Shown here: positions 1 to 52,293 of the stretch, piece after piece | Position numbering within the stretch: position 1 is the stretch's first letter | Layout: each line of letters opens with the position of its first letter | DNA from: Rhodococcus phenolicus | GTDB taxonomy: Bacteria > Actinomycetota > Actinomycetes > Mycobacteriales > Mycobacteriaceae | Direction of reading: 5' to 3' | NCBI RefSeq assembly: GCF_001646785.1 | Contig: NZ_LRRH01000054.1 | Location: 1-52,293, forward strand | Length of the DNA stretch: 52,293 nucleotides | Position numbers and translations under genes: made by a program | Notes under the pieces: generated by a model | What the model saw: the letters and a program-made list of their open reading frames with translations, nothing else | Told to the model about the DNA's origin: nothing | The model's database searches: none

Positions 1-247
1 CGAAACCCTACCAGAAGGTTTCGAACCAGTGAAATTCGCAGGCGCCTTCGTCCAACCTCGTTGTCCCGGTCCCTCAGGTCCGGGTCGGTGTCCGTGTCGC
101 TCTGACCTGGAATAAGTTACGCGACGCCGGCACGGAACACCAAATCGCCAGGTCAAGCGACGTTTTTCGTCGCCGGAGCGTGCGATGGAACCGGAATCGG
201 AGTACGTGCGTCGAACCTGTTGAGGGCACTCGACAGAAGGAGCGCGG
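1..247. other. Left-edge intergenic region without a gene
   Basis: No convincing reading frame here. Positions 1-23 form a small hairpin (cgaaacc / ggtttcg, 9-nt loop) that could be the terminator of a gene lying outside the window. Positions 157-173 hold a second hairpin (gcgacg / cgtcgc around five T). A weak -10-like TAAGTT lies at 113-118. Any promoter for the lipoprotein gene at 248 should be in this stretch, but no good -35/-10 pair is visible. Confidence 0.4.
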
Positions 248-781
248 ATGCGGCGGGTCTTCGCGATGGTCGCGCTGGCGACCTCGCTGCTGTCGGCCGG
301 CTGCGCTGTCTCCAACTCGGTGACGGGAAGGGCGACGAAGGAAATACCCGCCGAACTCTTCGACCCTTGCACCCTCCCCGACGACGCGCTTCGGAAGGTG
401 AACGTCGATCCCGCCACAGTTGAGCCCGACTTCGTGGGCGTCCACTTCACGGATTGGGAAGTGTGTAGCTGGGAAGCAGACTGGTACTACGTCACCGTCG
501 CAGCGACAGCCGAAGTCACCGTCGAAGAATTTGGCGCACGGCCGAGAACTACCGACTTCCGTCCCGCCGAAATAGGCACACGCGACGCCTACACCTTCCG
601 GAGCACCGCAGAAACACAGGGCGGACTCTGCGATCTCGTCTATCCGAGCTCCCAAGGCACCGTCATGTTCCGCGCCGATATCAAGGGGACGGAACTTCTG
701 CGTGAGGAAGGACCTCCCCAAGATCCGTGTGCGGTCGTACTGCACACCGCCGCCATCCTCGATCCCTTCATCCCTTACTGA
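248..781 (+). CDS. DUF3558-type lipoprotein, copy 1
   Basis: A 177-residue exported lipoprotein. The N-terminus has two Arg, a hydrophobic segment and a lipobox LLSAGC with the lipidated Cys at about residue 19. The mature part carries Cys residues typical of DUF3558 proteins (DPCTLPDDAL near residue 40, a second Cys in a WEVC motif, later GLCDLVY and DPCAVVL), suggesting disulfide bonds outside the membrane. The start is supported by GAAGGAG just upstream. Its function is unknown; DUF3558 lipoproteins are frequent in Rhodococcus/Nocardia and here sit with ESX-related genes. A copy of equal length (177 aa) lies at 1233-1766, so this gene and its small partner have been duplicated in tandem. 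Confidence 0.82.
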   Translation: MRRVFAMVALATSLLSAGCAVSNSVTGRATKEIPAELFDPCTLPDDALRKVNVDPATVEPDFVGVHFTDWEVCSWEADWYYVTVAATAEVTVEEFGARPRTTDFRPAEIGTRDAYTFRSTAETQGGLCDLVYPSSQGTVMFRADIKGTELLREEGPPQDPCAVVLHTAAILDPFIPY

Positions 782-795
782 TCCCAGGACTACGC

Positions 796-1167
796 ATGAG
801 CAATCCCCAGTCGCTCTTCACTCGACTCGCCCAAGAAGCCGAGAGCGGTCATCTCCTCCTCGAACCCGACGCCGCCGCAACTTGTGCGCAAGCCTGCGCA
901 GACTTCCTGATTGTTCTCAACGAGCTCCGAGCCCGAACCAACCGTCTCGCCTGCAGGGAAGCCTTCGGGACGCTTCCCTCCGCCCAGGCCCTCGGCCAGA
1001 AGTTCGACAACAAAGCCATCGGCCCCGGCGGCTTCGCCGACGTCCTCCAGCAGCACATCGACACCGTCACCCGCATGAAGGCCCTCTTCGACGCAGCCGG
1101 CAAGGCCTACATCGAGACCGACGCAGAAACACGCGACCGCATCGCCGCAGCCCACCCCGTCGAATAG
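796..1167 (+). CDS. Small helical protein, copy 1 (possible ESX partner)
   Basis: A 123-residue soluble protein with no signal peptide, starting at ATG 14 bases after the lipoprotein stop. It is rich in predicted helix and carries a Cys pair (TCAQAC, about residues 34-39), a further Cys near residue 54 and a conserved core LPSAQALGQKFD followed by HIDTVTRMK. I do not recognise a named family. The length and helical makeup recall small type VII secretion-associated proteins, and the PPE-like and EspG-like genes downstream support a role there; this is inference. The copy at 1778-2149 has exactly the same length and the same core. A longer frame opening at 727 would overlap the lipoprotein and lacks a ribosome site. 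Confidence 0.75.
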   Translation: MSNPQSLFTRLAQEAESGHLLLEPDAAATCAQACADFLIVLNELRARTNRLACREAFGTLPSAQALGQKFDNKAIGPGGFADVLQQHIDTVTRMKALFDAAGKAYIETDAETRDRIAAAHPVE

Positions 1168-1232
1168 AGGGAACCGGCGACCGCTTCGCTGCGTCCAACC
1201 CGATAGGCACCACCATCGAGGGAGGACGACGG

Positions 1233-1766
1233 ATGCGCGCAGCACTCAACGCTGTCCTGCTCGCCACCCTGGTCGTGACGGTCGCCGGATGCTCGCTCGA
1301 CACCGAGATTCGAGGGCACGCAACCAAGACCGTTCCTGCCGCGCTCTTCGATCCCTGCACTCTTCCCGACGACGCTCTGCACTCCATCGGTGTCGACCCG
1401 GAAACCGAATCCCCCGATTTCATGGGAGTCCAATCCGAAGGCTGGGAAGTCTGCGGCTGGGAAGCCGACTGGTTCTACATCACCGTGTTCGTCACCGACG
1501 CCACCGTCGAAGAATTTCGTGCGCGTCCACGCACCACCGATTTCCGTTCCGTGGACCTCGGGAACCGCGAAGCGTCCACCTTTCGCAGTACAGCCGACAG
1601 TCAACGCGGTCTGTGCGATCTCGTGTACGCGAGCTCTCGCGGAACCGTCCTCATTCGCGCAGGTGCCCAAGGGACGGAACTCATGCGTGGGGACGGGATG
1701 CGCGAGGACCCGTGTGCACTCGTGCTTCGCGCCGCCACAACCCTCGACCCCTACATCCCCGAGTGA
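1233..1766 (+). CDS. DUF3558-type lipoprotein, copy 2
   Basis: A 177-residue lipoprotein, the tandem paralogue of the gene at 248. The start follows a GGAGGA ribosome site. The signal peptide ends in a lipobox-like VTVAGC with the lipid-modified Cys at about residue 20. The motifs DPCTLPDDAL, WEVCGWEADW, ARPRTTDF and GLCDLVY match copy 1 almost residue for residue, while the signal peptide and loops differ, pointing to an old rather than recent duplication. Expected location is the outer face of the membrane. Function unknown. Confidence 0.82.
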   Translation: MRAALNAVLLATLVVTVAGCSLDTEIRGHATKTVPAALFDPCTLPDDALHSIGVDPETESPDFMGVQSEGWEVCGWEADWFYITVFVTDATVEEFRARPRTTDFRSVDLGNREASTFRSTADSQRGLCDLVYASSRGTVLIRAGAQGTELMRGDGMREDPCALVLRAATTLDPYIPE

Positions 1767-1777
1767 CCAGGAGCGTC

Positions 1778-2149
1778 ATGAGCCCCACACAGACATTGTT
1801 CACCGAACTGGCGAAGGAAGCAGCGGGCGGTCACCTGTTTCTGGAGCCCGACGCCGCCTCGACATGCGCCCAGGCATGCACGGACTTCCTCGAAGTACTG
1901 AACACCTTGCTTATTCAGACGGACCGGCTTTGCTGCAAGGAAGCGTTCGGGCATCTCCCCTCCGCCCGAGCCCTGGGCCAGAAGTTCGACGACAAGGCCA
2001 TCGGCCCGGGTGGCTTCGCCGAGGTTCTCCAGCAGCACATCGACACGGTCACTCGTATGAAGGACCTGTTCGAGGCTGCCGGCAAGGCGTATATCGAGGC
2101 CGAGGGCGAGAACGTCCGTGCTTTCGCGACCATCACCGGCGGGAGATGA
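1778..2149 (+). CDS. Small helical protein, copy 2 (possible ESX partner)
   Basis: A 123-residue paralogue of the protein at 796-1167, preceded by CAGGAGCG and 11 bases after the lipoprotein stop. The shared core (TCAQAC, LPSARALGQKFD, HIDTVTRMK, AAGKAYIEA) is strongly kept, while the Cys near residue 54 has become a Cys-Cys pair. It ends 3 bases before the PPE-like gene, so it is probably translated with it. No transmembrane or signal segment. A secreted heterodimer partner of the PPE-like protein is one possibility, unproven. Confidence 0.75.
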   Translation: MSPTQTLFTELAKEAAGGHLFLEPDAASTCAQACTDFLEVLNTLLIQTDRLCCKEAFGHLPSARALGQKFDDKAIGPGGFAEVLQQHIDTVTRMKDLFEAAGKAYIEAEGENVRAFATITGGR

Positions 2150-2152
2150 CCG

Positions 2153-3619
2153 ATGGGTTTCCCTTCGTTCACCGACATTCTGATCGGACTGTCGATGCAG
2201 GCCGTCGCTCGTGGCGCGCTGGTCATGCCGGATGTTGCTGCCACGATCGATTCGTCCACCGGTGCCACTCGTGCTGCCGTCGCGTTCCTCGATGCGGTGA
2301 ACGGGACCGACATGGCCGGATGGGCGCGCGATCGTGTGGCGCTCGGCCGTGGGGAGGCCGGCCGGGCAGAACTGGAGTCGACCTACGGCACGGCTGCAAC
2401 CGGCTTCACCGGTGATTTCGAGCCGCGGTCGGTGGCGGAGATGGATTTCTTCGACGGAATGTCCCACGCGGAGATCGTGGAGTTCGTCGAGGTGATGCAA
2501 CCGGCGCGGATGCAGGAGAGCGTCGAAGGGTGGGGCCGCGCGCAGGTCCTTCTCGACGACAACCTCGAGGTGTTCCGTGGTGCGATCTCGGCGGTGTTCG
2601 CGGAGCACTGGACGGGAAGCACCGCGAGCGCCGCCGGCCGCGGTGTATCCGATTATTCGACGAGCCTGACCCAGCTCACGGGTGCGCTCGCGCACGTGAC
2701 GAACAGCCTGGGCTACGCGAGCGTGGGCATCGAGCAGGTCAAGCAGCGGATCCCGGACCCTCCGCAGTCGACGTGGTCGGACTGGCTTCGCGGTGTCTCG
2801 ATCGCCACGGCGACGCTGTCCGCCGAGAACATCGCTTCCCGTGTGAGCAGCCTCTTCCACGAGGAGGAAGAAGCGCGGGCCGCTGCCGTGCGCATCATGC
2901 AGGAGGACTACGCGCCGACGGTCACGACCGCGGATTCGAGAGTTCCGGTGCTGCCGCCCGCGTTCGACCCGACGGCCGATGGCACCGCCGGTTCGGCGGG
3001 TTATCCGGGAGCCGGCGGCGGGGCCGGTTCGTCGGGGGCCGGCCGGTGGAACAGCGGAACCGAGGATGCGGTGGCTTCCACGACGGCCTTCGGTGGCGAC
3101 GATGACAGCGGTGGGGGCAGCGACCGTGGTAGCGGTGATCAGGCACCGGAGGGCCCCGGGCCACGAGAACCCGGAGCACAGGACGGATCCGGGGCGTCGG
3201 GTTCACAGTCTCGGGACGCCGGTGTTCCGGACAGCGCGCGCACCACGGCAGCATCCGCCGATCCCGGAAACGCGGTGCCCGCTTCGACAGCGGCATGGCC
3301 GGGCAGTACATCTCCCGGATCCGGCAATACCTTCGGTGGCGGTGCCGGGGCGGGATCACCGGGACCGGGGTCGCCGGGCGCGGTCCCACCCGGATTCGTT
3401 CCCGGGGCCGCAGCCTCACCGCCTTCCGCGGGTGCCGCATCCGGGACGGGTCGCGGCGGCGGCCGCATGACTCCGATGCCGATGGGCATGATGCCGCCCG
3501 GCGCCCGTTCCGGCGACGACGAGAAGCGCTCGGTCCCCGGCTACCTCGTCACCGAGGAGCACGGCAGCGAGCTGATCGGCGACATGCCCGCCACGACTCC
3601 CCCGGTGCTCGGCGCGTGA
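2153..3619 (+). CDS. PPE-like ESX substrate with Gly/Pro-rich tail
   Basis: A 488-residue protein. Residues about 1-260 are helical and resemble the helical region of PPE/WXG-type ESX substrates; there is no Sec signal peptide. From about residue 275 to 450 the chain is a low-complexity tail of Gly, Ser, Pro and Ala, ending in a Met/Pro stretch (MTPMPMGMMPP). The last roughly 35 residues become ordered again (VPGYLVTEEHGSELIG), which may be a conserved C-terminal motif. The EspG-like gene starts inside its stop codon, which fits a substrate/chaperone pair. The family assignment rests on architecture and context; a PE partner is not visible unless the 123-residue proteins serve. Confidence 0.65.
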   Translation: MGFPSFTDILIGLSMQAVARGALVMPDVAATIDSSTGATRAAVAFLDAVNGTDMAGWARDRVALGRGEAGRAELESTYGTAATGFTGDFEPRSVAEMDFFDGMSHAEIVEFVEVMQPARMQESVEGWGRAQVLLDDNLEVFRGAISAVFAEHWTGSTASAAGRGVSDYSTSLTQLTGALAHVTNSLGYASVGIEQVKQRIPDPPQSTWSDWLRGVSIATATLSAENIASRVSSLFHEEEEARAAAVRIMQEDYAPTVTTADSRVPVLPPAFDPTADGTAGSAGYPGAGGGAGSSGAGRWNSGTEDAVASTTAFGGDDDSGGGSDRGSGDQAPEGPGPREPGAQDGSGASGSQSRDAGVPDSARTTAASADPGNAVPASTAAWPGSTSPGSGNTFGGGAGAGSPGPGSPGAVPPGFVPGAAASPPSAGAASGTGRGGGRMTPMPMGMMPPGARSGDDEKRSVPGYLVTEEHGSELIGDMPATTPPVLGA

Positions 3620-4374
3620 ACCCGACATGGCGACTGACGCAACCCGAGTTCGCAACGATCTGGCACCTGTTCGGTCGGGACCGCCCACCGTTCCCGTTCC
3701 AGTTCCGCAGCACCGACCGCACCGTCGCCGAGGCGTCGGCGTCCAGGGCGGTCGCGGCGGCGCGGATGCGGCAGATCCTCGACGAAGACCTGTACGCGGC
3801 GTTCGCGATCCTCGCGGATCCGTCGGTCCGCGTCGAAGCCCTCGGCCTGGACCGGCCGGCCACGGCCCACGAATCCGCGGTCCGTATCCACGCGGCACTG
3901 CGCGGCGGTCGGGCCGTCGTCGTCGCCGAGAGCACCCGCCCGGACGGCTTCGTCCTCGATGTGGACCTCGTACCTGCGGGGATCGCCCCACGCCGGGTCG
4001 TGGAACTGCTGCCTGCCGCCGCGCGGGGGCAGCGGCCGGCCCTGCATCGTCCCGGTCCCGAACCGGACGCCGGCGGGGTACTGCGCGAGAGCCGGTACCG
4101 ATCCGGACGTCAGGTGGTCACCGAATTCTTCGACCGGCCCCGGGACTCCACCGGAGTGATCGCGGTGACACCGGGCAGCGCGATCGACGCACGCAACGCG
4201 GTCGGTACTGAAAGTTTGGGGTGGACGGATTTCACCGGGGACGGTCGTTATCTCGTGCGTCGGGTGGATCACACGGAGGCGGTTCCCGCCGGGCCGCGCG
4301 ACGTCGAACAGCAGATTCTCCGCTTGGTGGACCGTGCCGGGCGCGTCCATTCGGATCGTTCGGGGACGTTCTGA
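3616..4374 (+). CDS. EspG-like ESX secretion chaperone
   Basis: A 252-residue cytosolic protein. The GTG start overlaps the TGA stop of the PPE-like gene (GTGA), so the two are translationally coupled. The N-terminus (WRLTQPEFATIWHLFG), the central EALGLD and the segment VDLVPAGIAPRRVVELLP follow the EspG family pattern. EspG proteins bind cognate PE/PPE-type substrates and keep them soluble for the ESX secretion machine. No ESX core genes (EccB, EccC, EccD, MycP) are in the window, so the substrate would have to use a secretion system encoded elsewhere. Confidence 0.7.
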   Translation: MNPTWRLTQPEFATIWHLFGRDRPPFPFQFRSTDRTVAEASASRAVAAARMRQILDEDLYAAFAILADPSVRVEALGLDRPATAHESAVRIHAALRGGRAVVVAESTRPDGFVLDVDLVPAGIAPRRVVELLPAAARGQRPALHRPGPEPDAGGVLRESRYRSGRQVVTEFFDRPRDSTGVIAVTPGSAIDARNAVGTESLGWTDFTGDGRYLVRRVDHTEAVPAGPRDVEQQILRLVDRAGRVHSDRSGTF

Positions 4375-4453
4375 CGAGCGCATCACCCGTCGACGTACGG
4401 ACCACGGAAAAACTCGAGTAACGTTCTCCGTGAGCTGAGCAAGGAAGGATGCC

Positions 4454-5617
4454 GTGACGTCGACGGGGAACATGGTGGGGTTGTTCGCCGGGATCGGCGG
4501 ACTCGAGTTGGGACTACGAGGCCACGGCTGGAGTACCGAGCTGCTCTGCGAAATCGACGCCGGCGCTCAGGCCGTGTTGCGTGCCCGGTTCGCGGAGGTG
4601 CCGCTGCATTCCGACGTCACGCGACTGCGGTCGCTGCCCCAGCGCACCGAGCTGGTCGCCGCGGGCTTCCCGTGCCAGGACCTGTCGCAGGCAGGCCGCA
4701 CCGCGGGTATCACCGGCCCCCGCTCCAGCCTCGTCGACGAGGTGTTCCGGCTGGTCAAGCGCAAGAACGGGCCGCGCTGGCTGGTCATCGAAAACGTGCC
4801 GTTCATGCTGCAGCTCGCGCGGGGATCGGCGATGCGGCACATCACCGACGCGCTCGAGGATCTCGGGTACGCATGGGCGTACCGGGTCGTGGATGCGCGG
4901 GCGTTCGGGTTGCCGCAGCGTCGCCAGCGGGTCCTGATGGTCGCCTCGCGCACCGACGATCCGCGCGCGGTGCTGTTCGGCGAGGACGCCGGTGCCCCCA
5001 CCGAGGGGGATCCGACGGCGTACCCGTGCGGCTTCTACTGGACCGAGGGTGTGCGCGGACTGGGCTGGGCGGTCAACGCGGTCCCGACACTCAAGGGCGG
5101 ATCGACCGTCGGTATCGCCAGTCCCCCCGCGGTGCGGTTGCCGTCCGGTGAGATCGTCACCCCCGGCCTCGTCGATGCGGAACGCCTGCAGGGTTTCGAT
5201 CCGGATTGGACGGCACCGGCCACCGACGCGCCGGGCGTGCGGACCGGGCATCGGTGGCGTCTGGTCGGTAACGCCGTGAGCGTACGGATGGCGTCGTGGG
5301 TGGGGCATCGTCTGGCGAATCGGATCGACTACGCCCCCGATCATCAGTCGCCGCTGCGTCCCGGCGATCCGTGGCCGAGCGCCGCGTGGGGCGCGAACCG
5401 CCGGGCGTTCCGCGTGCACGAATCGCAGTGGCCGGTGCAGGAACCGTACGAGGATCTGGGTGGATTCCTGGAGGATTCGCGGCTGCTGTCCGCACGCGCG
5501 ACCGCTGGTTTCCTGCGCCGGGCACGGTCGGGCAACCTTCGTTTCGTCCCGGGTTTCCTGGACGACGTGGAGAGCCACCTCGATCGGATGGGTGGTTTTC
5601 CCGAGGCAGCGGCCTGA
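4454..5617 (+). CDS. dcm: DNA (cytosine-5)-methyltransferase
   Basis: A 387-residue C5 methyltransferase. Visible motifs: motif I FAGIGG at about 11-16 (AdoMet binding), motif IV GFPCQ with catalytic Cys 74, motif VI ENV at about 113-115, motif VIII QRRQRV near 155-160, RLQGF near 244 and GNAVSV near 272. The target-recognition region lies between about 165 and 240. The C-terminal extension of about 100 residues after the last motif is longer than in minimal enzymes. GTG start with AAGGAAGGA just upstream. The vsr-type gene follows after 12 bases. No restriction endonuclease is nearby, so it may be a solitary methyltransferase or the remnant of a restriction-modification system. Confidence 0.92.
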   Translation: MTSTGNMVGLFAGIGGLELGLRGHGWSTELLCEIDAGAQAVLRARFAEVPLHSDVTRLRSLPQRTELVAAGFPCQDLSQAGRTAGITGPRSSLVDEVFRLVKRKNGPRWLVIENVPFMLQLARGSAMRHITDALEDLGYAWAYRVVDARAFGLPQRRQRVLMVASRTDDPRAVLFGEDAGAPTEGDPTAYPCGFYWTEGVRGLGWAVNAVPTLKGGSTVGIASPPAVRLPSGEIVTPGLVDAERLQGFDPDWTAPATDAPGVRTGHRWRLVGNAVSVRMASWVGHRLANRIDYAPDHQSPLRPGDPWPSAAWGANRRAFRVHESQWPVQEPYEDLGGFLEDSRLLSARATAGFLRRARSGNLRFVPGFLDDVESHLDRMGGFPEAAA

Positions 5618-5629
5618 CGGGCATCAGCG

Positions 5630-6052
5630 ATGTCAGCCTCCGAACGTCCCGGCACCGATCCGGTGACGAGTGCCCGGATGAGCCGGCAGCGGCGGCGCGA
5701 TACCGCACCCGAGGTGGCGTTGCGTCGCGAACTGCATCGTCGCGGGGCGCGGTTCTTCGTCGACCGCGCTCCCCTGCCGGGCTTGCGGCGCCGCGCGGAT
5801 CTGGTGTTCCCCCGCCGTCGTGTCGCGGTGTACGTGGACGGGTGCTTCTGGCATCGCTGCCCCGTGCACGCGACCGCCCCGAAGAACAACGCCGAATGGT
5901 GGTCCGCGAAGCTCACCGGGAATGTCGCCCGTGACCGTGACACCGATGCGCGTCTCGCGGCGGCGGGCTGGACGGTCGTGCGGATCTGGGAGCACGAGGA
6001 TCCGGTGCTCGCAGCCGACAGGGTGCAGAACGCACTGACGCCGCCGTCCTGA
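5630..6052 (+). CDS. vsr: Very short patch repair endonuclease (Vsr)
   Basis: A 140-residue nuclease that nicks DNA at T:G mismatches arising when 5-methylcytosine deaminates, starting short-patch repair. Family marks: MSRQRRRDTAPE at the N-terminus, an acidic residue in RRADLVF (Asp about 57) and the signature VDGCFWHRCP at about 69-78 holding the catalytic and zinc-site His/Cys residues, then KLTGNVARDRD. It follows the C5 methyltransferase directly, the usual arrangement because the nuclease protects the methylated sites. The stop codon lies in the left arm and loop of the terminator hairpin. Confidence 0.92.
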   Translation: MSASERPGTDPVTSARMSRQRRRDTAPEVALRRELHRRGARFFVDRAPLPGLRRRADLVFPRRRVAVYVDGCFWHRCPVHATAPKNNAEWWSAKLTGNVARDRDTDARLAAAGWTVVRIWEHEDPVLAADRVQNALTPPS

Positions 6053-6066
6053 AGGACGGCGGCGTC
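6037..6066. terminator. Perfect 14-bp hairpin after vsr
   Basis: The arm gacgccgccgtcct (6037-6050) is exactly complementary to aggacggcggcgtc (6053-6066) with a GA spacer. The vsr stop codon sits in the hairpin. It separates convergent genes and probably ends transcription in both directions; there is no clear T-run. Confidence 0.7.
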
Positions 6067-6079
6067 GCGTCGACATGAA

Positions 6080-6388
6080 TCAGTGGGGCTGCTGCATCCC
6101 GCCGCCGGTGTTGCGGTGGTGACCGGCGGGCTGGAAACGGTCGGTCCATTCGGTTCCGTCGTACCAGCGTACGAACGCCGGGTGTCCGGGGTCGCTGTAC
6201 CAGCCGGCGGGGCGGGCCGGGGCCTCGGAATCCGGGGTCGCGGACGACGCCGGATCGTCGGCACGAACCGTCGACGTGGACGCCGCGGTATTCGACTTCG
6301 ATCCGAAAAGGCGCGGACTCAGCAGGGCCAGGGCGGCCAGCAGACCGAGTAGCACCACAAGCGCGGCGAAAACCCACAGGAAGCTCAC
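6080..6388 (-). CDS. DUF2510 membrane-anchored protein
   Basis: A 102-residue protein with one N-terminal transmembrane helix (about residues 4-25, LWVFAALVVLLGLLAALALL), a short acidic Ser/Thr linker and a C-terminal DUF2510 motif (AGWYSDPGHPAFVRWYDG, then TEWT, about residues 61-82). DUF2510 is a small Trp-rich module common in actinobacterial membrane proteins, with no defined function. GTG start. A -10 TAAAAT lies 6 nt before the start codon, so the mRNA is probably leaderless. A palindrome overlaps the promoter. Confidence 0.8.
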   Translation of the reverse strand: MSFLWVFAALVVLLGLLAALALLSPRLFGSKSNTAASTSTVRADDPASSATPDSEAPARPAGWYSDPGHPAFVRWYDGTEWTDRFQPAGHHRNTGGGMQQPH

Positions 6389-6394
6389 CCGGCC

Positions 6395-6415
6395 ATTTTA
6401 CATACAGGTTGTATG
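6395..6415 (-). promoter_or_regulatory. Leaderless promoter and operator-like palindrome
   Basis: On the minus strand TAAAAT (6400-6395) stands 6 nt before the GTG start of the DUF2510 gene. Immediately upstream, 6401-6415 reads CATACA-GGT-TGTATG, a perfect 6-bp inverted repeat touching the -10, the geometry of a repressor site. Which regulator would bind is unknown. Confidence 0.5.
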
Positions 6416-6445
6416 AAACCTAGTGACGCGGCCGCCGAGTGGCCC

Positions 6446-7594
6446 TCACTCCTTGGTCAACGCGGCGTACCGCGCACGATGCTGATCAGCGGAGCCGAAC
6501 TCGTGCTCGAGCGCCGTCAACCGCTTGAAGTAGTGTCCGACCGCCAACTCCTCGGTCATCCCCATGCCACCGTGCAACTGGACCGCGCTCTGACCGATGA
6601 ACCGCGCCGCGCGGCTGATGGTCACCTTCGCCGCCGACACCGCGCGGGCACGCACCGGCCGCTCCGACTCCAGGTTGAGGACGGCCAGGTAGACCGCGGA
6701 GATCGACTGTTCGAGCTCGATGTACATGTCGACCATGCGGTGCTGGAGTACCTGGAACGATCCGATGGACTGACCGAACTGCTGCCGCTGCTTCGCGTAT
6801 TCCACCGTGTCGGCCAGAACCTTCCGCATGAGACCGACGGCTTCCGCACACACCGCGGCGGTCGCCTCGTCGAGGGCTCGATCGACCGACTCCCACGCAC
6901 CACCTTCGGTACCGAGCAGCGCGTCGGCCGGCACCCGCAGCCCGGTGAATACCAGGTCCGCGGCGCGGCGATCGTCGATGGTCCGGTAGCTGTGGACCTC
7001 GAGACCCGCGGGCGGATTCTCGGCGTCGAAGTCCACGAGGAACAGCGAAATCCCGTCGGTGTCCCGGCGCTCTCCCGAGGTCCGGGCGGTCACGAGCAGC
7101 TTCTGCGCCCACGGGGCGCTGGTGACCACGATCTTCCCGCCGTCGAGCACCCACGAGTCGCCGTCGCGGCGGGCCGTCGTGGTCACGTCGTGCAGCACGT
7201 TCCCGGAGGTAGGTTCGGTCGCGGCGAACGCGACGACGGCCTCACCCGCGACGATGTTCTCGAGGACCGCCGCTGCGCGTGCGCCGCCGGCACGGGCGAG
7301 CAACCCGGCGCCGAGGACGACGGTGTCGACATACGGCTCGACGACGAGGGCGTAGCCGAGCTGTTCGGCGACGATCATCAACTCGACGGGACCGCCGTCG
7401 AGACCGCCGTACTCCTCCGGCACGGTGGCACCGAGGATGCCGAGTTCCTCGGCGAAGGCCCGCCAGATGTGCGGCTGGTAGCCGGCACCGACCGTCGCCG
7501 CCTTCCGGCTGTCCGCGAGGTCGTAGCGCGATGCGAGGAACTTGGCGATCGAGTCGCGCAGCAGTTCCTGTTCCTTGGTCAGACTGAAGTCCAT
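6446..7594 (-). CDS. Acyl-CoA dehydrogenase, subunit 2 of a pair
   Basis: A 382-residue FadE-family flavoprotein predicted to take part in alpha,beta-dehydrogenation of an acyl-CoA. Features: MDFSLTKEQELLRDS at the start, an FAD/substrate region around AFAATEPTSGN, then the helical C-terminal domain with RQQFGQSIGSFQVLQH and QLHGGMGMTEE. The usual C-terminal YEG-type catalytic region is replaced by LEHEFGSADQHR. The start at MDFSL was chosen because its ATG overlaps the stop of the upstream acyl-CoA dehydrogenase (TGATG). Such adjacent pairs often form alpha2beta2 dehydrogenases acting on bulky (for example steroid-derived) CoA esters; the substrate here is unknown. Confidence 0.87.
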   Translation of the reverse strand: MDFSLTKEQELLRDSIAKFLASRYDLADSRKAATVGAGYQPHIWRAFAEELGILGATVPEEYGGLDGGPVELMIVAEQLGYALVVEPYVDTVVLGAGLLARAGGARAAAVLENIVAGEAVVAFAATEPTSGNVLHDVTTTARRDGDSWVLDGGKIVVTSAPWAQKLLVTARTSGERRDTDGISLFLVDFDAENPPAGLEVHSYRTIDDRRAADLVFTGLRVPADALLGTEGGAWESVDRALDEATAAVCAEAVGLMRKVLADTVEYAKQRQQFGQSIGSFQVLQHRMVDMYIELEQSISAVYLAVLNLESERPVRARAVSAAKVTISRAARFIGQSAVQLHGGMGMTEELAVGHYFKRLTALEHEFGSADQHRARYAALTKE

Positions 7595-8826
7595 CAGAGC
7601 CCCAATGCTGCTTTCGCCAGAATGTTTCGCTGAATTTCGTTGCTGCCTGCGTAGATCGAGCCGGCGCGGTCGTTGAAGTAACGCAGTGGCGCGACCGCCT
7701 GCCATTCCTCACCGCTGAGGTAGTCGTCGGCGGGAGGAACGAAGTCCGCGACCGGACCACCGGGCTTCGCCCGGTGCGGTTGGTAGGCGCGACCGCGTGG
7801 CCCCGCAGCCTCGAGCGTGAGCTCCGTCAGGGTCTGGCTCAGTTCGGTGGAGAGCACCTTGAGCATCGACGCGGCCGGCCCCGGGTCGCCGCCCGACGAC
7901 ATCGTGGACATCGTCCGGTATTCGAGGATCTCGAGGACCTCCGTGCGGATGCGCGCGTCGGCGAGTTTTGCCGCGAACGCCGGGTCGTCGAGCAGCGCGC
8001 CACCGGCCGGGCCGGGCTGCTCGGCTGCGACCGCGGCCAGCCTTTCCGCCATCACCTGCAGCGCCGGGGCCGCGGCGCCGCCGCCGCGTTCGAAGATCAG
8101 CAGGTACTTCGCGACCGTCCAGCCCTCGTCGATCTTGCCGAGGACGTTGGCCTTCGGCACCCGGACGGCGTCGAAGAAGACCTGGTTCTGGACCTCTTCA
8201 CCGGAGGTCATCACGAGCGGGCGGATTTCGATGCCGGGCGAGTTCATGTCGATCAGCACGAACGTGATGCCCTGCTGCTTCCGACCGGTCCGCGATGTGC
8301 GCACCAGCGCGAACATCCAGTTCGCCTCGGTGGCGTGCGTCGTCCAGATCTTGCTGCCCGTGACGACCAGGTCGTCGCCGTCGTCGACCGCGGCCATGGA
8401 CAGCGCCGCCAGGTCCGAACCCGCCTCCGGCTCGGAGTAGCCCTGGCAGAAGAAGACCTCGCCGGTGAGAATGCCGGGAAGGAAGAAGTCCTTCTGTTCC
8501 TGGGTGCCGAACGCCATGATCGCGTGCGAGACCATCCGGATCCCCATCGGCGAGAGCGAGGGCGCTCCGGCGAGGATCGACTCACGGCTGAAGATGTAGT
8601 GCTGGGTGAGCGTCCAGTCGCATCCTCCGTGCTCGACGGGCCAGGCCGGGGCCGCCCATCCCCGCTCGTGCAGGATGCGCTGCCATTCCATGCTGGCCTC
8701 GTGATCCGGGTAGACGCTCGTCGCCGACCTCCCGGCGCGACGTATTTCCGGCGTCAGCTTCTCTTCGAGAAACGCGCGTACCTCGTCCCGGAAGGCCGAA
8801 TCGGCCTCTGACCACGAAAGATCCAT
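7594..8826 (-). CDS. Acyl-CoA dehydrogenase, subunit 1 of a pair
   Basis: A 410-residue FadE-family flavoprotein. MDLSWSEADSAFRDEVRAFL begins the helical N-terminal domain; YSEPEAGSDLAAL is the flavin motif; KIWTTHATEANW follows; the C-terminus has IYAGSNEIQRNILAKAALGL. In many members the catalytic Glu lies in YEG; here it is YAG, so the base may instead be the Glu of LIFERGGG, the position used by isovaleryl-CoA-dehydrogenase-like enzymes (inference). It overlaps the next gene by one base and a GGGAG site precedes the ATG. First gene of a two-gene operon. Confidence 0.88.
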   Translation of the reverse strand: MDLSWSEADSAFRDEVRAFLEEKLTPEIRRAGRSATSVYPDHEASMEWQRILHERGWAAPAWPVEHGGCDWTLTQHYIFSRESILAGAPSLSPMGIRMVSHAIMAFGTQEQKDFFLPGILTGEVFFCQGYSEPEAGSDLAALSMAAVDDGDDLVVTGSKIWTTHATEANWMFALVRTSRTGRKQQGITFVLIDMNSPGIEIRPLVMTSGEEVQNQVFFDAVRVPKANVLGKIDEGWTVAKYLLIFERGGGAAAPALQVMAERLAAVAAEQPGPAGGALLDDPAFAAKLADARIRTEVLEILEYRTMSTMSSGGDPGPAASMLKVLSTELSQTLTELTLEAAGPRGRAYQPHRAKPGGPVADFVPPADDYLSGEEWQAVAPLRYFNDRAGSIYAGSNEIQRNILAKAALGL

Positions 8827-9090
8827 CGATACTCCCGGTTCTGGGCGCTCGCCGTCGACGACGAGCGATGAGAATTCCCATTAACTTATCGAGCTCGGGC
8901 GGAATCTACCGAGGTTTCATACCCCACGTCAACCGATTCTTCCGATCGTCGTTCCGCTCGGGTAGCCCGAGGAAGACCGGCTCACACCTGGCCACCGAAC
9001 CCGCCGAACACCCCCTGCACGACCTCGATCGGAATAACATTCTCGAAATCGGAAACCTTGATCTTCGACGACCGTTCAGAGAGGAACTGC
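8827..9090. other. Divergent intergenic region
   Basis: 264 bases between the acyl-CoA dehydrogenase operon and the oxidoreductase gene. It holds an inverted repeat CTCGGG-TAG-CCCGAG (8958-8972), a candidate operator or hairpin, and a possible -10 TAACAT (9035-9040) for the rightward gene, which would leave a leader of about 45 nt with a GAGAGGA ribosome site. No coding capacity seen. Confidence 0.4.
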
Positions 9091-9984
9091 ATGAAGTTCT
9101 GGTGCGGGACCGCGTTCATGACGACATCCGAGATGCCGGCCGTGGCGCGGATGCTCGACGAGACCGGCTACCACGGAATTCTCGTCTCCGACCATCTCGT
9201 CTACCCGAAGGAGATGAAGACGCCGTACCCGGCCACGCCCGACGGCAAGCTGTTCTGGCCACCCGAAACCGAATGGCCGGACGCGTGGGTGCTCATCGGA
9301 GCAATGGCCGCCGTCACCACCGACCTGCACTTCGGCAACAACGTCTACATCGCCCCGGCGCGGCCACTGCTCGAGGTCGCCAAACAGGTTGCGACCGCCG
9401 CAGCGATCGCCGGGGGCCGGGTGTCCGTCGGACTGTCCGCGGGCTGGATGCGCGACGAGTTCGAACTGCTCGGCCAGCAGTTCGGCAACCGCGGGCGGCG
9501 ACTCGACGAGATGATCGACGCCCTGCGCGCGCTGTGGCAGGGCGGATGGGTGTCGTGGCACGGCCGGTACTACGACATCCCCGAGATGACGATCGAACCG
9601 CATCCGCCCGCACCGGTGCCCGTCCTGTGCGGCGGCGAATCCGACGCCGCGCTCGAACGTGCCGCCCGGCTCTGCGACGGCTGGGTCGGTACCGCCTACA
9701 CCCTCGACGAGGCCGAACACGTGATCGGGCGGCTCAACCGCTACCGGCGGGAGCACGGACGAGAGAACGAACCGTTCGACATCATCGCGACCGTGCGCGG
9801 CGAACCGAGCCCGGACCTCTACGAGCGCGCCGCGGAACTCGGCATCACCGGCGTGATGGTCTCGCCGTGGGCGAACTGGGAGCGCACCCACGCCGGGGAT
9901 CACGGGCATCTGAAGCAGCCCGCCGAACGCTACCGGGAACCCATCGAGCGGTTCGCCGAGGAGATCGTGGCGAAGCTGCGGTAG
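9091..9984 (+). CDS. LLM-class flavin/F420-dependent oxidoreductase
   Basis: A 297-residue luciferase-like monooxygenase-fold protein (TIM barrel). Markers: MKFWCGTAFM start, DETGYHGILVSDHLVYP, the NNVYIAPARPLLEVAKQ strand, GGRVSVGLSAGWMRDEFELLG (family-typical G-x-G-W-x-x-x-E), PVPVLCGGESDAALERAAR and a WVGTAYTLDEAE segment. In actinobacteria these usually use coenzyme F420. A GAGAGGA site precedes the ATG at 9091; an in-frame ATG at 9058 gives a less likely 11-residue extension. It diverges from the acyl-CoA dehydrogenase operon and may act on related substrates. Confidence 0.85.
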   Translation: MKFWCGTAFMTTSEMPAVARMLDETGYHGILVSDHLVYPKEMKTPYPATPDGKLFWPPETEWPDAWVLIGAMAAVTTDLHFGNNVYIAPARPLLEVAKQVATAAAIAGGRVSVGLSAGWMRDEFELLGQQFGNRGRRLDEMIDALRALWQGGWVSWHGRYYDIPEMTIEPHPPAPVPVLCGGESDAALERAARLCDGWVGTAYTLDEAEHVIGRLNRYRREHGRENEPFDIIATVRGEPSPDLYERAAELGITGVMVSPWANWERTHAGDHGHLKQPAERYREPIERFAEEIVAKLR

Positions 9985-10103
9985 AGGCGCTGTCACGCTC
10001 AGGTGCCCAGCAACAGAAAACCTCAGCTTCCTGGCCTGATCCGCAGCTTTACGCCCTGAGCCGTCCCGATTCATTCCATCTCATATCAAGCAATTCGTGT
10101 CGT

Positions 10104-10770
10104 AAACGAGCCCTCACGCTCGACGAGCTTGAGGTGCTCCGCCGGCACGTGAGGTTGTGGGGGTCCGGAGCACCGATCGGGGACGACGGCGCGCAGCACA
10201 CCGGACGGCCACGCGCCCGTGGACTGCTGGACCTCGTCGACGTCCTGCTCGCCACCGGTGCCCGCATCGGCGAGGTTCTGACGCTGCACTGGCCGAACGT
10301 CGACCTCGCCACGGAACCGGCCACGTTGACGATCTCGGGGACCGTGGTGCGGTTGCCGGGGCGCATGGCCGACGGTGGCGGCCTGGTTCGTCAGGGACGA
10401 ACGAAGACGGACGCGGGGTATCGGGTGGGTGTAGCTCCCCCGGTTCGCTCGGGACACGCTGCTGCGGCTGTCAGTGGACGCCAAGCCCAAGGCGAACGAT
10501 CTGGTCTCTCCGTCGTCGTCCGATACGTTGCGGGAACCGCACAATGTCCGGCGGCAGTGGCGGGGCGCTCGGAGTGAGCGGTTCCGTGGGTCACCCCGCA
10601 CCGCGTCCGGCGGACGGTGGCGACGCTGATCGATCGGGAATCGTCGACCGAGGATGCCGCAAACCAGCTCGGGCACAGCGGCACCGCGGTGACCCGGAAG
10701 CATTACATCGAGAAAGCCGCGGCCGCCCCGAATCTGACCGGCGTGCTCGACCAGCTGGGCACGTCATGGA
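10104..10770 (+). pseudogene. Degenerate tyrosine recombinase (integrase) remnant
   Basis: The catalytic domain is recognisable in pieces over different frames. Frame 3 (about 10113-10430) has LTLDELEVLRRHV and ATGARIGEVLTLHW, the box-I Arg region. A second frame (about 10437-10585) reads LPRFARDTLLRLSVDAKP and NVRRQWRGAR. Frame 3 resumes at about 10589 with WVTPHRVRRTVATLI (His-x-x-Arg) and LGHSGTAVTRKHYI (catalytic His and Tyr). The N-terminal DNA-binding part is missing, there is no start codon, and at least two frameshifts are needed. It once served to integrate a mobile element; it should be inactive now. The exact left end is uncertain. Confidence 0.8.
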
Positions 10771-10797
10771 ACGACCCCCGCTCTGGACGGGGGTCGT
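10771..10797 (-). terminator. Terminator of the RelA-domain/small-protein operon
   Basis: Perfect 10-bp stem acgacccccg / cgggggtcgt with a 7-nt loop. It starts 5 bases after the stop of the small gene on the minus strand, so it most likely ends that operon; it would also stop any rightward transcript from the integrase remnant. Confidence 0.7.
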
Positions 10798-10802
10798 CTG
10801 CA

Positions 10803-11030
10803 TCAGGCGTTTGCGGCCAGTTCCCGGCCCTGAAAGTACCTGGAGTGCGTGCGGCGAAGCGTCTCGATGGAGTCGCTGACCAGCGAGACAATCTCCACAT
10901 CTGTGTCTGTTCGAGTCTTCTCGAGCTCCAACCGCCGACGCATAGCAGCACGTCGTCCCTCGACGCCGGGGAACGACGTAACCGTCCGGTCGGCAGTCTT
11001 CCGGTTGTACTCAATCACAAAAGCTGTCAC
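10803..11030 (-). CDS. Small protein overlapping the RelA-domain gene (antitoxin candidate)
   Basis: A 75-residue soluble, highly charged protein (starts MTAFVIEYNRKTADRTV; Arg/Glu-rich middle GRRAAMRRRLELEKTR; acidic helix VEIVSLVSDSIETL). Its GTG start overlaps the TGA stop of the RelA/SpoT-domain gene (GTGA), so the two are translationally coupled. I do not recognise the family. Size, overlap and context (island with integrase remnant and tRNA genes) match the antitoxin partner of a toxic small alarmone synthetase, but it could equally be an accessory or regulatory subunit. It is followed at once by a terminator, so the operon holds only these two genes. Confidence 0.6.
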   Translation of the reverse strand: MTAFVIEYNRKTADRTVTSFPGVEGRRAAMRRRLELEKTRTDTDVEIVSLVSDSIETLRRTHSRYFQGRELAANA

Positions 11031-11845
11031 TGTCTCGTCCCCTTCCGCAATGCGTCTCGAAACAGCACCTCTACATCATCGAGCATAGTAGAGAGCTCAG
11101 CCTCGTCTTCCAGTACCTTGTACCCGATCTCACGAAGCTCATCGGGAAGCTCTTCCAGACTCTGCCAGACATAGCCAGAATTCGGGCGTATCTCGGCGAT
11201 CGCGTCCTTAGCCTCCTCGATCGGGCGGATCCGTGTCACCGAGATTTCCTGGAGTCGCGACGCGATCGCACTCCAACTGTCAGATTCCGTCACGTTGTCA
11301 TACCTGATCCCTCGACCAGCCAAGTCGCCCAACCGTTCGTATGTGTTTGCCCATTTGCTCTGCAACTGCGTACGAACCTGAACTTCCGCCATCGCGCGCC
11401 GAAGCTTCAGATGGACGTGGACGGCGCGGTAGCCGTTGTGATGCTCAACCCGTAGATCTTTTACTGCTTTCGCGGGGTCCATCCCGAAGGCCCGAGCAAT
11501 GGCGGCAGCAACTGCGTCTTGCTCACGCAACGTCATCTCTGCATCAACCCGAACACCGGCGATATCGACGATGTTGTTCAGAGGCCCCGAGGAGAGGCGG
11601 TTGAGTTTGTCGCGGAGCGTGTCGATCGTCTTCGCTCGGTACGTTATGTCCACTTCGGAATGGGAATAAGGCAGGATCGTCTTCCACGGCATGGCCTGGA
11701 CGATGCCGTGAACCTCAGCCGCCAGCTCGTCGTACCAGATCATGACATCGTCGTAGGCGGGGGTTCCCTCCGGCGACGCGACATCGTCACGGAGGCACTG
11801 AGCCAACATCTCCATCTGCTTGTTGGACCATGGCCGGTCTTGCAA
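11027..11845 (-). CDS. RelA/SpoT-domain alarmone synthetase-like protein (toxSAS candidate)
   Basis: A 272-residue protein with a single RelA/SpoT nucleotidyltransferase domain and no HD hydrolase, TGS or ACT domain. Visible synthetase marks: TYRAKTIDTLRDKL (about 68-81), IVDIAGVRV with the metal-binding Asp about 94, HNGYRAVHVHL (about 136-146, the G-loop Tyr) and AEVQVRTQLQSKWA (about 153-166) with the catalytic Glu. The His usual after the last motif is replaced (NTYERLGD). Start is TTG, preceded by AAGGCAGGA. Such proteins transfer pyrophosphate to GTP/GDP or, in toxSAS toxins, make ppApp or modify tRNA CCA ends. The tight overlap with a tiny gene inside a worn island favours a toxin-antitoxin role; a housekeeping small alarmone synthetase is the alternative. 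Confidence 0.75.
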   Translation of the reverse strand: MQDRPWSNKQMEMLAQCLRDDVASPEGTPAYDDVMIWYDELAAEVHGIVQAMPWKTILPYSHSEVDITYRAKTIDTLRDKLNRLSSGPLNNIVDIAGVRVDAEMTLREQDAVAAAIARAFGMDPAKAVKDLRVEHHNGYRAVHVHLKLRRAMAEVQVRTQLQSKWANTYERLGDLAGRGIRYDNVTESDSWSAIASRLQEISVTRIRPIEEAKDAIAEIRPNSGYVWQSLEELPDELREIGYKVLEDEAELSTMLDDVEVLFRDALRKGTRQ

Positions 11846-11973
11846 GATTCGTCCTGCCTTCGTGGAGTCGCGTAGACCGCCTCTCGCGGAGTGAAGATAC
11901 CCACAAGATGCCGCTGCATCCCGCCAAGCAATCGTGTCGATTCCGTGTCGTCGCGACCCGGCAACGGTTGACG

Positions 11974-12015
11974 AGAAAGCCTCTCACCTGCATTACTGCT
12001 GGTGAGAGGCTTTCT
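11974..12015 (-). terminator. Terminator downstream of tRNA-Arg
   Basis: Perfect 15-bp stem agaaagcctctcacc (11974-11988) / ggtgagaggctttct (12001-12015) with a 12-nt loop, ending 5 bases from the tRNA 3' end on the minus strand. It closes the tRNA-Ser/tRNA-Arg transcript. Confidence 0.75.
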
Positions 12016-12019
12016 GCTG

Positions 12020-12092
12020 TGCGCCCGAAGGGATTCGAACCCCTAACCTTCTGATCCGTAGTCAGATGCTCTATCCGTTGAGCTACGGGCGC
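12020..12092 (-). tRNA. tRNA-Arg (anticodon ACG)
   Basis: The minus strand folds into a full cloverleaf: acceptor GCGCCCG with its complement, D arm AGCTCAACGGATAGAGC, anticodon stem TCTGA/TCAGA around loop CTACGGA (ACG, read as ICG), and T arm GGGGTTCGAATCCCT. Discriminator A; CCA is not encoded. Confidence 0.95.
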
Positions 12093-12135
12093 ATAACTGT
12101 ATTCATTTGTTCCGCCGGTGAACCATACACCAACG

Positions 12136-12227
12136 TGGCGGAGGCGAGAGGATTTGAACCTCCGGTCCCCTGTAAGGGGGACAACTCATTAGCAGTGAGT
12201 CCCATTCGGCCGCTCTGGCACGCCTCC
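12136..12227 (-). tRNA. tRNA-Ser (anticodon GCT)
   Basis: The minus strand gives acceptor GGAGGCG/CGCCTCC, anticodon stem ACTCA/TGAGT around CTGCTAA (GCT), a long class-II variable arm (TCCCC/GGGGA type) and T arm GGAGGTTCAAATCCTC. Discriminator G; the 3' CCA is encoded (12138-12136). Probably co-transcribed with tRNA-Arg 43 bases downstream. Confidence 0.95.
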
Positions 12228-12264
12228 TCGGGGGGTTTCGATTCTCTCGAACCGCCGGACCGAA

Positions 12265-12294
12265 ACATTACACATGCTTCGTCGGTAAATGCAA
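12265..12294 (-). promoter_or_regulatory. Promoter of the tRNA-Ser/tRNA-Arg transcript
   Basis: On the minus strand TTGCAT (12294-12289) and TAATGT (12270-12265) are 18 bp apart and lie about 38 bases before the tRNA-Ser 5' end, a good vegetative sigma-factor match. Confidence 0.5.
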
Positions 12295-12303
12295 AACAGC
12301 TGG

Positions 12304-13013
12304 TCAGCGCATGTGTGCGTCGAACCAGTCGAAGATTCTGCGCCGCGCATCGACGATCGCGGCCTCGCTCGGATCCGATTCCGGATCGGCCGTCGCGTGC
12401 TCGACCGGAGGTTCGTCCGGACGGTGCGCGAGTCCCGGATAACCGACCACGAGTGTCGGCGCGTCCGCCCCGGCGGCGACCTCCGCAGGCGCTCGACATC
12501 GGCGGGCGGTGTGCCCGGGTCATCTTCCCCGAACAGACCCAGCCACGGCGCCTGCAGGGAACCGACGATCGACACCAGCGCCGGCGCGTCCGGATGCACC
12601 GGCGTCGCGATTCCACGGGCGGCGACGCTCACCACCGCACCGACCCGCCGCTGTGTGGCAACGACGAGCGCGGCGACACCGGCATCGTCGAACCCCACGA
12701 CCCCGATCGTGTCGGCGGGCACTCCGCCACCGGCGATCCACTCGAATGCGGCGTCGGCGTCGGCGAACAGATCGTCGCCGAACACCTCGACGTCGGAATG
12801 CGCCGGCTCGCGATGGAACAGATGCGGTGCGACGACGAGCCAGCGTTCCCCGGCCAGCGCGTCCATGAACTGCAGCAGCGCCGGCGTGAACACCCGTGAC
12901 TCGTGGAGGAGCACGATTGCGCCGCGCACCGCTCGATCCGGACGGACGACCGTCAGCGGAACCTGCCCCGCGCCCCCGGGCAAGGGAGCCGAAACGGTGC
13001 TGATCACCTGCAT
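12304..13013 (-). pseudogene. Dienelactone-hydrolase-like gene with a C-terminal frameshift
   Basis: From the ATG at 13013 the protein reads as an alpha/beta-hydrolase of the dienelactone hydrolase type: VLLHESRVFTPALLQFMDAL, ERWLVVAPHLFHR, TIGVVGFDDAGVAALV at the nucleophile region (Asp in place of the usual Cys) and PWLGLFGEDDPGTPP. Near 12482 (after ADVERLR) the frame is lost; the expected ending (VAAGADAPTLVVGYPG, LAHRPDEPP, RRIFDWFDAHMR, stop at 12304) continues in another frame. Either the gene is broken or there is a one- or two-base sequencing error. If read through, the first frame runs into the tRNA-Ser gene, which argues for damage or error rather than a real longer protein. Confidence 0.65.
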
Positions 13014-13063
13014 GCTGTCCACGATCGCACGACCACCGCGTATGCGCACGGCATCACCGGGCG

Positions 13064-13075
13064 CATAATCGCCTG
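13064..13075 (+). promoter_or_regulatory. Leaderless promoter of pat
   Basis: CATAAT (13064-13069) followed by a 6-nt spacer and the GTG start at 13076; transcription would begin at or next to the start codon. No ribosome site is visible. Confidence 0.45.
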
Positions 13076-14155
13076 GTGACTCCACGCACTCGTCCCGACC
13101 TCGCCTCGATTCCCGCCTACGTTCCCGGACGGAGCTTTCCGGGGGCGGTCAAGCTGGCCAGCAACGAGACGACCCTCGGTCCGCTGCCGAGCGTGCGGGA
13201 GGCCATCGCCGAGGCGACGACGACTCTCAACCGGTACCCGGACAACTCCGCGGCGGCGCTGATCGGCGCCCTGTCCGGGAGGCTCGGTGTCGGGTCCGAG
13301 CGCATCGCCGTCGGATGCGGCTCGGTGAGCCTGTGCCAGGAACTCGTTCAGATCACGTGCAACGCCGGCGACGAGGTCGTCTACTCGTGGCGGTCGTTCG
13401 AGGCGTACCCGGTGGTCGCCGCAGTGGCGGGCGCGTCGGCGGTGCCGGTGCCGAACACCGCCGAGCACGGGCACGACCTCCCCGCGATGCTGGCCGCGAT
13501 CACCGACCGCACCCGCCTGATCTTCGTCTGCAATCCGAACAATCCCACCGGATCGCTGCTGAGCCGCGACGAACTCGAGAAGTTCCTCGACGCGGTGCCG
13601 TCGCACGTCGTGGTGGCGCTGGACGAGGCGTACTTCGAATACGTGCGGCCCGCGCCCGGCGAGGACCTGCCCGACGGGCTCGCCCTCGCGGAGGGCCGGC
13701 GCAACGTCGTCGTCCTGCGGACGTTCTCGAAGGCGTACGGTCTCGCCGGTCTGCGCGTCGGGTACGCCGTCGCCGATCCCGAGATCATCACCGCGCTGGG
13801 GAAGGTCCACACGCCGTTCGCGGTGAATTCGCTCGCCCAGAGCGCGGCGATCGCGTCGCTGGCGGCGGCCGGGGAACTCCTCGACCGCACCGAGCAGGTC
13901 GTCGCCGAACGCATCCGGGTGTTCGACGCGCTGACCGCCGCCGGATACCCGGTGCCGGCCAGCGCCGCGAACTTCCTGTGGCTGCCCCTCGGCGACCGGT
14001 CGGCCGCGTTCTCCGAGGCCAGCGCGGAGGCCGGGGTCGTGATCCGGCACTACGGCACCGACGGGACCCGGGTGACGATCGGTGATCCGCACGAGAACGA
14101 CGCGTTCCTCGCGTTCGCCACCGGACCGGGCCGCGCCCTGGCGGGTCTCGAATAG
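13076..14155 (+). CDS. pat: Aromatic amino acid / histidinol-phosphate-type aminotransferase
   Basis: A 359-residue fold-type I PLP aminotransferase. Motifs: LASNETTLGPLPSV at the N-terminus, CNPNNPTGS at about 152-160, DEAYFEYV with the PLP-binding Asp about 183, and FSKAYGLAGLRVGYA with the Schiff-base Lys about 219. Sequence type and length fit the Pat/HisC2 group, which transaminates phenylalanine and related aromatic acids; a HisC role is the alternative. Its neighbourhood matches M. tuberculosis Rv3772. GTG start; the start is fixed by the -10 element 6 nt upstream. Confidence 0.87.
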   Translation: MTPRTRPDLASIPAYVPGRSFPGAVKLASNETTLGPLPSVREAIAEATTTLNRYPDNSAAALIGALSGRLGVGSERIAVGCGSVSLCQELVQITCNAGDEVVYSWRSFEAYPVVAAVAGASAVPVPNTAEHGHDLPAMLAAITDRTRLIFVCNPNNPTGSLLSRDELEKFLDAVPSHVVVALDEAYFEYVRPAPGEDLPDGLALAEGRRNVVVLRTFSKAYGLAGLRVGYAVADPEIITALGKVHTPFAVNSLAQSAAIASLAAAGELLDRTEQVVAERIRVFDALTAAGYPVPASAANFLWLPLGDRSAAFSEASAEAGVVIRHYGTDGTRVTIGDPHENDAFLAFATGPGRALAGLE

Positions 14156-14263
14156 ATCTACCTCCACGCGAACGAGACGTAACCGTTACCTGCGGGTGGC
14201 GGAGGCGTGATCCGCCGTTGGCACACTCACAGGGCACGACGGCGGGAGCGCGGAGGACGTTGG

Positions 14264-15949
14264 ATGGGTGGTCGCGTATCGCGTCGACGCGCGCTGTCCC
14301 TGGCCTGCGCGACCGCGGTGTTGTGGGCCGCGACCGGCGCCGGATCGGCGGCTGCCCGGCCCCCCGAGATCGTGCCGCTGCGACTGATCGCCTTCGGTGA
14401 CCTCCACGGCAGTCTGTTGCCCCCGCACGGTGCCCGCAGCGAGGTCGTCCGGTCCGACGGCGAGTCCGTTCCCGCAGGTGGCGCTGCCTATCTCGCCGCG
14501 TATGTCCGGCAGTTGCGGGGGCAGGCCGAGAATTCGGTGCTGTACTCGGTGGGCGACGCATGGGGTTCGTCGCCGCTCGAATCGGCGATGTTCCACGACG
14601 AACCGACCGTCGAACTGCTCAACGCTCTGGACCTGAACGCCCTGGCCCTGGGCAACCACGAATTCGATCACGGCGTCGCCGAATTGCGCCGTCTGCGCGA
14701 CGGCGGCTGCCACGCCGAGGGCTGCCGGTACGCGGACCCCTTCGAGGGTGCGAAGTTCCCGGTGGTCGGCGCGAATCTGTCCACGACCGAGGGCTCGCCC
14801 GCCGCCCTCCCGTTCAGCGTCGACTACATCGACGGGGTGCCCGTCGGCGTGGTCGGCGTGCTCCCCCGCAACACCCCGGACGTGATCCGGGCCGAAGCCG
14901 TCGAGGGACTGCGGTTCGGCGACGAGATCGAAGCCGCCGACCGCACCGCCGACATCCTCGATTCGCTGGGTGTGCGGTCGATCGTCCTGCTCTACAAGGG
15001 GGATCTGCCGGTACCGACCGGCCACGACGTGTGCGATCCGGAATCGGGTCCCGCCGCGGCCGTCGCCACGCGGGTGTCACCGAAGTTCGACGTCATCGTC
15101 ACCTCCGACGGCGACGCCCCGTTCAACTGCAGCTTCACCGACCCGCTCGGCAGGCCGCGCACCGTCGTCCAGGGCGCCTCCCACGGGCGCATCATCTCGG
15201 TCACCGACCTCGTCATCGACCGCGAGAGTCGCGACGTGATCCGCGACCGCACCGCCTCGTTCAACCAGATCGTCACGCACGACATCGCACCGGATCCGAG
15301 GACGAAGGACTTCGTGGACAGGGCCGTGGACGAGTCCGCCGCGGTCGCCGGGCAGCCCGTCGGGACCATCACCGCCGATCTCACGCGCGAGAAGTCGGCG
15401 GGGGGCGAGTCCAGCCTCGGCGACGTCATCGCGGACGCGCAGCTAGCCGTGGCCGAACCGCTCGGTGCGCAGATCGCCCTGACCAACCCGGACGGCATCC
15501 GCGCGGATCTGGCCCACGCCGACGACGGTGTCGTCACCTTCGGGGAGAGCTACGCCGTGCAGCCGTTCGGGAATCGCCTGCAGCGCCTCGAACTCAGCGG
15601 CGCGCAGCTCGTCGCGATCCTCGAGCAACAGTTCCAGACGGACGTGTTCGGGGGATCGTTCGAACGGATTCTCGCGCCGTCGCACACGCTGCACTACGCC
15701 ATCGACCGGGCGGCACCGCCGGGCCGACGAATCCAGGACGTGACGGTCGCGGGACAGCCGCTGGATCCGGCCGCGATGTACGTCGTGATCGCCAACGACT
15801 TCCTCGCCGACGGCGGCGACGGCTTCACCGCGTTCACCGAGGCGCGGCGAACAGCCGGCGCCGGTGCGGACCTCGAGGCACTGAACCACTACCTGTCGAC
15901 ACGAGGGCCGGTCTCACCGCCCCCGGCCGATCGCATCAGCGTGCGCTGA
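14264..15949 (+). CDS. Secreted 5'-nucleotidase / metallophosphoesterase
   Basis: A 561-residue exported enzyme. A signal peptide (VSRRRALSLACATAVLW, cleavage near GSAAA) leads into the calcineurin-like metal domain: FGDLHGS, SVGDAWGSS and LGNHEFDHG carry the metal-binding Asp, Asn and His residues. The C-terminal 5'-nucleotidase domain shows LTNPDGIRADL, VQPFGNRL and ANDFLADGGDGFTAF. It should hydrolyse nucleotides or similar phosphate esters outside the membrane for phosphate or nucleoside uptake. The start at 14264 has GGAGGA in front; an earlier in-frame ATG would add 19 Arg-rich residues. Convergent with the mycolyltransferase gene, overlapping it by 14 bases. Confidence 0.9.
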   Translation: MGGRVSRRRALSLACATAVLWAATGAGSAAARPPEIVPLRLIAFGDLHGSLLPPHGARSEVVRSDGESVPAGGAAYLAAYVRQLRGQAENSVLYSVGDAWGSSPLESAMFHDEPTVELLNALDLNALALGNHEFDHGVAELRRLRDGGCHAEGCRYADPFEGAKFPVVGANLSTTEGSPAALPFSVDYIDGVPVGVVGVLPRNTPDVIRAEAVEGLRFGDEIEAADRTADILDSLGVRSIVLLYKGDLPVPTGHDVCDPESGPAAAVATRVSPKFDVIVTSDGDAPFNCSFTDPLGRPRTVVQGASHGRIISVTDLVIDRESRDVIRDRTASFNQIVTHDIAPDPRTKDFVDRAVDESAAVAGQPVGTITADLTREKSAGGESSLGDVIADAQLAVAEPLGAQIALTNPDGIRADLAHADDGVVTFGESYAVQPFGNRLQRLELSGAQLVAILEQQFQTDVFGGSFERILAPSHTLHYAIDRAAPPGRRIQDVTVAGQPLDPAAMYVVIANDFLADGGDGFTAFTEARRTAGAGADLEALNHYLSTRGPVSPPPADRISVR

Positions 15950-16919
15950 GTCCCAGCGCGCGGGCCAGCGTGGGCCACGCCGACCGCAGATCGTCCTGCC
16001 AGTACCGCCACGAGTGGGTGCCCCACGGCCGGTATTCGACCGTCGCGGGAATGCGCAGCTCGCGCAGCCGGCGGTCGAAGGTGATCGTGCAGGCGAACGC
16101 TCCGGCCTCGAGCGGGGCACCGACCGTCAGCACGTCGCTGGTCGCGCCCAGGTCGTACGGTCCGGGCAGGCCGTTGCCGGTGCTGATGAAGATGTCCTTG
16201 CCGCGCAGGGCCTCCGCGTTCACGTACGGGTCGTGTTCCTTCCACGCCGGGTCGCCGGGGGCGCCCCACATGTTGTCGGGGTTGCCGCCCTTGTACGCCA
16301 CGGTGCCGCGCACCGAGTCCCGCGTCGAATCGCGCGAGGTGTCCAGGCAGCCGCTGAGCGCCGCCACCCCTTCATACAGGTCCGGATGCCGGGTGATCAG
16401 GGACATCGCACCCGTCGCGCCCATCGACAACCCGCCGATCGCGTCGGTCCCGTTGCCGGAGAACTCGGCGTCGACGATCGGCGGCAGCTCCCGCGTCAGA
16501 AACGTCTCCCACCGGTTCGTGCCGAGCACCGGGTCCGGATTGCGCCAGTCCGTGTAGTAGCTGGCGGTGCCGCCGACGGGAAGCACGACATTGACGTTCT
16601 TGTCCGCGAAGAAGTCGACGATGTCGGTCTTCTGCGTCCACGTGCTCTCGCGGTAGTCCGATTCGGCTCCCGCGCTGACACCGTCGAGCAGGTACAGCGT
16701 CGGCCGCGGCCCCTGCCATGAGGGGTGCAGCACCTGAACCTGCACGACCCGGTTCATCGACGGGGAGTACACGAACAGTGCGGTCCGGCGATCGGTGATG
16801 TGCTCGGTGTGGTCGAGCCGGGCGACGGCCGGCGCCGGCGGATCGGCGTGCGCCGCCGTCACACCGAGCAACGGCAACAGCACGGTCACGACGAATACGG
16901 CGATCGTTCTTCTGGGCAT
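15936..16919 (-). CDS. Antigen 85-type mycolyltransferase / esterase
   Basis: A 327-residue secreted alpha/beta-hydrolase. Signal peptide RTIAVFVVTVLLPLLGVTAAHA, then the mature enzyme with YSPSMNRVVQVQVLHP, LYLLDGV, the nucleophile elbow GGLSMGA (Ser about 165) and WGTHSWRYW with the catalytic His near the C-terminus. Antigen-85-family enzymes move mycolic acids between trehalose mycolates and arabinogalactan; shorter relatives act as esterases. The M. tuberculosis members carry a longer signal region but the same core. The start at 16919 follows AGGGAG. It supplies the outermost step of the wall whose sugar core is encoded further right. Confidence 0.87.
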   Translation of the reverse strand: MPRRTIAVFVVTVLLPLLGVTAAHADPPAPAVARLDHTEHITDRRTALFVYSPSMNRVVQVQVLHPSWQGPRPTLYLLDGVSAGAESDYRESTWTQKTDIVDFFADKNVNVVLPVGGTASYYTDWRNPDPVLGTNRWETFLTRELPPIVDAEFSGNGTDAIGGLSMGATGAMSLITRHPDLYEGVAALSGCLDTSRDSTRDSVRGTVAYKGGNPDNMWGAPGDPAWKEHDPYVNAEALRGKDIFISTGNGLPGPYDLGATSDVLTVGAPLEAGAFACTITFDRRLRELRIPATVEYRPWGTHSWRYWQDDLRSAWPTLARALGLSAR

Positions 16920-17137
16920 CGAGCTCCCTGGTCCCCCGACGGCGGTCTCGAGTCCCGACCACCCTTCCCCGCGCCGGGGTCCCGGGTCAAGCCGACCCGC
17001 CTGTGACACCAACCCTGCGCGGACGGCGTGGTGAGGAATCCGATGTCGGCCCTGCAAACGCAATCGGTGTGATAAGCAACCCCGAACTCGGCCGGATATA
17101 TCGTTCTCATTTCACGAGAATTGGCTATGCTGCGGGG

Positions 17138-17917
17138 ATGGGAGACGACCTTGGAGCCGGTGGCCTGCGCTTCGAACGCGAGGGCCCGATCGGCTGGTGC
17201 ATCATCGATCGGCCGGCAGCGCGCAACGCATTCACCCCGGCGATGTATTACGGGCTCAAACGAGCGGTTCGGCTCGTCAACTCCGACCCGGACCTGGCCG
17301 CGCTGATCATCACGGGCGTCGACGACGTCTTCGCACCCGGCGGCGACCTCGGCGGACGCGCCGAACCCGGCGACAACCTGCCGGACGGGATCGGGCACGA
17401 CATCCTGCCGTTCCTGACGATCCGCGACAGCCGCGCACCGGTGATCGCCGCGGTCAACGGCATCTGCCAGGCAGGCGGACTGCTCGTCGCGATGATGTCG
17501 GACATCGCCGTCGCGAGCGACCGCGCGACCTTCCGCGTGCCCGAGCTCCTCCGCGGCATCCCCGACGCGACCTTCGCCGCCGCCCTGCCCGCGCACGTCG
17601 GGGTGGCGGTCGCGCGCGACCTGATGCTCTCGGCGCGACGGTTCGACGCCGCCGAAGCCCAGCGCCTGGGTGTCATCTCGCGAGTGGTGCCGCACGAGGA
17701 ACTGAGGGAAGCCGCGCTCACGGCGGCCCGGGAGGTCCTGCAGACGCCCCCCGTCGCTCGGGCGCAGGTCAAGCGGATGCTCAACGAGCGCTACGGGCTC
17801 TTCGACTACGAGACGATGCTCGGCGCACTCGAAACCTCCCCCGAACCGCGGGAAGGGATGCGCGCCTTCATGGAGAAGCGCAATCCGAGCTGGATTCCGG
17901 ACAACCTGCCGGGCTGA
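17138..17917 (+). CDS. Enoyl-CoA hydratase/isomerase family protein (crotonase fold)
   Basis: A 259-residue crotonase-fold protein. DRPAARNAFTPAMY, ITGVDDVFAPGGDLGG (oxyanion hole), AAVNGICQAGGLLVAMMSD and FRVPELLRGIPD follow the family. Of the two acidic residues typical of true hydratases, the second is kept (Glu about 136) but the first is replaced by Leu (about 116), so hydration is doubtful; an isomerase, hydrolase or other crotonase reaction is possible. Position matches EchA21 in M. tuberculosis. A -10 TATGCT (17126-17131) stands 6 nt before the ATG, suggesting a leaderless mRNA and fixing the start. Confidence 0.85.
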   Translation: MGDDLGAGGLRFEREGPIGWCIIDRPAARNAFTPAMYYGLKRAVRLVNSDPDLAALIITGVDDVFAPGGDLGGRAEPGDNLPDGIGHDILPFLTIRDSRAPVIAAVNGICQAGGLLVAMMSDIAVASDRATFRVPELLRGIPDATFAAALPAHVGVAVARDLMLSARRFDAAEAQRLGVISRVVPHEELREAALTAAREVLQTPPVARAQVKRMLNERYGLFDYETMLGALETSPEPREGMRAFMEKRNPSWIPDNLPG

Positions 17918-17962
17918 CGAGCCGCCCGTTTCCGGGACGACCTCCGCCCGCGGCGGGCGAGA

Positions 17963-17998
17963 AGAAACCCCTCACCTGCGAACAGGTGAGGGGTTTCT
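17963..17998 (-). terminator. Strong terminator between echA-like gene and tRNA-Ser
   Basis: Perfect 16-bp stem agaaacccctcacctg / caggtgaggggtttct with a cgaa loop. It lies directly after the tRNA-Ser(TGA) 3' end on the minus strand and also faces the crotonase gene, so it likely serves both. Confidence 0.8.
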
Positions 17999-18001
17999 CG
18001 G

Positions 18002-18086
18002 CGGAAGCGGAGGGATTTGAACCCCCGTTGGTGTTACCCAAGCTCGCTTTCAAGGCGAGTGCATTCGGCCGCTCTGCCACGCTTCC
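18002..18086 (-). tRNA. tRNA-Ser (anticodon TGA)
   Basis: The minus strand folds with acceptor GGAAGCG/CGCTTCC, anticodon stem CTCGC/GCGAG around CTTGAAA (TGA), a long class-II variable arm and T arm CGGGGGTTCAAATCCC. Discriminator G; CCA not encoded. A -10 TAGGAT (18099-18094) stands 7 nt before the 5' end. Confidence 0.95.
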
Positions 18087-18111
18087 GTCGCAAATCCTAA
18101 CCATAGGGCGA

Positions 18112-18582
18112 TCATCTGTCGCCGACGGCTGCCTCGACCTTCGTGAAGATCTGTGCGAGCGCCTTGATCTGGGACTTGCTGAGCAGGTCGATCAGATTGC
18201 GCCGGACGCTGGCGACGTGGGTGGGTGCGGCCTCGGCGTGGCGCCGGCGTCCCTCGTCGGTGAGGATGGCCAGCACCCCGCGACCGTCCTCGACGCACGC
18301 GCTGCGCGAGACCATGTCCTGGTCCTCCATGCGACGGATCTGGTGGGTGAGACGGCTGCGGGACGAGAGCACGCCGTCGGCGAGGTCGCTCATGCGCAAC
18401 CGGCCTTCCGGGGACTCCGACAACAGCACCAGGATGCGGTACTCGGCGAGGGTGAGCCCGTGCGCATCCTGCAGGTCACGGTTGAGAACGTCCATGAGCC
18501 GATGGTTGCCGTCCATGTAGGTTCGCCAGGCGTGCTGCTCGTCGGCGGTCAACCATTTCGGCTCGTCGTGTTCGGCGCTCAC
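18112..18582 (-). CDS. MarR-family transcriptional regulator
   Basis: A 156-residue winged-helix regulator. LTLAEYRILVLLSESPEGRLRMSDLA and SSRSRLTHQIRRMEDQDMV form the helix-turn-helix, followed by the wing CVEDGRGVLAILTDEGR, the classic MarR signature. It is divergent from the quinone oxidoreductase gene, a usual target arrangement for MarR regulators of redox or drug stress, so it may repress that gene (inference). GTG start with a near-consensus -10 TACAAT 6 nt upstream. Confidence 0.88.
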   Translation of the reverse strand: MSAEHDEPKWLTADEQHAWRTYMDGNHRLMDVLNRDLQDAHGLTLAEYRILVLLSESPEGRLRMSDLADGVLSSRSRLTHQIRRMEDQDMVSRSACVEDGRGVLAILTDEGRRRHAEAAPTHVASVRRNLIDLLSKSQIKALAQIFTKVEAAVGDR

Positions 18583-18594
18583 GCGGGAATTGTA
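18583..18594 (-). promoter_or_regulatory. Leaderless promoter of the marR gene
   Basis: Minus strand TACAAT (18594-18589), 6-nt spacer, GTG start at 18582. One of the best -10 matches in the window. Confidence 0.6.
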
Positions 18595-18754
18595 GTCAGG
18601 ATTGACCGTTTCGTGACCGGCCGGTCGGTTTCATTCCCCGAAACGGCGCCGATCGGCGGCAACACCTCCCCCGACGCGTCCTGTCGCCCGGGACACACAC
18701 GCGCGAATCCACATGTCCGGCGGATGTGAACGGCGACACGATAGTTTCGAACAC

Positions 18755-19738
18755 ATGCACGCAATCGTTGTCACCGAACCCGGCGGACCCGACGTCCTGC
18801 GATGGGCCGAGCAACCCGACCCGGTCGCCGGCCCCGGAGAAGTCCTCATCGACGTCGCCGCGACCGCCGTCAACCGTGCCGACCTGCTGCAGCGGCGCGG
18901 CCTGTACCCGCCGCCGCGCGGGGCCAGCAACATCCTCGGCCTCGAATGCTCCGGCGTGATCGCCGAACTCGGCGAGGGCGTCACAGGCTGGAACATCGGC
19001 GACCGCGTGTGCGCGCTGCTGGCCGGCGGCGGCTACGCCGAACAGGTGGCGGTGCCCGCGTCGCAGCTCCTTCCCGTGCCCGAGGGAATGGATGTCGCGG
19101 TCGCGGCGTCGCTGCCCGAGGTCGCCTGCACGGTGTGGTCGAACGTGGTCATGGCCGCCGGACTCGAACGAGGCGACGCGTTCCTCGTGCACGGCGGTGG
19201 CGGCGGCATCGGCACCCACGCCATCCAGGTCGCAAAGGCCCTCGGCGCGAAGGTCGCGACCACTGCGTCGGCGGGCAAACTCGATCGCTGCCGCGAACTG
19301 GGCGCCGACCTGGCGATCGACTACCGCAGCCAGGACTTCGTGGAGGAGGTGCGCGCGGCGTTCGGTGGCGCCGACGTCGTCCTCGACAACATGGGTGCGA
19401 AGTACCTGCCCCGCAACATCGACGTGCTGGCGCCCGACGGACGGCTCGTCGTGATCGGCATGCAGGGCGGATCGAAGGGCGAACTGAACCTCGGTCAGCT
19501 CCTGGCCAAGCGCGGGCACGTCCTGGCGACCGGTCTGCGGGGCCGGCCCGATTCGGGACGTTCCGGAAAAGCCGAGATCGTCTCCTCGGTCCGCGAGAAC
19601 CTGTGGCCGCTGATCGAGGAGGGCAAGGTGCATGCCGTCGTGCACGCGGAGCTGCCGATCACCGAGGCCGGCGCGGCACACGACATGCTCGACGCGTCCG
19701 ACACGGTCGGCAAGGTGGTGCTGACGATCAACCGGTGA
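18755..19738 (+). CDS. NAD(P)H:quinone oxidoreductase, zinc-free MDR family
   Basis: A 327-residue medium-chain dehydrogenase/reductase. MHAIVVTEPGGPDVLRW opens the catalytic domain, LECSGVIAELGEGV follows, and the Rossmann nucleotide site is VHGGGGGIGTHAIQVAKALG. Zinc-binding Cys residues of alcohol dehydrogenases are absent, as in the quinone oxidoreductase/PIG3 group. It should reduce quinones with NADPH. A -10 TAGTTT (18742-18747) is 7 nt before the ATG. Counterpart of Rv3777; divergent from marR, convergent with the aminotransferase-fold gene. Confidence 0.88.
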   Translation: MHAIVVTEPGGPDVLRWAEQPDPVAGPGEVLIDVAATAVNRADLLQRRGLYPPPRGASNILGLECSGVIAELGEGVTGWNIGDRVCALLAGGGYAEQVAVPASQLLPVPEGMDVAVAASLPEVACTVWSNVVMAAGLERGDAFLVHGGGGGIGTHAIQVAKALGAKVATTASAGKLDRCRELGADLAIDYRSQDFVEEVRAAFGGADVVLDNMGAKYLPRNIDVLAPDGRLVVIGMQGGSKGELNLGQLLAKRGHVLATGLRGRPDSGRSGKAEIVSSVRENLWPLIEEGKVHAVVHAELPITEAGAAHDMLDASDTVGKVVLTINR

Positions 19739-19750
19739 TGCGGTCCGGTC

Positions 19751-20956
19751 TCACTCCGTCATCGCGCGCAGCTCGCGAACGAGCTGGTCGATCTCGTATC
19801 GCGTGGTGTACGGAGCGAGACCGATGCTCACGGCACCACCCTCCTCGCCGACCCCCAGCGAATCGAGCAGTCGGCTGGATCCGCGGCCGGTGGTGACGGT
19901 CGCGATGCGGCGGTCCGCGAGGTGCGCGGCGACCTTCTCCGCGGGCAGGCCGGGAACCGTGAAGCTCAGCGTCGGGACGCGGCTCTCGGCGCGGCCGATC
20001 ACCATGACACCGGGCAGGTTGTCGAGCTGGCGGGTGAGCCGGTCGAACAACCGGTCCTGATAGTCCTGCATCGAACTGATCGACGTGACGAGCCGCTCGC
20101 GGCGAGTGCCGGTCGCTTCGTCGTCGAGCGATGCCAGGAAGTCGATGGAGGTGACGAGCCCGGCGAGCAGCGCGTACTGGTGACCGCCGACCTCGAGCCG
20201 TTCCGGGCCGCGCGCGTTCGGGTCGAGGGACATCGACGGGATGCGGTCGAGCTGCGCGGGGTCGCGGAAGACCAGCGCGCCGACCTGCGGTCCGCCCCAC
20301 GCGGAGGCGTTGACGGTGAGGATGTCGGCACTGAGATCGTCCAGGTCGATGTGCGCGTACGGGGCGGCGCCGGCGGCGTCGACGACCATCAGGCCACCGA
20401 CCTCGTGCACGCGGTCGGCGACGACCCGCACGTCCGGGGCCGATCCGACGACCGACGACGCGGCGGTCAGCGCGACCAGCCGGGTCGTCGACGTGATGAG
20501 TTCCTCGAACTGCCAGCTCGGCAGATCACAGGATTCGATGTCGACCTCGGCCCAGCGGACCTGCGCGCCGTAACGACTGGCGACGCGCAGCCAGGGCGCG
20601 ATGTTCGCCTCGTCGTCCAGCCGCGACAGCACCATCCCTGTGCCCAGGCCGAGCCGGGAGCTCAGCGCCTCGGCCAGCCACCCCAGGAGCACCGACCGGT
20701 CGGAACCGAGAACCACCCCGGCGGGTTCGCCCCCCACGAGATCGGCGATCGCCTCCCGCGCCGACTGGAGCATCGCTGCGCTGCGGCGAGCGGACATGTG
20801 CCTACCCGACGAGGACGCGGTGGAATTCCGGAACGCCGTCGACACCGTGCGGGAGACCGCATCGGGAATCTGCATGCCGGCCTGCGGATCGAAATGGGTC
20901 CACCCGTCGCCGAGCGAGGGAATCAACCCCCGGATCCGGGCAACGTCGTAAGCCAT
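19751..20956 (-). CDS. Class-V aminotransferase-fold (cysteine desulfurase-like) protein
   Basis: A 401-residue protein of the cysteine-desulfurase-like family (counterpart of Rv3778c). It keeps SRLDDEANIAPWL, the PLP-pyridine Asp in LMVVDAAGAAPYAHID (about 193) and the small C-terminal domain with VPTLSFTVPGLPAEKVA. However, where SufS/NifS enzymes have a Schiff-base Lys (S-x-H-K-x-x-G-P), this protein reads NASAWGGPQVG (about 216-226) with no Lys, so normal PLP chemistry is doubtful. The start at 20956 is supported by a -10 TAGAGT (20969-20964) 7 nt upstream. Confidence 0.8.
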   Translation of the reverse strand: MAYDVARIRGLIPSLGDGWTHFDPQAGMQIPDAVSRTVSTAFRNSTASSSGRHMSARRSAAMLQSAREAIADLVGGEPAGVVLGSDRSVLLGWLAEALSSRLGLGTGMVLSRLDDEANIAPWLRVASRYGAQVRWAEVDIESCDLPSWQFEELITSTTRLVALTAASSVVGSAPDVRVVADRVHEVGGLMVVDAAGAAPYAHIDLDDLSADILTVNASAWGGPQVGALVFRDPAQLDRIPSMSLDPNARGPERLEVGGHQYALLAGLVTSIDFLASLDDEATGTRRERLVTSISSMQDYQDRLFDRLTRQLDNLPGVMVIGRAESRVPTLSFTVPGLPAEKVAAHLADRRIATVTTGRGSSRLLDSLGVGEEGGAVSIGLAPYTTRYEIDQLVRELRAMTE

Positions 20957-21111
20957 GCGTGACACTCTAAATCCCGCTGTCAATGACGTGGTGCCCGCTC
21001 CCCGAACGAGCGCGACGAGGAGAACGGTACGGCCGTCCCCGAACAGCGGACATTCCACACCCGATCCGGGGTGGCGCGGCACCGTTCGCGCGGACGAGAC
21101 AAGATGGATGT

Positions 21112-21681
21112 ATGACGCACCCGGAGAACGAGCCCGTCCTCGTGATCGGTCCCGACGGTCGGCCGGTCGCGGTCCCCCGGCCCGGCACGAACGGCGACAC
21201 GGCCGCGAAGGCCGAGGAAAGCGACGGCGAGTCCCTCGCCGACATGGTCGAACAGCCTGCGAAGGTCATGCGGATCGGCACGATGATCAAGCAGCTGCTC
21301 GAGGAGGTGCGGGCAGCTCCGCTCGACGACGCGAGCCGCACCCGGCTGAAGGAGATCCACCGGTCGTCGATCCAGGAGCTCGAGCAGGGCCTGGCCCCCG
21401 AGCTCCGGGAAGAACTCGAACGCCTCGCGCTGCCCTTCGGGGAGGACGCGGTGCCGTCGGACGCGGAGCTGCGCATCGCGCAGGCCCAGCTCGTCGGCTG
21501 GCTCGAAGGACTGTTCCACGGAATCCAGACCGCGCTGTTCGCGCAACAGATGGCGGCCCGGGCGCAGCTCGAGCAGATGCGTCAGGGCGCATTGCCGCCC
21601 GGCCTGGGCGGGCAGTTGCACAATCCCGACGACCACCAGTCGCACAATCCCGGCGCACCGGGCACCGGGCAGTACCTGTAG
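21112..21681 (+). CDS. bpa: Bacterial proteasome activator Bpa/PafE
   Basis: A 189-residue activator that docks on the 20S proteasome and opens its gate without ATP. The N-terminus is variable and acidic; the helical core runs from DMVEQPAKVMRIGTMIKQLL to LVGWLEGLFHGIQTALF (about 45-145); the tail is flexible and ends in GQYL, the docking motif that inserts into proteasome alpha-ring pockets. It is the counterpart of Rv3780 and sits, as there, directly before the wzt gene. Start at 21112; CAAGAT lies 6 nt upstream as a possible -10. Confidence 0.92.
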   Translation: MTHPENEPVLVIGPDGRPVAVPRPGTNGDTAAKAEESDGESLADMVEQPAKVMRIGTMIKQLLEEVRAAPLDDASRTRLKEIHRSSIQELEQGLAPELREELERLALPFGEDAVPSDAELRIAQAQLVGWLEGLFHGIQTALFAQQMAARAQLEQMRQGALPPGLGGQLHNPDDHQSHNPGAPGTGQYL

Positions 21682-21726
21682 TCACTCTTGGGGGTCCGGG
21701 CCGGGCGTGCCCACGAGCACGCCCGG

Positions 21727-21740
21727 TACCCTCGGAACCC
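21727..21740 (+). promoter_or_regulatory. Promoter before the wzt leader ORF
   Basis: TACCCT (21727-21732), then 8 nt, then GTG at 21741. The run TACCCTCGG-n-ACCCGTGTC is almost identical to the one before wzm (28794-28812), so the two exporter genes share a promoter design although 7 kb apart. Confidence 0.5.
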
Positions 21741-21767
21741 GTGTCAGTATCTGGAGCAGCATCGTGA
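21741..21767 (+). CDS. Putative 8-residue leader peptide (uORF) of wzt
   Basis: GTG at 21741 opens eight codons (VSVSGAAS) whose TGA stop overlaps the GTG start of wzt (GTGA). It lies 8 nt after a -10 element, where a leaderless transcript would begin, so ribosomes could load here and re-initiate at wzt. Within it GGAGCAG also forms a ribosome site for wzt. Too short to judge by composition; it may simply be the 5' leader. Confidence 0.35.
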   Translation: MSVSGAAS

Positions 21768-22618
21768 GCCGGGTCAGCATCGAAACGCGCAATGCGTGCG
21801 TGGACTTCCCGATCTTCGACGCCAAGACCCGCTCGCTGAAGAAGGCGTTCCTGGGCAAGGCGGGCGGAGCGATCGGCCGCAACGACTCGGACGTCGTCGT
21901 CGTCGAGGCGCTGCGTGACATCACGATGTCGCTGAAGGAAGGCGACCGTGTGGGGCTCGTCGGACACAACGGTGCCGGCAAGTCCACGCTGCTGCGGTTG
22001 CTGTCCGGAATCTACGAACCGACCCGCGGGGCCGCACGTGTCCGCGGTCGCGTGGCCCCGGTCTTCGACCTGGGTGTCGGCATGGATCCGGAGATCTCCG
22101 GATACGAGAACATCCTGATCCGCGGCATGTTCCTGGGCATGACCCGCAAGCAGATGCTGCAGAAGGTCGACGACATCGCCGAGTTCACCGAACTCGGCGA
22201 CTACCTGTCGATGCCGCTGCGCACCTACTCCACCGGCATGCGCGTGCGTGTCGCCCTCGGCGTGGTGACCAGCATCGACCCGGAGATCCTGTTGCTCGAC
22301 GAGGGCATCGGCGCGGTCGACGCCGAGTTCATGAAGAAGGCCCGTGTGCGGCTGCAGGAACTCGTCGCACGCTCCGGCATCCTCGTGTTCGCGAGCCACT
22401 CGAACGAATTCCTCGCCCAGCTGTGCGACCAGGCGATGTGGATCGACCACGGGCAGATCCGTGAGCAGGGCGGCATCGAACAGGTCGTGCGCGCCTACGA
22501 GGGCGACGACGCGGGCGATCACGTGCGCACGATCATCGCCGAACTCGAACGCGAACGCGCGGAATCGGACGGTGTCGTTTCGAACGGCACGGCGGCGACG
22601 GGTGCGGGCGGTGCCTGA
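21764..22618 (+). CDS. wzt: Galactan/O-antigen-type ABC transporter ATP-binding subunit
   Basis: A 284-residue ABC ATPase that powers export of lipid-linked galactan across the membrane with Wzm. Walker A GHNGAGKST (about 67-75), family Q-loop region replaced by APVFDLGVGMDPEISG as usual for Wzt-type proteins, signature TYSTGMRVR (about 154-162), Walker B ILLLDEG (about 175-181) and the switch His in FASHS. The N-terminus ETRNACVDFPIFDA is typical of the mycobacterial homologue Rv3781. glfT1 overlaps its 3' end; wzm itself lies far downstream. Confidence 0.92.
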   Translation: MSRVSIETRNACVDFPIFDAKTRSLKKAFLGKAGGAIGRNDSDVVVVEALRDITMSLKEGDRVGLVGHNGAGKSTLLRLLSGIYEPTRGAARVRGRVAPVFDLGVGMDPEISGYENILIRGMFLGMTRKQMLQKVDDIAEFTELGDYLSMPLRTYSTGMRVRVALGVVTSIDPEILLLDEGIGAVDAEFMKKARVRLQELVARSGILVFASHSNEFLAQLCDQAMWIDHGQIREQGGIEQVVRAYEGDDAGDHVRTIIAELERERAESDGVVSNGTAATGAGGA

Positions 22619-23507
22619 CAGTCCGGAGCGGATCGTCGGGGTGGTCGTCACCCACAAACGCCGGGAGCTGCTCGCCGAATCGCTGAAGGTGCTGTCGTCG
22701 CAGACCCGACCGCTCGATCATCTGGTCGTCGTCGACAACGCCGACGAAGACGATGTGCGGGTGCTCGTCGAATCCGCCGATCTGCCGACCACCTACATCG
22801 GGTCCAAGCACAATCTGGGCGGTGCCGGTGGTTTCGCGCTGGGCATCCTCCACGCGCTCGCGATCGGCGCGGACCGGGTGTGGCTCGCCGACGACGACGG
22901 CCGCCCCGAGGGCCCCGAAGTTCTCGAGACTCTGCTGGCGTGCGCGAACCGGCACGGCCTGGCCGAGGTGTCCCCGGTGGTGTGCGACATCGCCGACCCC
23001 GACCGGCTCGCGTTTCCGCTGCGGCGCGGTGTCGTGTGGCGCCGCCGGCGCAGCGAACTCGGCGACGAGGACCTGCTGTCCGGCATCGCGTCGCTGTTCA
23101 ACGGTGCCCTGTTCACCGCTGCCGCGATCGACGCGGTGGGCGTGCCGGACCTGCGGCTGTTCGTGCGCGGGGACGAGGTCGAGGTGCATCGCCGCCTGGT
23201 GCGGTCGGGCCTGCCGTTCGGCACGTGTCTGCAGACCGCCTACCTGCATCCCGACGGTGCGGACGAGTTCAAGCCGATTCTCGGTGGTCGCATGCACACG
23301 CAGTACCCGGACAACGAGTCGAAACGCTTCTTCACCTACCGCAACCGTGGCTACCTGCTGTCGCAGCCGGGCATGCGCAAGCTGCTGCCGCAGGAGTGGG
23401 TGCGGTTCGGCTGGTACTTCCTGGTCACGCGGCGCGACCCCGCGGGCCTGCGCGAGTGGATGCGGCTGCGGAGGCTGGGCCGGCAGGAGCAGTTCGAGCG
23501 GCCCTGA
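22611..23507 (+). CDS. glfT1: Galactofuranosyltransferase GlfT1 (galactan initiation)
   Basis: A 298-residue GT2-family enzyme. It adds the first galactofuranose residues to the rhamnose of the decaprenyl-linked linker. GT-A features: [34 protein letters not shown] and the metal-binding WLADDDGRPE (Asp about 94-96), then LFVRGDEVEVHRRL. The GTG start overlaps the wzt stop by eight bases, so translation is coupled. Counterpart of Rv3782. Confidence 0.92.
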   Translation: MPDSPERIVGVVVTHKRRELLAESLKVLSSQTRPLDHLVVVDNADEDDVRVLVESADLPTTYIGSKHNLGGAGGFALGILHALAIGADRVWLADDDGRPEGPEVLETLLACANRHGLAEVSPVVCDIADPDRLAFPLRRGVVWRRRRSELGDEDLLSGIASLFNGALFTAAAIDAVGVPDLRLFVRGDEVEVHRRLVRSGLPFGTCLQTAYLHPDGADEFKPILGGRMHTQYPDNESKRFFTYRNRGYLLSQPGMRKLLPQEWVRFGWYFLVTRRDPAGLREWMRLRRLGRQEQFERP

Positions 23508-23516
23508 ATCCGTCAC

Positions 23517-23542
23517 GAGGCGAGCCGGAGCCGACTCGCCTC
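23517..23542. terminator. Hairpin between convergent glfT1 and Gln-rich gene
   Basis: gaggcgag (23517-23524) / ctcgcctc (23535-23542), 8-bp stem, 10-nt loop, 9 bases after the glfT1 stop. It suggests that transcription of wzt-glfT1 stops here and does not continue to wzm. Confidence 0.5.
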
Positions 23543-23554
23543 CGTCTCGGACTG

Positions 23555-23977
23555 TCAGTTCCTCACCGCAACGATGATCGCGTGGATGATCCACACCGGT
23601 AGCCACGCACCACACGTGACCAAGGTGAGGATCAGGTGCAGCGTGTGCGGGAATGCCGATCGGTTCTGGACACTGTTGTTGACGATGACCTGCTGGATCG
23701 GCGCGAACTGCTGCGGCGGAGGCGGGGCCTGATACATGTGGCGCTGTTGCTCGGCCATGCGTTGCTGCTGGTACAGCTGGTGCTGCTGCTCCGCGATCCG
23801 CCGCTGTTGCTCCTCCAGGGCCCGCTGCTGGTGATGTGCCTGCAGTTGCTGCGCTTCGGCTTCCCTCTGGTGGTGCTCTCGCCACGCGCGCAGTCGGTTG
23901 AGCTCCTCGAGCTCCCCGGGTTCCAGGTCCCGCTGATATTTCGCGGTCGGCTCCCAGCCCTGCGTCGGTTCGGTCAT
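23555..23977 (-). CDS. Gln-rich coiled-coil protein with C-terminal membrane helix
   Basis: A 140-residue protein of unknown function. Residues about 20-80 are an Arg/Glu/Gln-rich coiled coil (LNRLRAWREHHQREAEAQQ and repeated QQ pairs), followed by a Pro-rich hinge (PPPPQQ) and a C-terminal hydrophobic segment LHLILTLVTCGAWLPVWIIHA, a motif common to small actinobacterial tail-anchored proteins. The body would face the cytoplasm. Start at 23977 chosen for the AAGGAA site just upstream. It interrupts the wzt-glfT1/wzm order known from mycobacteria. Confidence 0.75.
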   Translation of the reverse strand: MTEPTQGWEPTAKYQRDLEPGELEELNRLRAWREHHQREAEAQQLQAHHQQRALEEQQRRIAEQQHQLYQQQRMAEQQRHMYQAPPPPQQFAPIQQVIVNNSVQNRSAFPHTLHLILTLVTCGAWLPVWIIHAIIVAVRN

Positions 23978-24306
23978 CGATGGTTCCTTTTCCAGGGCGG
24001 AGCGCATGTCGCTTGCCCCGGTTGTCGTGCAGCCCCGAAGGTCCGCGAGATGGCGCTGTGACTGCCCCACAGCGATTCGCGTTCGGATCGGTCGGATTCC
24101 CGCTTCGGTTTGTTCCTTTTGTTCCGAACCGAACAACTCGGGATCGATGCTCGCGATCGGGCCGTTACACCACACCTTCAGGTAATGGACAGATCGATCA
24201 CAGACGATCCGGCGGTGTGGACGAAAGAACCGATCCGGTAAATCCGCCCACAGGCGTTGGCACTTCGTCTTACACTTTCCGCCACATCCGACCTGGGGGA
24301 ATTCCG
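23978..24306. other. Divergent intergenic region before the acyl-CoA ligase gene
   Basis: 329 bases without a gene. A possible -10 TACACT (24271-24276) would start the ligase mRNA about 25 nt before its ribosome site (GGGGGA, 24295-24300). On the other strand GGAAAAGGAA near 23978-23992 serves the Gln-rich gene. The segment is less GC-rich than its surroundings around 24060-24200; no repeat was noticed. Confidence 0.4.
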
Positions 24307-26088
24307 ATGAATTCACGCAATGCCGCACCGACCACTCTCTGCCAGGCGTTCCAGGCGACCGCCGCGAAGTATCCCGATCGGGTTGCCCTGCGCACCCCGG
24401 ACGACTCCGTCAGCTACACGTGGCGCGCCTACGCCGACAAGGTCCGCGCGCTCGCCGCGGGCCTGGCCGGGCTCGGCGTGAAGCCGGGCGACACCGTCGG
24501 CCTGATGCTGACCAATCGGCCCGAGTTCCATCTCGTCGACACCGCCGCCATGCACGCCGGGGCCGCGCCGTTCTCGATCTACAACTCGCTCACCGCCGAA
24601 CAGATCACGTTCGTGCTGGGCAACGCCGGCAACAAGGTGATGATCTGCGAAAAGCAGTTCGTCCCGGTGCTGCAGCAGGCGATTCCCGGTACGTCCATCG
24701 AGAAACTGGTGTGCATCGACGGGAACCCCGAGGGCACCGTGACGCTCGACGACGTCGAGGCCGCCGCCGACCCGTCGTTCGACTTCGACGCGACGTGGCA
24801 GGCGGTGCAACCGTCGGATCTGCTGACGCTGATCTACACCTCCGGCACCACGGGACCGCCCAAGGGTGTCGAACTCACCCACGCCAACCTCATCGCGGAG
24901 ATCGAAGCGACCGCCCCCATCCTCGAACCCGGCCCGGACGACCGCATCGTGTCGTATCTGCCGGACGCCCACATCGCCAACCGGTGGGGTGCGCACTACA
25001 CGAACATCTACACGGGCCTGCAGATCACCACCCTCGACGACCTCAAGCAGGCCATCGCGGTTCTGCCGACCGTGCGGCCGACGATCTTCGGCGCGGTGCC
25101 TCAGGTCTGGTACAAGCTCAAGGCGGCAATCGACAAGACCCTCGCCGACGAACCCAGTGCCGTCAAGAAGAAGCTCGCACTGTGGTCGATCGACGTCGGG
25201 CGCCGACGTGCACGACTGATGTCGGACGGAAAACCGGTCCCGAAGACGCTCGAGCTCCAGCACGCGCTCGCCGACAGGCTGGTGTTGTCCGCGATCCGGA
25301 AGAAGCTCGGGCTCGACCAGGTGCGGGCTGCCGTCACCGGGGCCGCCGCCATCTCCCCCGAGGTGCTCGAATTCGTCCTCGCCCTCGGCATCCCCTGCTC
25401 CGAGGTGTGGGGTATGTCGGAGACGTCGTGCGTGGTGACTCTCAACCGGCCGAATGCCATCCGCATCGGCACCGTCGGTCAGGCCGTGCCCGGTGTGGAG
25501 ATCAAGATCGCCGAGGACGGTGAGCTCCTGGTCCGCGGTCCCCTGCTGATGAAGGGCTACCGGAACGACCCGGAGAAAACCGCCGAGGCCGTCGACGCCG
25601 CGGGCTGGTTGCACACCGGCGACATCGCGGAGATCGACGCCGACGGCTACGTCCGGCTGATCGACCGCAAGAAGGAGCTGATCGTCAACGCGGCAGGCAA
25701 GAACATGTCACCCGCCAACATCGAGGGCGCTCTGCGTGCCGCGTGTCCGATGCTCGGCGGTGCCGTCGCGATCGGCAACGACCGTCCCTACAACGTCGCC
25801 CTGCTCGCCCTCGACCCGGACGCGCTGACCGCGTTCGCTGCCGAACACGGACTGACCGGGACGCACGAGGAGTTGGCGAAGGACCCCGTCGTCGTCGACA
25901 CGATCGAGAAGGCCGTGGCAGTCGCGAACGCGAAACTGTCCCGCGTCGAACAGATCAAGAAGTACGCGGTGCTGCCGAACGTCTGGGAACCGTCCGGCGA
26001 CGAACTGACCCCGACGATGAAGCTCAAGCGCAAGCCGATCGACGCGAAATACGCGGAGGAGATCGGCAAGCTGTACACGAACGCCTGA
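24307..26088 (+). CDS. Long-chain acyl-CoA ligase (AMP-forming), FadD type
   Basis: A 593-residue ANL-superfamily enzyme that activates fatty acids with ATP and CoA. P-loop YTSGTTGPPKGVELTHAN (about 178-195), adenine motif WGMSETSCVVT, hinge region GWLHTGDIAEIDADGYV and RLIDRKKELIVNAAGKN, and the C-terminal catalytic Lys in TPTMKLKRKPI. No carrier-protein or reductase domain is fused. It has a clear ribosome site (GGGGGA). The product could feed lipid or mycolate synthesis; the exact chain length cannot be read. Ends 61 bases from the convergent hybrid kinase gene with a palindromic repeat between them. Confidence 0.9.
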   Translation: MNSRNAAPTTLCQAFQATAAKYPDRVALRTPDDSVSYTWRAYADKVRALAAGLAGLGVKPGDTVGLMLTNRPEFHLVDTAAMHAGAAPFSIYNSLTAEQITFVLGNAGNKVMICEKQFVPVLQQAIPGTSIEKLVCIDGNPEGTVTLDDVEAAADPSFDFDATWQAVQPSDLLTLIYTSGTTGPPKGVELTHANLIAEIEATAPILEPGPDDRIVSYLPDAHIANRWGAHYTNIYTGLQITTLDDLKQAIAVLPTVRPTIFGAVPQVWYKLKAAIDKTLADEPSAVKKKLALWSIDVGRRRARLMSDGKPVPKTLELQHALADRLVLSAIRKKLGLDQVRAAVTGAAAISPEVLEFVLALGIPCSEVWGMSETSCVVTLNRPNAIRIGTVGQAVPGVEIKIAEDGELLVRGPLLMKGYRNDPEKTAEAVDAAGWLHTGDIAEIDADGYVRLIDRKKELIVNAAGKNMSPANIEGALRAACPMLGGAVAIGNDRPYNVALLALDPDALTAFAAEHGLTGTHEELAKDPVVVDTIEKAVAVANAKLSRVEQIKKYAVLPNVWEPSGDELTPTMKLKRKPIDAKYAEEIGKLYTNA

Positions 26089-26095
26089 CGCACGC

Positions 26096-26144
26096 GTTCT
26101 GTGCGGATTCGTGTTCGCTGAGCGGGCACGAATCCACACAGAAC
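26096..26144. repeat. Palindromic intergenic repeat, copy 1
   Basis: Left arm gttctgtgcggattcgtg (26096-26113) pairs with cacgaatccacacagaac (26127-26144) with one mismatch; 13-nt loop. Located between the convergent acyl-CoA ligase and hybrid kinase genes, where it could act as a two-way terminator. Further copies are at 28689 and 35740. Confidence 0.85.
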
Positions 26145-26148
26145 GATG

Positions 26149-28626
26149 TCATTTCGTCTCGTGCAGCGACGAGGTGTGGGACTCGACGATCTCCGCCGCG
26201 ATCACGCGCAGCTTCGTGTTGCGGTGCTGCGAGAAGGCGACGAGCTTCTCGAACGCGGTGTCCGCGTCGCACCGGAAGGTCGCCATCATCAGACCCACCG
26301 CCTCGCTCAGCATGGTTCTGCTCTCCAGCGCCGAGCGCAGCTGGCCGGATTCGCGTTCCTTCGTCGCGATGAGCTCTTCCCGCAACCGGGACAGTTCGAG
26401 ATTGACCCGCACCCGGGCGATCAGTTCGTCGGGTTCGAAAGGCTTGGTGATGTAATCGTCGGCGCCGGCCTGCAGACCGCCGACCGTCGCCGACGTTCCG
26501 GCGCGCGCGGTCAGCAGAATCACCGGCAGCCGGGCGGTCGCGGGATCGTTGCGCACCTGCTCGAGCAGGTCCAGCCCGTCGGGGCCGGGCAACATCACGT
26601 CACTGAGAACGAGATGCGGCGGCGACTCCTGAATGCGCTGCAGCGCGGTGCCGGTGTCGGCAACCGCCTCGACGTGCCAGTTCTGCCGACGCAGCAACCT
26701 GGTCAGGTAGTTCCGCAGGTCGGCGTTGTCGTCGATCACGAGAATGCGGGGCCGGTCGCCGCCGCTGCCCGCCGCGGCGGGGTCGGCCGGCTCGTCCGCC
26801 CACTGCGCGCTCTCCGCGAGATACGCCCCGCTCAGCGCGACCGGAACACCGTCCACTGCCACAGGTTCCGCACCACTCGCACCGCGGGGCACAGCGACCG
26901 TGAACGTACTCCCGACGCCGGGTTCGCTCGTCACCCCGACCGTCCCGCCGAGTGCGTGCACCCAATCCGACACCAGCGACAAACCCAGGCCCACGCCTTC
27001 GCCGCTGCGGCCGGAGGTGCCCTCCACCCGGTGGAACCGTTCGAAGATCCGGGGGGCCTCGTCCGGAGGTATCCCCACACCGGTGTCGGTCACCGTCAGC
27101 GCCAGCCGGTCGCTGTCGGCACGCAACTCGACGGTGATCGACCCGGCGGGCGTGTACTTGACGGCGTTGGACAGCAGGTTGAACACGATGTGCGACCAGA
27201 TCTCGGCGTCGAGATCGGTCGGCTCGGCGGCCGCAGCGGCGATCCGGGTCGTCAGGTCCAGCCCGGCACGGTGGACGACCGGCTCGTACAGTTCGACACA
27301 CGCCGCGGTCAGGGCTGCCGCGTCGGACGGCTGCAGACGCGGACGCAACTGATACGACTCGGCACGGGTCGCCTCCAGCAGCACGTCGACGAGGCGCTGC
27401 AAGCGCACCACGGCACGCCGCGCCGTCTCGAGGGATTCGCGCTGTTCGTCGGTGAGGGCGGCGTCGTCGGCGAGGACGCTCTGCAGTGGCCCGAGCAGCA
27501 ACATCAACGGGGTCCGGAACTCGTGACCGACCGTCTCCAGGAAACGGGTCTTGGCCTTGTCGACCTCGGCGAGCGCGTCGGCGCGGCGACGTTCGGCATC
27601 GAAGGCGATGCTGTCGCGCAGCAGACCCGAGATTCTCGCGGCGATCAATTCGACGAGCGCCGAGTAGTTGGCGTCGAACGCCAGGTTGGGGTTCAGCCCC
27701 ACCGCGAGCACACCGAGCGCGGTGTCGCAGCCGGGAACGGTCAGCGGAAGCAGCACCACCGTGTCGAGCTGTTGCTCGTGGGGCAGCCGCGTGGGATCGA
27801 CGACGTCGGAGGAATGCTCGGCGACGCCGGTGAACACCACCGGCTCGGTGCTCACCGCCGCGTCGCCGAGGACGCGCCGGGTGTCGGGCCCGAGAAGACG
27901 GCCGGCCCCGTCGACGGTCGTGCCGAGGACCGCGACCGGATCCCAGGCGGGTGATGCGGCCCGATCGGGGTCGTCGAGGTGTGAATCGAGGTAGATCGCC
28001 GCGAGGGGAACGTCGAACCGGCTCGGTTCGAGGACCGACAGTGCCTTGCGGCAGATGTCGGCGACGGAGCTGCCGGCATCGGCGATCTCGACGGTGCCGA
28101 GGCTGCTCATCGCTTCGCGTCGGCGATCACCGAGCACCGCGAGGGTCGTATCGGCGGTGGCGACGAACACCCCCGCCACCGCTCCGGTGTCGTCGAAGAT
28201 CGGGCTGTAGGAGAACGTCCAGTACGACTCCTCCACGAAACCGTGGCGCTGCAGGAACAGCTGTTCGTTCTCGGTGAAGGTGGCCCGGCCGGCCCACGCC
28301 TCGTCGGCGAGGGAACCGACCTCGTGCCAGATCTCGCGCCAGCAGTCCGCCGCGCGCTGCCCGACCGCGGCGGGATATTTGTCGCCGAGAATGGGGACGA
28401 ACGCGTCGTTGAAGATCTGGATCAGTTCCGGTCCCCACCACACCAGCATCGGCACTTCCGACGGCAGTACGGTGTTCACGGCCATCCGCAGTTCCGGAGG
28501 CCAGGTCTCGACCGGTCCGAGCGCGGTCGCCGACCAATCGGTGTTCCGGTGCCGCTCGCGGGCATCTCCGGGACCGGCGAACAGCCGTTCGGCGGTCCAG
28601 CCGCAGTGCGGGGGTTCCGATTCCAA
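26149..28626 (-). CDS. Hybrid sensor histidine kinase with REC and ANTAR output
   Basis: An 825-residue cytosolic signalling protein with no transmembrane helix. Order: PAS-like sensor (about 40-165), GAF-like domain (about 180-340), HisKA with GHEFRTPL (phospho-His about 368), HATPase with N-box LLSNAVKYTP (about 484-493) and DTGVGIPP (about 514-521), GEGVGLGLSL, a receiver domain with IDDNADLR and phospho-Asp in LSDVMLPG (about 676) and Lys in TKPFEP (about 728), and finally an ANTAR-like helical domain (about 762-815: ALESRTMLSEAVGLMM, DADTAFEKLVAFS). ANTAR domains bind paired RNA hairpins to block termination, so this protein may pass from kinase to RNA control in one chain. TTG start behind GGAGGAG. 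It is bracketed by repeat copies 1 and 2. Confidence 0.88.
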   Translation of the reverse strand: MESEPPHCGWTAERLFAGPGDARERHRNTDWSATALGPVETWPPELRMAVNTVLPSEVPMLVWWGPELIQIFNDAFVPILGDKYPAAVGQRAADCWREIWHEVGSLADEAWAGRATFTENEQLFLQRHGFVEESYWTFSYSPIFDDTGAVAGVFVATADTTLAVLGDRRREAMSSLGTVEIADAGSSVADICRKALSVLEPSRFDVPLAAIYLDSHLDDPDRAASPAWDPVAVLGTTVDGAGRLLGPDTRRVLGDAAVSTEPVVFTGVAEHSSDVVDPTRLPHEQQLDTVVLLPLTVPGCDTALGVLAVGLNPNLAFDANYSALVELIAARISGLLRDSIAFDAERRRADALAEVDKAKTRFLETVGHEFRTPLMLLLGPLQSVLADDAALTDEQRESLETARRAVVRLQRLVDVLLEATRAESYQLRPRLQPSDAAALTAACVELYEPVVHRAGLDLTTRIAAAAAEPTDLDAEIWSHIVFNLLSNAVKYTPAGSITVELRADSDRLALTVTDTGVGIPPDEAPRIFERFHRVEGTSGRSGEGVGLGLSLVSDWVHALGGTVGVTSEPGVGSTFTVAVPRGASGAEPVAVDGVPVALSGAYLAESAQWADEPADPAAAGSGGDRPRILVIDDNADLRNYLTRLLRRQNWHVEAVADTGTALQRIQESPPHLVLSDVMLPGPDGLDLLEQVRNDPATARLPVILLTARAGTSATVGGLQAGADDYITKPFEPDELIARVRVNLELSRLREELIATKERESGQLRSALESRTMLSEAVGLMMATFRCDADTAFEKLVAFSQHRNTKLRVIAAEIVESHTSSLHETK

Positions 28627-28688
28627 GGTGCGCTCCTCCGCTCGTCCTGCCGGACTGTACCCCGCATCGGGCTGACCGATGCCGATCG

Positions 28689-28737
28689 TTTCCGTGTGGA
28701 TTCGTGTTCGTCAGGTGGGCACGAATCCACACAGAAC
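28689..28737. repeat. Palindromic intergenic repeat, copy 2
   Basis: Left arm tttccgtgtggattcgtg (28689-28706) against cacgaatccacacagaac (28720-28737), two mismatches at the outer end; loop ttcgtcaggtggg. The right arm is identical to copy 1. It lies between the divergent kinase and wzm genes. Confidence 0.85.
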
Positions 28738-28793
28738 GCCACGCGAGCGCGCTCACCGCGCCCTCTCCGGATCGGGGGCGGCCGCGCCCCGAG

Positions 28794-28807
28794 TACCCTC
28801 GGTACCC
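28794..28807 (+). promoter_or_regulatory. Leaderless promoter of wzm
   Basis: TACCCT (28794-28799), 8-nt spacer cggtaccc, GTG start at 28808. No ribosome site is present. The element closely matches the one before the wzt leader. Confidence 0.55.
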
Positions 28808-29656
28808 GTGTCTGCCCCACTCGTCGTCGACGAAGCCCCGATCGAATCGTCCTCGCGCACCTTCAAGCGTGCGCTCCAGGATCTTCGCGAGGGCTTCAAC
28901 CATCGTGAGCTGTGGTTCCACCTCGGATGGCAGGACATCAAGCAGCGGTACCGGCGTTCGGTGCTCGGCCCGTTCTGGATCACGATCGCGACCGCTGTAT
29001 CGGCGGTCGCGATGGGTCTGCTGTACGGCACGCTGTTCAACCTGGACATCGCCGAGTTCCTGCCGTACGTCACGCTCGGCTTCATCATCTGGAATCTGAT
29101 CCAGGGATCGATCCTCGAGGGCGCGGACGTGTTCATGTCCAACGAGGGCCTGATCAAACAGCTGCCGACGCCGCTGAGCGTGCACGTGTACCGGCTGGTG
29201 TGGCGGCAGATGATCCTGTTCGCCCACAACATCGTCATCTACTTCGTCATCCTCATCATCTTCCCGCAGCCGTTGAAGTGGACGGCGATCTTCGCGATCC
29301 CGGCGCTCGCCCTGATCGCGATCAACGCGGTGTGGGTGTCGCTGGTGTTCGGCATCCTCGCGACCCGCTACCGGGACATCGCGCCGCTGCTCGGCAGCAT
29401 CGTGCAGTTGCTGTTCTTCATGACGCCGATCATCTGGACCGAGAAGACCCTCGAGGGCACCGGCAACGAGGGCCGCGCCCGGATCGCCGAGATCAACCCG
29501 CTGTACCACTTCCTCGACATCGTGCGGACCCCGCTGCTCGGCGGCGACCAGCAGCTCTACCACTGGGTGATCGTGCTGGCCGTGACCGTCGTCGGCTGGA
29601 CTCTGGCGCTGCTCGCGCTGCGCAACTACCGCTCGCGCGTCGCCTACTGGGTCTGA
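28808..29656 (+). CDS. wzm: Galactan/O-antigen-type ABC transporter permease
   Basis: A 282-residue membrane protein of the ABC-2 family, partner of Wzt. After a soluble N-terminus with ELWFHLGWQDIKQRYRRS, the family signature before the first helix, about six transmembrane segments follow (for example TAVSAVAMGLLYGTLF, IVIYFVILIIF, ALALIAINAVWVSLVFGILA, LLFFMTPIIWT). Counterpart of Rv3783. The GTG start is fixed by the promoter. Its stop overlaps the 3' end of the convergent GT-C gene by 13 bases. Unlike in M. tuberculosis it is separated from wzt-glfT1 by about 5.3 kb. Confidence 0.92.
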   Translation: MSAPLVVDEAPIESSSRTFKRALQDLREGFNHRELWFHLGWQDIKQRYRRSVLGPFWITIATAVSAVAMGLLYGTLFNLDIAEFLPYVTLGFIIWNLIQGSILEGADVFMSNEGLIKQLPTPLSVHVYRLVWRQMILFAHNIVIYFVILIIFPQPLKWTAIFAIPALALIAINAVWVSLVFGILATRYRDIAPLLGSIVQLLFFMTPIIWTEKTLEGTGNEGRARIAEINPLYHFLDIVRTPLLGGDQQLYHWVIVLAVTVVGWTLALLALRNYRSRVAYWV

Positions 29657-31176
29657 TCCGCCGGTTCCAGCCGCACGATCTGCATGCGGTGGGTGCGTTC
29701 ACGCCCGGTGATCTCGAATCCCGCGGCCGCCAGCGCCCGGAAGGTCTCGGTGTCGGTGAACCGGTACGGCGCGAACCGCCACGACACGTTGTTCGGATGC
29801 AGCAGCGACCACTCGTGGTCGCGCTCACCGTCGGCGATCACCCACAGCCGCGTGCAGCCGGCCGCCCGACGGGCGAGCACGTCCGGCGGCACGTCCGTCG
29901 ACCACAGCAGGTCCCGTTCGACGGCGGTACGGTCGAGACCGATGTCCACGAGGCCGGCGAACGCGTCGGGCCGGGCATCGGCGATCGACCGCGGTGAGGT
30001 CGGCTGCCACGAGATGGTCGGTTCGAACGCCACACAGTCGCCCGGCTGCGACACCTCGATCAGCCGGTCGGCCACGGCGCTGTGGTCCATGCCGCCGGCC
30101 TTGCCGAACGGCTGGCGCTGCTGCGCGTAGGCGGGTGCCGCGGCGACCGCGGTCGCGGTCAGGACGGCGACGACCGCCCACCAGCGCCGCGCGATCCGCG
30201 CGACCGCCCAGCCGACGAGCAACGCCGCGGCCGGCGCTGTGAACGACAGATAGCGGTCCAGGTAGACGTTGCGGAAGAACAGCGAGTACGCGAGCAGCAG
30301 AATCATCGGGACCGCGAAGCCGGGCACCGCGAGCCACAGCAGGGTTCGCTCCCCCGGCGACAGCGCGCGCCGCGTCGCGACCCCGGCGGCGACGAGCACA
30401 CCGCACATCGCCGCCAGCCACGGCGCCTGCGGGAACCACTGTTCGACGAGGACGACGTTCACCACGGTCCGGTCGATCGGCGGGATCCACGAGACCTGCT
30501 TGGACTGTGCGATCGCGAGCGCGGCGAACGACGCGGAGATCACCGACGCGACCGCCGCGGCGAGCACGAATCCGCTGCGGGCGCGCCAGCGTCGGCCGTC
30601 GCGGGCCGGGGCCGCCCACACCGTGACGGCGTGGGCGGCGAGCACGGTGACGCTGTAGAGGAACATCACCGTCGCCAGCGCCGCGACCAGGGCGTACAGC
30701 GTCCACCACAGGATCAGCTTCGGTGTCGTCCGGGCGCGCAGCGCGACGACGAGCAACCACGACAGCACGGCGACGCCGGCGATCACGAACGGATACGAGC
30801 GGGCCTCGGTAGCTGCCCACGTCACGCGCGGCAGCACCGCGAACACGACCCCCGCCGCAACCGCGGCTCTGGTGCCGGCGAGCGTCTGTGCGACGGCCGC
30901 GACCGCGGCACCCCCGACACCGAGGATCAGCGCGCCGGGCAGCCGGGCAGTGAATTCACTGATGCCGACGAGTTGGAACCAGCCGTGCATCACCAGGTAG
31001 TACAGGCCGTGGACGGCGTCCCACTCGGCGAGCACGTCGGCGAGTTCGCCGAGGGGACGATTCGCGGCCGAGATGGTGGCGGCCTCGTCCCACCACAGGG
31101 ACGGAACCCACGAGAAGGCGGTTCCGATCAGCGCAGTACCGATGCCGACGACCACGGGCACCGGCCACGCACGCAC
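29644..31176 (-). CDS. GT-C-type membrane glycosyltransferase
   Basis: A 510-residue polytopic protein. The first extracytoplasmic loop carries WWDEAATISAANRP, an acidic motif placed as in GT39/GT-C enzymes that use polyprenyl-phosphate sugars; ARLPGALILG, EARSYPFVIAG and YLDRYLSFTAP fit the same group. About ten transmembrane segments, then a soluble C-terminal domain of about 140 residues facing outward. It follows glfT2 after only 3 bases (GTG start), so it is likely co-expressed with galactan synthesis and could decorate galactan, arabinan or a lipoglycan. Donor and acceptor are unknown; I do not recognise a mycobacterial equivalent. Confidence 0.75.
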   Translation of the reverse strand: MRAWPVPVVVGIGTALIGTAFSWVPSLWWDEAATISAANRPLGELADVLAEWDAVHGLYYLVMHGWFQLVGISEFTARLPGALILGVGGAAVAAVAQTLAGTRAAVAAGVVFAVLPRVTWAATEARSYPFVIAGVAVLSWLLVVALRARTTPKLILWWTLYALVAALATVMFLYSVTVLAAHAVTVWAAPARDGRRWRARSGFVLAAAVASVISASFAALAIAQSKQVSWIPPIDRTVVNVVLVEQWFPQAPWLAAMCGVLVAAGVATRRALSPGERTLLWLAVPGFAVPMILLLAYSLFFRNVYLDRYLSFTAPAAALLVGWAVARIARRWWAVVAVLTATAVAAAPAYAQQRQPFGKAGGMDHSAVADRLIEVSQPGDCVAFEPTISWQPTSPRSIADARPDAFAGLVDIGLDRTAVERDLLWSTDVPPDVLARRAAGCTRLWVIADGERDHEWSLLHPNNVSWRFAPYRFTDTETFRALAAAGFEITGRERTHRMQIVRLEPADQTQ

Positions 31177-31179
31177 GGG

Positions 31180-33084
31180 CTACTCCGCGATGCCGTACAG
31201 CCGCGCCCAGTTCTCGCGGCTGGTGAGCTGCGGGAGGGCTTCCTGCCACACCGACTTCATCCGGGGCGCTTCCTTGCGGAGCCGCCAGCACACCTTCGCC
31301 GCCTGCTTGGTCAGGTCGATCGCGGTGTCCTTGTCACGGCGCCGGACCCGCACCGCGTTCTGCGAGGAGTCGGTGACGACGGCGTTGTCGAACAACGAGA
31401 CGTGCCACCAGTCCGCGAAGTGGGCGGGCACGGTCACCGGGCGACGCTCGACCCGACCGGTGAACTGCTGCACGGCGCGCTTGAGCAACACGAGACCCTC
31501 GCGGTCCTTCTGCGGCTCGAACTGCCACACCGACATCTGCGTGTGCGGATCGGAGGCGGCCCCGACCTTCGCCGCGGACTGCGGCTGCGTCTCCGGGTAG
31601 CGGGCGCGCAGCTCGCGCAGCTCACCGAGCACCGCCTGGCCCCCGTCGTGCAGAAAGTCCGGCCCGGTCAGGAAGTCCTCGGCGGCCTTGATGAACGTCG
31701 CCGCCAGGCCGTACTGCATCGACACGATCAGTTCGCTGATCTTGCGGAACAGGTACTTGGAGATGTCGTTCGCGTCGAACCGGCCGTAGATCGCCGAGAC
31801 GATGAGGCCGTTGCGGATGCTGAAGTACCGCGCCCAGTCGTCGTAGTCCTTGAGGTAGAAGTCGGCGTGCCACACACCGGCGTTGGGCAGGGTGACCGTG
31901 GGGTGGCCGGCGAACCGTGCGCGGATGCCGTATTCGATGTCGTCCCACTGGAAAAACAGCGGGATCGGCAGACCGCAGTCGGCGATGATCTCGGCGGGCA
32001 GCAGGCACGTCCACCAGCCGTTCCAGCCGGCGTCGAAACGCGCGTCCTGCTTCTTCTTGATCAGGTCGATGCCCATGCGCGCACCGGGGGTCAGCTCGCC
32101 GGCCTTGATCTCGTCGAGCACCTCGCGTTCGGCGCTGACGTGCAGCATCTGCGGGTTGCTCAGCGACAGCATCTGCGCGCCGACGATCGTCGGCTCGACG
32201 GTCATGTTCGCGAACGCGTTCATGCGCAGCACCGATTCCGGTTCGCACAGGATGTCGTCGTCCATGAGGATGACGTTGGCGTGCGCCGAGTTCGGCGAAC
32301 CCGTGATCTCGTACATGCCGCGGGAGAAACCGCCGGCGCCACCGAGGTTGGGCTGGGTGATGTAGATGAGCTTGCTGCCGAGACGGTCGGCGACGTCGCG
32401 GAACGCCGCGCGCGTCTGCACCTGGTCGGTGCCCTGATCGACCACGCACACCGCATCGATGTCGGCCATCGCGCCCTCGTCGGAGGCGAGCGTGCCGACG
32501 GTGACGGAGCAGTCGTCGGCGCGGTTGTGGGTGCAGATGACGACGGCGGCGGGGCGCAGGTGCTCGGGAGCGGCGACGGTCCAGCGCACGTCGGAGATGT
32601 TCAGCGAGCCCGACGTGGCCTCCGCGGAGATCCACAGGGCTCCGCCGTCGACGAAGCGTTCGATGGTCAGATCGAGGTCGAGCTCCCCCGACCCGGAGAC
32701 CTTCTCGACGGTGACGAGGCGTTCACGGCCGCGGGCGTCGGACGCCCACACCGAGAACGTGGCCGATCCCGACGACGCGTAGGACAGCTCGACGTTGACT
32801 GTGTCGACGTCGGTCCAGCGTTGCCAGAAGCTCGCGGGGAACCGGCCGAAATACGTGTTGGTGTGTGCGGACGCGCCGTCGGCGAGCTGCAGGCCGGTGC
32901 GGTCGGCGGCAGCGGCACCCTTGGTGAAGACGTACATCTTCTCCGGCACCCGCGGCGACAGGGAGGCGAACAGTCCACGCTGAACGATCAGGCGGTCGCG
33001 GCCGGCGGGTTCGGTGAGGACGTCCTCGAGGGCGTCGATGTTGCTGTCGATCGGTGTCGTGTCGCCGGCCGTCGCCTGCTCCAT
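31180..33084 (-). CDS. glfT2: Galactofuranosyltransferase GlfT2 (galactan polymerase)
   Basis: A 634-residue enzyme, close to the 637 residues of the M. tuberculosis protein. It polymerises galactan from UDP-galactofuranose with alternating 1,5 and 1,6 links. An N-terminal beta-rich domain (about 30-170) precedes the GT-A domain with [24 protein letters not shown], the metal-binding [11 protein letters not shown] (Asp about 275-277), [10 protein letters not shown], the second acidic motif FQWDDIEYG (about 378-386) and a His in VWHADFY. A helical C-terminal region forms the oligomer in homologues. ATG start with GGGAGTAG upstream and a -10 TACTGT near 33133-33128. In M. tuberculosis glfT2 lies apart from this locus. 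Confidence 0.94.
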
Positions 33085-33239
33085 CGAGCTACTCCCGTGT
33101 GGTCGATCCTGATGCGGTCCGGATGCGACAGTATCAGCGCCCAACCGGGATACCTGCAGGACGCGCGCCGACCCGACGGTCCGCCCACCGGAATATTTCC
33201 GAATTGCGCATTTTGCCGGAAAGCCTCGGTTTGCGCTGG

Positions 33240-35737
<2,498 letters not shown>

Positions 35738-35739
35738 CG

Positions 35740-35786
35740 TTCTGTGTGGATTTTCGTCCGCCACGCGAACACGAATCCACACAGAA
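35740..35786. repeat. Palindromic intergenic repeat, copy 3 (inverted orientation)
   Basis: Left arm ttctgtgtggatttt (from 35740) and right arm cacgaatccacacagaa (35770-35786). The reverse complement shows the gtgttcg...ggcgg loop layout of copies 1 and 2, so this copy is inverted relative to them. It begins 3 bases after rmlC and could terminate rmlA-rmlC. Confidence 0.8.
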
Positions 35787-35832
35787 GATGCGGGCCCGGA
35801 ACCGGACCCGGCCGGCTCGCGTCCAACGAGGC

Positions 35833-36708
35833 ATGGACCGGACGGAAATCCACGCGATCATGGCCCGCCAGGACGGGGTCGTCACCCGCGCGCAGGCACT
35901 CGAGCACGGGATGAGCCCGTCGACAGTGACGCGGCAGCTCGCCACGGGCGAGTGGACGACGCTCGAACCGGGCGTCTATCTGCGAGCCGATCGGGAACGC
36001 ACCGAGGCGGTGATGCTGCGTGCCGCCGTCTACGGTGCCGGACCGGACGCCGTGGCCTGGGGTCCGAGCGCCGCGTGGTGGCACGGCATCCTCGAACACC
36101 CGCCGGCCCGGCACTACGTCACCGTTCCCAGGCACCGGACCCGTCCGCGCGGTCGGGACATCCGCCTCCGCCGCCGTGACCTGCACTGGAAGGACGTGGT
36201 CCTGGTCCGGGGCCTGCATGTGACGGCGCTGCCGCTCACCGTCCTCGAGGCCGCGGTCGAGATACCCGACGGACCGGTTCTCATGGACCGGGCGTTGCAA
36301 CGGCACACGTCGCTGGAGGTCCTCCAGCGCGTGCATCGCCGGAACTCCCGGCGGCACGGTGCGCGCTCGGCGTCGCTGCTGCTGTGCTCGGCCGGCGCCG
36401 GCGGTCATTCGGAGGCCGAACGCATCCTGCACCGACTGCTCCGCGAGGCGGGCCTGACCGGGTGGCGTGCCCACGTGTGGAGCTGCGGCTACGAGATCGA
36501 CGTGGCGTTCGAGACGCAACGCGTCGCCGTGGAGGTCGACGGGTGGGCGTGGCACCGCGACGCGCATCGTCACCGCCGCGACACGGAACGACAGAACGTA
36601 CTCGTCAACGCCGGCTGGCACGTGCTGCGATTCACCTGGCACTCCCTGACCCGGGACCCGGACGGCGTGCTGGAACAGATCCGGGCCGCGCTGGGCGTGC
36701 GCGGCTAG
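35833..36708 (+). CDS. AbiEi-like winged-helix plus DUF559 nuclease-fold protein
   Basis: A 291-residue protein. The N-terminal about 75 residues ([28 protein letters not shown]) follow the AbiEi antitoxin-type winged-helix pattern. The C-terminal about 100 residues are a DUF559/Vsr-like PD-(D/E)XK fold: [11 protein letters not shown] (Glu about 195), YEIDVAF (Asp about 223), [11 protein letters not shown] (Glu about 234, Asp about 236) and GWHVLRFTW. Such fusions are common singletons in actinobacteria; neither a toxin partner (AbiEii) nor a role is established. Preceded by repeat copy 3; convergent with the GtrA gene, overlapping by 4 bases. Confidence 0.75.
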
Positions 36709-37178
36709 CGGATCCGGAAGATCACCGCGCGCTGCACCACGAAGTTGATGACCGTCGCCGTGCCCTGCGCGACCACGAACGCGAACGGGACGCGCCACCA
36801 TTCGTCGGGCAGCGACTCGTTGAGCACCCGATTGATGCCGACCTGCGCGAGGAATGTGACGGCGTACAGCGCGACCACCGCGACGAACCGCGCCCGGCTC
36901 GGTTCCGCCTTGAACGTCCAGCGGCGGTTGATGAGGTACGCGGTCGTCGTGCCTGCCACGAACGAGATCGCCTTCGCGAGGTCGCGGGTGACGCCGAACG
37001 CCATGAGCAGCACGTACAGGCCGTAGTCGACGACCGCCGACAGTCCGCCGGTGAGCACGAACCGCACGACCTGGGTCTTCAGGTCGAGAGCGTCGTCCGC
37101 GGTGTTCTCGGTGACGGGAATCTCGACCGGCAGCGGCGCCCGGTGCTCGGGCTCGGACACGTCGTGGGTTTCGGGCAC
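36705..37178 (-). CDS. GtrA-family membrane protein of the arabinogalactan locus
   Basis: A 157-residue protein with four transmembrane helices ([64 protein letters not shown]) and the family motifs NRRWTF and RAVIFR. It corresponds to Rv3789, which lies beside dprE1 and was proposed either to move decaprenyl-phospho-arabinose across the membrane or to recruit AftA. GTG start chosen because TACTCT (37191-37186) stands 7 nt upstream. The same linkage to dprE1 is kept here except for the small VOC gene inserted between. Confidence 0.85.
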
Positions 37179-37214
37179 GACGTCGAGAGTAACGCCCAGG
37201 TCGCGCGGGCCTTG

Positions 37215-37234
37215 ACCTCGAGCCGACTCGAGGT
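37215..37234. promoter_or_regulatory. Operator-like palindrome between gtrA-like and VOC genes
   Basis: Perfect inverted repeat ACCTCGAG-CCGA-CTCGAGGT (8-bp arms). It lies between a -35-like TTGACC (37212-37217) and a -10-like CAGGAT (37237-37242) of the VOC gene and about 24 bases upstream of the divergent -10, so a bound regulator could affect both genes. Confidence 0.5.
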
Positions 37235-37248
37235 TGCAGGATCGGTTC

Positions 37249-37626
37249 ATGGCCGTCGAACTGAACCACACCATCGTCCACGCCACCGACCGGGACGCCT
37301 CCGCACGGTTCCTCGCCGACATCCTCGGGCTTGCCGCTCCGAAACCGTTCGGTCCGTTCATGGTCGTGCAGGTCGACAACGACGTTTCCCTGGACTTCAT
37401 GGGCGGCAGCGGACCCGTCCGGCCCCAGCACTACGCGTTCCTCGTCGGCGACTCCGAGTTCGACGAGATCTTCGGACGCATCCGCGAGCGCGGCCTCGAC
37501 CACTGGGCCGATCCGGGACATCGACGCCCCGGCGAGATCAACACGAACGACGGCGGCCGGGGCGTGTACTGGTCGGATCCGGACGGTCACAGCCTCGAAA
37601 TCCTCACGCGACCGTACGGCGGGTGA
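37249..37626 (+). CDS. VOC (glyoxalase/bleomycin-resistance) superfamily protein
   Basis: A 125-residue single-domain VOC protein. [36 protein letters not shown] and [20 protein letters not shown] are the paired beta-alpha-beta-beta-beta modules with likely metal ligands His (NHT), His (QHYAF) and Glu (LEIL). Could be a glyoxalase, dioxygenase or resistance protein; substrate unknown. It stands in its own orientation between the GtrA-like and dprE1 genes with an operator-like palindrome in its promoter. Confidence 0.82.
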
Positions 37627-37662
37627 CAAACGGCATCTTGCGGACCTGCCCGTACGCGCGGG

Positions 37663-37676
37663 TAGCCTCTATGCCG
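37663..37676 (+). promoter_or_regulatory. Leaderless promoter of dprE1
   Basis: TAGCCT (37663-37668), 8 nt, ATG at 37677. The alternative ATG at 37671 would be only 2 nt after the -10 and thus upstream of the likely RNA start, which decides for 37677. Confidence 0.5.
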
Positions 37677-39098
37677 ATGTCCACGACTGCAGAGCCGGCG
37701 CCTGCGCCGCTCCCCACCCAGACCCGCACCCTGACCGGCTGGGGGCGCACCGCGCCGACCACCGCGGAAGTGCTGTCCACCCCCGACGTCGAGCTGATCG
37801 CCTCAGCGGTCGCTCGGGTCGCGGAGCAGAACGAGTCCAAGCCGGCGCACCTGCGTCGCGGCGTCATCGCCCGTGGCCTCGGCCGCTCCTACGGCGACCC
37901 CGCGCAGAACGCCGGTGGTCTCGTCGTCGACATGACGGCACTGAACAAGATCCACACCATCGACCGGGACACGCGCCTGGTGACGGTGGACGGCGGCGTC
38001 ACCCTCGACCAGCTGATGAAGGCCGCGCTGCCGTTCGGTCTGTGGGTTCCGGTGCTGCCGGGCACCCGGCAGGTCACGATCGGCGGTGCCATCGGCTCCG
38101 ACATCCACGGTAAGAACCATCACAGCGCCGGCAGCTTCGGCAACCACGTGCGCTCGATGGACCTGCTCACCGCCGACGGGCAGGTCCGGACGATCACCCC
38201 CGGCGGTCGCAACGCGAAGCTGTTCTGGGCGACCGTCGGCGGCATGGGCCTGACCGGCATCATCCTGCGCGCGACCATCGAGATGACGCCGACCGAGACG
38301 GCGTACTTCATCGCCGACAGTGTGCGGACCGAGTCGCTCGACGAAACGATCGCTCTGCACAGCGACGGTTCCGAGGACAACTACGACTACTCCAGCGCGT
38401 GGTTCGACGCGATCTCCGCGCCGCCGAAGCTCGGTCGCGCAGCCGTGTCGCGAGGCAGCCTCGCCAAGCTCGACCAGCTGCCGAAGAAGCTGCAGAAGGA
38501 CCCGCTGCGCTTCTCCGGCTCGACGCTGCTGACGTTCCCCGACATCTTCCCCAACGGTCTGGCGAACAAGTTCGACTTCACGATCGTCGGCGAGCTGTAC
38601 TACCGGAAGACGAAGAACGCGACGGGTCAGGTCCAGAATCTGACGGCGTTCTACCACCCGCTCGACCTGTTCGGTGAATGGAACCGCGCCTACGGTTCGA
38701 AGGGGTTCCTGCAGTACCAGTTCGTGGTGCCGCCGGAGGCCGTCGACGAATTCCGCAAGATCATCCACGACATCCAGGCATCGGGGCACGTCTCGTTCCT
38801 CAACGTGTTCAAGGTGTTCGGTGAGGGCAACAAGGCGCCGCTCAGCTTCCCGATGAAGGGCTGGAACATCTGCGTCGACTTCCCGATCAAGGTTGGCCTC
38901 AACGAGTTCGTCACCGAACTCGACAAGCGCGTCCTCGAATTCGGCGGTCGCCTCTACACGGCGAAGGATTCGCGCACCACCGCCGAGACGTTCCACGCGA
39001 TGTACCCGCGGATCGGTGAGTGGCTCAAGGTCCGCCGCTCCGTCGACCCCACCAACGTCTTCGCCTCCGATATGTCCAGAAGGTTGGAACTGCACTGA
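37677..39098 (+). CDS. dprE1: Decaprenylphosphoryl-beta-D-ribose 2'-oxidase
   Basis: A 473-residue FAD enzyme that oxidises decaprenyl-phospho-ribose, the first half of epimerisation to decaprenyl-phospho-arabinose, the arabinose donor of the wall. FAD domain: [43 protein letters not shown] and [13 protein letters not shown]. The substrate domain ends with [11 protein letters not shown]; its Cys (about 399) matches the benzothiazinone-binding Cys387 of M. tuberculosis, and RLYTAKDSR holds the matching active-site Lys. dprE2 starts within its stop codon. Confidence 0.96.
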
Positions 39099-39859
39099 TG
39101 ATCAATGCCGTCGGTAACCCCCAGACCCTGCTGCTGCTCGGTGGCACCTCCGAGATCGGCCTGGCCATCGTCGAGGAGTACCTGCGCAAGGCACCGGCCC
39201 GCGTGATCCTCGCGGCGCTGCCGAACGATCCGCTGCGCGAGGCCGCGGTCGCGCAGGTGCGGGCCGCGGGCGCCACGAAGGTCGACCTCGTCGACTTCGA
39301 CGCCCTCGACACCGAGAACCACCCCAAGGTCATCGACGAGGCGTGGCAGGGTGGCGACGTCGACATCGCCATCGTCGCGTTCGCGCTCGACGGCGACGCC
39401 GAGGAACTGTGGCAGAACCAGCGCAAGGCCGTGCTCGTCGCGAACGTCAACTACACCGCGGCCGTGTCGGTCGGTGTGCTGGTCGGCGAGAAGATGAAGG
39501 CGCAGGGCTTCGGCCGGATCATCGCGATGTCGTCGGTCGCCGGTGAGCGCGTCAAGCGCGCCAACTTCGTCTACGGCTCCACGAAGGCCGGCCTCGACGG
39601 TTTCTACCTCGGTCTCGGCGAGGCGCTTGCGCCGTTCGGCCCGAAGGTGACCGTCGTGCGACCGGGCATGGTGCGCACCAAGTTCAGCGCGCACGTCAAG
39701 GAAGCACCGCTGACCGTGAACAAGGAGGACGTGGCTGCGCTCGCCGTCGCCGCGTCCGACAAGGGCAAGGAAATCGTGTGGGCGCCCGGCCCGTTCCGCT
39801 TCGTGATGATCGCGTTGCGGCACATCCCGCGGGCGATCTTCCGCAAGCTGCCGGTCTAG
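39098..39859 (+). CDS. dprE2: Decaprenylphosphoryl-D-2-keto-erythro-pentose reductase
   Basis: A 253-residue short-chain dehydrogenase, second half of the DprE1/DprE2 epimerase. NAD(P) site [24 protein letters not shown] and the catalytic YGSTKAG (Tyr-x-x-x-Lys), then [14 protein letters not shown]-terminal membrane-proximal helix [17 protein letters not shown] is typical. ATG overlaps the dprE1 TGA (TGATG), so the two subunits are made together. Counterpart of Rv3791. Confidence 0.95.
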
Positions 39860-39874
39860 GGTCCCGCATCCGCC

Positions 39875-39909
39875 GCTGCCCCGCCGGGTTCCCGATCCGG
39901 CGGGGCAGC
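39875..39909. terminator. Terminator after dprE2
   Basis: 13-bp stem gctgccccgccgg (39875-39887) / ccggcggggcagc (39897-39909), 9-nt loop, between convergent dprE2 and the small secreted-protein gene. It implies that aftA is not co-transcribed with dprE1-dprE2. Confidence 0.7.
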
Positions 39910-39916
39910 CGCGTCG

Positions 39917-40237
39917 CTACTGCAGGTAGCCGACTCCGGTCGAGAAGCCGTCGTTCGGCCCATAACACGCGTGGTTGACGTAGCCCTCGTTGGTGAACAC
40001 GCCGTTCACGTCGCCGCTTTCCCCGGCTTCGTTCGACGCGTAGCCGGCGCCGGGCTGACCGACGACGACACACTGATACGGCTCGACGTCTTCGTCGTCG
40101 GACAACTGTCCGTCGATCGGCCCTCCGGGATCGCCCGGCAGGATCACCGGGTCCGCCGCGGCCTGTGCGGCCCCGACCACGAGAAGCGGTGCTGCCATCA
40201 GGGCAGCGAACAACGCGCGAACCGACGTTCGTGTCAT
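39917..40237 (-). CDS. Small secreted Cys-containing protein
   Basis: A 106-residue exported protein with a Sec signal peptide (RTSVRALFAALMAAPLLVVG, cleavage near AQAAADP). The mature about 77 residues are acidic (LSDDEDVEPY) with two Cys (YQCVVVG and NHACYG), probably one disulfide, and Gly/Tyr-rich ends. I do not recognise a family. GGAAGGC precedes the ATG. It interrupts dprE2-aftA; a wall-associated role is only suggested by place. Confidence 0.72.
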   Translation of the reverse strand: MTRTSVRALFAALMAAPLLVVGAAQAAADPVILPGDPGGPIDGQLSDDEDVEPYQCVVVGQPGAGYASNEAGESGDVNGVFTNEGYVNHACYGPNDGFSTGVGYLQ

Positions 40238-40432
40238 GAGTGTTCAGCCTTCCGTTCGACTTCACCCGGCATTTCCGGGTGACCCCCGACGCGATGGCGA
40301 CCCTGCTCCTGTCGGTGGCACCTGCGGCCACCGTCGCTTCCGTCAAGCATGCGGGGCGCAGGGGTGGAAGTGCCAGTGTCTGCACTACTCGAATCCGGGT
40401 TGCCGCGCCGTGGCCGGCATCGCGCACCCCCC

Positions 40433-40444
40433 TATGCTCGGGTG
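40433..40444 (+). promoter_or_regulatory. Leaderless promoter of aftA
   Basis: TATGCT (40433-40438), 6 nt, GTG at 40445. The GTG one codon earlier (40442) would be too close to the -10. Upstream 40238-40432 holds nothing else recognisable. Confidence 0.5.
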
Positions 40445-42382
40445 GTGCTCACCGCCTCCGAAGTAGCCCCCGCACGCCGCGTCCTCTCGACGCTCGTGCA
40501 GTTCGTGTGCGCTGCGGTCGTCGCCGCAGCGGTCGCGGGTGTCGGACTGTTCGCGTTCGCGCGGGTGCAGTGGCCGGCGTTCAATTCGTCGAACGTGACA
40601 CAGGCGATCACGACGGTGCTGCAGGTCGCGGCGCTGGCGGTGCTCGCGGTGTCGGTGTGGATGCTGCGCCGGCACCGATGGCCGCTGGCGGCTCGGGTGT
40701 TGTCGTGGGCGGGCCTGTCCGCTCTGGTGACGGTGACGCTGGGCATGCCGTTGGCTGCGACGAAGCTGTATCTGCACGGCATCTCCGTCGACCAGGAGTT
40801 CCGCACCGAGTACCTGACGCGGTTCACGGATTCGGCTGCACTGCACGACATGACGTACACGGACCTGCCCCCGTTCTATCCGGCGGGCTGGTTCTGGGTG
40901 GGTGGGCGCGTCGCGAACGTGCTCGGCATGGACGGCTGGGAGGCGTTCAAGCCGTACGCGATCGCGTCGCTCGCGGTCGCGGCGGCGATCGCCGCGGTGC
41001 TGTGGTCGGAACTGGTGCGGTCGGATCTGGCCGTGCTGGTCACGACCGCGACGACCGCGATCGTGCTCGCGTACGGCTCCCCCGAGCCGTACGGCGCGGT
41101 CATCGCGCTGCTGCTGCCCGCCGCACTGGTACTGGCGTGGGGCGCCTTCGCTCCCGTGCGCGTTTCCGGTAGCGACCGCTACCGGAAACGCGCACGGCAG
41201 GGGTGGGGGGCGGTGGTCGGCACCGGGTTGTTCCTCGGCCTGGCCGCAACCTTCTACACCCTCTACCTGGGGCTGGCCGCGTTCGCGGTGGTGGTGATGG
41301 CGGTCGTCGCGGGCGCGCTCGCGTGGCGCGCCGCCGGAACGTGGCGTGCGACGATTCCCGTCCTGATCCGGCTGGCCGTCATCGCTGCGATCTCGGTGCT
41401 GGTGGCGCTGATCGTCTGGCTGCCGTTCGCGCTCGATGTGCTCGGTGGCGCGTCGCTCGCCGGGTCCGGCACCGCCACCCACTACCTTCCCGACGCCGGG
41501 GCACGTCTGCCGCTGCCGATGTTCCACGCCTCGCTCATCGGACTGCTCTGCCTGCTCGGCACCGTGTGGCTCGTCGGCCGGGCATCGTCGTCGCGGCGGG
41601 CGCAGGCGCTCGGGCTCGGTGTCGTCGCCGTGTACCTGTGGTGTCTGGCATCGATGGCGGTGACCGCGATCGGCACGACACTCCTGGCGTTCCGGCTCGA
41701 AGTGATCCTGCTGGTGTTGCTCGGCGCCGCAGGCACATTCGCGTTCGTCGATTTCACCCGCTGGATCGTGCTGACCACGAGCGAGAACCGTCGTGTCCGG
41801 TGGTCCCTCGTCACCGTCGGAGCCCTCGGCGCTCTCGCGTTCACCCAGAACATCCCGCAGGTCCTCACCGGCGAGATCACCCTCGCCTACACCGACACCG
41901 ACGGCAACGGCGAACGCGCCGACCAGCGGCCGCCGGGCGCGGCGTCGTACTTCGCTGAGGTGGACGAGACGATCACCTCGCAACTCGGCCGCGACCGCGA
42001 CGACATCGTGGTCCTCACCGCCGACACCACCTTCCTCGCGTACTACCCGTACTACGGATTCCAGGCTCTCACTTCGCATTACGCGAACCCGCTGGCGGAT
42101 TTCCCGGCGCGGGCCGCAGCCATCGCGGAATGGTCGGAACTCGGCACTCCCGACGAACTGCTCGCCGCGTGGGACGCCGCACCGTGGCGCGCACCCGACG
42201 CGGTGGTGTTCCGGCAGAACGCCGAAGGGTACACGCTCCGGCTTGCCGAAGACGTGTACCCGAACGACCCGAACGTGCGCCGCTACACGGTCACATTCCC
42301 GAAGGCACTGTTCGACGATCCGCGATTCATCGTGACCGAGGTCGGTCCGTTCGTCGTGGTCACCCGCGCCGAAGCGGCATGA
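40445..42382 (+). CDS. aftA: Galactan 5-O-arabinofuranosyltransferase AftA
   Basis: A 645-residue GT-C membrane enzyme (M. tuberculosis AftA has 643). It adds the first arabinose to galactan from decaprenyl-phospho-arabinose. About eleven transmembrane segments; the first large outer loop carries HGISVDQEFRTEYLTRF with the catalytic Asp, then YTDLPPFYPAGWFWVGGR. The soluble C-terminal domain (about 490-645) contains RPPGAASYFAEVDE and YYPYYGFQALTSHYANP. A perfect palindrome (41154-41197) encodes an extra basic loop. The 3' end overlaps the convergent DoxX-like gene by 23 bases. Counterpart of Rv3792. Confidence 0.92.
   Translation: MLTASEVAPARRVLSTLVQFVCAAVVAAAVAGVGLFAFARVQWPAFNSSNVTQAITTVLQVAALAVLAVSVWMLRRHRWPLAARVLSWAGLSALVTVTLGMPLAATKLYLHGISVDQEFRTEYLTRFTDSAALHDMTYTDLPPFYPAGWFWVGGRVANVLGMDGWEAFKPYAIASLAVAAAIAAVLWSELVRSDLAVLVTTATTAIVLAYGSPEPYGAVIALLLPAALVLAWGAFAPVRVSGSDRYRKRARQGWGAVVGTGLFLGLAATFYTLYLGLAAFAVVVMAVVAGALAWRAAGTWRATIPVLIRLAVIAAISVLVALIVWLPFALDVLGGASLAGSGTATHYLPDAGARLPLPMFHASLIGLLCLLGTVWLVGRASSSRRAQALGLGVVAVYLWCLASMAVTAIGTTLLAFRLEVILLVLLGAAGTFAFVDFTRWIVLTTSENRRVRWSLVTVGALGALAFTQNIPQVLTGEITLAYTDTDGNGERADQRPPGAASYFAEVDETITSQLGRDRDDIVVLTADTTFLAYYPYYGFQALTSHYANPLADFPARAAAIAEWSELGTPDELLAAWDAAPWRAPDAVVFRQNAEGYTLRLAEDVYPNDPNVRRYTVTFPKALFDDPRFIVTEVGPFVVVTRAEAA
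41154..41197. repeat. Perfect 21-bp-arm palindrome inside aftA
   Basis: The arms 41154-41174 (ccgtgcgcgtttccggtagc plus g) and 41177-41197 are exact reverse complements with only AC between them. In frame it encodes a hydrophilic stretch VRVSGSDRYRKRARQ between two membrane helices. Such symmetry is far beyond chance in coding DNA. Confidence 0.9.
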
Positions 42383-42779
42383 TCCGCCGGACCTCGAGGT
42401 CGCGCAGCCACAGGCCGCCCCACACAAAGATGCCGGTGTAGATCGGGAACAGTGTGGTGCTCACGACGGGCTGTTCGGTGAGCAGGTTCGTCGCGACCGC
42501 CCCGCCGAGGTAGCCGGTGAGCAGCACGGCGCCGAGGATCGACGTCGCCGGGACCACGTACGCGATCAGGCACACGAGCAGCACGACACCGAACACGCGG
42601 TTGAGGCCGGGATCGAAACCGAGATCGGCCATGGCTTCCTGCACTTGGGACGTGTTCAGCAGATGGATCACGGAGTCGAAGAGCAGGAACAGCACGACAA
42701 GGCCGCTGACGATCAGCCCGGCGGTACGGGCGCCCTTCGACGGGGCGGTCGTGGTGGTGGACACGGTGGTTGTGGTCAT
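42360..42779 (-). CDS. DoxX-like membrane protein
   Basis: A 139-residue protein with four transmembrane helices (AGLIVSGLVVLFLLFDSVIHL, VFGVVLLVCLIAYVV, SILGAVLLTGYLGGAVAT and PIYTGIFVWGGLWLRD) and the DoxX-like motifs TGYLGGAVATNLL and LGFDPGLNRVFG. Function in the family is poorly known (redox or small-molecule membrane proteins). The N-terminus is a Thr-rich run. GGGGAGACC precedes the ATG. It shares 23 bases with the aftA 3' end. Confidence 0.82.
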   Translation of the reverse strand: MTTTTVSTTTTAPSKGARTAGLIVSGLVVLFLLFDSVIHLLNTSQVQEAMADLGFDPGLNRVFGVVLLVCLIAYVVPATSILGAVLLTGYLGGAVATNLLTEQPVVSTTLFPIYTGIFVWGGLWLRDLEVRRIMPLRRG

Positions 42780-42907
42780 GACGGTCTCCCCAGAGTCGCA
42801 GCAGTGGTGTCGGGGATACAGACCGGGTCGCATACGGAAACTCATCGTTCCCGCGCTCTCGTCCCCGGCGGGGGCCGATCTGCCCGACGCCGCCGGCGAC
42901 CTCCGCC

Positions 42908-42962
42908 CCGGGTGATGGGAACCTTCGGCCGGATGGACCGAATACTGGTTCCCATCACCCGG
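42908..42962 (-). terminator. Long hairpin after the FAD/Fe-S oxidoreductase gene
   Basis: 16-bp arms ccgggtgatgggaacc (42908-42923) and ggttcccatcacccgg (42947-42962), perfectly complementary, with a 23-nt loop that has its own short ttcgg/ccgaa stem. The stop codon of the oxidoreductase gene lies in the right arm. No T-run, so it may also be a mobile palindrome or protein site. Confidence 0.6.
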
Positions 42963-45798
42963 AGGGCGGGGGGATGCGGGAGGCGAGGAGTTCGGCGAGG
43001 TGGACACCGCGGCGATCGGTGAGGTCGGCGATCTGGGTGCGGCACGAGTAGCCGTCGGCGAGGACGATGTGATCCTCCGCCGCCGCTTCGACCGCCGGCA
43101 GCAGCTGATGTCCGGCGACCGCGACGGACACTTCGTAGTGACCGCGTTCGACGCCGAAATTCCCTGCGAGGCCGCAGCATCCACCGAGCCTGGTGACGTC
43201 GGCACCGGCGTGCCGCAGCAGGTCCGCGTCGGTTCCCCAGCCCATGACGGCGTGGTGGTGGCAGTGCGGCTGTGCGACGACGGTGGTGCCGGACAGCGAC
43301 GGCAGCGGGCGGTCGGCGAGCAGTTCGGCGAGCGTCACTGTCGACTGCGCGACGACCTGCGCCGGCTGCGACCCGAGCAGTTCGACGGCGTCGGACCGCA
43401 GCACCGCGGTACACGACGGCTCGAGCCCGACGATCGGCGTTCCGGTCCGGAAAAGTTCGGATACGGTGCGGCCCAGGATCTTTCGTGCAGCGTCGAGTTG
43501 TCCGGTGGTGATCCAGGTGAGACCGCAGCACTGCCGCCGGTCGGTGACACGCACCCGGAACCCGGCCGCCTCGAGAACCTGCACGGCGGCGACCCCGACC
43601 TCCGGTGTGAAGAAGTCGGTGAAGGTGTCGACGAACAACAGCACCGGGTCGCCGTTCCGGGACCGCCCGGCCGCCGTGTCCGCGAACCAACGGCGGAAGG
43701 TGCGCGGAGCGAAGCGCGGGATGTGGCGCCGCCGGTCCAGTCCCGCGATCGTGAGTCCCGCCGCGGCGACGCCCGGTATCCGGGTGACGGCGTCGACCAC
43801 ACGCGGTGCCCGGCTCGCCCATGCCGCCCAGCGCGGCAACCGGCCCAGCGTGTAGTGCCCGGCCGGACGTGGACGGTGCCGGTAACGGTGGTACAGCACT
43901 TCGGATTTCCACGTCGCCATGTCGACACCGGTGGGACAGTCGGACGCGCAACCCTTGCAGGACAGGCACAGGTCGAGCGCTTCGTGCACCTCGCGGGACC
44001 GCCACGAATCGGTGACCAGACCGCCGTTGAGCATCTCCTGCAGGACCCGCGCGCGCCCCCGGGTGGAGTCCTTCTCCTCGCGCGTCGCCAGATAGGACGG
44101 GCACATCACGCCACCCGTGGCGGTGATGTCGGCGCGGCACTTGCCGACACCGGTGCAGCGGTGCACCGCACGGGTGAAGTCACCGTCGTCGTCCTCGTAC
44201 CGGAACGCCAGGTTCTTCCGGACGATCTGGGCGGCCGGCACTCTCAGATCCCGGTCGACGGGCGCCGGGTCGACGAGGACCCCGGGCCCGAGGATGTTGT
44301 CGGGATCGAACACCGCCTTCACGGCACCGAACAACCGCAGCGCCGCCGGCGAGTACATCAGCGGCAGCAGTTCGCTGCGGGCACGGCCGTCGCCGTGCTC
44401 CCCCGACATCGAGCCCCCGTAGGACGCGACGAGTTCACCTGCCGCGAACAGGAATTCACGAAGCAGCCCGGGAACCTCGAGCGGGATGTCGAGCCGGATG
44501 TGCAGGCAGCCGTCGGCGAAGTGCCCGTACGGGTACCCGGTGATCCCGTAACCCTCGAGCAGCACTTCGAATTCGCGCAGATAGGCTCCGACCCGCTGCG
44601 GCGGGACCGCGGCATCCTCCCAGCCGGCGTGCGCGGGGAGCCCGGCCGGACTCCGCCCGGACAGTCCCGCGCCGTCCTCCCTGATCCGCCACAGTGCCGC
44701 CGCCCGCTGCGTGTCCTCCACGATCAGCGAATCGACAGCCCCCGCAGCCCGTTCCAGCGACGCAGCGCGCTCGCGAACCTCACCGGCCTCGTCGCCGGAC
44801 AGTTCGACGAACAGCCACGCCGCACCACGCGGCAGCGGCGGCACCGCCCCGGGACCGCGCCGGGCACGCACCACGTCGACGATCCGCGAGTCGAGCCCCT
44901 CGCACGCGGTCGGGCCGAACGCGAGCAGAGTGTGCGCGGCGTCGCCGGCGGTCGCGATGTCCGGGTAGCCGAGCGCGACCAGTATCCGCACCGGCGGGTC
45001 GGCGACCAGTTGCACGGTCGCTTCGGTGATCACACCGAGCGTGCCCTCGCTGCCGACGAACATGCGGCGCACGTCGAAGCCGTTCTCCGGCGCCAGGTGT
45101 TCGAGGGCGTAACCGGACGCCTGCCGCCCGAACCGGCCGAACTCGGTGCGGATCGTCGCGAGATGAGCGCCCGCGACCGTCCGCAACTGCTCGAGCAGCG
45201 ACCCCGGCCCCGGCAGCGACAGAACGTCCCCGGTCCCGGCGATCACGTCGAGCCCGACCACGTTGTCGACGGTGCGCCCGTAGCCGAGGGTGCGGGCGCC
45301 GCACGCGTTGTTGCCGATCATCCCGCCGATGGTGCAGCGGTTGTGGGTCGACGGGTCGGGCCCGAACCGCAATCCGTGCGGGGTCGCCGCGCGCTGCAAC
45401 CGGGCCTGCACGACGCCCGGCTGCACCCGCGCCGTGCGCGTGGCCGGGTCGACCTCGAGCACCCGGTTCAGGTGCCGGGAGAAGTCCATCACCACTCCGG
45501 GGCCGACGGCGTTGCCCGCGACGGATGTGCCGCCGCCGCGCGCGGTCAGCGGCACACCCTGGTCGCGGCACACCGCGAGGACGGCGGCGACCTCGTCGGT
45601 GGCCCGTGGCCGCACGACCGCGAGCGGGGGAACCCGGTAGAGGGAGGCGTCGGACGAGTACAGGGCCCGGGTGGTCGTGTCGCCCTTCACGTCGCTCACC
45701 CCGGCGGCCCGCAGTGCCGCGACCACACCTCCGGCGTGCAGTGCCGCGACCACACCTCCGGAGCGCACTGCGTCGACGGGTTCGGTCGCGCGGGCCAT
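42955..45798 (-). CDS. FAD-linked and 4Fe-4S oxidoreductase (D-2-hydroxyacid dehydrogenase type)
   Basis: A 947-residue fusion. The N-terminal FAD (PCMH) domain has LTARGGGTSVAGNAVGPG, THNRCTIGGMIGNNACG and MFVGSEGTLGVITEATV; the FAD-oxidase C domain follows (GHFADGCLHIRLD, SGEHGDGRARSELL). Then come a ferredoxin-like part with CTGVGKC and CLSCKGCASDCPTGVD for Fe-S clusters, and cysteine-rich CCG motifs (RQCCGLTW, GGCCGLAGNFG) like GlpC/LldE. Likely oxidises D-lactate, D-2-hydroxyglutarate or glycolate at the membrane. ATG at 45798 has TAGCAT (45812-45807) 8 nt upstream, so probably leaderless. A 27-bp tandem repeat lies near its 5' end. Confidence 0.85.
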   Translation of the reverse strand: MARATEPVDAVRSGGVVAALHAGGVVAALRAAGVSDVKGDTTTRALYSSDASLYRVPPLAVVRPRATDEVAAVLAVCRDQGVPLTARGGGTSVAGNAVGPGVVMDFSRHLNRVLEVDPATRTARVQPGVVQARLQRAATPHGLRFGPDPSTHNRCTIGGMIGNNACGARTLGYGRTVDNVVGLDVIAGTGDVLSLPGPGSLLEQLRTVAGAHLATIRTEFGRFGRQASGYALEHLAPENGFDVRRMFVGSEGTLGVITEATVQLVADPPVRILVALGYPDIATAGDAAHTLLAFGPTACEGLDSRIVDVVRARRGPGAVPPLPRGAAWLFVELSGDEAGEVRERAASLERAAGAVDSLIVEDTQRAAALWRIREDGAGLSGRSPAGLPAHAGWEDAAVPPQRVGAYLREFEVLLEGYGITGYPYGHFADGCLHIRLDIPLEVPGLLREFLFAAGELVASYGGSMSGEHGDGRARSELLPLMYSPAALRLFGAVKAVFDPDNILGPGVLVDPAPVDRDLRVPAAQIVRKNLAFRYEDDDGDFTRAVHRCTGVGKCRADITATGGVMCPSYLATREEKDSTRGRARVLQEMLNGGLVTDSWRSREVHEALDLCLSCKGCASDCPTGVDMATWKSEVLYHRYRHRPRPAGHYTLGRLPRWAAWASRAPRVVDAVTRIPGVAAAGLTIAGLDRRRHIPRFAPRTFRRWFADTAAGRSRNGDPVLLFVDTFTDFFTPEVGVAAVQVLEAAGFRVRVTDRRQCCGLTWITTGQLDAARKILGRTVSELFRTGTPIVGLEPSCTAVLRSDAVELLGSQPAQVVAQSTVTLAELLADRPLPSLSGTTVVAQPHCHHHAVMGWGTDADLLRHAGADVTRLGGCCGLAGNFGVERGHYEVSVAVAGHQLLPAVEAAAEDHIVLADGYSCRTQIADLTDRRGVHLAELLASRIPPPSG
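45711..45764. repeat. 27-bp tandem duplication in the oxidoreductase gene
   Basis: The 24-base unit gcagtgccgcgaccacacct plus ccgg occurs at 45711-45734 and 45738-45761 (period 27). In the protein it gives the repeat GGVVAALHA / GGVVAALRA at residues about 14-31. It keeps the frame; probably replication slippage. Confidence 0.85.
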
Positions 45799-45898
45799 AC
45801 CCGACGATGCTAGTCCCGCGACCGGCCGCCGAAGCCCGGACCGCGAAGCCGAAACGGCCGGGCCGGACGGGGTCGGCACCGTCGGCCGTGTACTCGCC

Positions 45899-45912
45899 TA
45901 GCATCGAGCCTT
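45899..45912 (+). promoter_or_regulatory. Leaderless promoter of the first emb gene
   Basis: TAGCAT (45899-45904), 8 nt, GTG start at 45913, no ribosome site. The divergent oxidoreductase gene has the same hexamer and the same spacing on the other strand. Confidence 0.55.
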
Positions 45913-48900
45913 GTGCCCGCCGATTCCCGTTCGCCCGAAACGACCGCTTCTGCCGCTGTGACCGTGCGGACGGCACGCCTGGTCGCGATCGTCACCGGGT
46001 TGCTGGGGTTCGTCCTCGCCCTGTCGTTGCCGTTTCTGCCGGTGAAGCAGGAATCGGCGAGTGTGAGCTGGCCGCAGAACGACAGTCTCGTCAATCTCGA
46101 GGTTCCCCTCGTCACGTATTCACCGCTCGAACTGCGCGTGAGCGTCCCGTGTTCGGCGGTCGAACTGCTCGGCGACGACGGCGGGGTTCTCGTCTCGACC
46201 GTCCCGCCGGACGCGCCCGACGCCACCGAGAATGCGCTGCTGATCCGGTCGGTGCCCGGCCGGGACGGCGCACCGGACACCATCGAGGCGGTCCTGCGGA
46301 ATTCGGTGCTGGTGTCGGCGCCGGTGGATCGGCCGTGCACGGCGGTGACCGTCGCGTCCAACGCGGAGCGGACGGCAGCCGAGATCGTCGGTCCCGAAGA
46401 GAACCAGCCCGTCACCACGGTCGAGGGCGATGTGCGCCCCCAGATGGTCGGGATCTTCTCCGACCTTCAGGGCGCCCCCCGGGACCTGACGACCGGGCCG
46501 GATGCGGAGCGGCTGTCGGTGCGCGCCGAACTCGATTCGCGGTTCACCTCCACTCCGACCACCGTGAAGCTCGTCGCGATGATCGCGTGCGTCCTGTCGA
46601 CGCTGCTCTCCCTCGTGGCGTTGCACCGTCTCGACGGCGTGGATCGCCGTGGTGCCCGCCGGGTGCTTCCCGCCCGGTGGTGGCGGGTCACGCTCGCCGA
46701 CGTCACGGTCGTCGGCACCCTGCTGGTGTGGCACGTGATCGGGGCGAACACCTCCGACGACGGCTACATCCTCAACATGGCCCGGGTGTCCGGGAACGCC
46801 GGCTACATGGCCAACTACTACCGCTGGTTCGGGGTGCCGGAAGCCCCGTTCGGCTGGTTCTACGACGTGCTCGTGCTGATGACGAAGGTGTCGACGGCGA
46901 GCATGTGGATGCGGCTGCCGGCGCTGATCGCGGCGATCGCCTGCTGGATGGTCATCAGCCGCGAGGTCATCCCGCGTCTCGGCGTCGCGGTGCGGCGGAA
47001 CCGGATCGCGCTGTGGACGGCCGGGCTGGTGTTCCTCGCGTTCTGGCTGCCCTACGACAACGGTCTGCGCCCCGAACCGATCATCGCGCTCGGTGCCCTG
47101 CTGACCTGGTGCTCGATCGAGCGGGCCATCGCGACGGGCCGCATGCTGCCCGCCGCGATCGCGGTGCTGATCGCCGCGTTCTCCCTGGCCGCCGGCCCGA
47201 CCGGGCTCATCGCGGTCGCGGCACTGATCGCCGGTGCCCGCCCGCTCGTGAAGGTGCTCGTGGCGCGGCGGCGGCTGGTGGGGTGGTTCGCGCCGCTCGC
47301 TCCGATCCTCGCGTCCGGGACGGTGGTGATGGTCGCGGTGTTCGCCGACCAGACCCTCGCTTCGGTGCTCGAGGCGACCCGGGTGCGGTCCGCGGTCGGC
47401 CCGAACGTGCCGTGGTTCGACGAGCGGTTGCGCTGGGACGCGCTGCTCACCGTGTCACCGGACGGATCGCTGGCCCGCCGCTTCGGCGTGTTCGTGATGC
47501 TGTTGTGCCTGGTCGTGTGCGTGATGCTGATCCTGCGCAAGGGCCGCATCCCGGGTACCGCGATCGGTCCGTCGCGCCGGATCCTCGGCATCGTGTTCGC
47601 GTCGCTGCTGCTGATGATGGCCACGCCCACCAAGTGGACCCACCACTTCGGGGTGTACGCGGGCCTGGCCGGGTCGGTGGCGGCGCTCGCCGCGGTCGGT
47701 GTCGGCGCTGCCGGGATCCGCTCGCCCCGCAACCGTGCCCTGTTCACGGCCGGGGTGCTGTTCGTGCTGGCGATGGCATTCACCGGTTCGAACGGCTGGT
47801 GGTACGTCTCGAGCTACGGCATCCCGTGGTGGGACAAGCCGCCGTCGATCTCCGGCCACGCGTTCTCCACGGCGCTGCTCGCGCTGACCGGTGTCGCGCT
47901 CGTGTTCGCCGCCTGGTTCCACCTGCGCGAACCGTTCACCACCCCGAAGCCGGACCGCGACGGCCGGATCCGGGCCCTGGCGTCCGCACCGTTGACCGTG
48001 GTCGCGGCGTGCGTCGTGCTGTTCGAGGTGCTGTCGCTGCTCAAGGGCGCGGTCGCGCAGGGGCCGGCCTACTCGATCGCCCGGTCCAACCTCGCGTCGC
48101 TGGCCGGGAACTGCGGTCTCGCCGACGACGTGCTCGTCGAATCCGACCCGAACGCGACGGCGCTGGTTCCGCTCGACGGGTCCGTCGCGGACGCGCTCGG
48201 CGCGGGCCGGGACGAAGGGTTCACCCCGAACGGGGTGGCCCTCGACCTGACCGCCGACGCGGAAACCACCACGAGCGGTGGCGCCAACACCATCGACCCC
48301 GACGAAGGCGGCACCACGACCTCGACCGGCGCCGGCACCGGCGGCGGACGCGGTGAGGCCGGTGTCAACGGCAGCACGGTGGCACTTCCGTTCGGGCTGG
48401 ACCCGGCGACCACCCCGGTCCTCGGCAGCTACCGCGCCGGCGCGCAACAGAGCGCGGAACTCGAATCCGGCTGGTACGCGCTGCCCGAACGCACCGACGC
48501 GACGCCGCTGCTCGTCGTCACCGCGGCCGGCCGCGTGAAGTACGTCGACCCGGACGGGGTGATCAGCCCCGGCCAGGACGTGCGGCTCGAATTCGGCCGG
48601 ACCGGCGGCGGTGCCGGACAGGGCGGTGTCGAACCGATCGCGGAGGTCGCGCCCATCGACATCGGGCCGGCCCCGTCGTGGCGGAACCTGCGGGTACCGC
48701 GCGAACAGATCCCTGCCGACGCGGACGCGGTTCGCCTGGTCGTCACCGACGGCGATCTCGCGCCCGACCAGTGGGTCGCGGTGACGCCCCCGCGGATGCC
48801 GCAGCTGGAGACGCTGAACACGGTGGTCGGCGATCAGGCGCCGGTGCTGCTGGACTGGTCGGTGGGGCTGGCGTTCCCCTGCCAGCGTCCGTTCGACCAC

Positions 48901-49206
48901 CGCTACGGGGTCGCCGAGGTCCCCGACTTCCGGATCCTGCCGGACCGGGTCGGCGCGGACGCCACCAACGGCTGGCAGGACCACATCGGGGGAGGTCCGC
49001 TCGGCTGGATCCCGCTGCTGCTGAACGCGCAGACGATGCCCACCTATCTGAACCACGACTGGGATCGCGACTGGGGCTCGCTGGAGCGGTACACCCCGAT
49101 CGATCCGACCGCGACGACCGCCGACATCCAGGTCGCCGAGGTCACCCGTTCCGGGCTGTGGTCGCCCGGTCCGATTCGCGACGGTGTTCCGAAATTGATC
49201 GAGTGA
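45913..49206 (+). CDS. embC: Arabinosyltransferase, EmbC-like
   Basis: A 1097-residue GT-C arabinofuranosyltransferase. An N-terminal membrane helix, a carbohydrate-binding-like outer domain (about 40-210), a membrane core of about a dozen helices and a C-terminal outer domain with a carbohydrate-binding module (from about 720). The catalytic loop is VIGANTSDDGYILNMARV (paired Asp); TPTKWTHHFGVYAGLAG and FTGSNGWWYVSSYGIPWW are conserved. LRKGRIPGTAIGPSRR is closest to EmbC-type proteins, hence the tentative symbol; other details mix EmbA/EmbB traits. A Ser/Thr/Gly-rich linker sits at about 780-820. It extends arabinan on galactan or lipoarabinomannan. Confidence 0.88.
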   Translation: MPADSRSPETTASAAVTVRTARLVAIVTGLLGFVLALSLPFLPVKQESASVSWPQNDSLVNLEVPLVTYSPLELRVSVPCSAVELLGDDGGVLVSTVPPDAPDATENALLIRSVPGRDGAPDTIEAVLRNSVLVSAPVDRPCTAVTVASNAERTAAEIVGPEENQPVTTVEGDVRPQMVGIFSDLQGAPRDLTTGPDAERLSVRAELDSRFTSTPTTVKLVAMIACVLSTLLSLVALHRLDGVDRRGARRVLPARWWRVTLADVTVVGTLLVWHVIGANTSDDGYILNMARVSGNAGYMANYYRWFGVPEAPFGWFYDVLVLMTKVSTASMWMRLPALIAAIACWMVISREVIPRLGVAVRRNRIALWTAGLVFLAFWLPYDNGLRPEPIIALGALLTWCSIERAIATGRMLPAAIAVLIAAFSLAAGPTGLIAVAALIAGARPLVKVLVARRRLVGWFAPLAPILASGTVVMVAVFADQTLASVLEATRVRSAVGPNVPWFDERLRWDALLTVSPDGSLARRFGVFVMLLCLVVCVMLILRKGRIPGTAIGPSRRILGIVFASLLLMMATPTKWTHHFGVYAGLAGSVAALAAVGVGAAGIRSPRNRALFTAGVLFVLAMAFTGSNGWWYVSSYGIPWWDKPPSISGHAFSTALLALTGVALVFAAWFHLREPFTTPKPDRDGRIRALASAPLTVVAACVVLFEVLSLLKGAVAQGPAYSIARSNLASLAGNCGLADDVLVESDPNATALVPLDGSVADALGAGRDEGFTPNGVALDLTADAETTTSGGANTIDPDEGGTTTSTGAGTGGGRGEAGVNGSTVALPFGLDPATTPVLGSYRAGAQQSAELESGWYALPERTDATPLLVVTAAGRVKYVDPDGVISPGQDVRLEFGRTGGGAGQGGVEPIAEVAPIDIGPAPSWRNLRVPREQIPADADAVRLVVTDGDLAPDQWVAVTPPRMPQLETLNTVVGDQAPVLLDWSVGLAFPCQRPFDHRYGVAEVPDFRILPDRVGADATNGWQDHIGGGPLGWIPLLLNAQTMPTYLNHDWDRDWGSLERYTPIDPTATTADIQVAEVTRSGLWSPGPIRDGVPKLIE

Positions 49207-49256
49207 CCCAGGCTACGCACGGGTAAGGGGGCGTGTCGTCACAGGTCACATGCAGA

Positions 49257-49270
49257 TAACATCGACAATC
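49257..49270 (+). promoter_or_regulatory. Leaderless promoter of the second emb gene
   Basis: TAACAT (49257-49262), 8 nt, GTG at 49271. It lies in the 64-base gap after the first emb gene, so the second gene can be transcribed on its own. Confidence 0.5.
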
Positions 49271-52200
49271 GTGCCCGACGACGTGACGACGACCACCGCT
49301 CCTCCTGCCGCCCAGCGGCCACCGGTCGCGACCGACCTGCGCGCGCAGTTCCGCACTGCGCGCCTCGTCGCCGTCGTCGCAGGTCTACTGGGTGTGCTGC
49401 TCGCCGTGGCCACCCCGTTCCTGCCGGTGCGTGTCACCGAAGCGACCGTGACGTGGCCGCAGAACGGCTCGACCGGAGCGGTCACCTCTCCGCTGATGTC
49501 GCAGGTCCCGCTGCGACTCTCCGCGACCGTGCCGTGCTCCGCCGTCGCGGAACTGCCCGCCGGTGGCGGCATGCTGCTCTCGACCGCGCCCGCCGACGGG
49601 GAGAGCGCCGCGCTCAACGCGATGTTCGTGCGGGTCGGCGACGAGAACGTCGACGTCCTGGACCGCAACGTCGTGGTCGCGACCGCCCCGCGCAGCGAGG
49701 TCGAGTCCGGCGCCTGCAGCGAGATCACCATCTCGTCCGACGTCGACCGCACCACCGCCGAGTTCGTCGGTCTCAGCGACGAGAACGGCAACCCCCGCGC
49801 CGGTGAACTGAGCGGCGACCTGCGGCCACTCGTCGTCGGTGTGTTCAGCGACCTGCGCACCGACGTGCCGGGGCTGAACGTGTCCATCGACGTCGACTCG
49901 CGGTTCTCGTCGTCGCCGACGGTCGTGAAACTGCTCGCGATGATCCTGGCGGTGCTGTTCACGGCGCTGGCCCTGGGCGCGCTCGCCAAGCTCGACGGCA
50001 CGGACGGCCGCGGGCACCGCCGGTTCCTGCCCGCCCGGTGGTGGAAGTTCACCGGCGTCGACATCGTGGTCGTCGCGACGCTGATCGGCTGGCATTTCTT
50101 CGGTGCGAACACCTCCGACGACGGCTACCTGCTGACGATGGCGCGGGTGTCCGAGCACTCCGGCTACATGGCCAACTACTTCCGCTGGTTCGGTGTCCCC
50201 GAAGCCCCGTTCGGCTGGTACTACGACGTGCTGGCGGTGTTCGCGAAGATCTCCACCGCCAGCCCGTGGATGCGCCTGCCCGCCCTGATCGCCGCGATCC
50301 TGTGCTGGATGGTCATCAGCCGCGAGGTCGTGCCGCGTCTCGGCCGTGCGGTGCGCACCAACCGGATCGCGCTGTGGACCGGCGGCCTGGTGTTCCTCGC
50401 GTTCTGGCTGCCCTACAACAACGGCCTGCGGCCCGAGCCGATCGTCGCGCTCGGCGCCCTGCTGACCTGGTGCTCCATCGAGCGGGCCATCGCCACCGGC
50501 AGGCTGCTGCCCGCCGCGACGGCAGTGCTGATCGGCGCGTTCACGCTCGCCGCCGCCCCCACCGGCCTGATGTGTGTGGCCGCGCTGCTCGCCGGCATCC
50601 GGCCCATGACGCGGATCGTCGTGCGTCGGCACCGTCAGGTCGGCACCCTGCCGCTGCTGGCGCCGATCGCCGCGGCCGGCACCCTGGTGCTCGTCGTCGT
50701 GTTCTCCGACCAGACCCTCGCGTCGGTCCTCGAGGCCACCCGCGTGCGCACCATCATCGGCCCCAACGAGGAGTGGTGGAACGACTTCCTCCGCTACTAC
50801 TACCTGATGGTGCAGACCGTCGACGGGTCGCTGTCGCGCCGCTTCGCGTTCCTCGTGATGCTGTTGTGCCTGTTCACGTGCCTGCTGGTGCTGCTGCGCC
50901 GCCGCCGCATCCCGGGTGTCGCGGTGAGCCCGTCGTGGCGGCTCCTCGGCATCGTCTTCGGGACGATCTTCTTCATGATGTTCAACCCCACGAAGTGGAC
51001 CCACCACTTCGGGGCGTACGCGGGCATCGCCGGGTCGCTCGGCGCCCTGACCGCGGTGGTGGTGTCCGCGAGTGCGCTGCGGTCGCGGCGCAACCGCACG
51101 ATCTTCCTGGCCGGTCTGCTGTTCGTGCTGGCCGTGTCGTTCGCCGGCATCAACGGCTGGTGGTACGTGTCGAGCTACGGCATTCCGTGGTTCGACAAGA
51201 CGGTCTCGCTCAACGGCAACCAGTCCAGCTCGCTGTTCCTGGTGCTGTTCGCGCTGTCCCTCGCGCTCGTCGCGTGGCAGTACCTGCGCGAAGGCTACGC
51301 ACCACCACCGGAGAAGCCGTCGTCGCCGAAGGGCAGGCGCATCCGGGCGTTCGCCGCGGCACCGCTGACCGTCGTCGCCGGTGCGATGGTGCTGTTCGAG
51401 GTGCTGTCCCTGGTCAAGGGTGCGGTGTCGCAGTATCCGGCGTACTCGCTGGCGCGATCCAACATCGGCGCGCTCGCCGGGCAGACGTGCGGGCTCGCGA
51501 ACGACGTGCTCGTCGAGGTCGATCCGAACGAGGGCAGGCTCGAACCGATCATCGACCCGGCCGTCCCGCCGCAGAACGGTGATGCGCTGGCCGGTGGCGC
51601 ACCGCGTGGCTTCAGCCCCGACGGGGTGCCCTCCGATCTGACCGCCGACTATGTCGAGGTCAAGCCGGGGCAGGGCAACACCGACAGCCAGAGCATCGGT
51701 CCGCGGTTCGAGACCGGCGCGGGCGGTGGCACCACCGGCGGTTCCGGTGCCGTCACCGTCAACGGCAGCACCGCGAAGCTGCCGTTCGGCCTGGATCCCG
51801 CCGTGACGCCGATCCTCGGCAGCTACCAGACGGGCGTCCAGGAACCGGCGAAGCTCACGTCGAGCTGGTACCGGCTGCCCGAACGCAGCGACGACGCACC
51901 GCTCATCGTGATCTCCGCGGCCGGACGCATCTGGTCGGTCGACGACACCGGCGCCACCACGTACGGGCAGTCGCTGCTCGTGGAGTACGGCACCCGGCAG
52001 CCGGACGGAACGGTCGAGGTCCAGGGCACCTACCTGCCGCGCGACATCGGTCCGGCACCGACGTGGCGGAACCTGCGGGTGCCGCTGGCGGATCTGCCGG
52101 AGAACACGGACGTGGTGCGGATCGTCGCGAACGACCCGAACCTGACCGGTGACCAGTGGCTGGCGTTCACCCCGCCGCGTGTGCCGACCCTCGAGACCCT

Positions 52201-52293
52201 GAACTCGGTCGTCGGCTCCGAGCAGCCGGTGTTGCTGGACTGGGCCGTGGGCCTGCAGTTCCCGTGCCAGCGTCCGTTCGACCACCGCTACGG
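49271..52293 (+). CDS. embB: Arabinosyltransferase, EmbB-like (3' end outside the window)
   Basis: 1007 codons are open to the window edge; about 80-100 residues are missing by comparison with the first gene. Same architecture: TARLVAVVAGLLGVLLAVATP helix, outer domain, catalytic loop FFGANTSDDGYLLTMARV and C-terminal carbohydrate-binding domain (WYRLPERSDDAPLIVISAAG, LQFPCQRPFDHRYG). RYYYLMVQTVDGSLSRRF and LRRRRIPGVAV resemble EmbB more than EmbC. The Met in LTMARV matches EmbB Met306, the main ethambutol-resistance site in M. tuberculosis, and is unchanged. Whether a third emb gene follows cannot be seen. Confidence 0.88.
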   Translation, partial: MPDDVTTTTAPPAAQRPPVATDLRAQFRTARLVAVVAGLLGVLLAVATPFLPVRVTEATVTWPQNGSTGAVTSPLMSQVPLRLSATVPCSAVAELPAGGGMLLSTAPADGESAALNAMFVRVGDENVDVLDRNVVVATAPRSEVESGACSEITISSDVDRTTAEFVGLSDENGNPRAGELSGDLRPLVVGVFSDLRTDVPGLNVSIDVDSRFSSSPTVVKLLAMILAVLFTALALGALAKLDGTDGRGHRRFLPARWWKFTGVDIVVVATLIGWHFFGANTSDDGYLLTMARVSEHSGYMANYFRWFGVPEAPFGWYYDVLAVFAKISTASPWMRLPALIAAILCWMVISREVVPRLGRAVRTNRIALWTGGLVFLAFWLPYNNGLRPEPIVALGALLTWCSIERAIATGRLLPAATAVLIGAFTLAAAPTGLMCVAALLAGIRPMTRIVVRRHRQVGTLPLLAPIAAAGTLVLVVVFSDQTLASVLEATRVRTIIGPNEEWWNDFLRYYYLMVQTVDGSLSRRFAFLVMLLCLFTCLLVLLRRRRIPGVAVSPSWRLLGIVFGTIFFMMFNPTKWTHHFGAYAGIAGSLGALTAVVVSASALRSRRNRTIFLAGLLFVLAVSFAGINGWWYVSSYGIPWFDKTVSLNGNQSSSLFLVLFALSLALVAWQYLREGYAPPPEKPSSPKGRRIRAFAAAPLTVVAGAMVLFEVLSLVKGAVSQYPAYSLARSNIGALAGQTCGLANDVLVEVDPNEGRLEPIIDPAVPPQNGDALAGGAPRGFSPDGVPSDLTADYVEVKPGQGNTDSQSIGPRFETGAGGGTTGGSGAVTVNGSTAKLPFGLDPAVTPILGSYQTGVQEPAKLTSSWYRLPERSDDAPLIVISAAGRIWSVDDTGATTYGQSLLVEYGTRQPDGTVEVQGTYLPRDIGPAPTWRNLRVPLADLPENTDVVRIVANDPNLTGDQWLAFTPPRVPTLETLNSVVGSEQPVLLDWAVGLQFPCQRPFDHRY

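Follow-up and report, generated by a model that had tools for sequence, protein, structure and literature searches.

A probable chromosomal PhRel:ATphRel toxin-antitoxin pair beside tRNA-Arg in Rhodococcus phenolicus

Toxin-antitoxin systems of this kind (toxSAS) were originally reported by Dedrick et al. (2017) and Jimmy et al. (2020). According to PMC11559606, toxins of the PhRel, PhRel2, CapRel and FaRel2 subfamilies pyrophosphorylate the CCA end of tRNA with ATP as the donor, and PMC11782079 describes them as inhibited at the donor site. For the Phrann toxin gp29, one paper says only that it 'likely' pyrophosphorylates tRNA (PMC8832971). The gp29/gp30 pair gives defence against phages, and the proposal is that it acts once infection has parted the two proteins (PMC9262239).

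A two-gene operon of Rhodococcus phenolicus is very probably a chromosomal pair of the PhRel:ATphRel type, with a tRNA-targeting toxin, an antitoxin that plugs the donor site, relief by phage, an origin in a mobile element, and retention by selection. It lies in a window of 52,293 nucleotides, the whole stretch of DNA that was analysed (Table 1). The sequence-only reading, made earlier, had claimed that a synthetase gene overlaps a 75-residue frame at GTGA, that a terminator closes the pair, and that a dead integrase and two tRNA genes flank it. The coordinates of the two open reading frames, which are in different frames, bear out the overlap: the toxin stop and the antitoxin start share 4 bases. 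The toxin start codon is preceded by AGGAC. Both tRNA genes were confirmed, and the integrase is indeed broken, since it carries an in-frame stop and matches only residues 184-405 (62% identity) of the 408-aa integrase that the related genome G017 carries at its tRNA-Arg. The terminator of that reading is a strong hairpin behind the antitoxin (-23.3 kcal/mol, z -4.3) that has no T-run, and the terminator scan gave 0 sites, with no consensus terminator at this hairpin; it is the probable end of the transcript. A search of positions 10700-12100 for a consensus promoter found none. A second hairpin separates tRNA-Arg from the co-directional toxin gene.

Table 1. Features of the operon and its surroundings in the window.
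Feature	Position	Strand	Basis
Toxin gene, PhRel-type toxSAS (putative), 272 aa, TTG start	11027..11845	-	ORF list, PF04607, Phrann gp29 match
Antitoxin gene, ATphRel-type (putative), 75 aa, GTG start	10803..11030	-	ORF list, Phrann gp30 match, phrog_22117
Hairpin just past antitoxin stop, without T-run	10770..10798	-	folding energy
Tyrosine integrase remnant, C-terminal half, in-frame stop, convergent with operon	10107..10757	+	alignment to G017 integrase
Hairpin between tRNA-Arg and operon	11974..12015	-	inverted repeat; -32.9 kcal/mol, z -9.1
tRNA-Arg(acg), where the region integrates	12019..12092	-	tRNA call; duplicated 3' end in relatives
tRNA-Ser(gct)	12136..12227	-	tRNA call

The larger protein is a RelA/SpoT synthetase without a hydrolase domain, as had been proposed: RelA_SpoT (PF04607) is the sole domain over the Pfam cut-off in its 272 residues (1.1e-12; 48.6 against 27 bits), and both the catalytic Asp94 and the EVQVRT motif (154-159) are present. 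When aligned with CapRel, its ATP donor-site signature is intact (R70, K72, T76, K80, R83, D94, G97, R99, E154 and Q156), and the G-loop tyrosine is Y139. These donor-site residues are invariant, T76 nearly so, in 37 aligned toxin sequences, an alignment without seven of the 34 toxins of the GTDB scan described below (L024, L033, L037, L047, L049, L052 and L053), whose matched stretches were split or short. When the toxin alone was searched against PDB sequences, two growth-factor rows came out above Rel; they were judged spurious and set aside.

The nearest characterised relative of the toxin is Phrann gp29 (45% identity over 73% of the query, 2e-41), in a comparison whose tree included one CapRel reference only. 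Similar to the pair described here, Phrann encodes the toxin first and the antitoxin second, and gp29 has the same donor-site signature. The two loci differ in that the present pair is chromosomal and lies beside tRNA-Arg, that its genes overlap whereas those of Phrann are 7 nt apart, and that the C-terminal part of the toxin has diverged. In the tree, the window's clade groups with pairs mostly from Micrococcales, next to and not inside the Phrann clade (branch supports 0.89 and 0.98). In phage Squirty, the product of gene 29 (L007, 2959-3714) equals Phrann gp29 in the N-terminal part of the alignment and then diverges; judged from its sequence, it may be a truncated toxin without a partner, with a gene 30 that appears unlike an antitoxin homologue. 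Squirty gp30 had entered the first antitoxin alignment at 27% identity, was judged non-homologous, and was dropped later.

The 75-aa protein was earlier held to belong to no recognised family and perhaps to an undescribed family of antitoxins; both ideas have to be given up. Neither Pfam nor NCBIfam has a match for it, but it matches phrog_22117 (2.4e-24) and is a homologue of Phrann gp30, that is, ATphRel (55% identity, 7e-9). Residues 62-66 read HSRYF, exactly as in gp30. Compared with the YxxY motif, the second tyrosine is kept (Y65), while the first is histidine in all 43 aligned antitoxins, gp30 included. The antitoxin alignment took in all 34 loci of the GTDB scan. Among the matches listed for open-access main texts, HXXY was not found; the histidine variant may already be shown in the alignment figure of some paper. 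Each protein was also modelled singly, as had been suggested, with pLDDT values of 91 for the toxin and 92.5 for the antitoxin. The best PDB fold match of the antitoxin model is ATfaRel2, with weak Foldseek E-values (best 0.06, none at 0.001). In the fold comparison all Z scores were below 8, and the CapRel rows (4.5 and 4.4) were tied with unrelated rows (4.1). This is modest evidence that the antitoxin, as one of the ATphRel or pseudo-zinc-finger class, may share the fold of ATfaRel2 and the CapRel antitoxin domain. A PDB profile search with the antitoxin alignment returned only designed proteins and no antitoxin, which was taken as chance.

Other described systems resemble the pair less closely. 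CapRel-SJ46 shares the donor-site residues, the toxSYNTH fold and a (Y/H)xxYF motif; it differs in being one fused polypeptide, in reading YPNYF in place of HSRYF, and in its low identity (17%). Unfused actinobacterial CapRels have been described (PMC9712102). With no reference of that subfamily in the comparison, the assignment to PhRel and not to an unfused CapRel rests on the Phrann match. The toxin blocks of FaRel2 match in spacing by residue number; the FaRel2:ATfaRel2 pair gave no sequence-level match in PDB sequence searches, and ATfaRel2 carries YxxY. Finally, a single 349-position profile of the PADLOC candidate defence protein PDC-S33 matches both proteins, the toxin at 8-193 (3.8e-14) and the antitoxin at 265-329 (2.4e-4), although that profile looks like a fused form.

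These comparisons bear on whether the toxin might instead target metabolism. A toxSAS of the FaRel/Tas1-like kind would make (pp)pApp and drain ATP, and could have the same small antitoxin. Such an identity is improbable here: the nearest named relative, PhRel, is listed as a translation inhibitor (PMC11559606), and the best antitoxin fold match, ATfaRel2, goes with blocking of the donor site. For makers of (pp)pApp, PMC11782079 instead describes Tis1-like proteins that block the acceptor site.

A GTDB scan with the toxin alignment gave 34 loci with a toxin relative among 69 pattern matches; a scan with the single toxin sequence found nothing. Whether the small gene also stands beside close homologues had been set as a test by the sequence-only reading. 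In all 34 loci a match to the antitoxin profile lies downstream of the toxin and on its strand (domain E < 0.01), though in the four from Chloroflexi/Dehalococcoidia it reaches no better than 2e-7 to 2e-6. The distance from the toxin stop to the start of the antitoxin profile is -56 to +34 nt in 28 of the 34, and 100-285 nt in L033, L047 and L051-L053. At L024 (4086-5195, Microbacterium esteraromaticum), the C-terminal part of the toxin and the antitoxin share a single frame, a naturally occurring fusion in a branch where the two genes are otherwise separate, and a stop separates the toxin N-terminus from this fused frame.

Relatives of the pair are carried by phages, plasmids and a prophage, and one lies on NZ_SLVY01000009.1 of Rhodococcus sp. 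SMB37. The toxin frame of Pasteurella phage PMP-GADVASU-IND (L004) is unannotated, and in the tree it falls among pairs from Corynebacterium; the host label of this locus may be doubtful. Among open-access main texts, none was found to name both toxSAS and Rhodococcus. When searched from the antitoxin side, with at most 14 candidates scored per genome, 12 of 397 genomes of the order (that of the window included) match at 1e-6, and nine of the 12 have a RelA-type frame within 1.5 kb of the antitoxin. No such frame was found within that distance at L127, L130 and L131 (genomes G283, G406 and G066), where antitoxin-like frames carry the HxxYF motif. Genes named by eye precede two of them, an integrase-like gene at L131 and an ABC-ATPase-like gene at L130. 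Perhaps these antitoxins are orphans that guard against incoming toxins.

Within the genus, the pair is patchily distributed. The toxin was found in four of 18 genomes, its own included (E 1e-10), and the antitoxin in five (1e-3), the fifth being a more distant pair elsewhere in genome G001. In 18/18, tRNA-Arg(acg) and tRNA-Ser(gct) lie beside the same aminotransferase-like gene (neighbouring genes were named by eye). Three of these genomes (the window's, G005 and G008) have an intact pair here. G004 retains the first 20 toxin codons and G003 only the upstream flank. In G012-G015 (4/18) a conserved oxidoreductase-like gene lies within about 65 bp of the tRNA, and the remaining nine genomes have neither the pair nor this close spacing. 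Conservation at a fixed site across the genus, which had been raised as a test of the earlier proposal, is therefore not seen. Patchy presence at the site (3/18), together with linkage in 34/34 relatives, bears out the earlier claim of a toxSAS-like two-gene operon in a mobile setting.

The site itself bears marks of integration. G016 and G017 have an intact-looking integrase gene at tRNA-Arg. In G008, positions 1295-1331 behind the antitoxin are a second copy of the tRNA-Arg 3' end, scoring 47 where the best of 100 shuffles reached 25; G005 has a weak repeat there (29 against 25). In G002 (L110, 2251-5727) a 3.4-kb insert at the same tRNA-Arg is bounded by a 34/35-nt direct repeat of the tRNA 3' end; one of its ORFs resembles, by eye, a CobW/G3E-type GTPase. 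In the stretches examined, no copy of the tRNA-Arg 3' end above 100 shuffles was found on the far side of the window's pair, and none was found in 14 of the other 17 genomes. A defence island at tRNA-Arg was considered but is not claimed: ten chosen cargo proteins from four relatives gave two weak rows to one desaturase-annotated model (2.6e-6 and 1.3e-4). In G010 the pair lies elsewhere in the genome, inside a prophage, where it is flanked by head-tail adaptor and tail genes and runs on the opposite strand. Eight of its ten neighbouring proteins match PHROGs, and for five the match is to a tail or connector family.

The fold and profile rankings would also suit a non-toxic small alarmone synthetase of the ordinary kind, making (p)ppGpp and encoded with a regulator. 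Housekeeping (p)ppGpp synthetases are tied with CapRel in the fold comparison (15.3 and 14.9), and RelQ/RelP rank above CapRel (9e-8 to 3e-6 against 4e-4) when the toxin sequence profile is run against the PDB. We nevertheless consider this very improbable. The N-terminal stretch of the toxin aligns with CapRel from residue 3 on and with RelQ only from residue 28, and the genome already has two other RelA_SpoT proteins. An ordinary synthetase also sits poorly with linkage to an ATphRel homologue, presence in four of 18 genomes, and carriage by phages, plasmids and a prophage.

Between the window and two relatives (G005 and G008), dN/dS is 0.14 for the toxin and 0.08-0.12 for the antitoxin; the pair is therefore under constraint. 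This low ratio and the same-strand antitoxin match downstream in all 34 relatives also show that the operon is not due to chance. The dS of the toxin (0.66-0.68) is close to that of a neighbouring gene (0.72-0.81), so the pair at tRNA-Arg looks shared by descent and not newly acquired. The short antitoxin has a lower dS (0.20-0.32) than either. That the pair is a decaying relic without present function, like the broken integrase next to it and the left-flank remnants kept by G003 and G004, is likewise very improbable, given these ratios and the full-length open frames that both genes keep in three species. The natural reading is that the pair was cargo of elements that integrate at tRNA-Arg, and was retained after the element decayed.

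For the PhRel:ATphRel reading, toxicity, neutralisation, tRNA substrate and phage trigger would follow by analogy with the described systems. Most likely, the 272-aa enzyme takes pyrophosphate from ATP and attaches it to the 3'-CCA end of uncharged tRNA, so that aminoacylation and translation would stop. In the resting cell, the 75-aa protein is most likely bound to the toxin, and its H62-x-x-Y65-F66 segment would plug the ATP (donor) site as the counterpart of the CapRel/ATfaRel2 YxxY. Phage infection would most likely relieve this block, and translation would then stop before the phages multiply. An element that integrates at tRNA-Arg(acg) probably brought the pair in; the pair would have outlived the rest of that element and is probably kept by selection.

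Two bolder proposals, which even taken together are rather unlikely, would go further. The stand-alone HxxYF antitoxins of this branch might be a variant lock whose His-x-x-Tyr-Phe plug, used in place of YxxY, could respond in another way, for example to metal or pH, and so mark out a class with a trigger of its own. Or the pair might be a minimal integrase-less cassette moved in trans, with a copy of the tRNA-Arg 3' end on either side (in G008 it would span about 1.24 kb) and mobilised by the integrases of other elements that use this tRNA.

Most likely, the operon is a further copy of a system already described, with an antitoxin from a known family, and adds two small novelties, the histidine variant of the plug motif and retention at an integration site. 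An operon that was unexplained before can thus be placed in a family with known chemistry and a phage-defence phenotype, and the idea of a new antitoxin is corrected. For the family, the pair would represent chromosomal cargo at a tRNA site that has outlasted its element, with a neutralisation motif in a variant form common to all stand-alone antitoxins examined.
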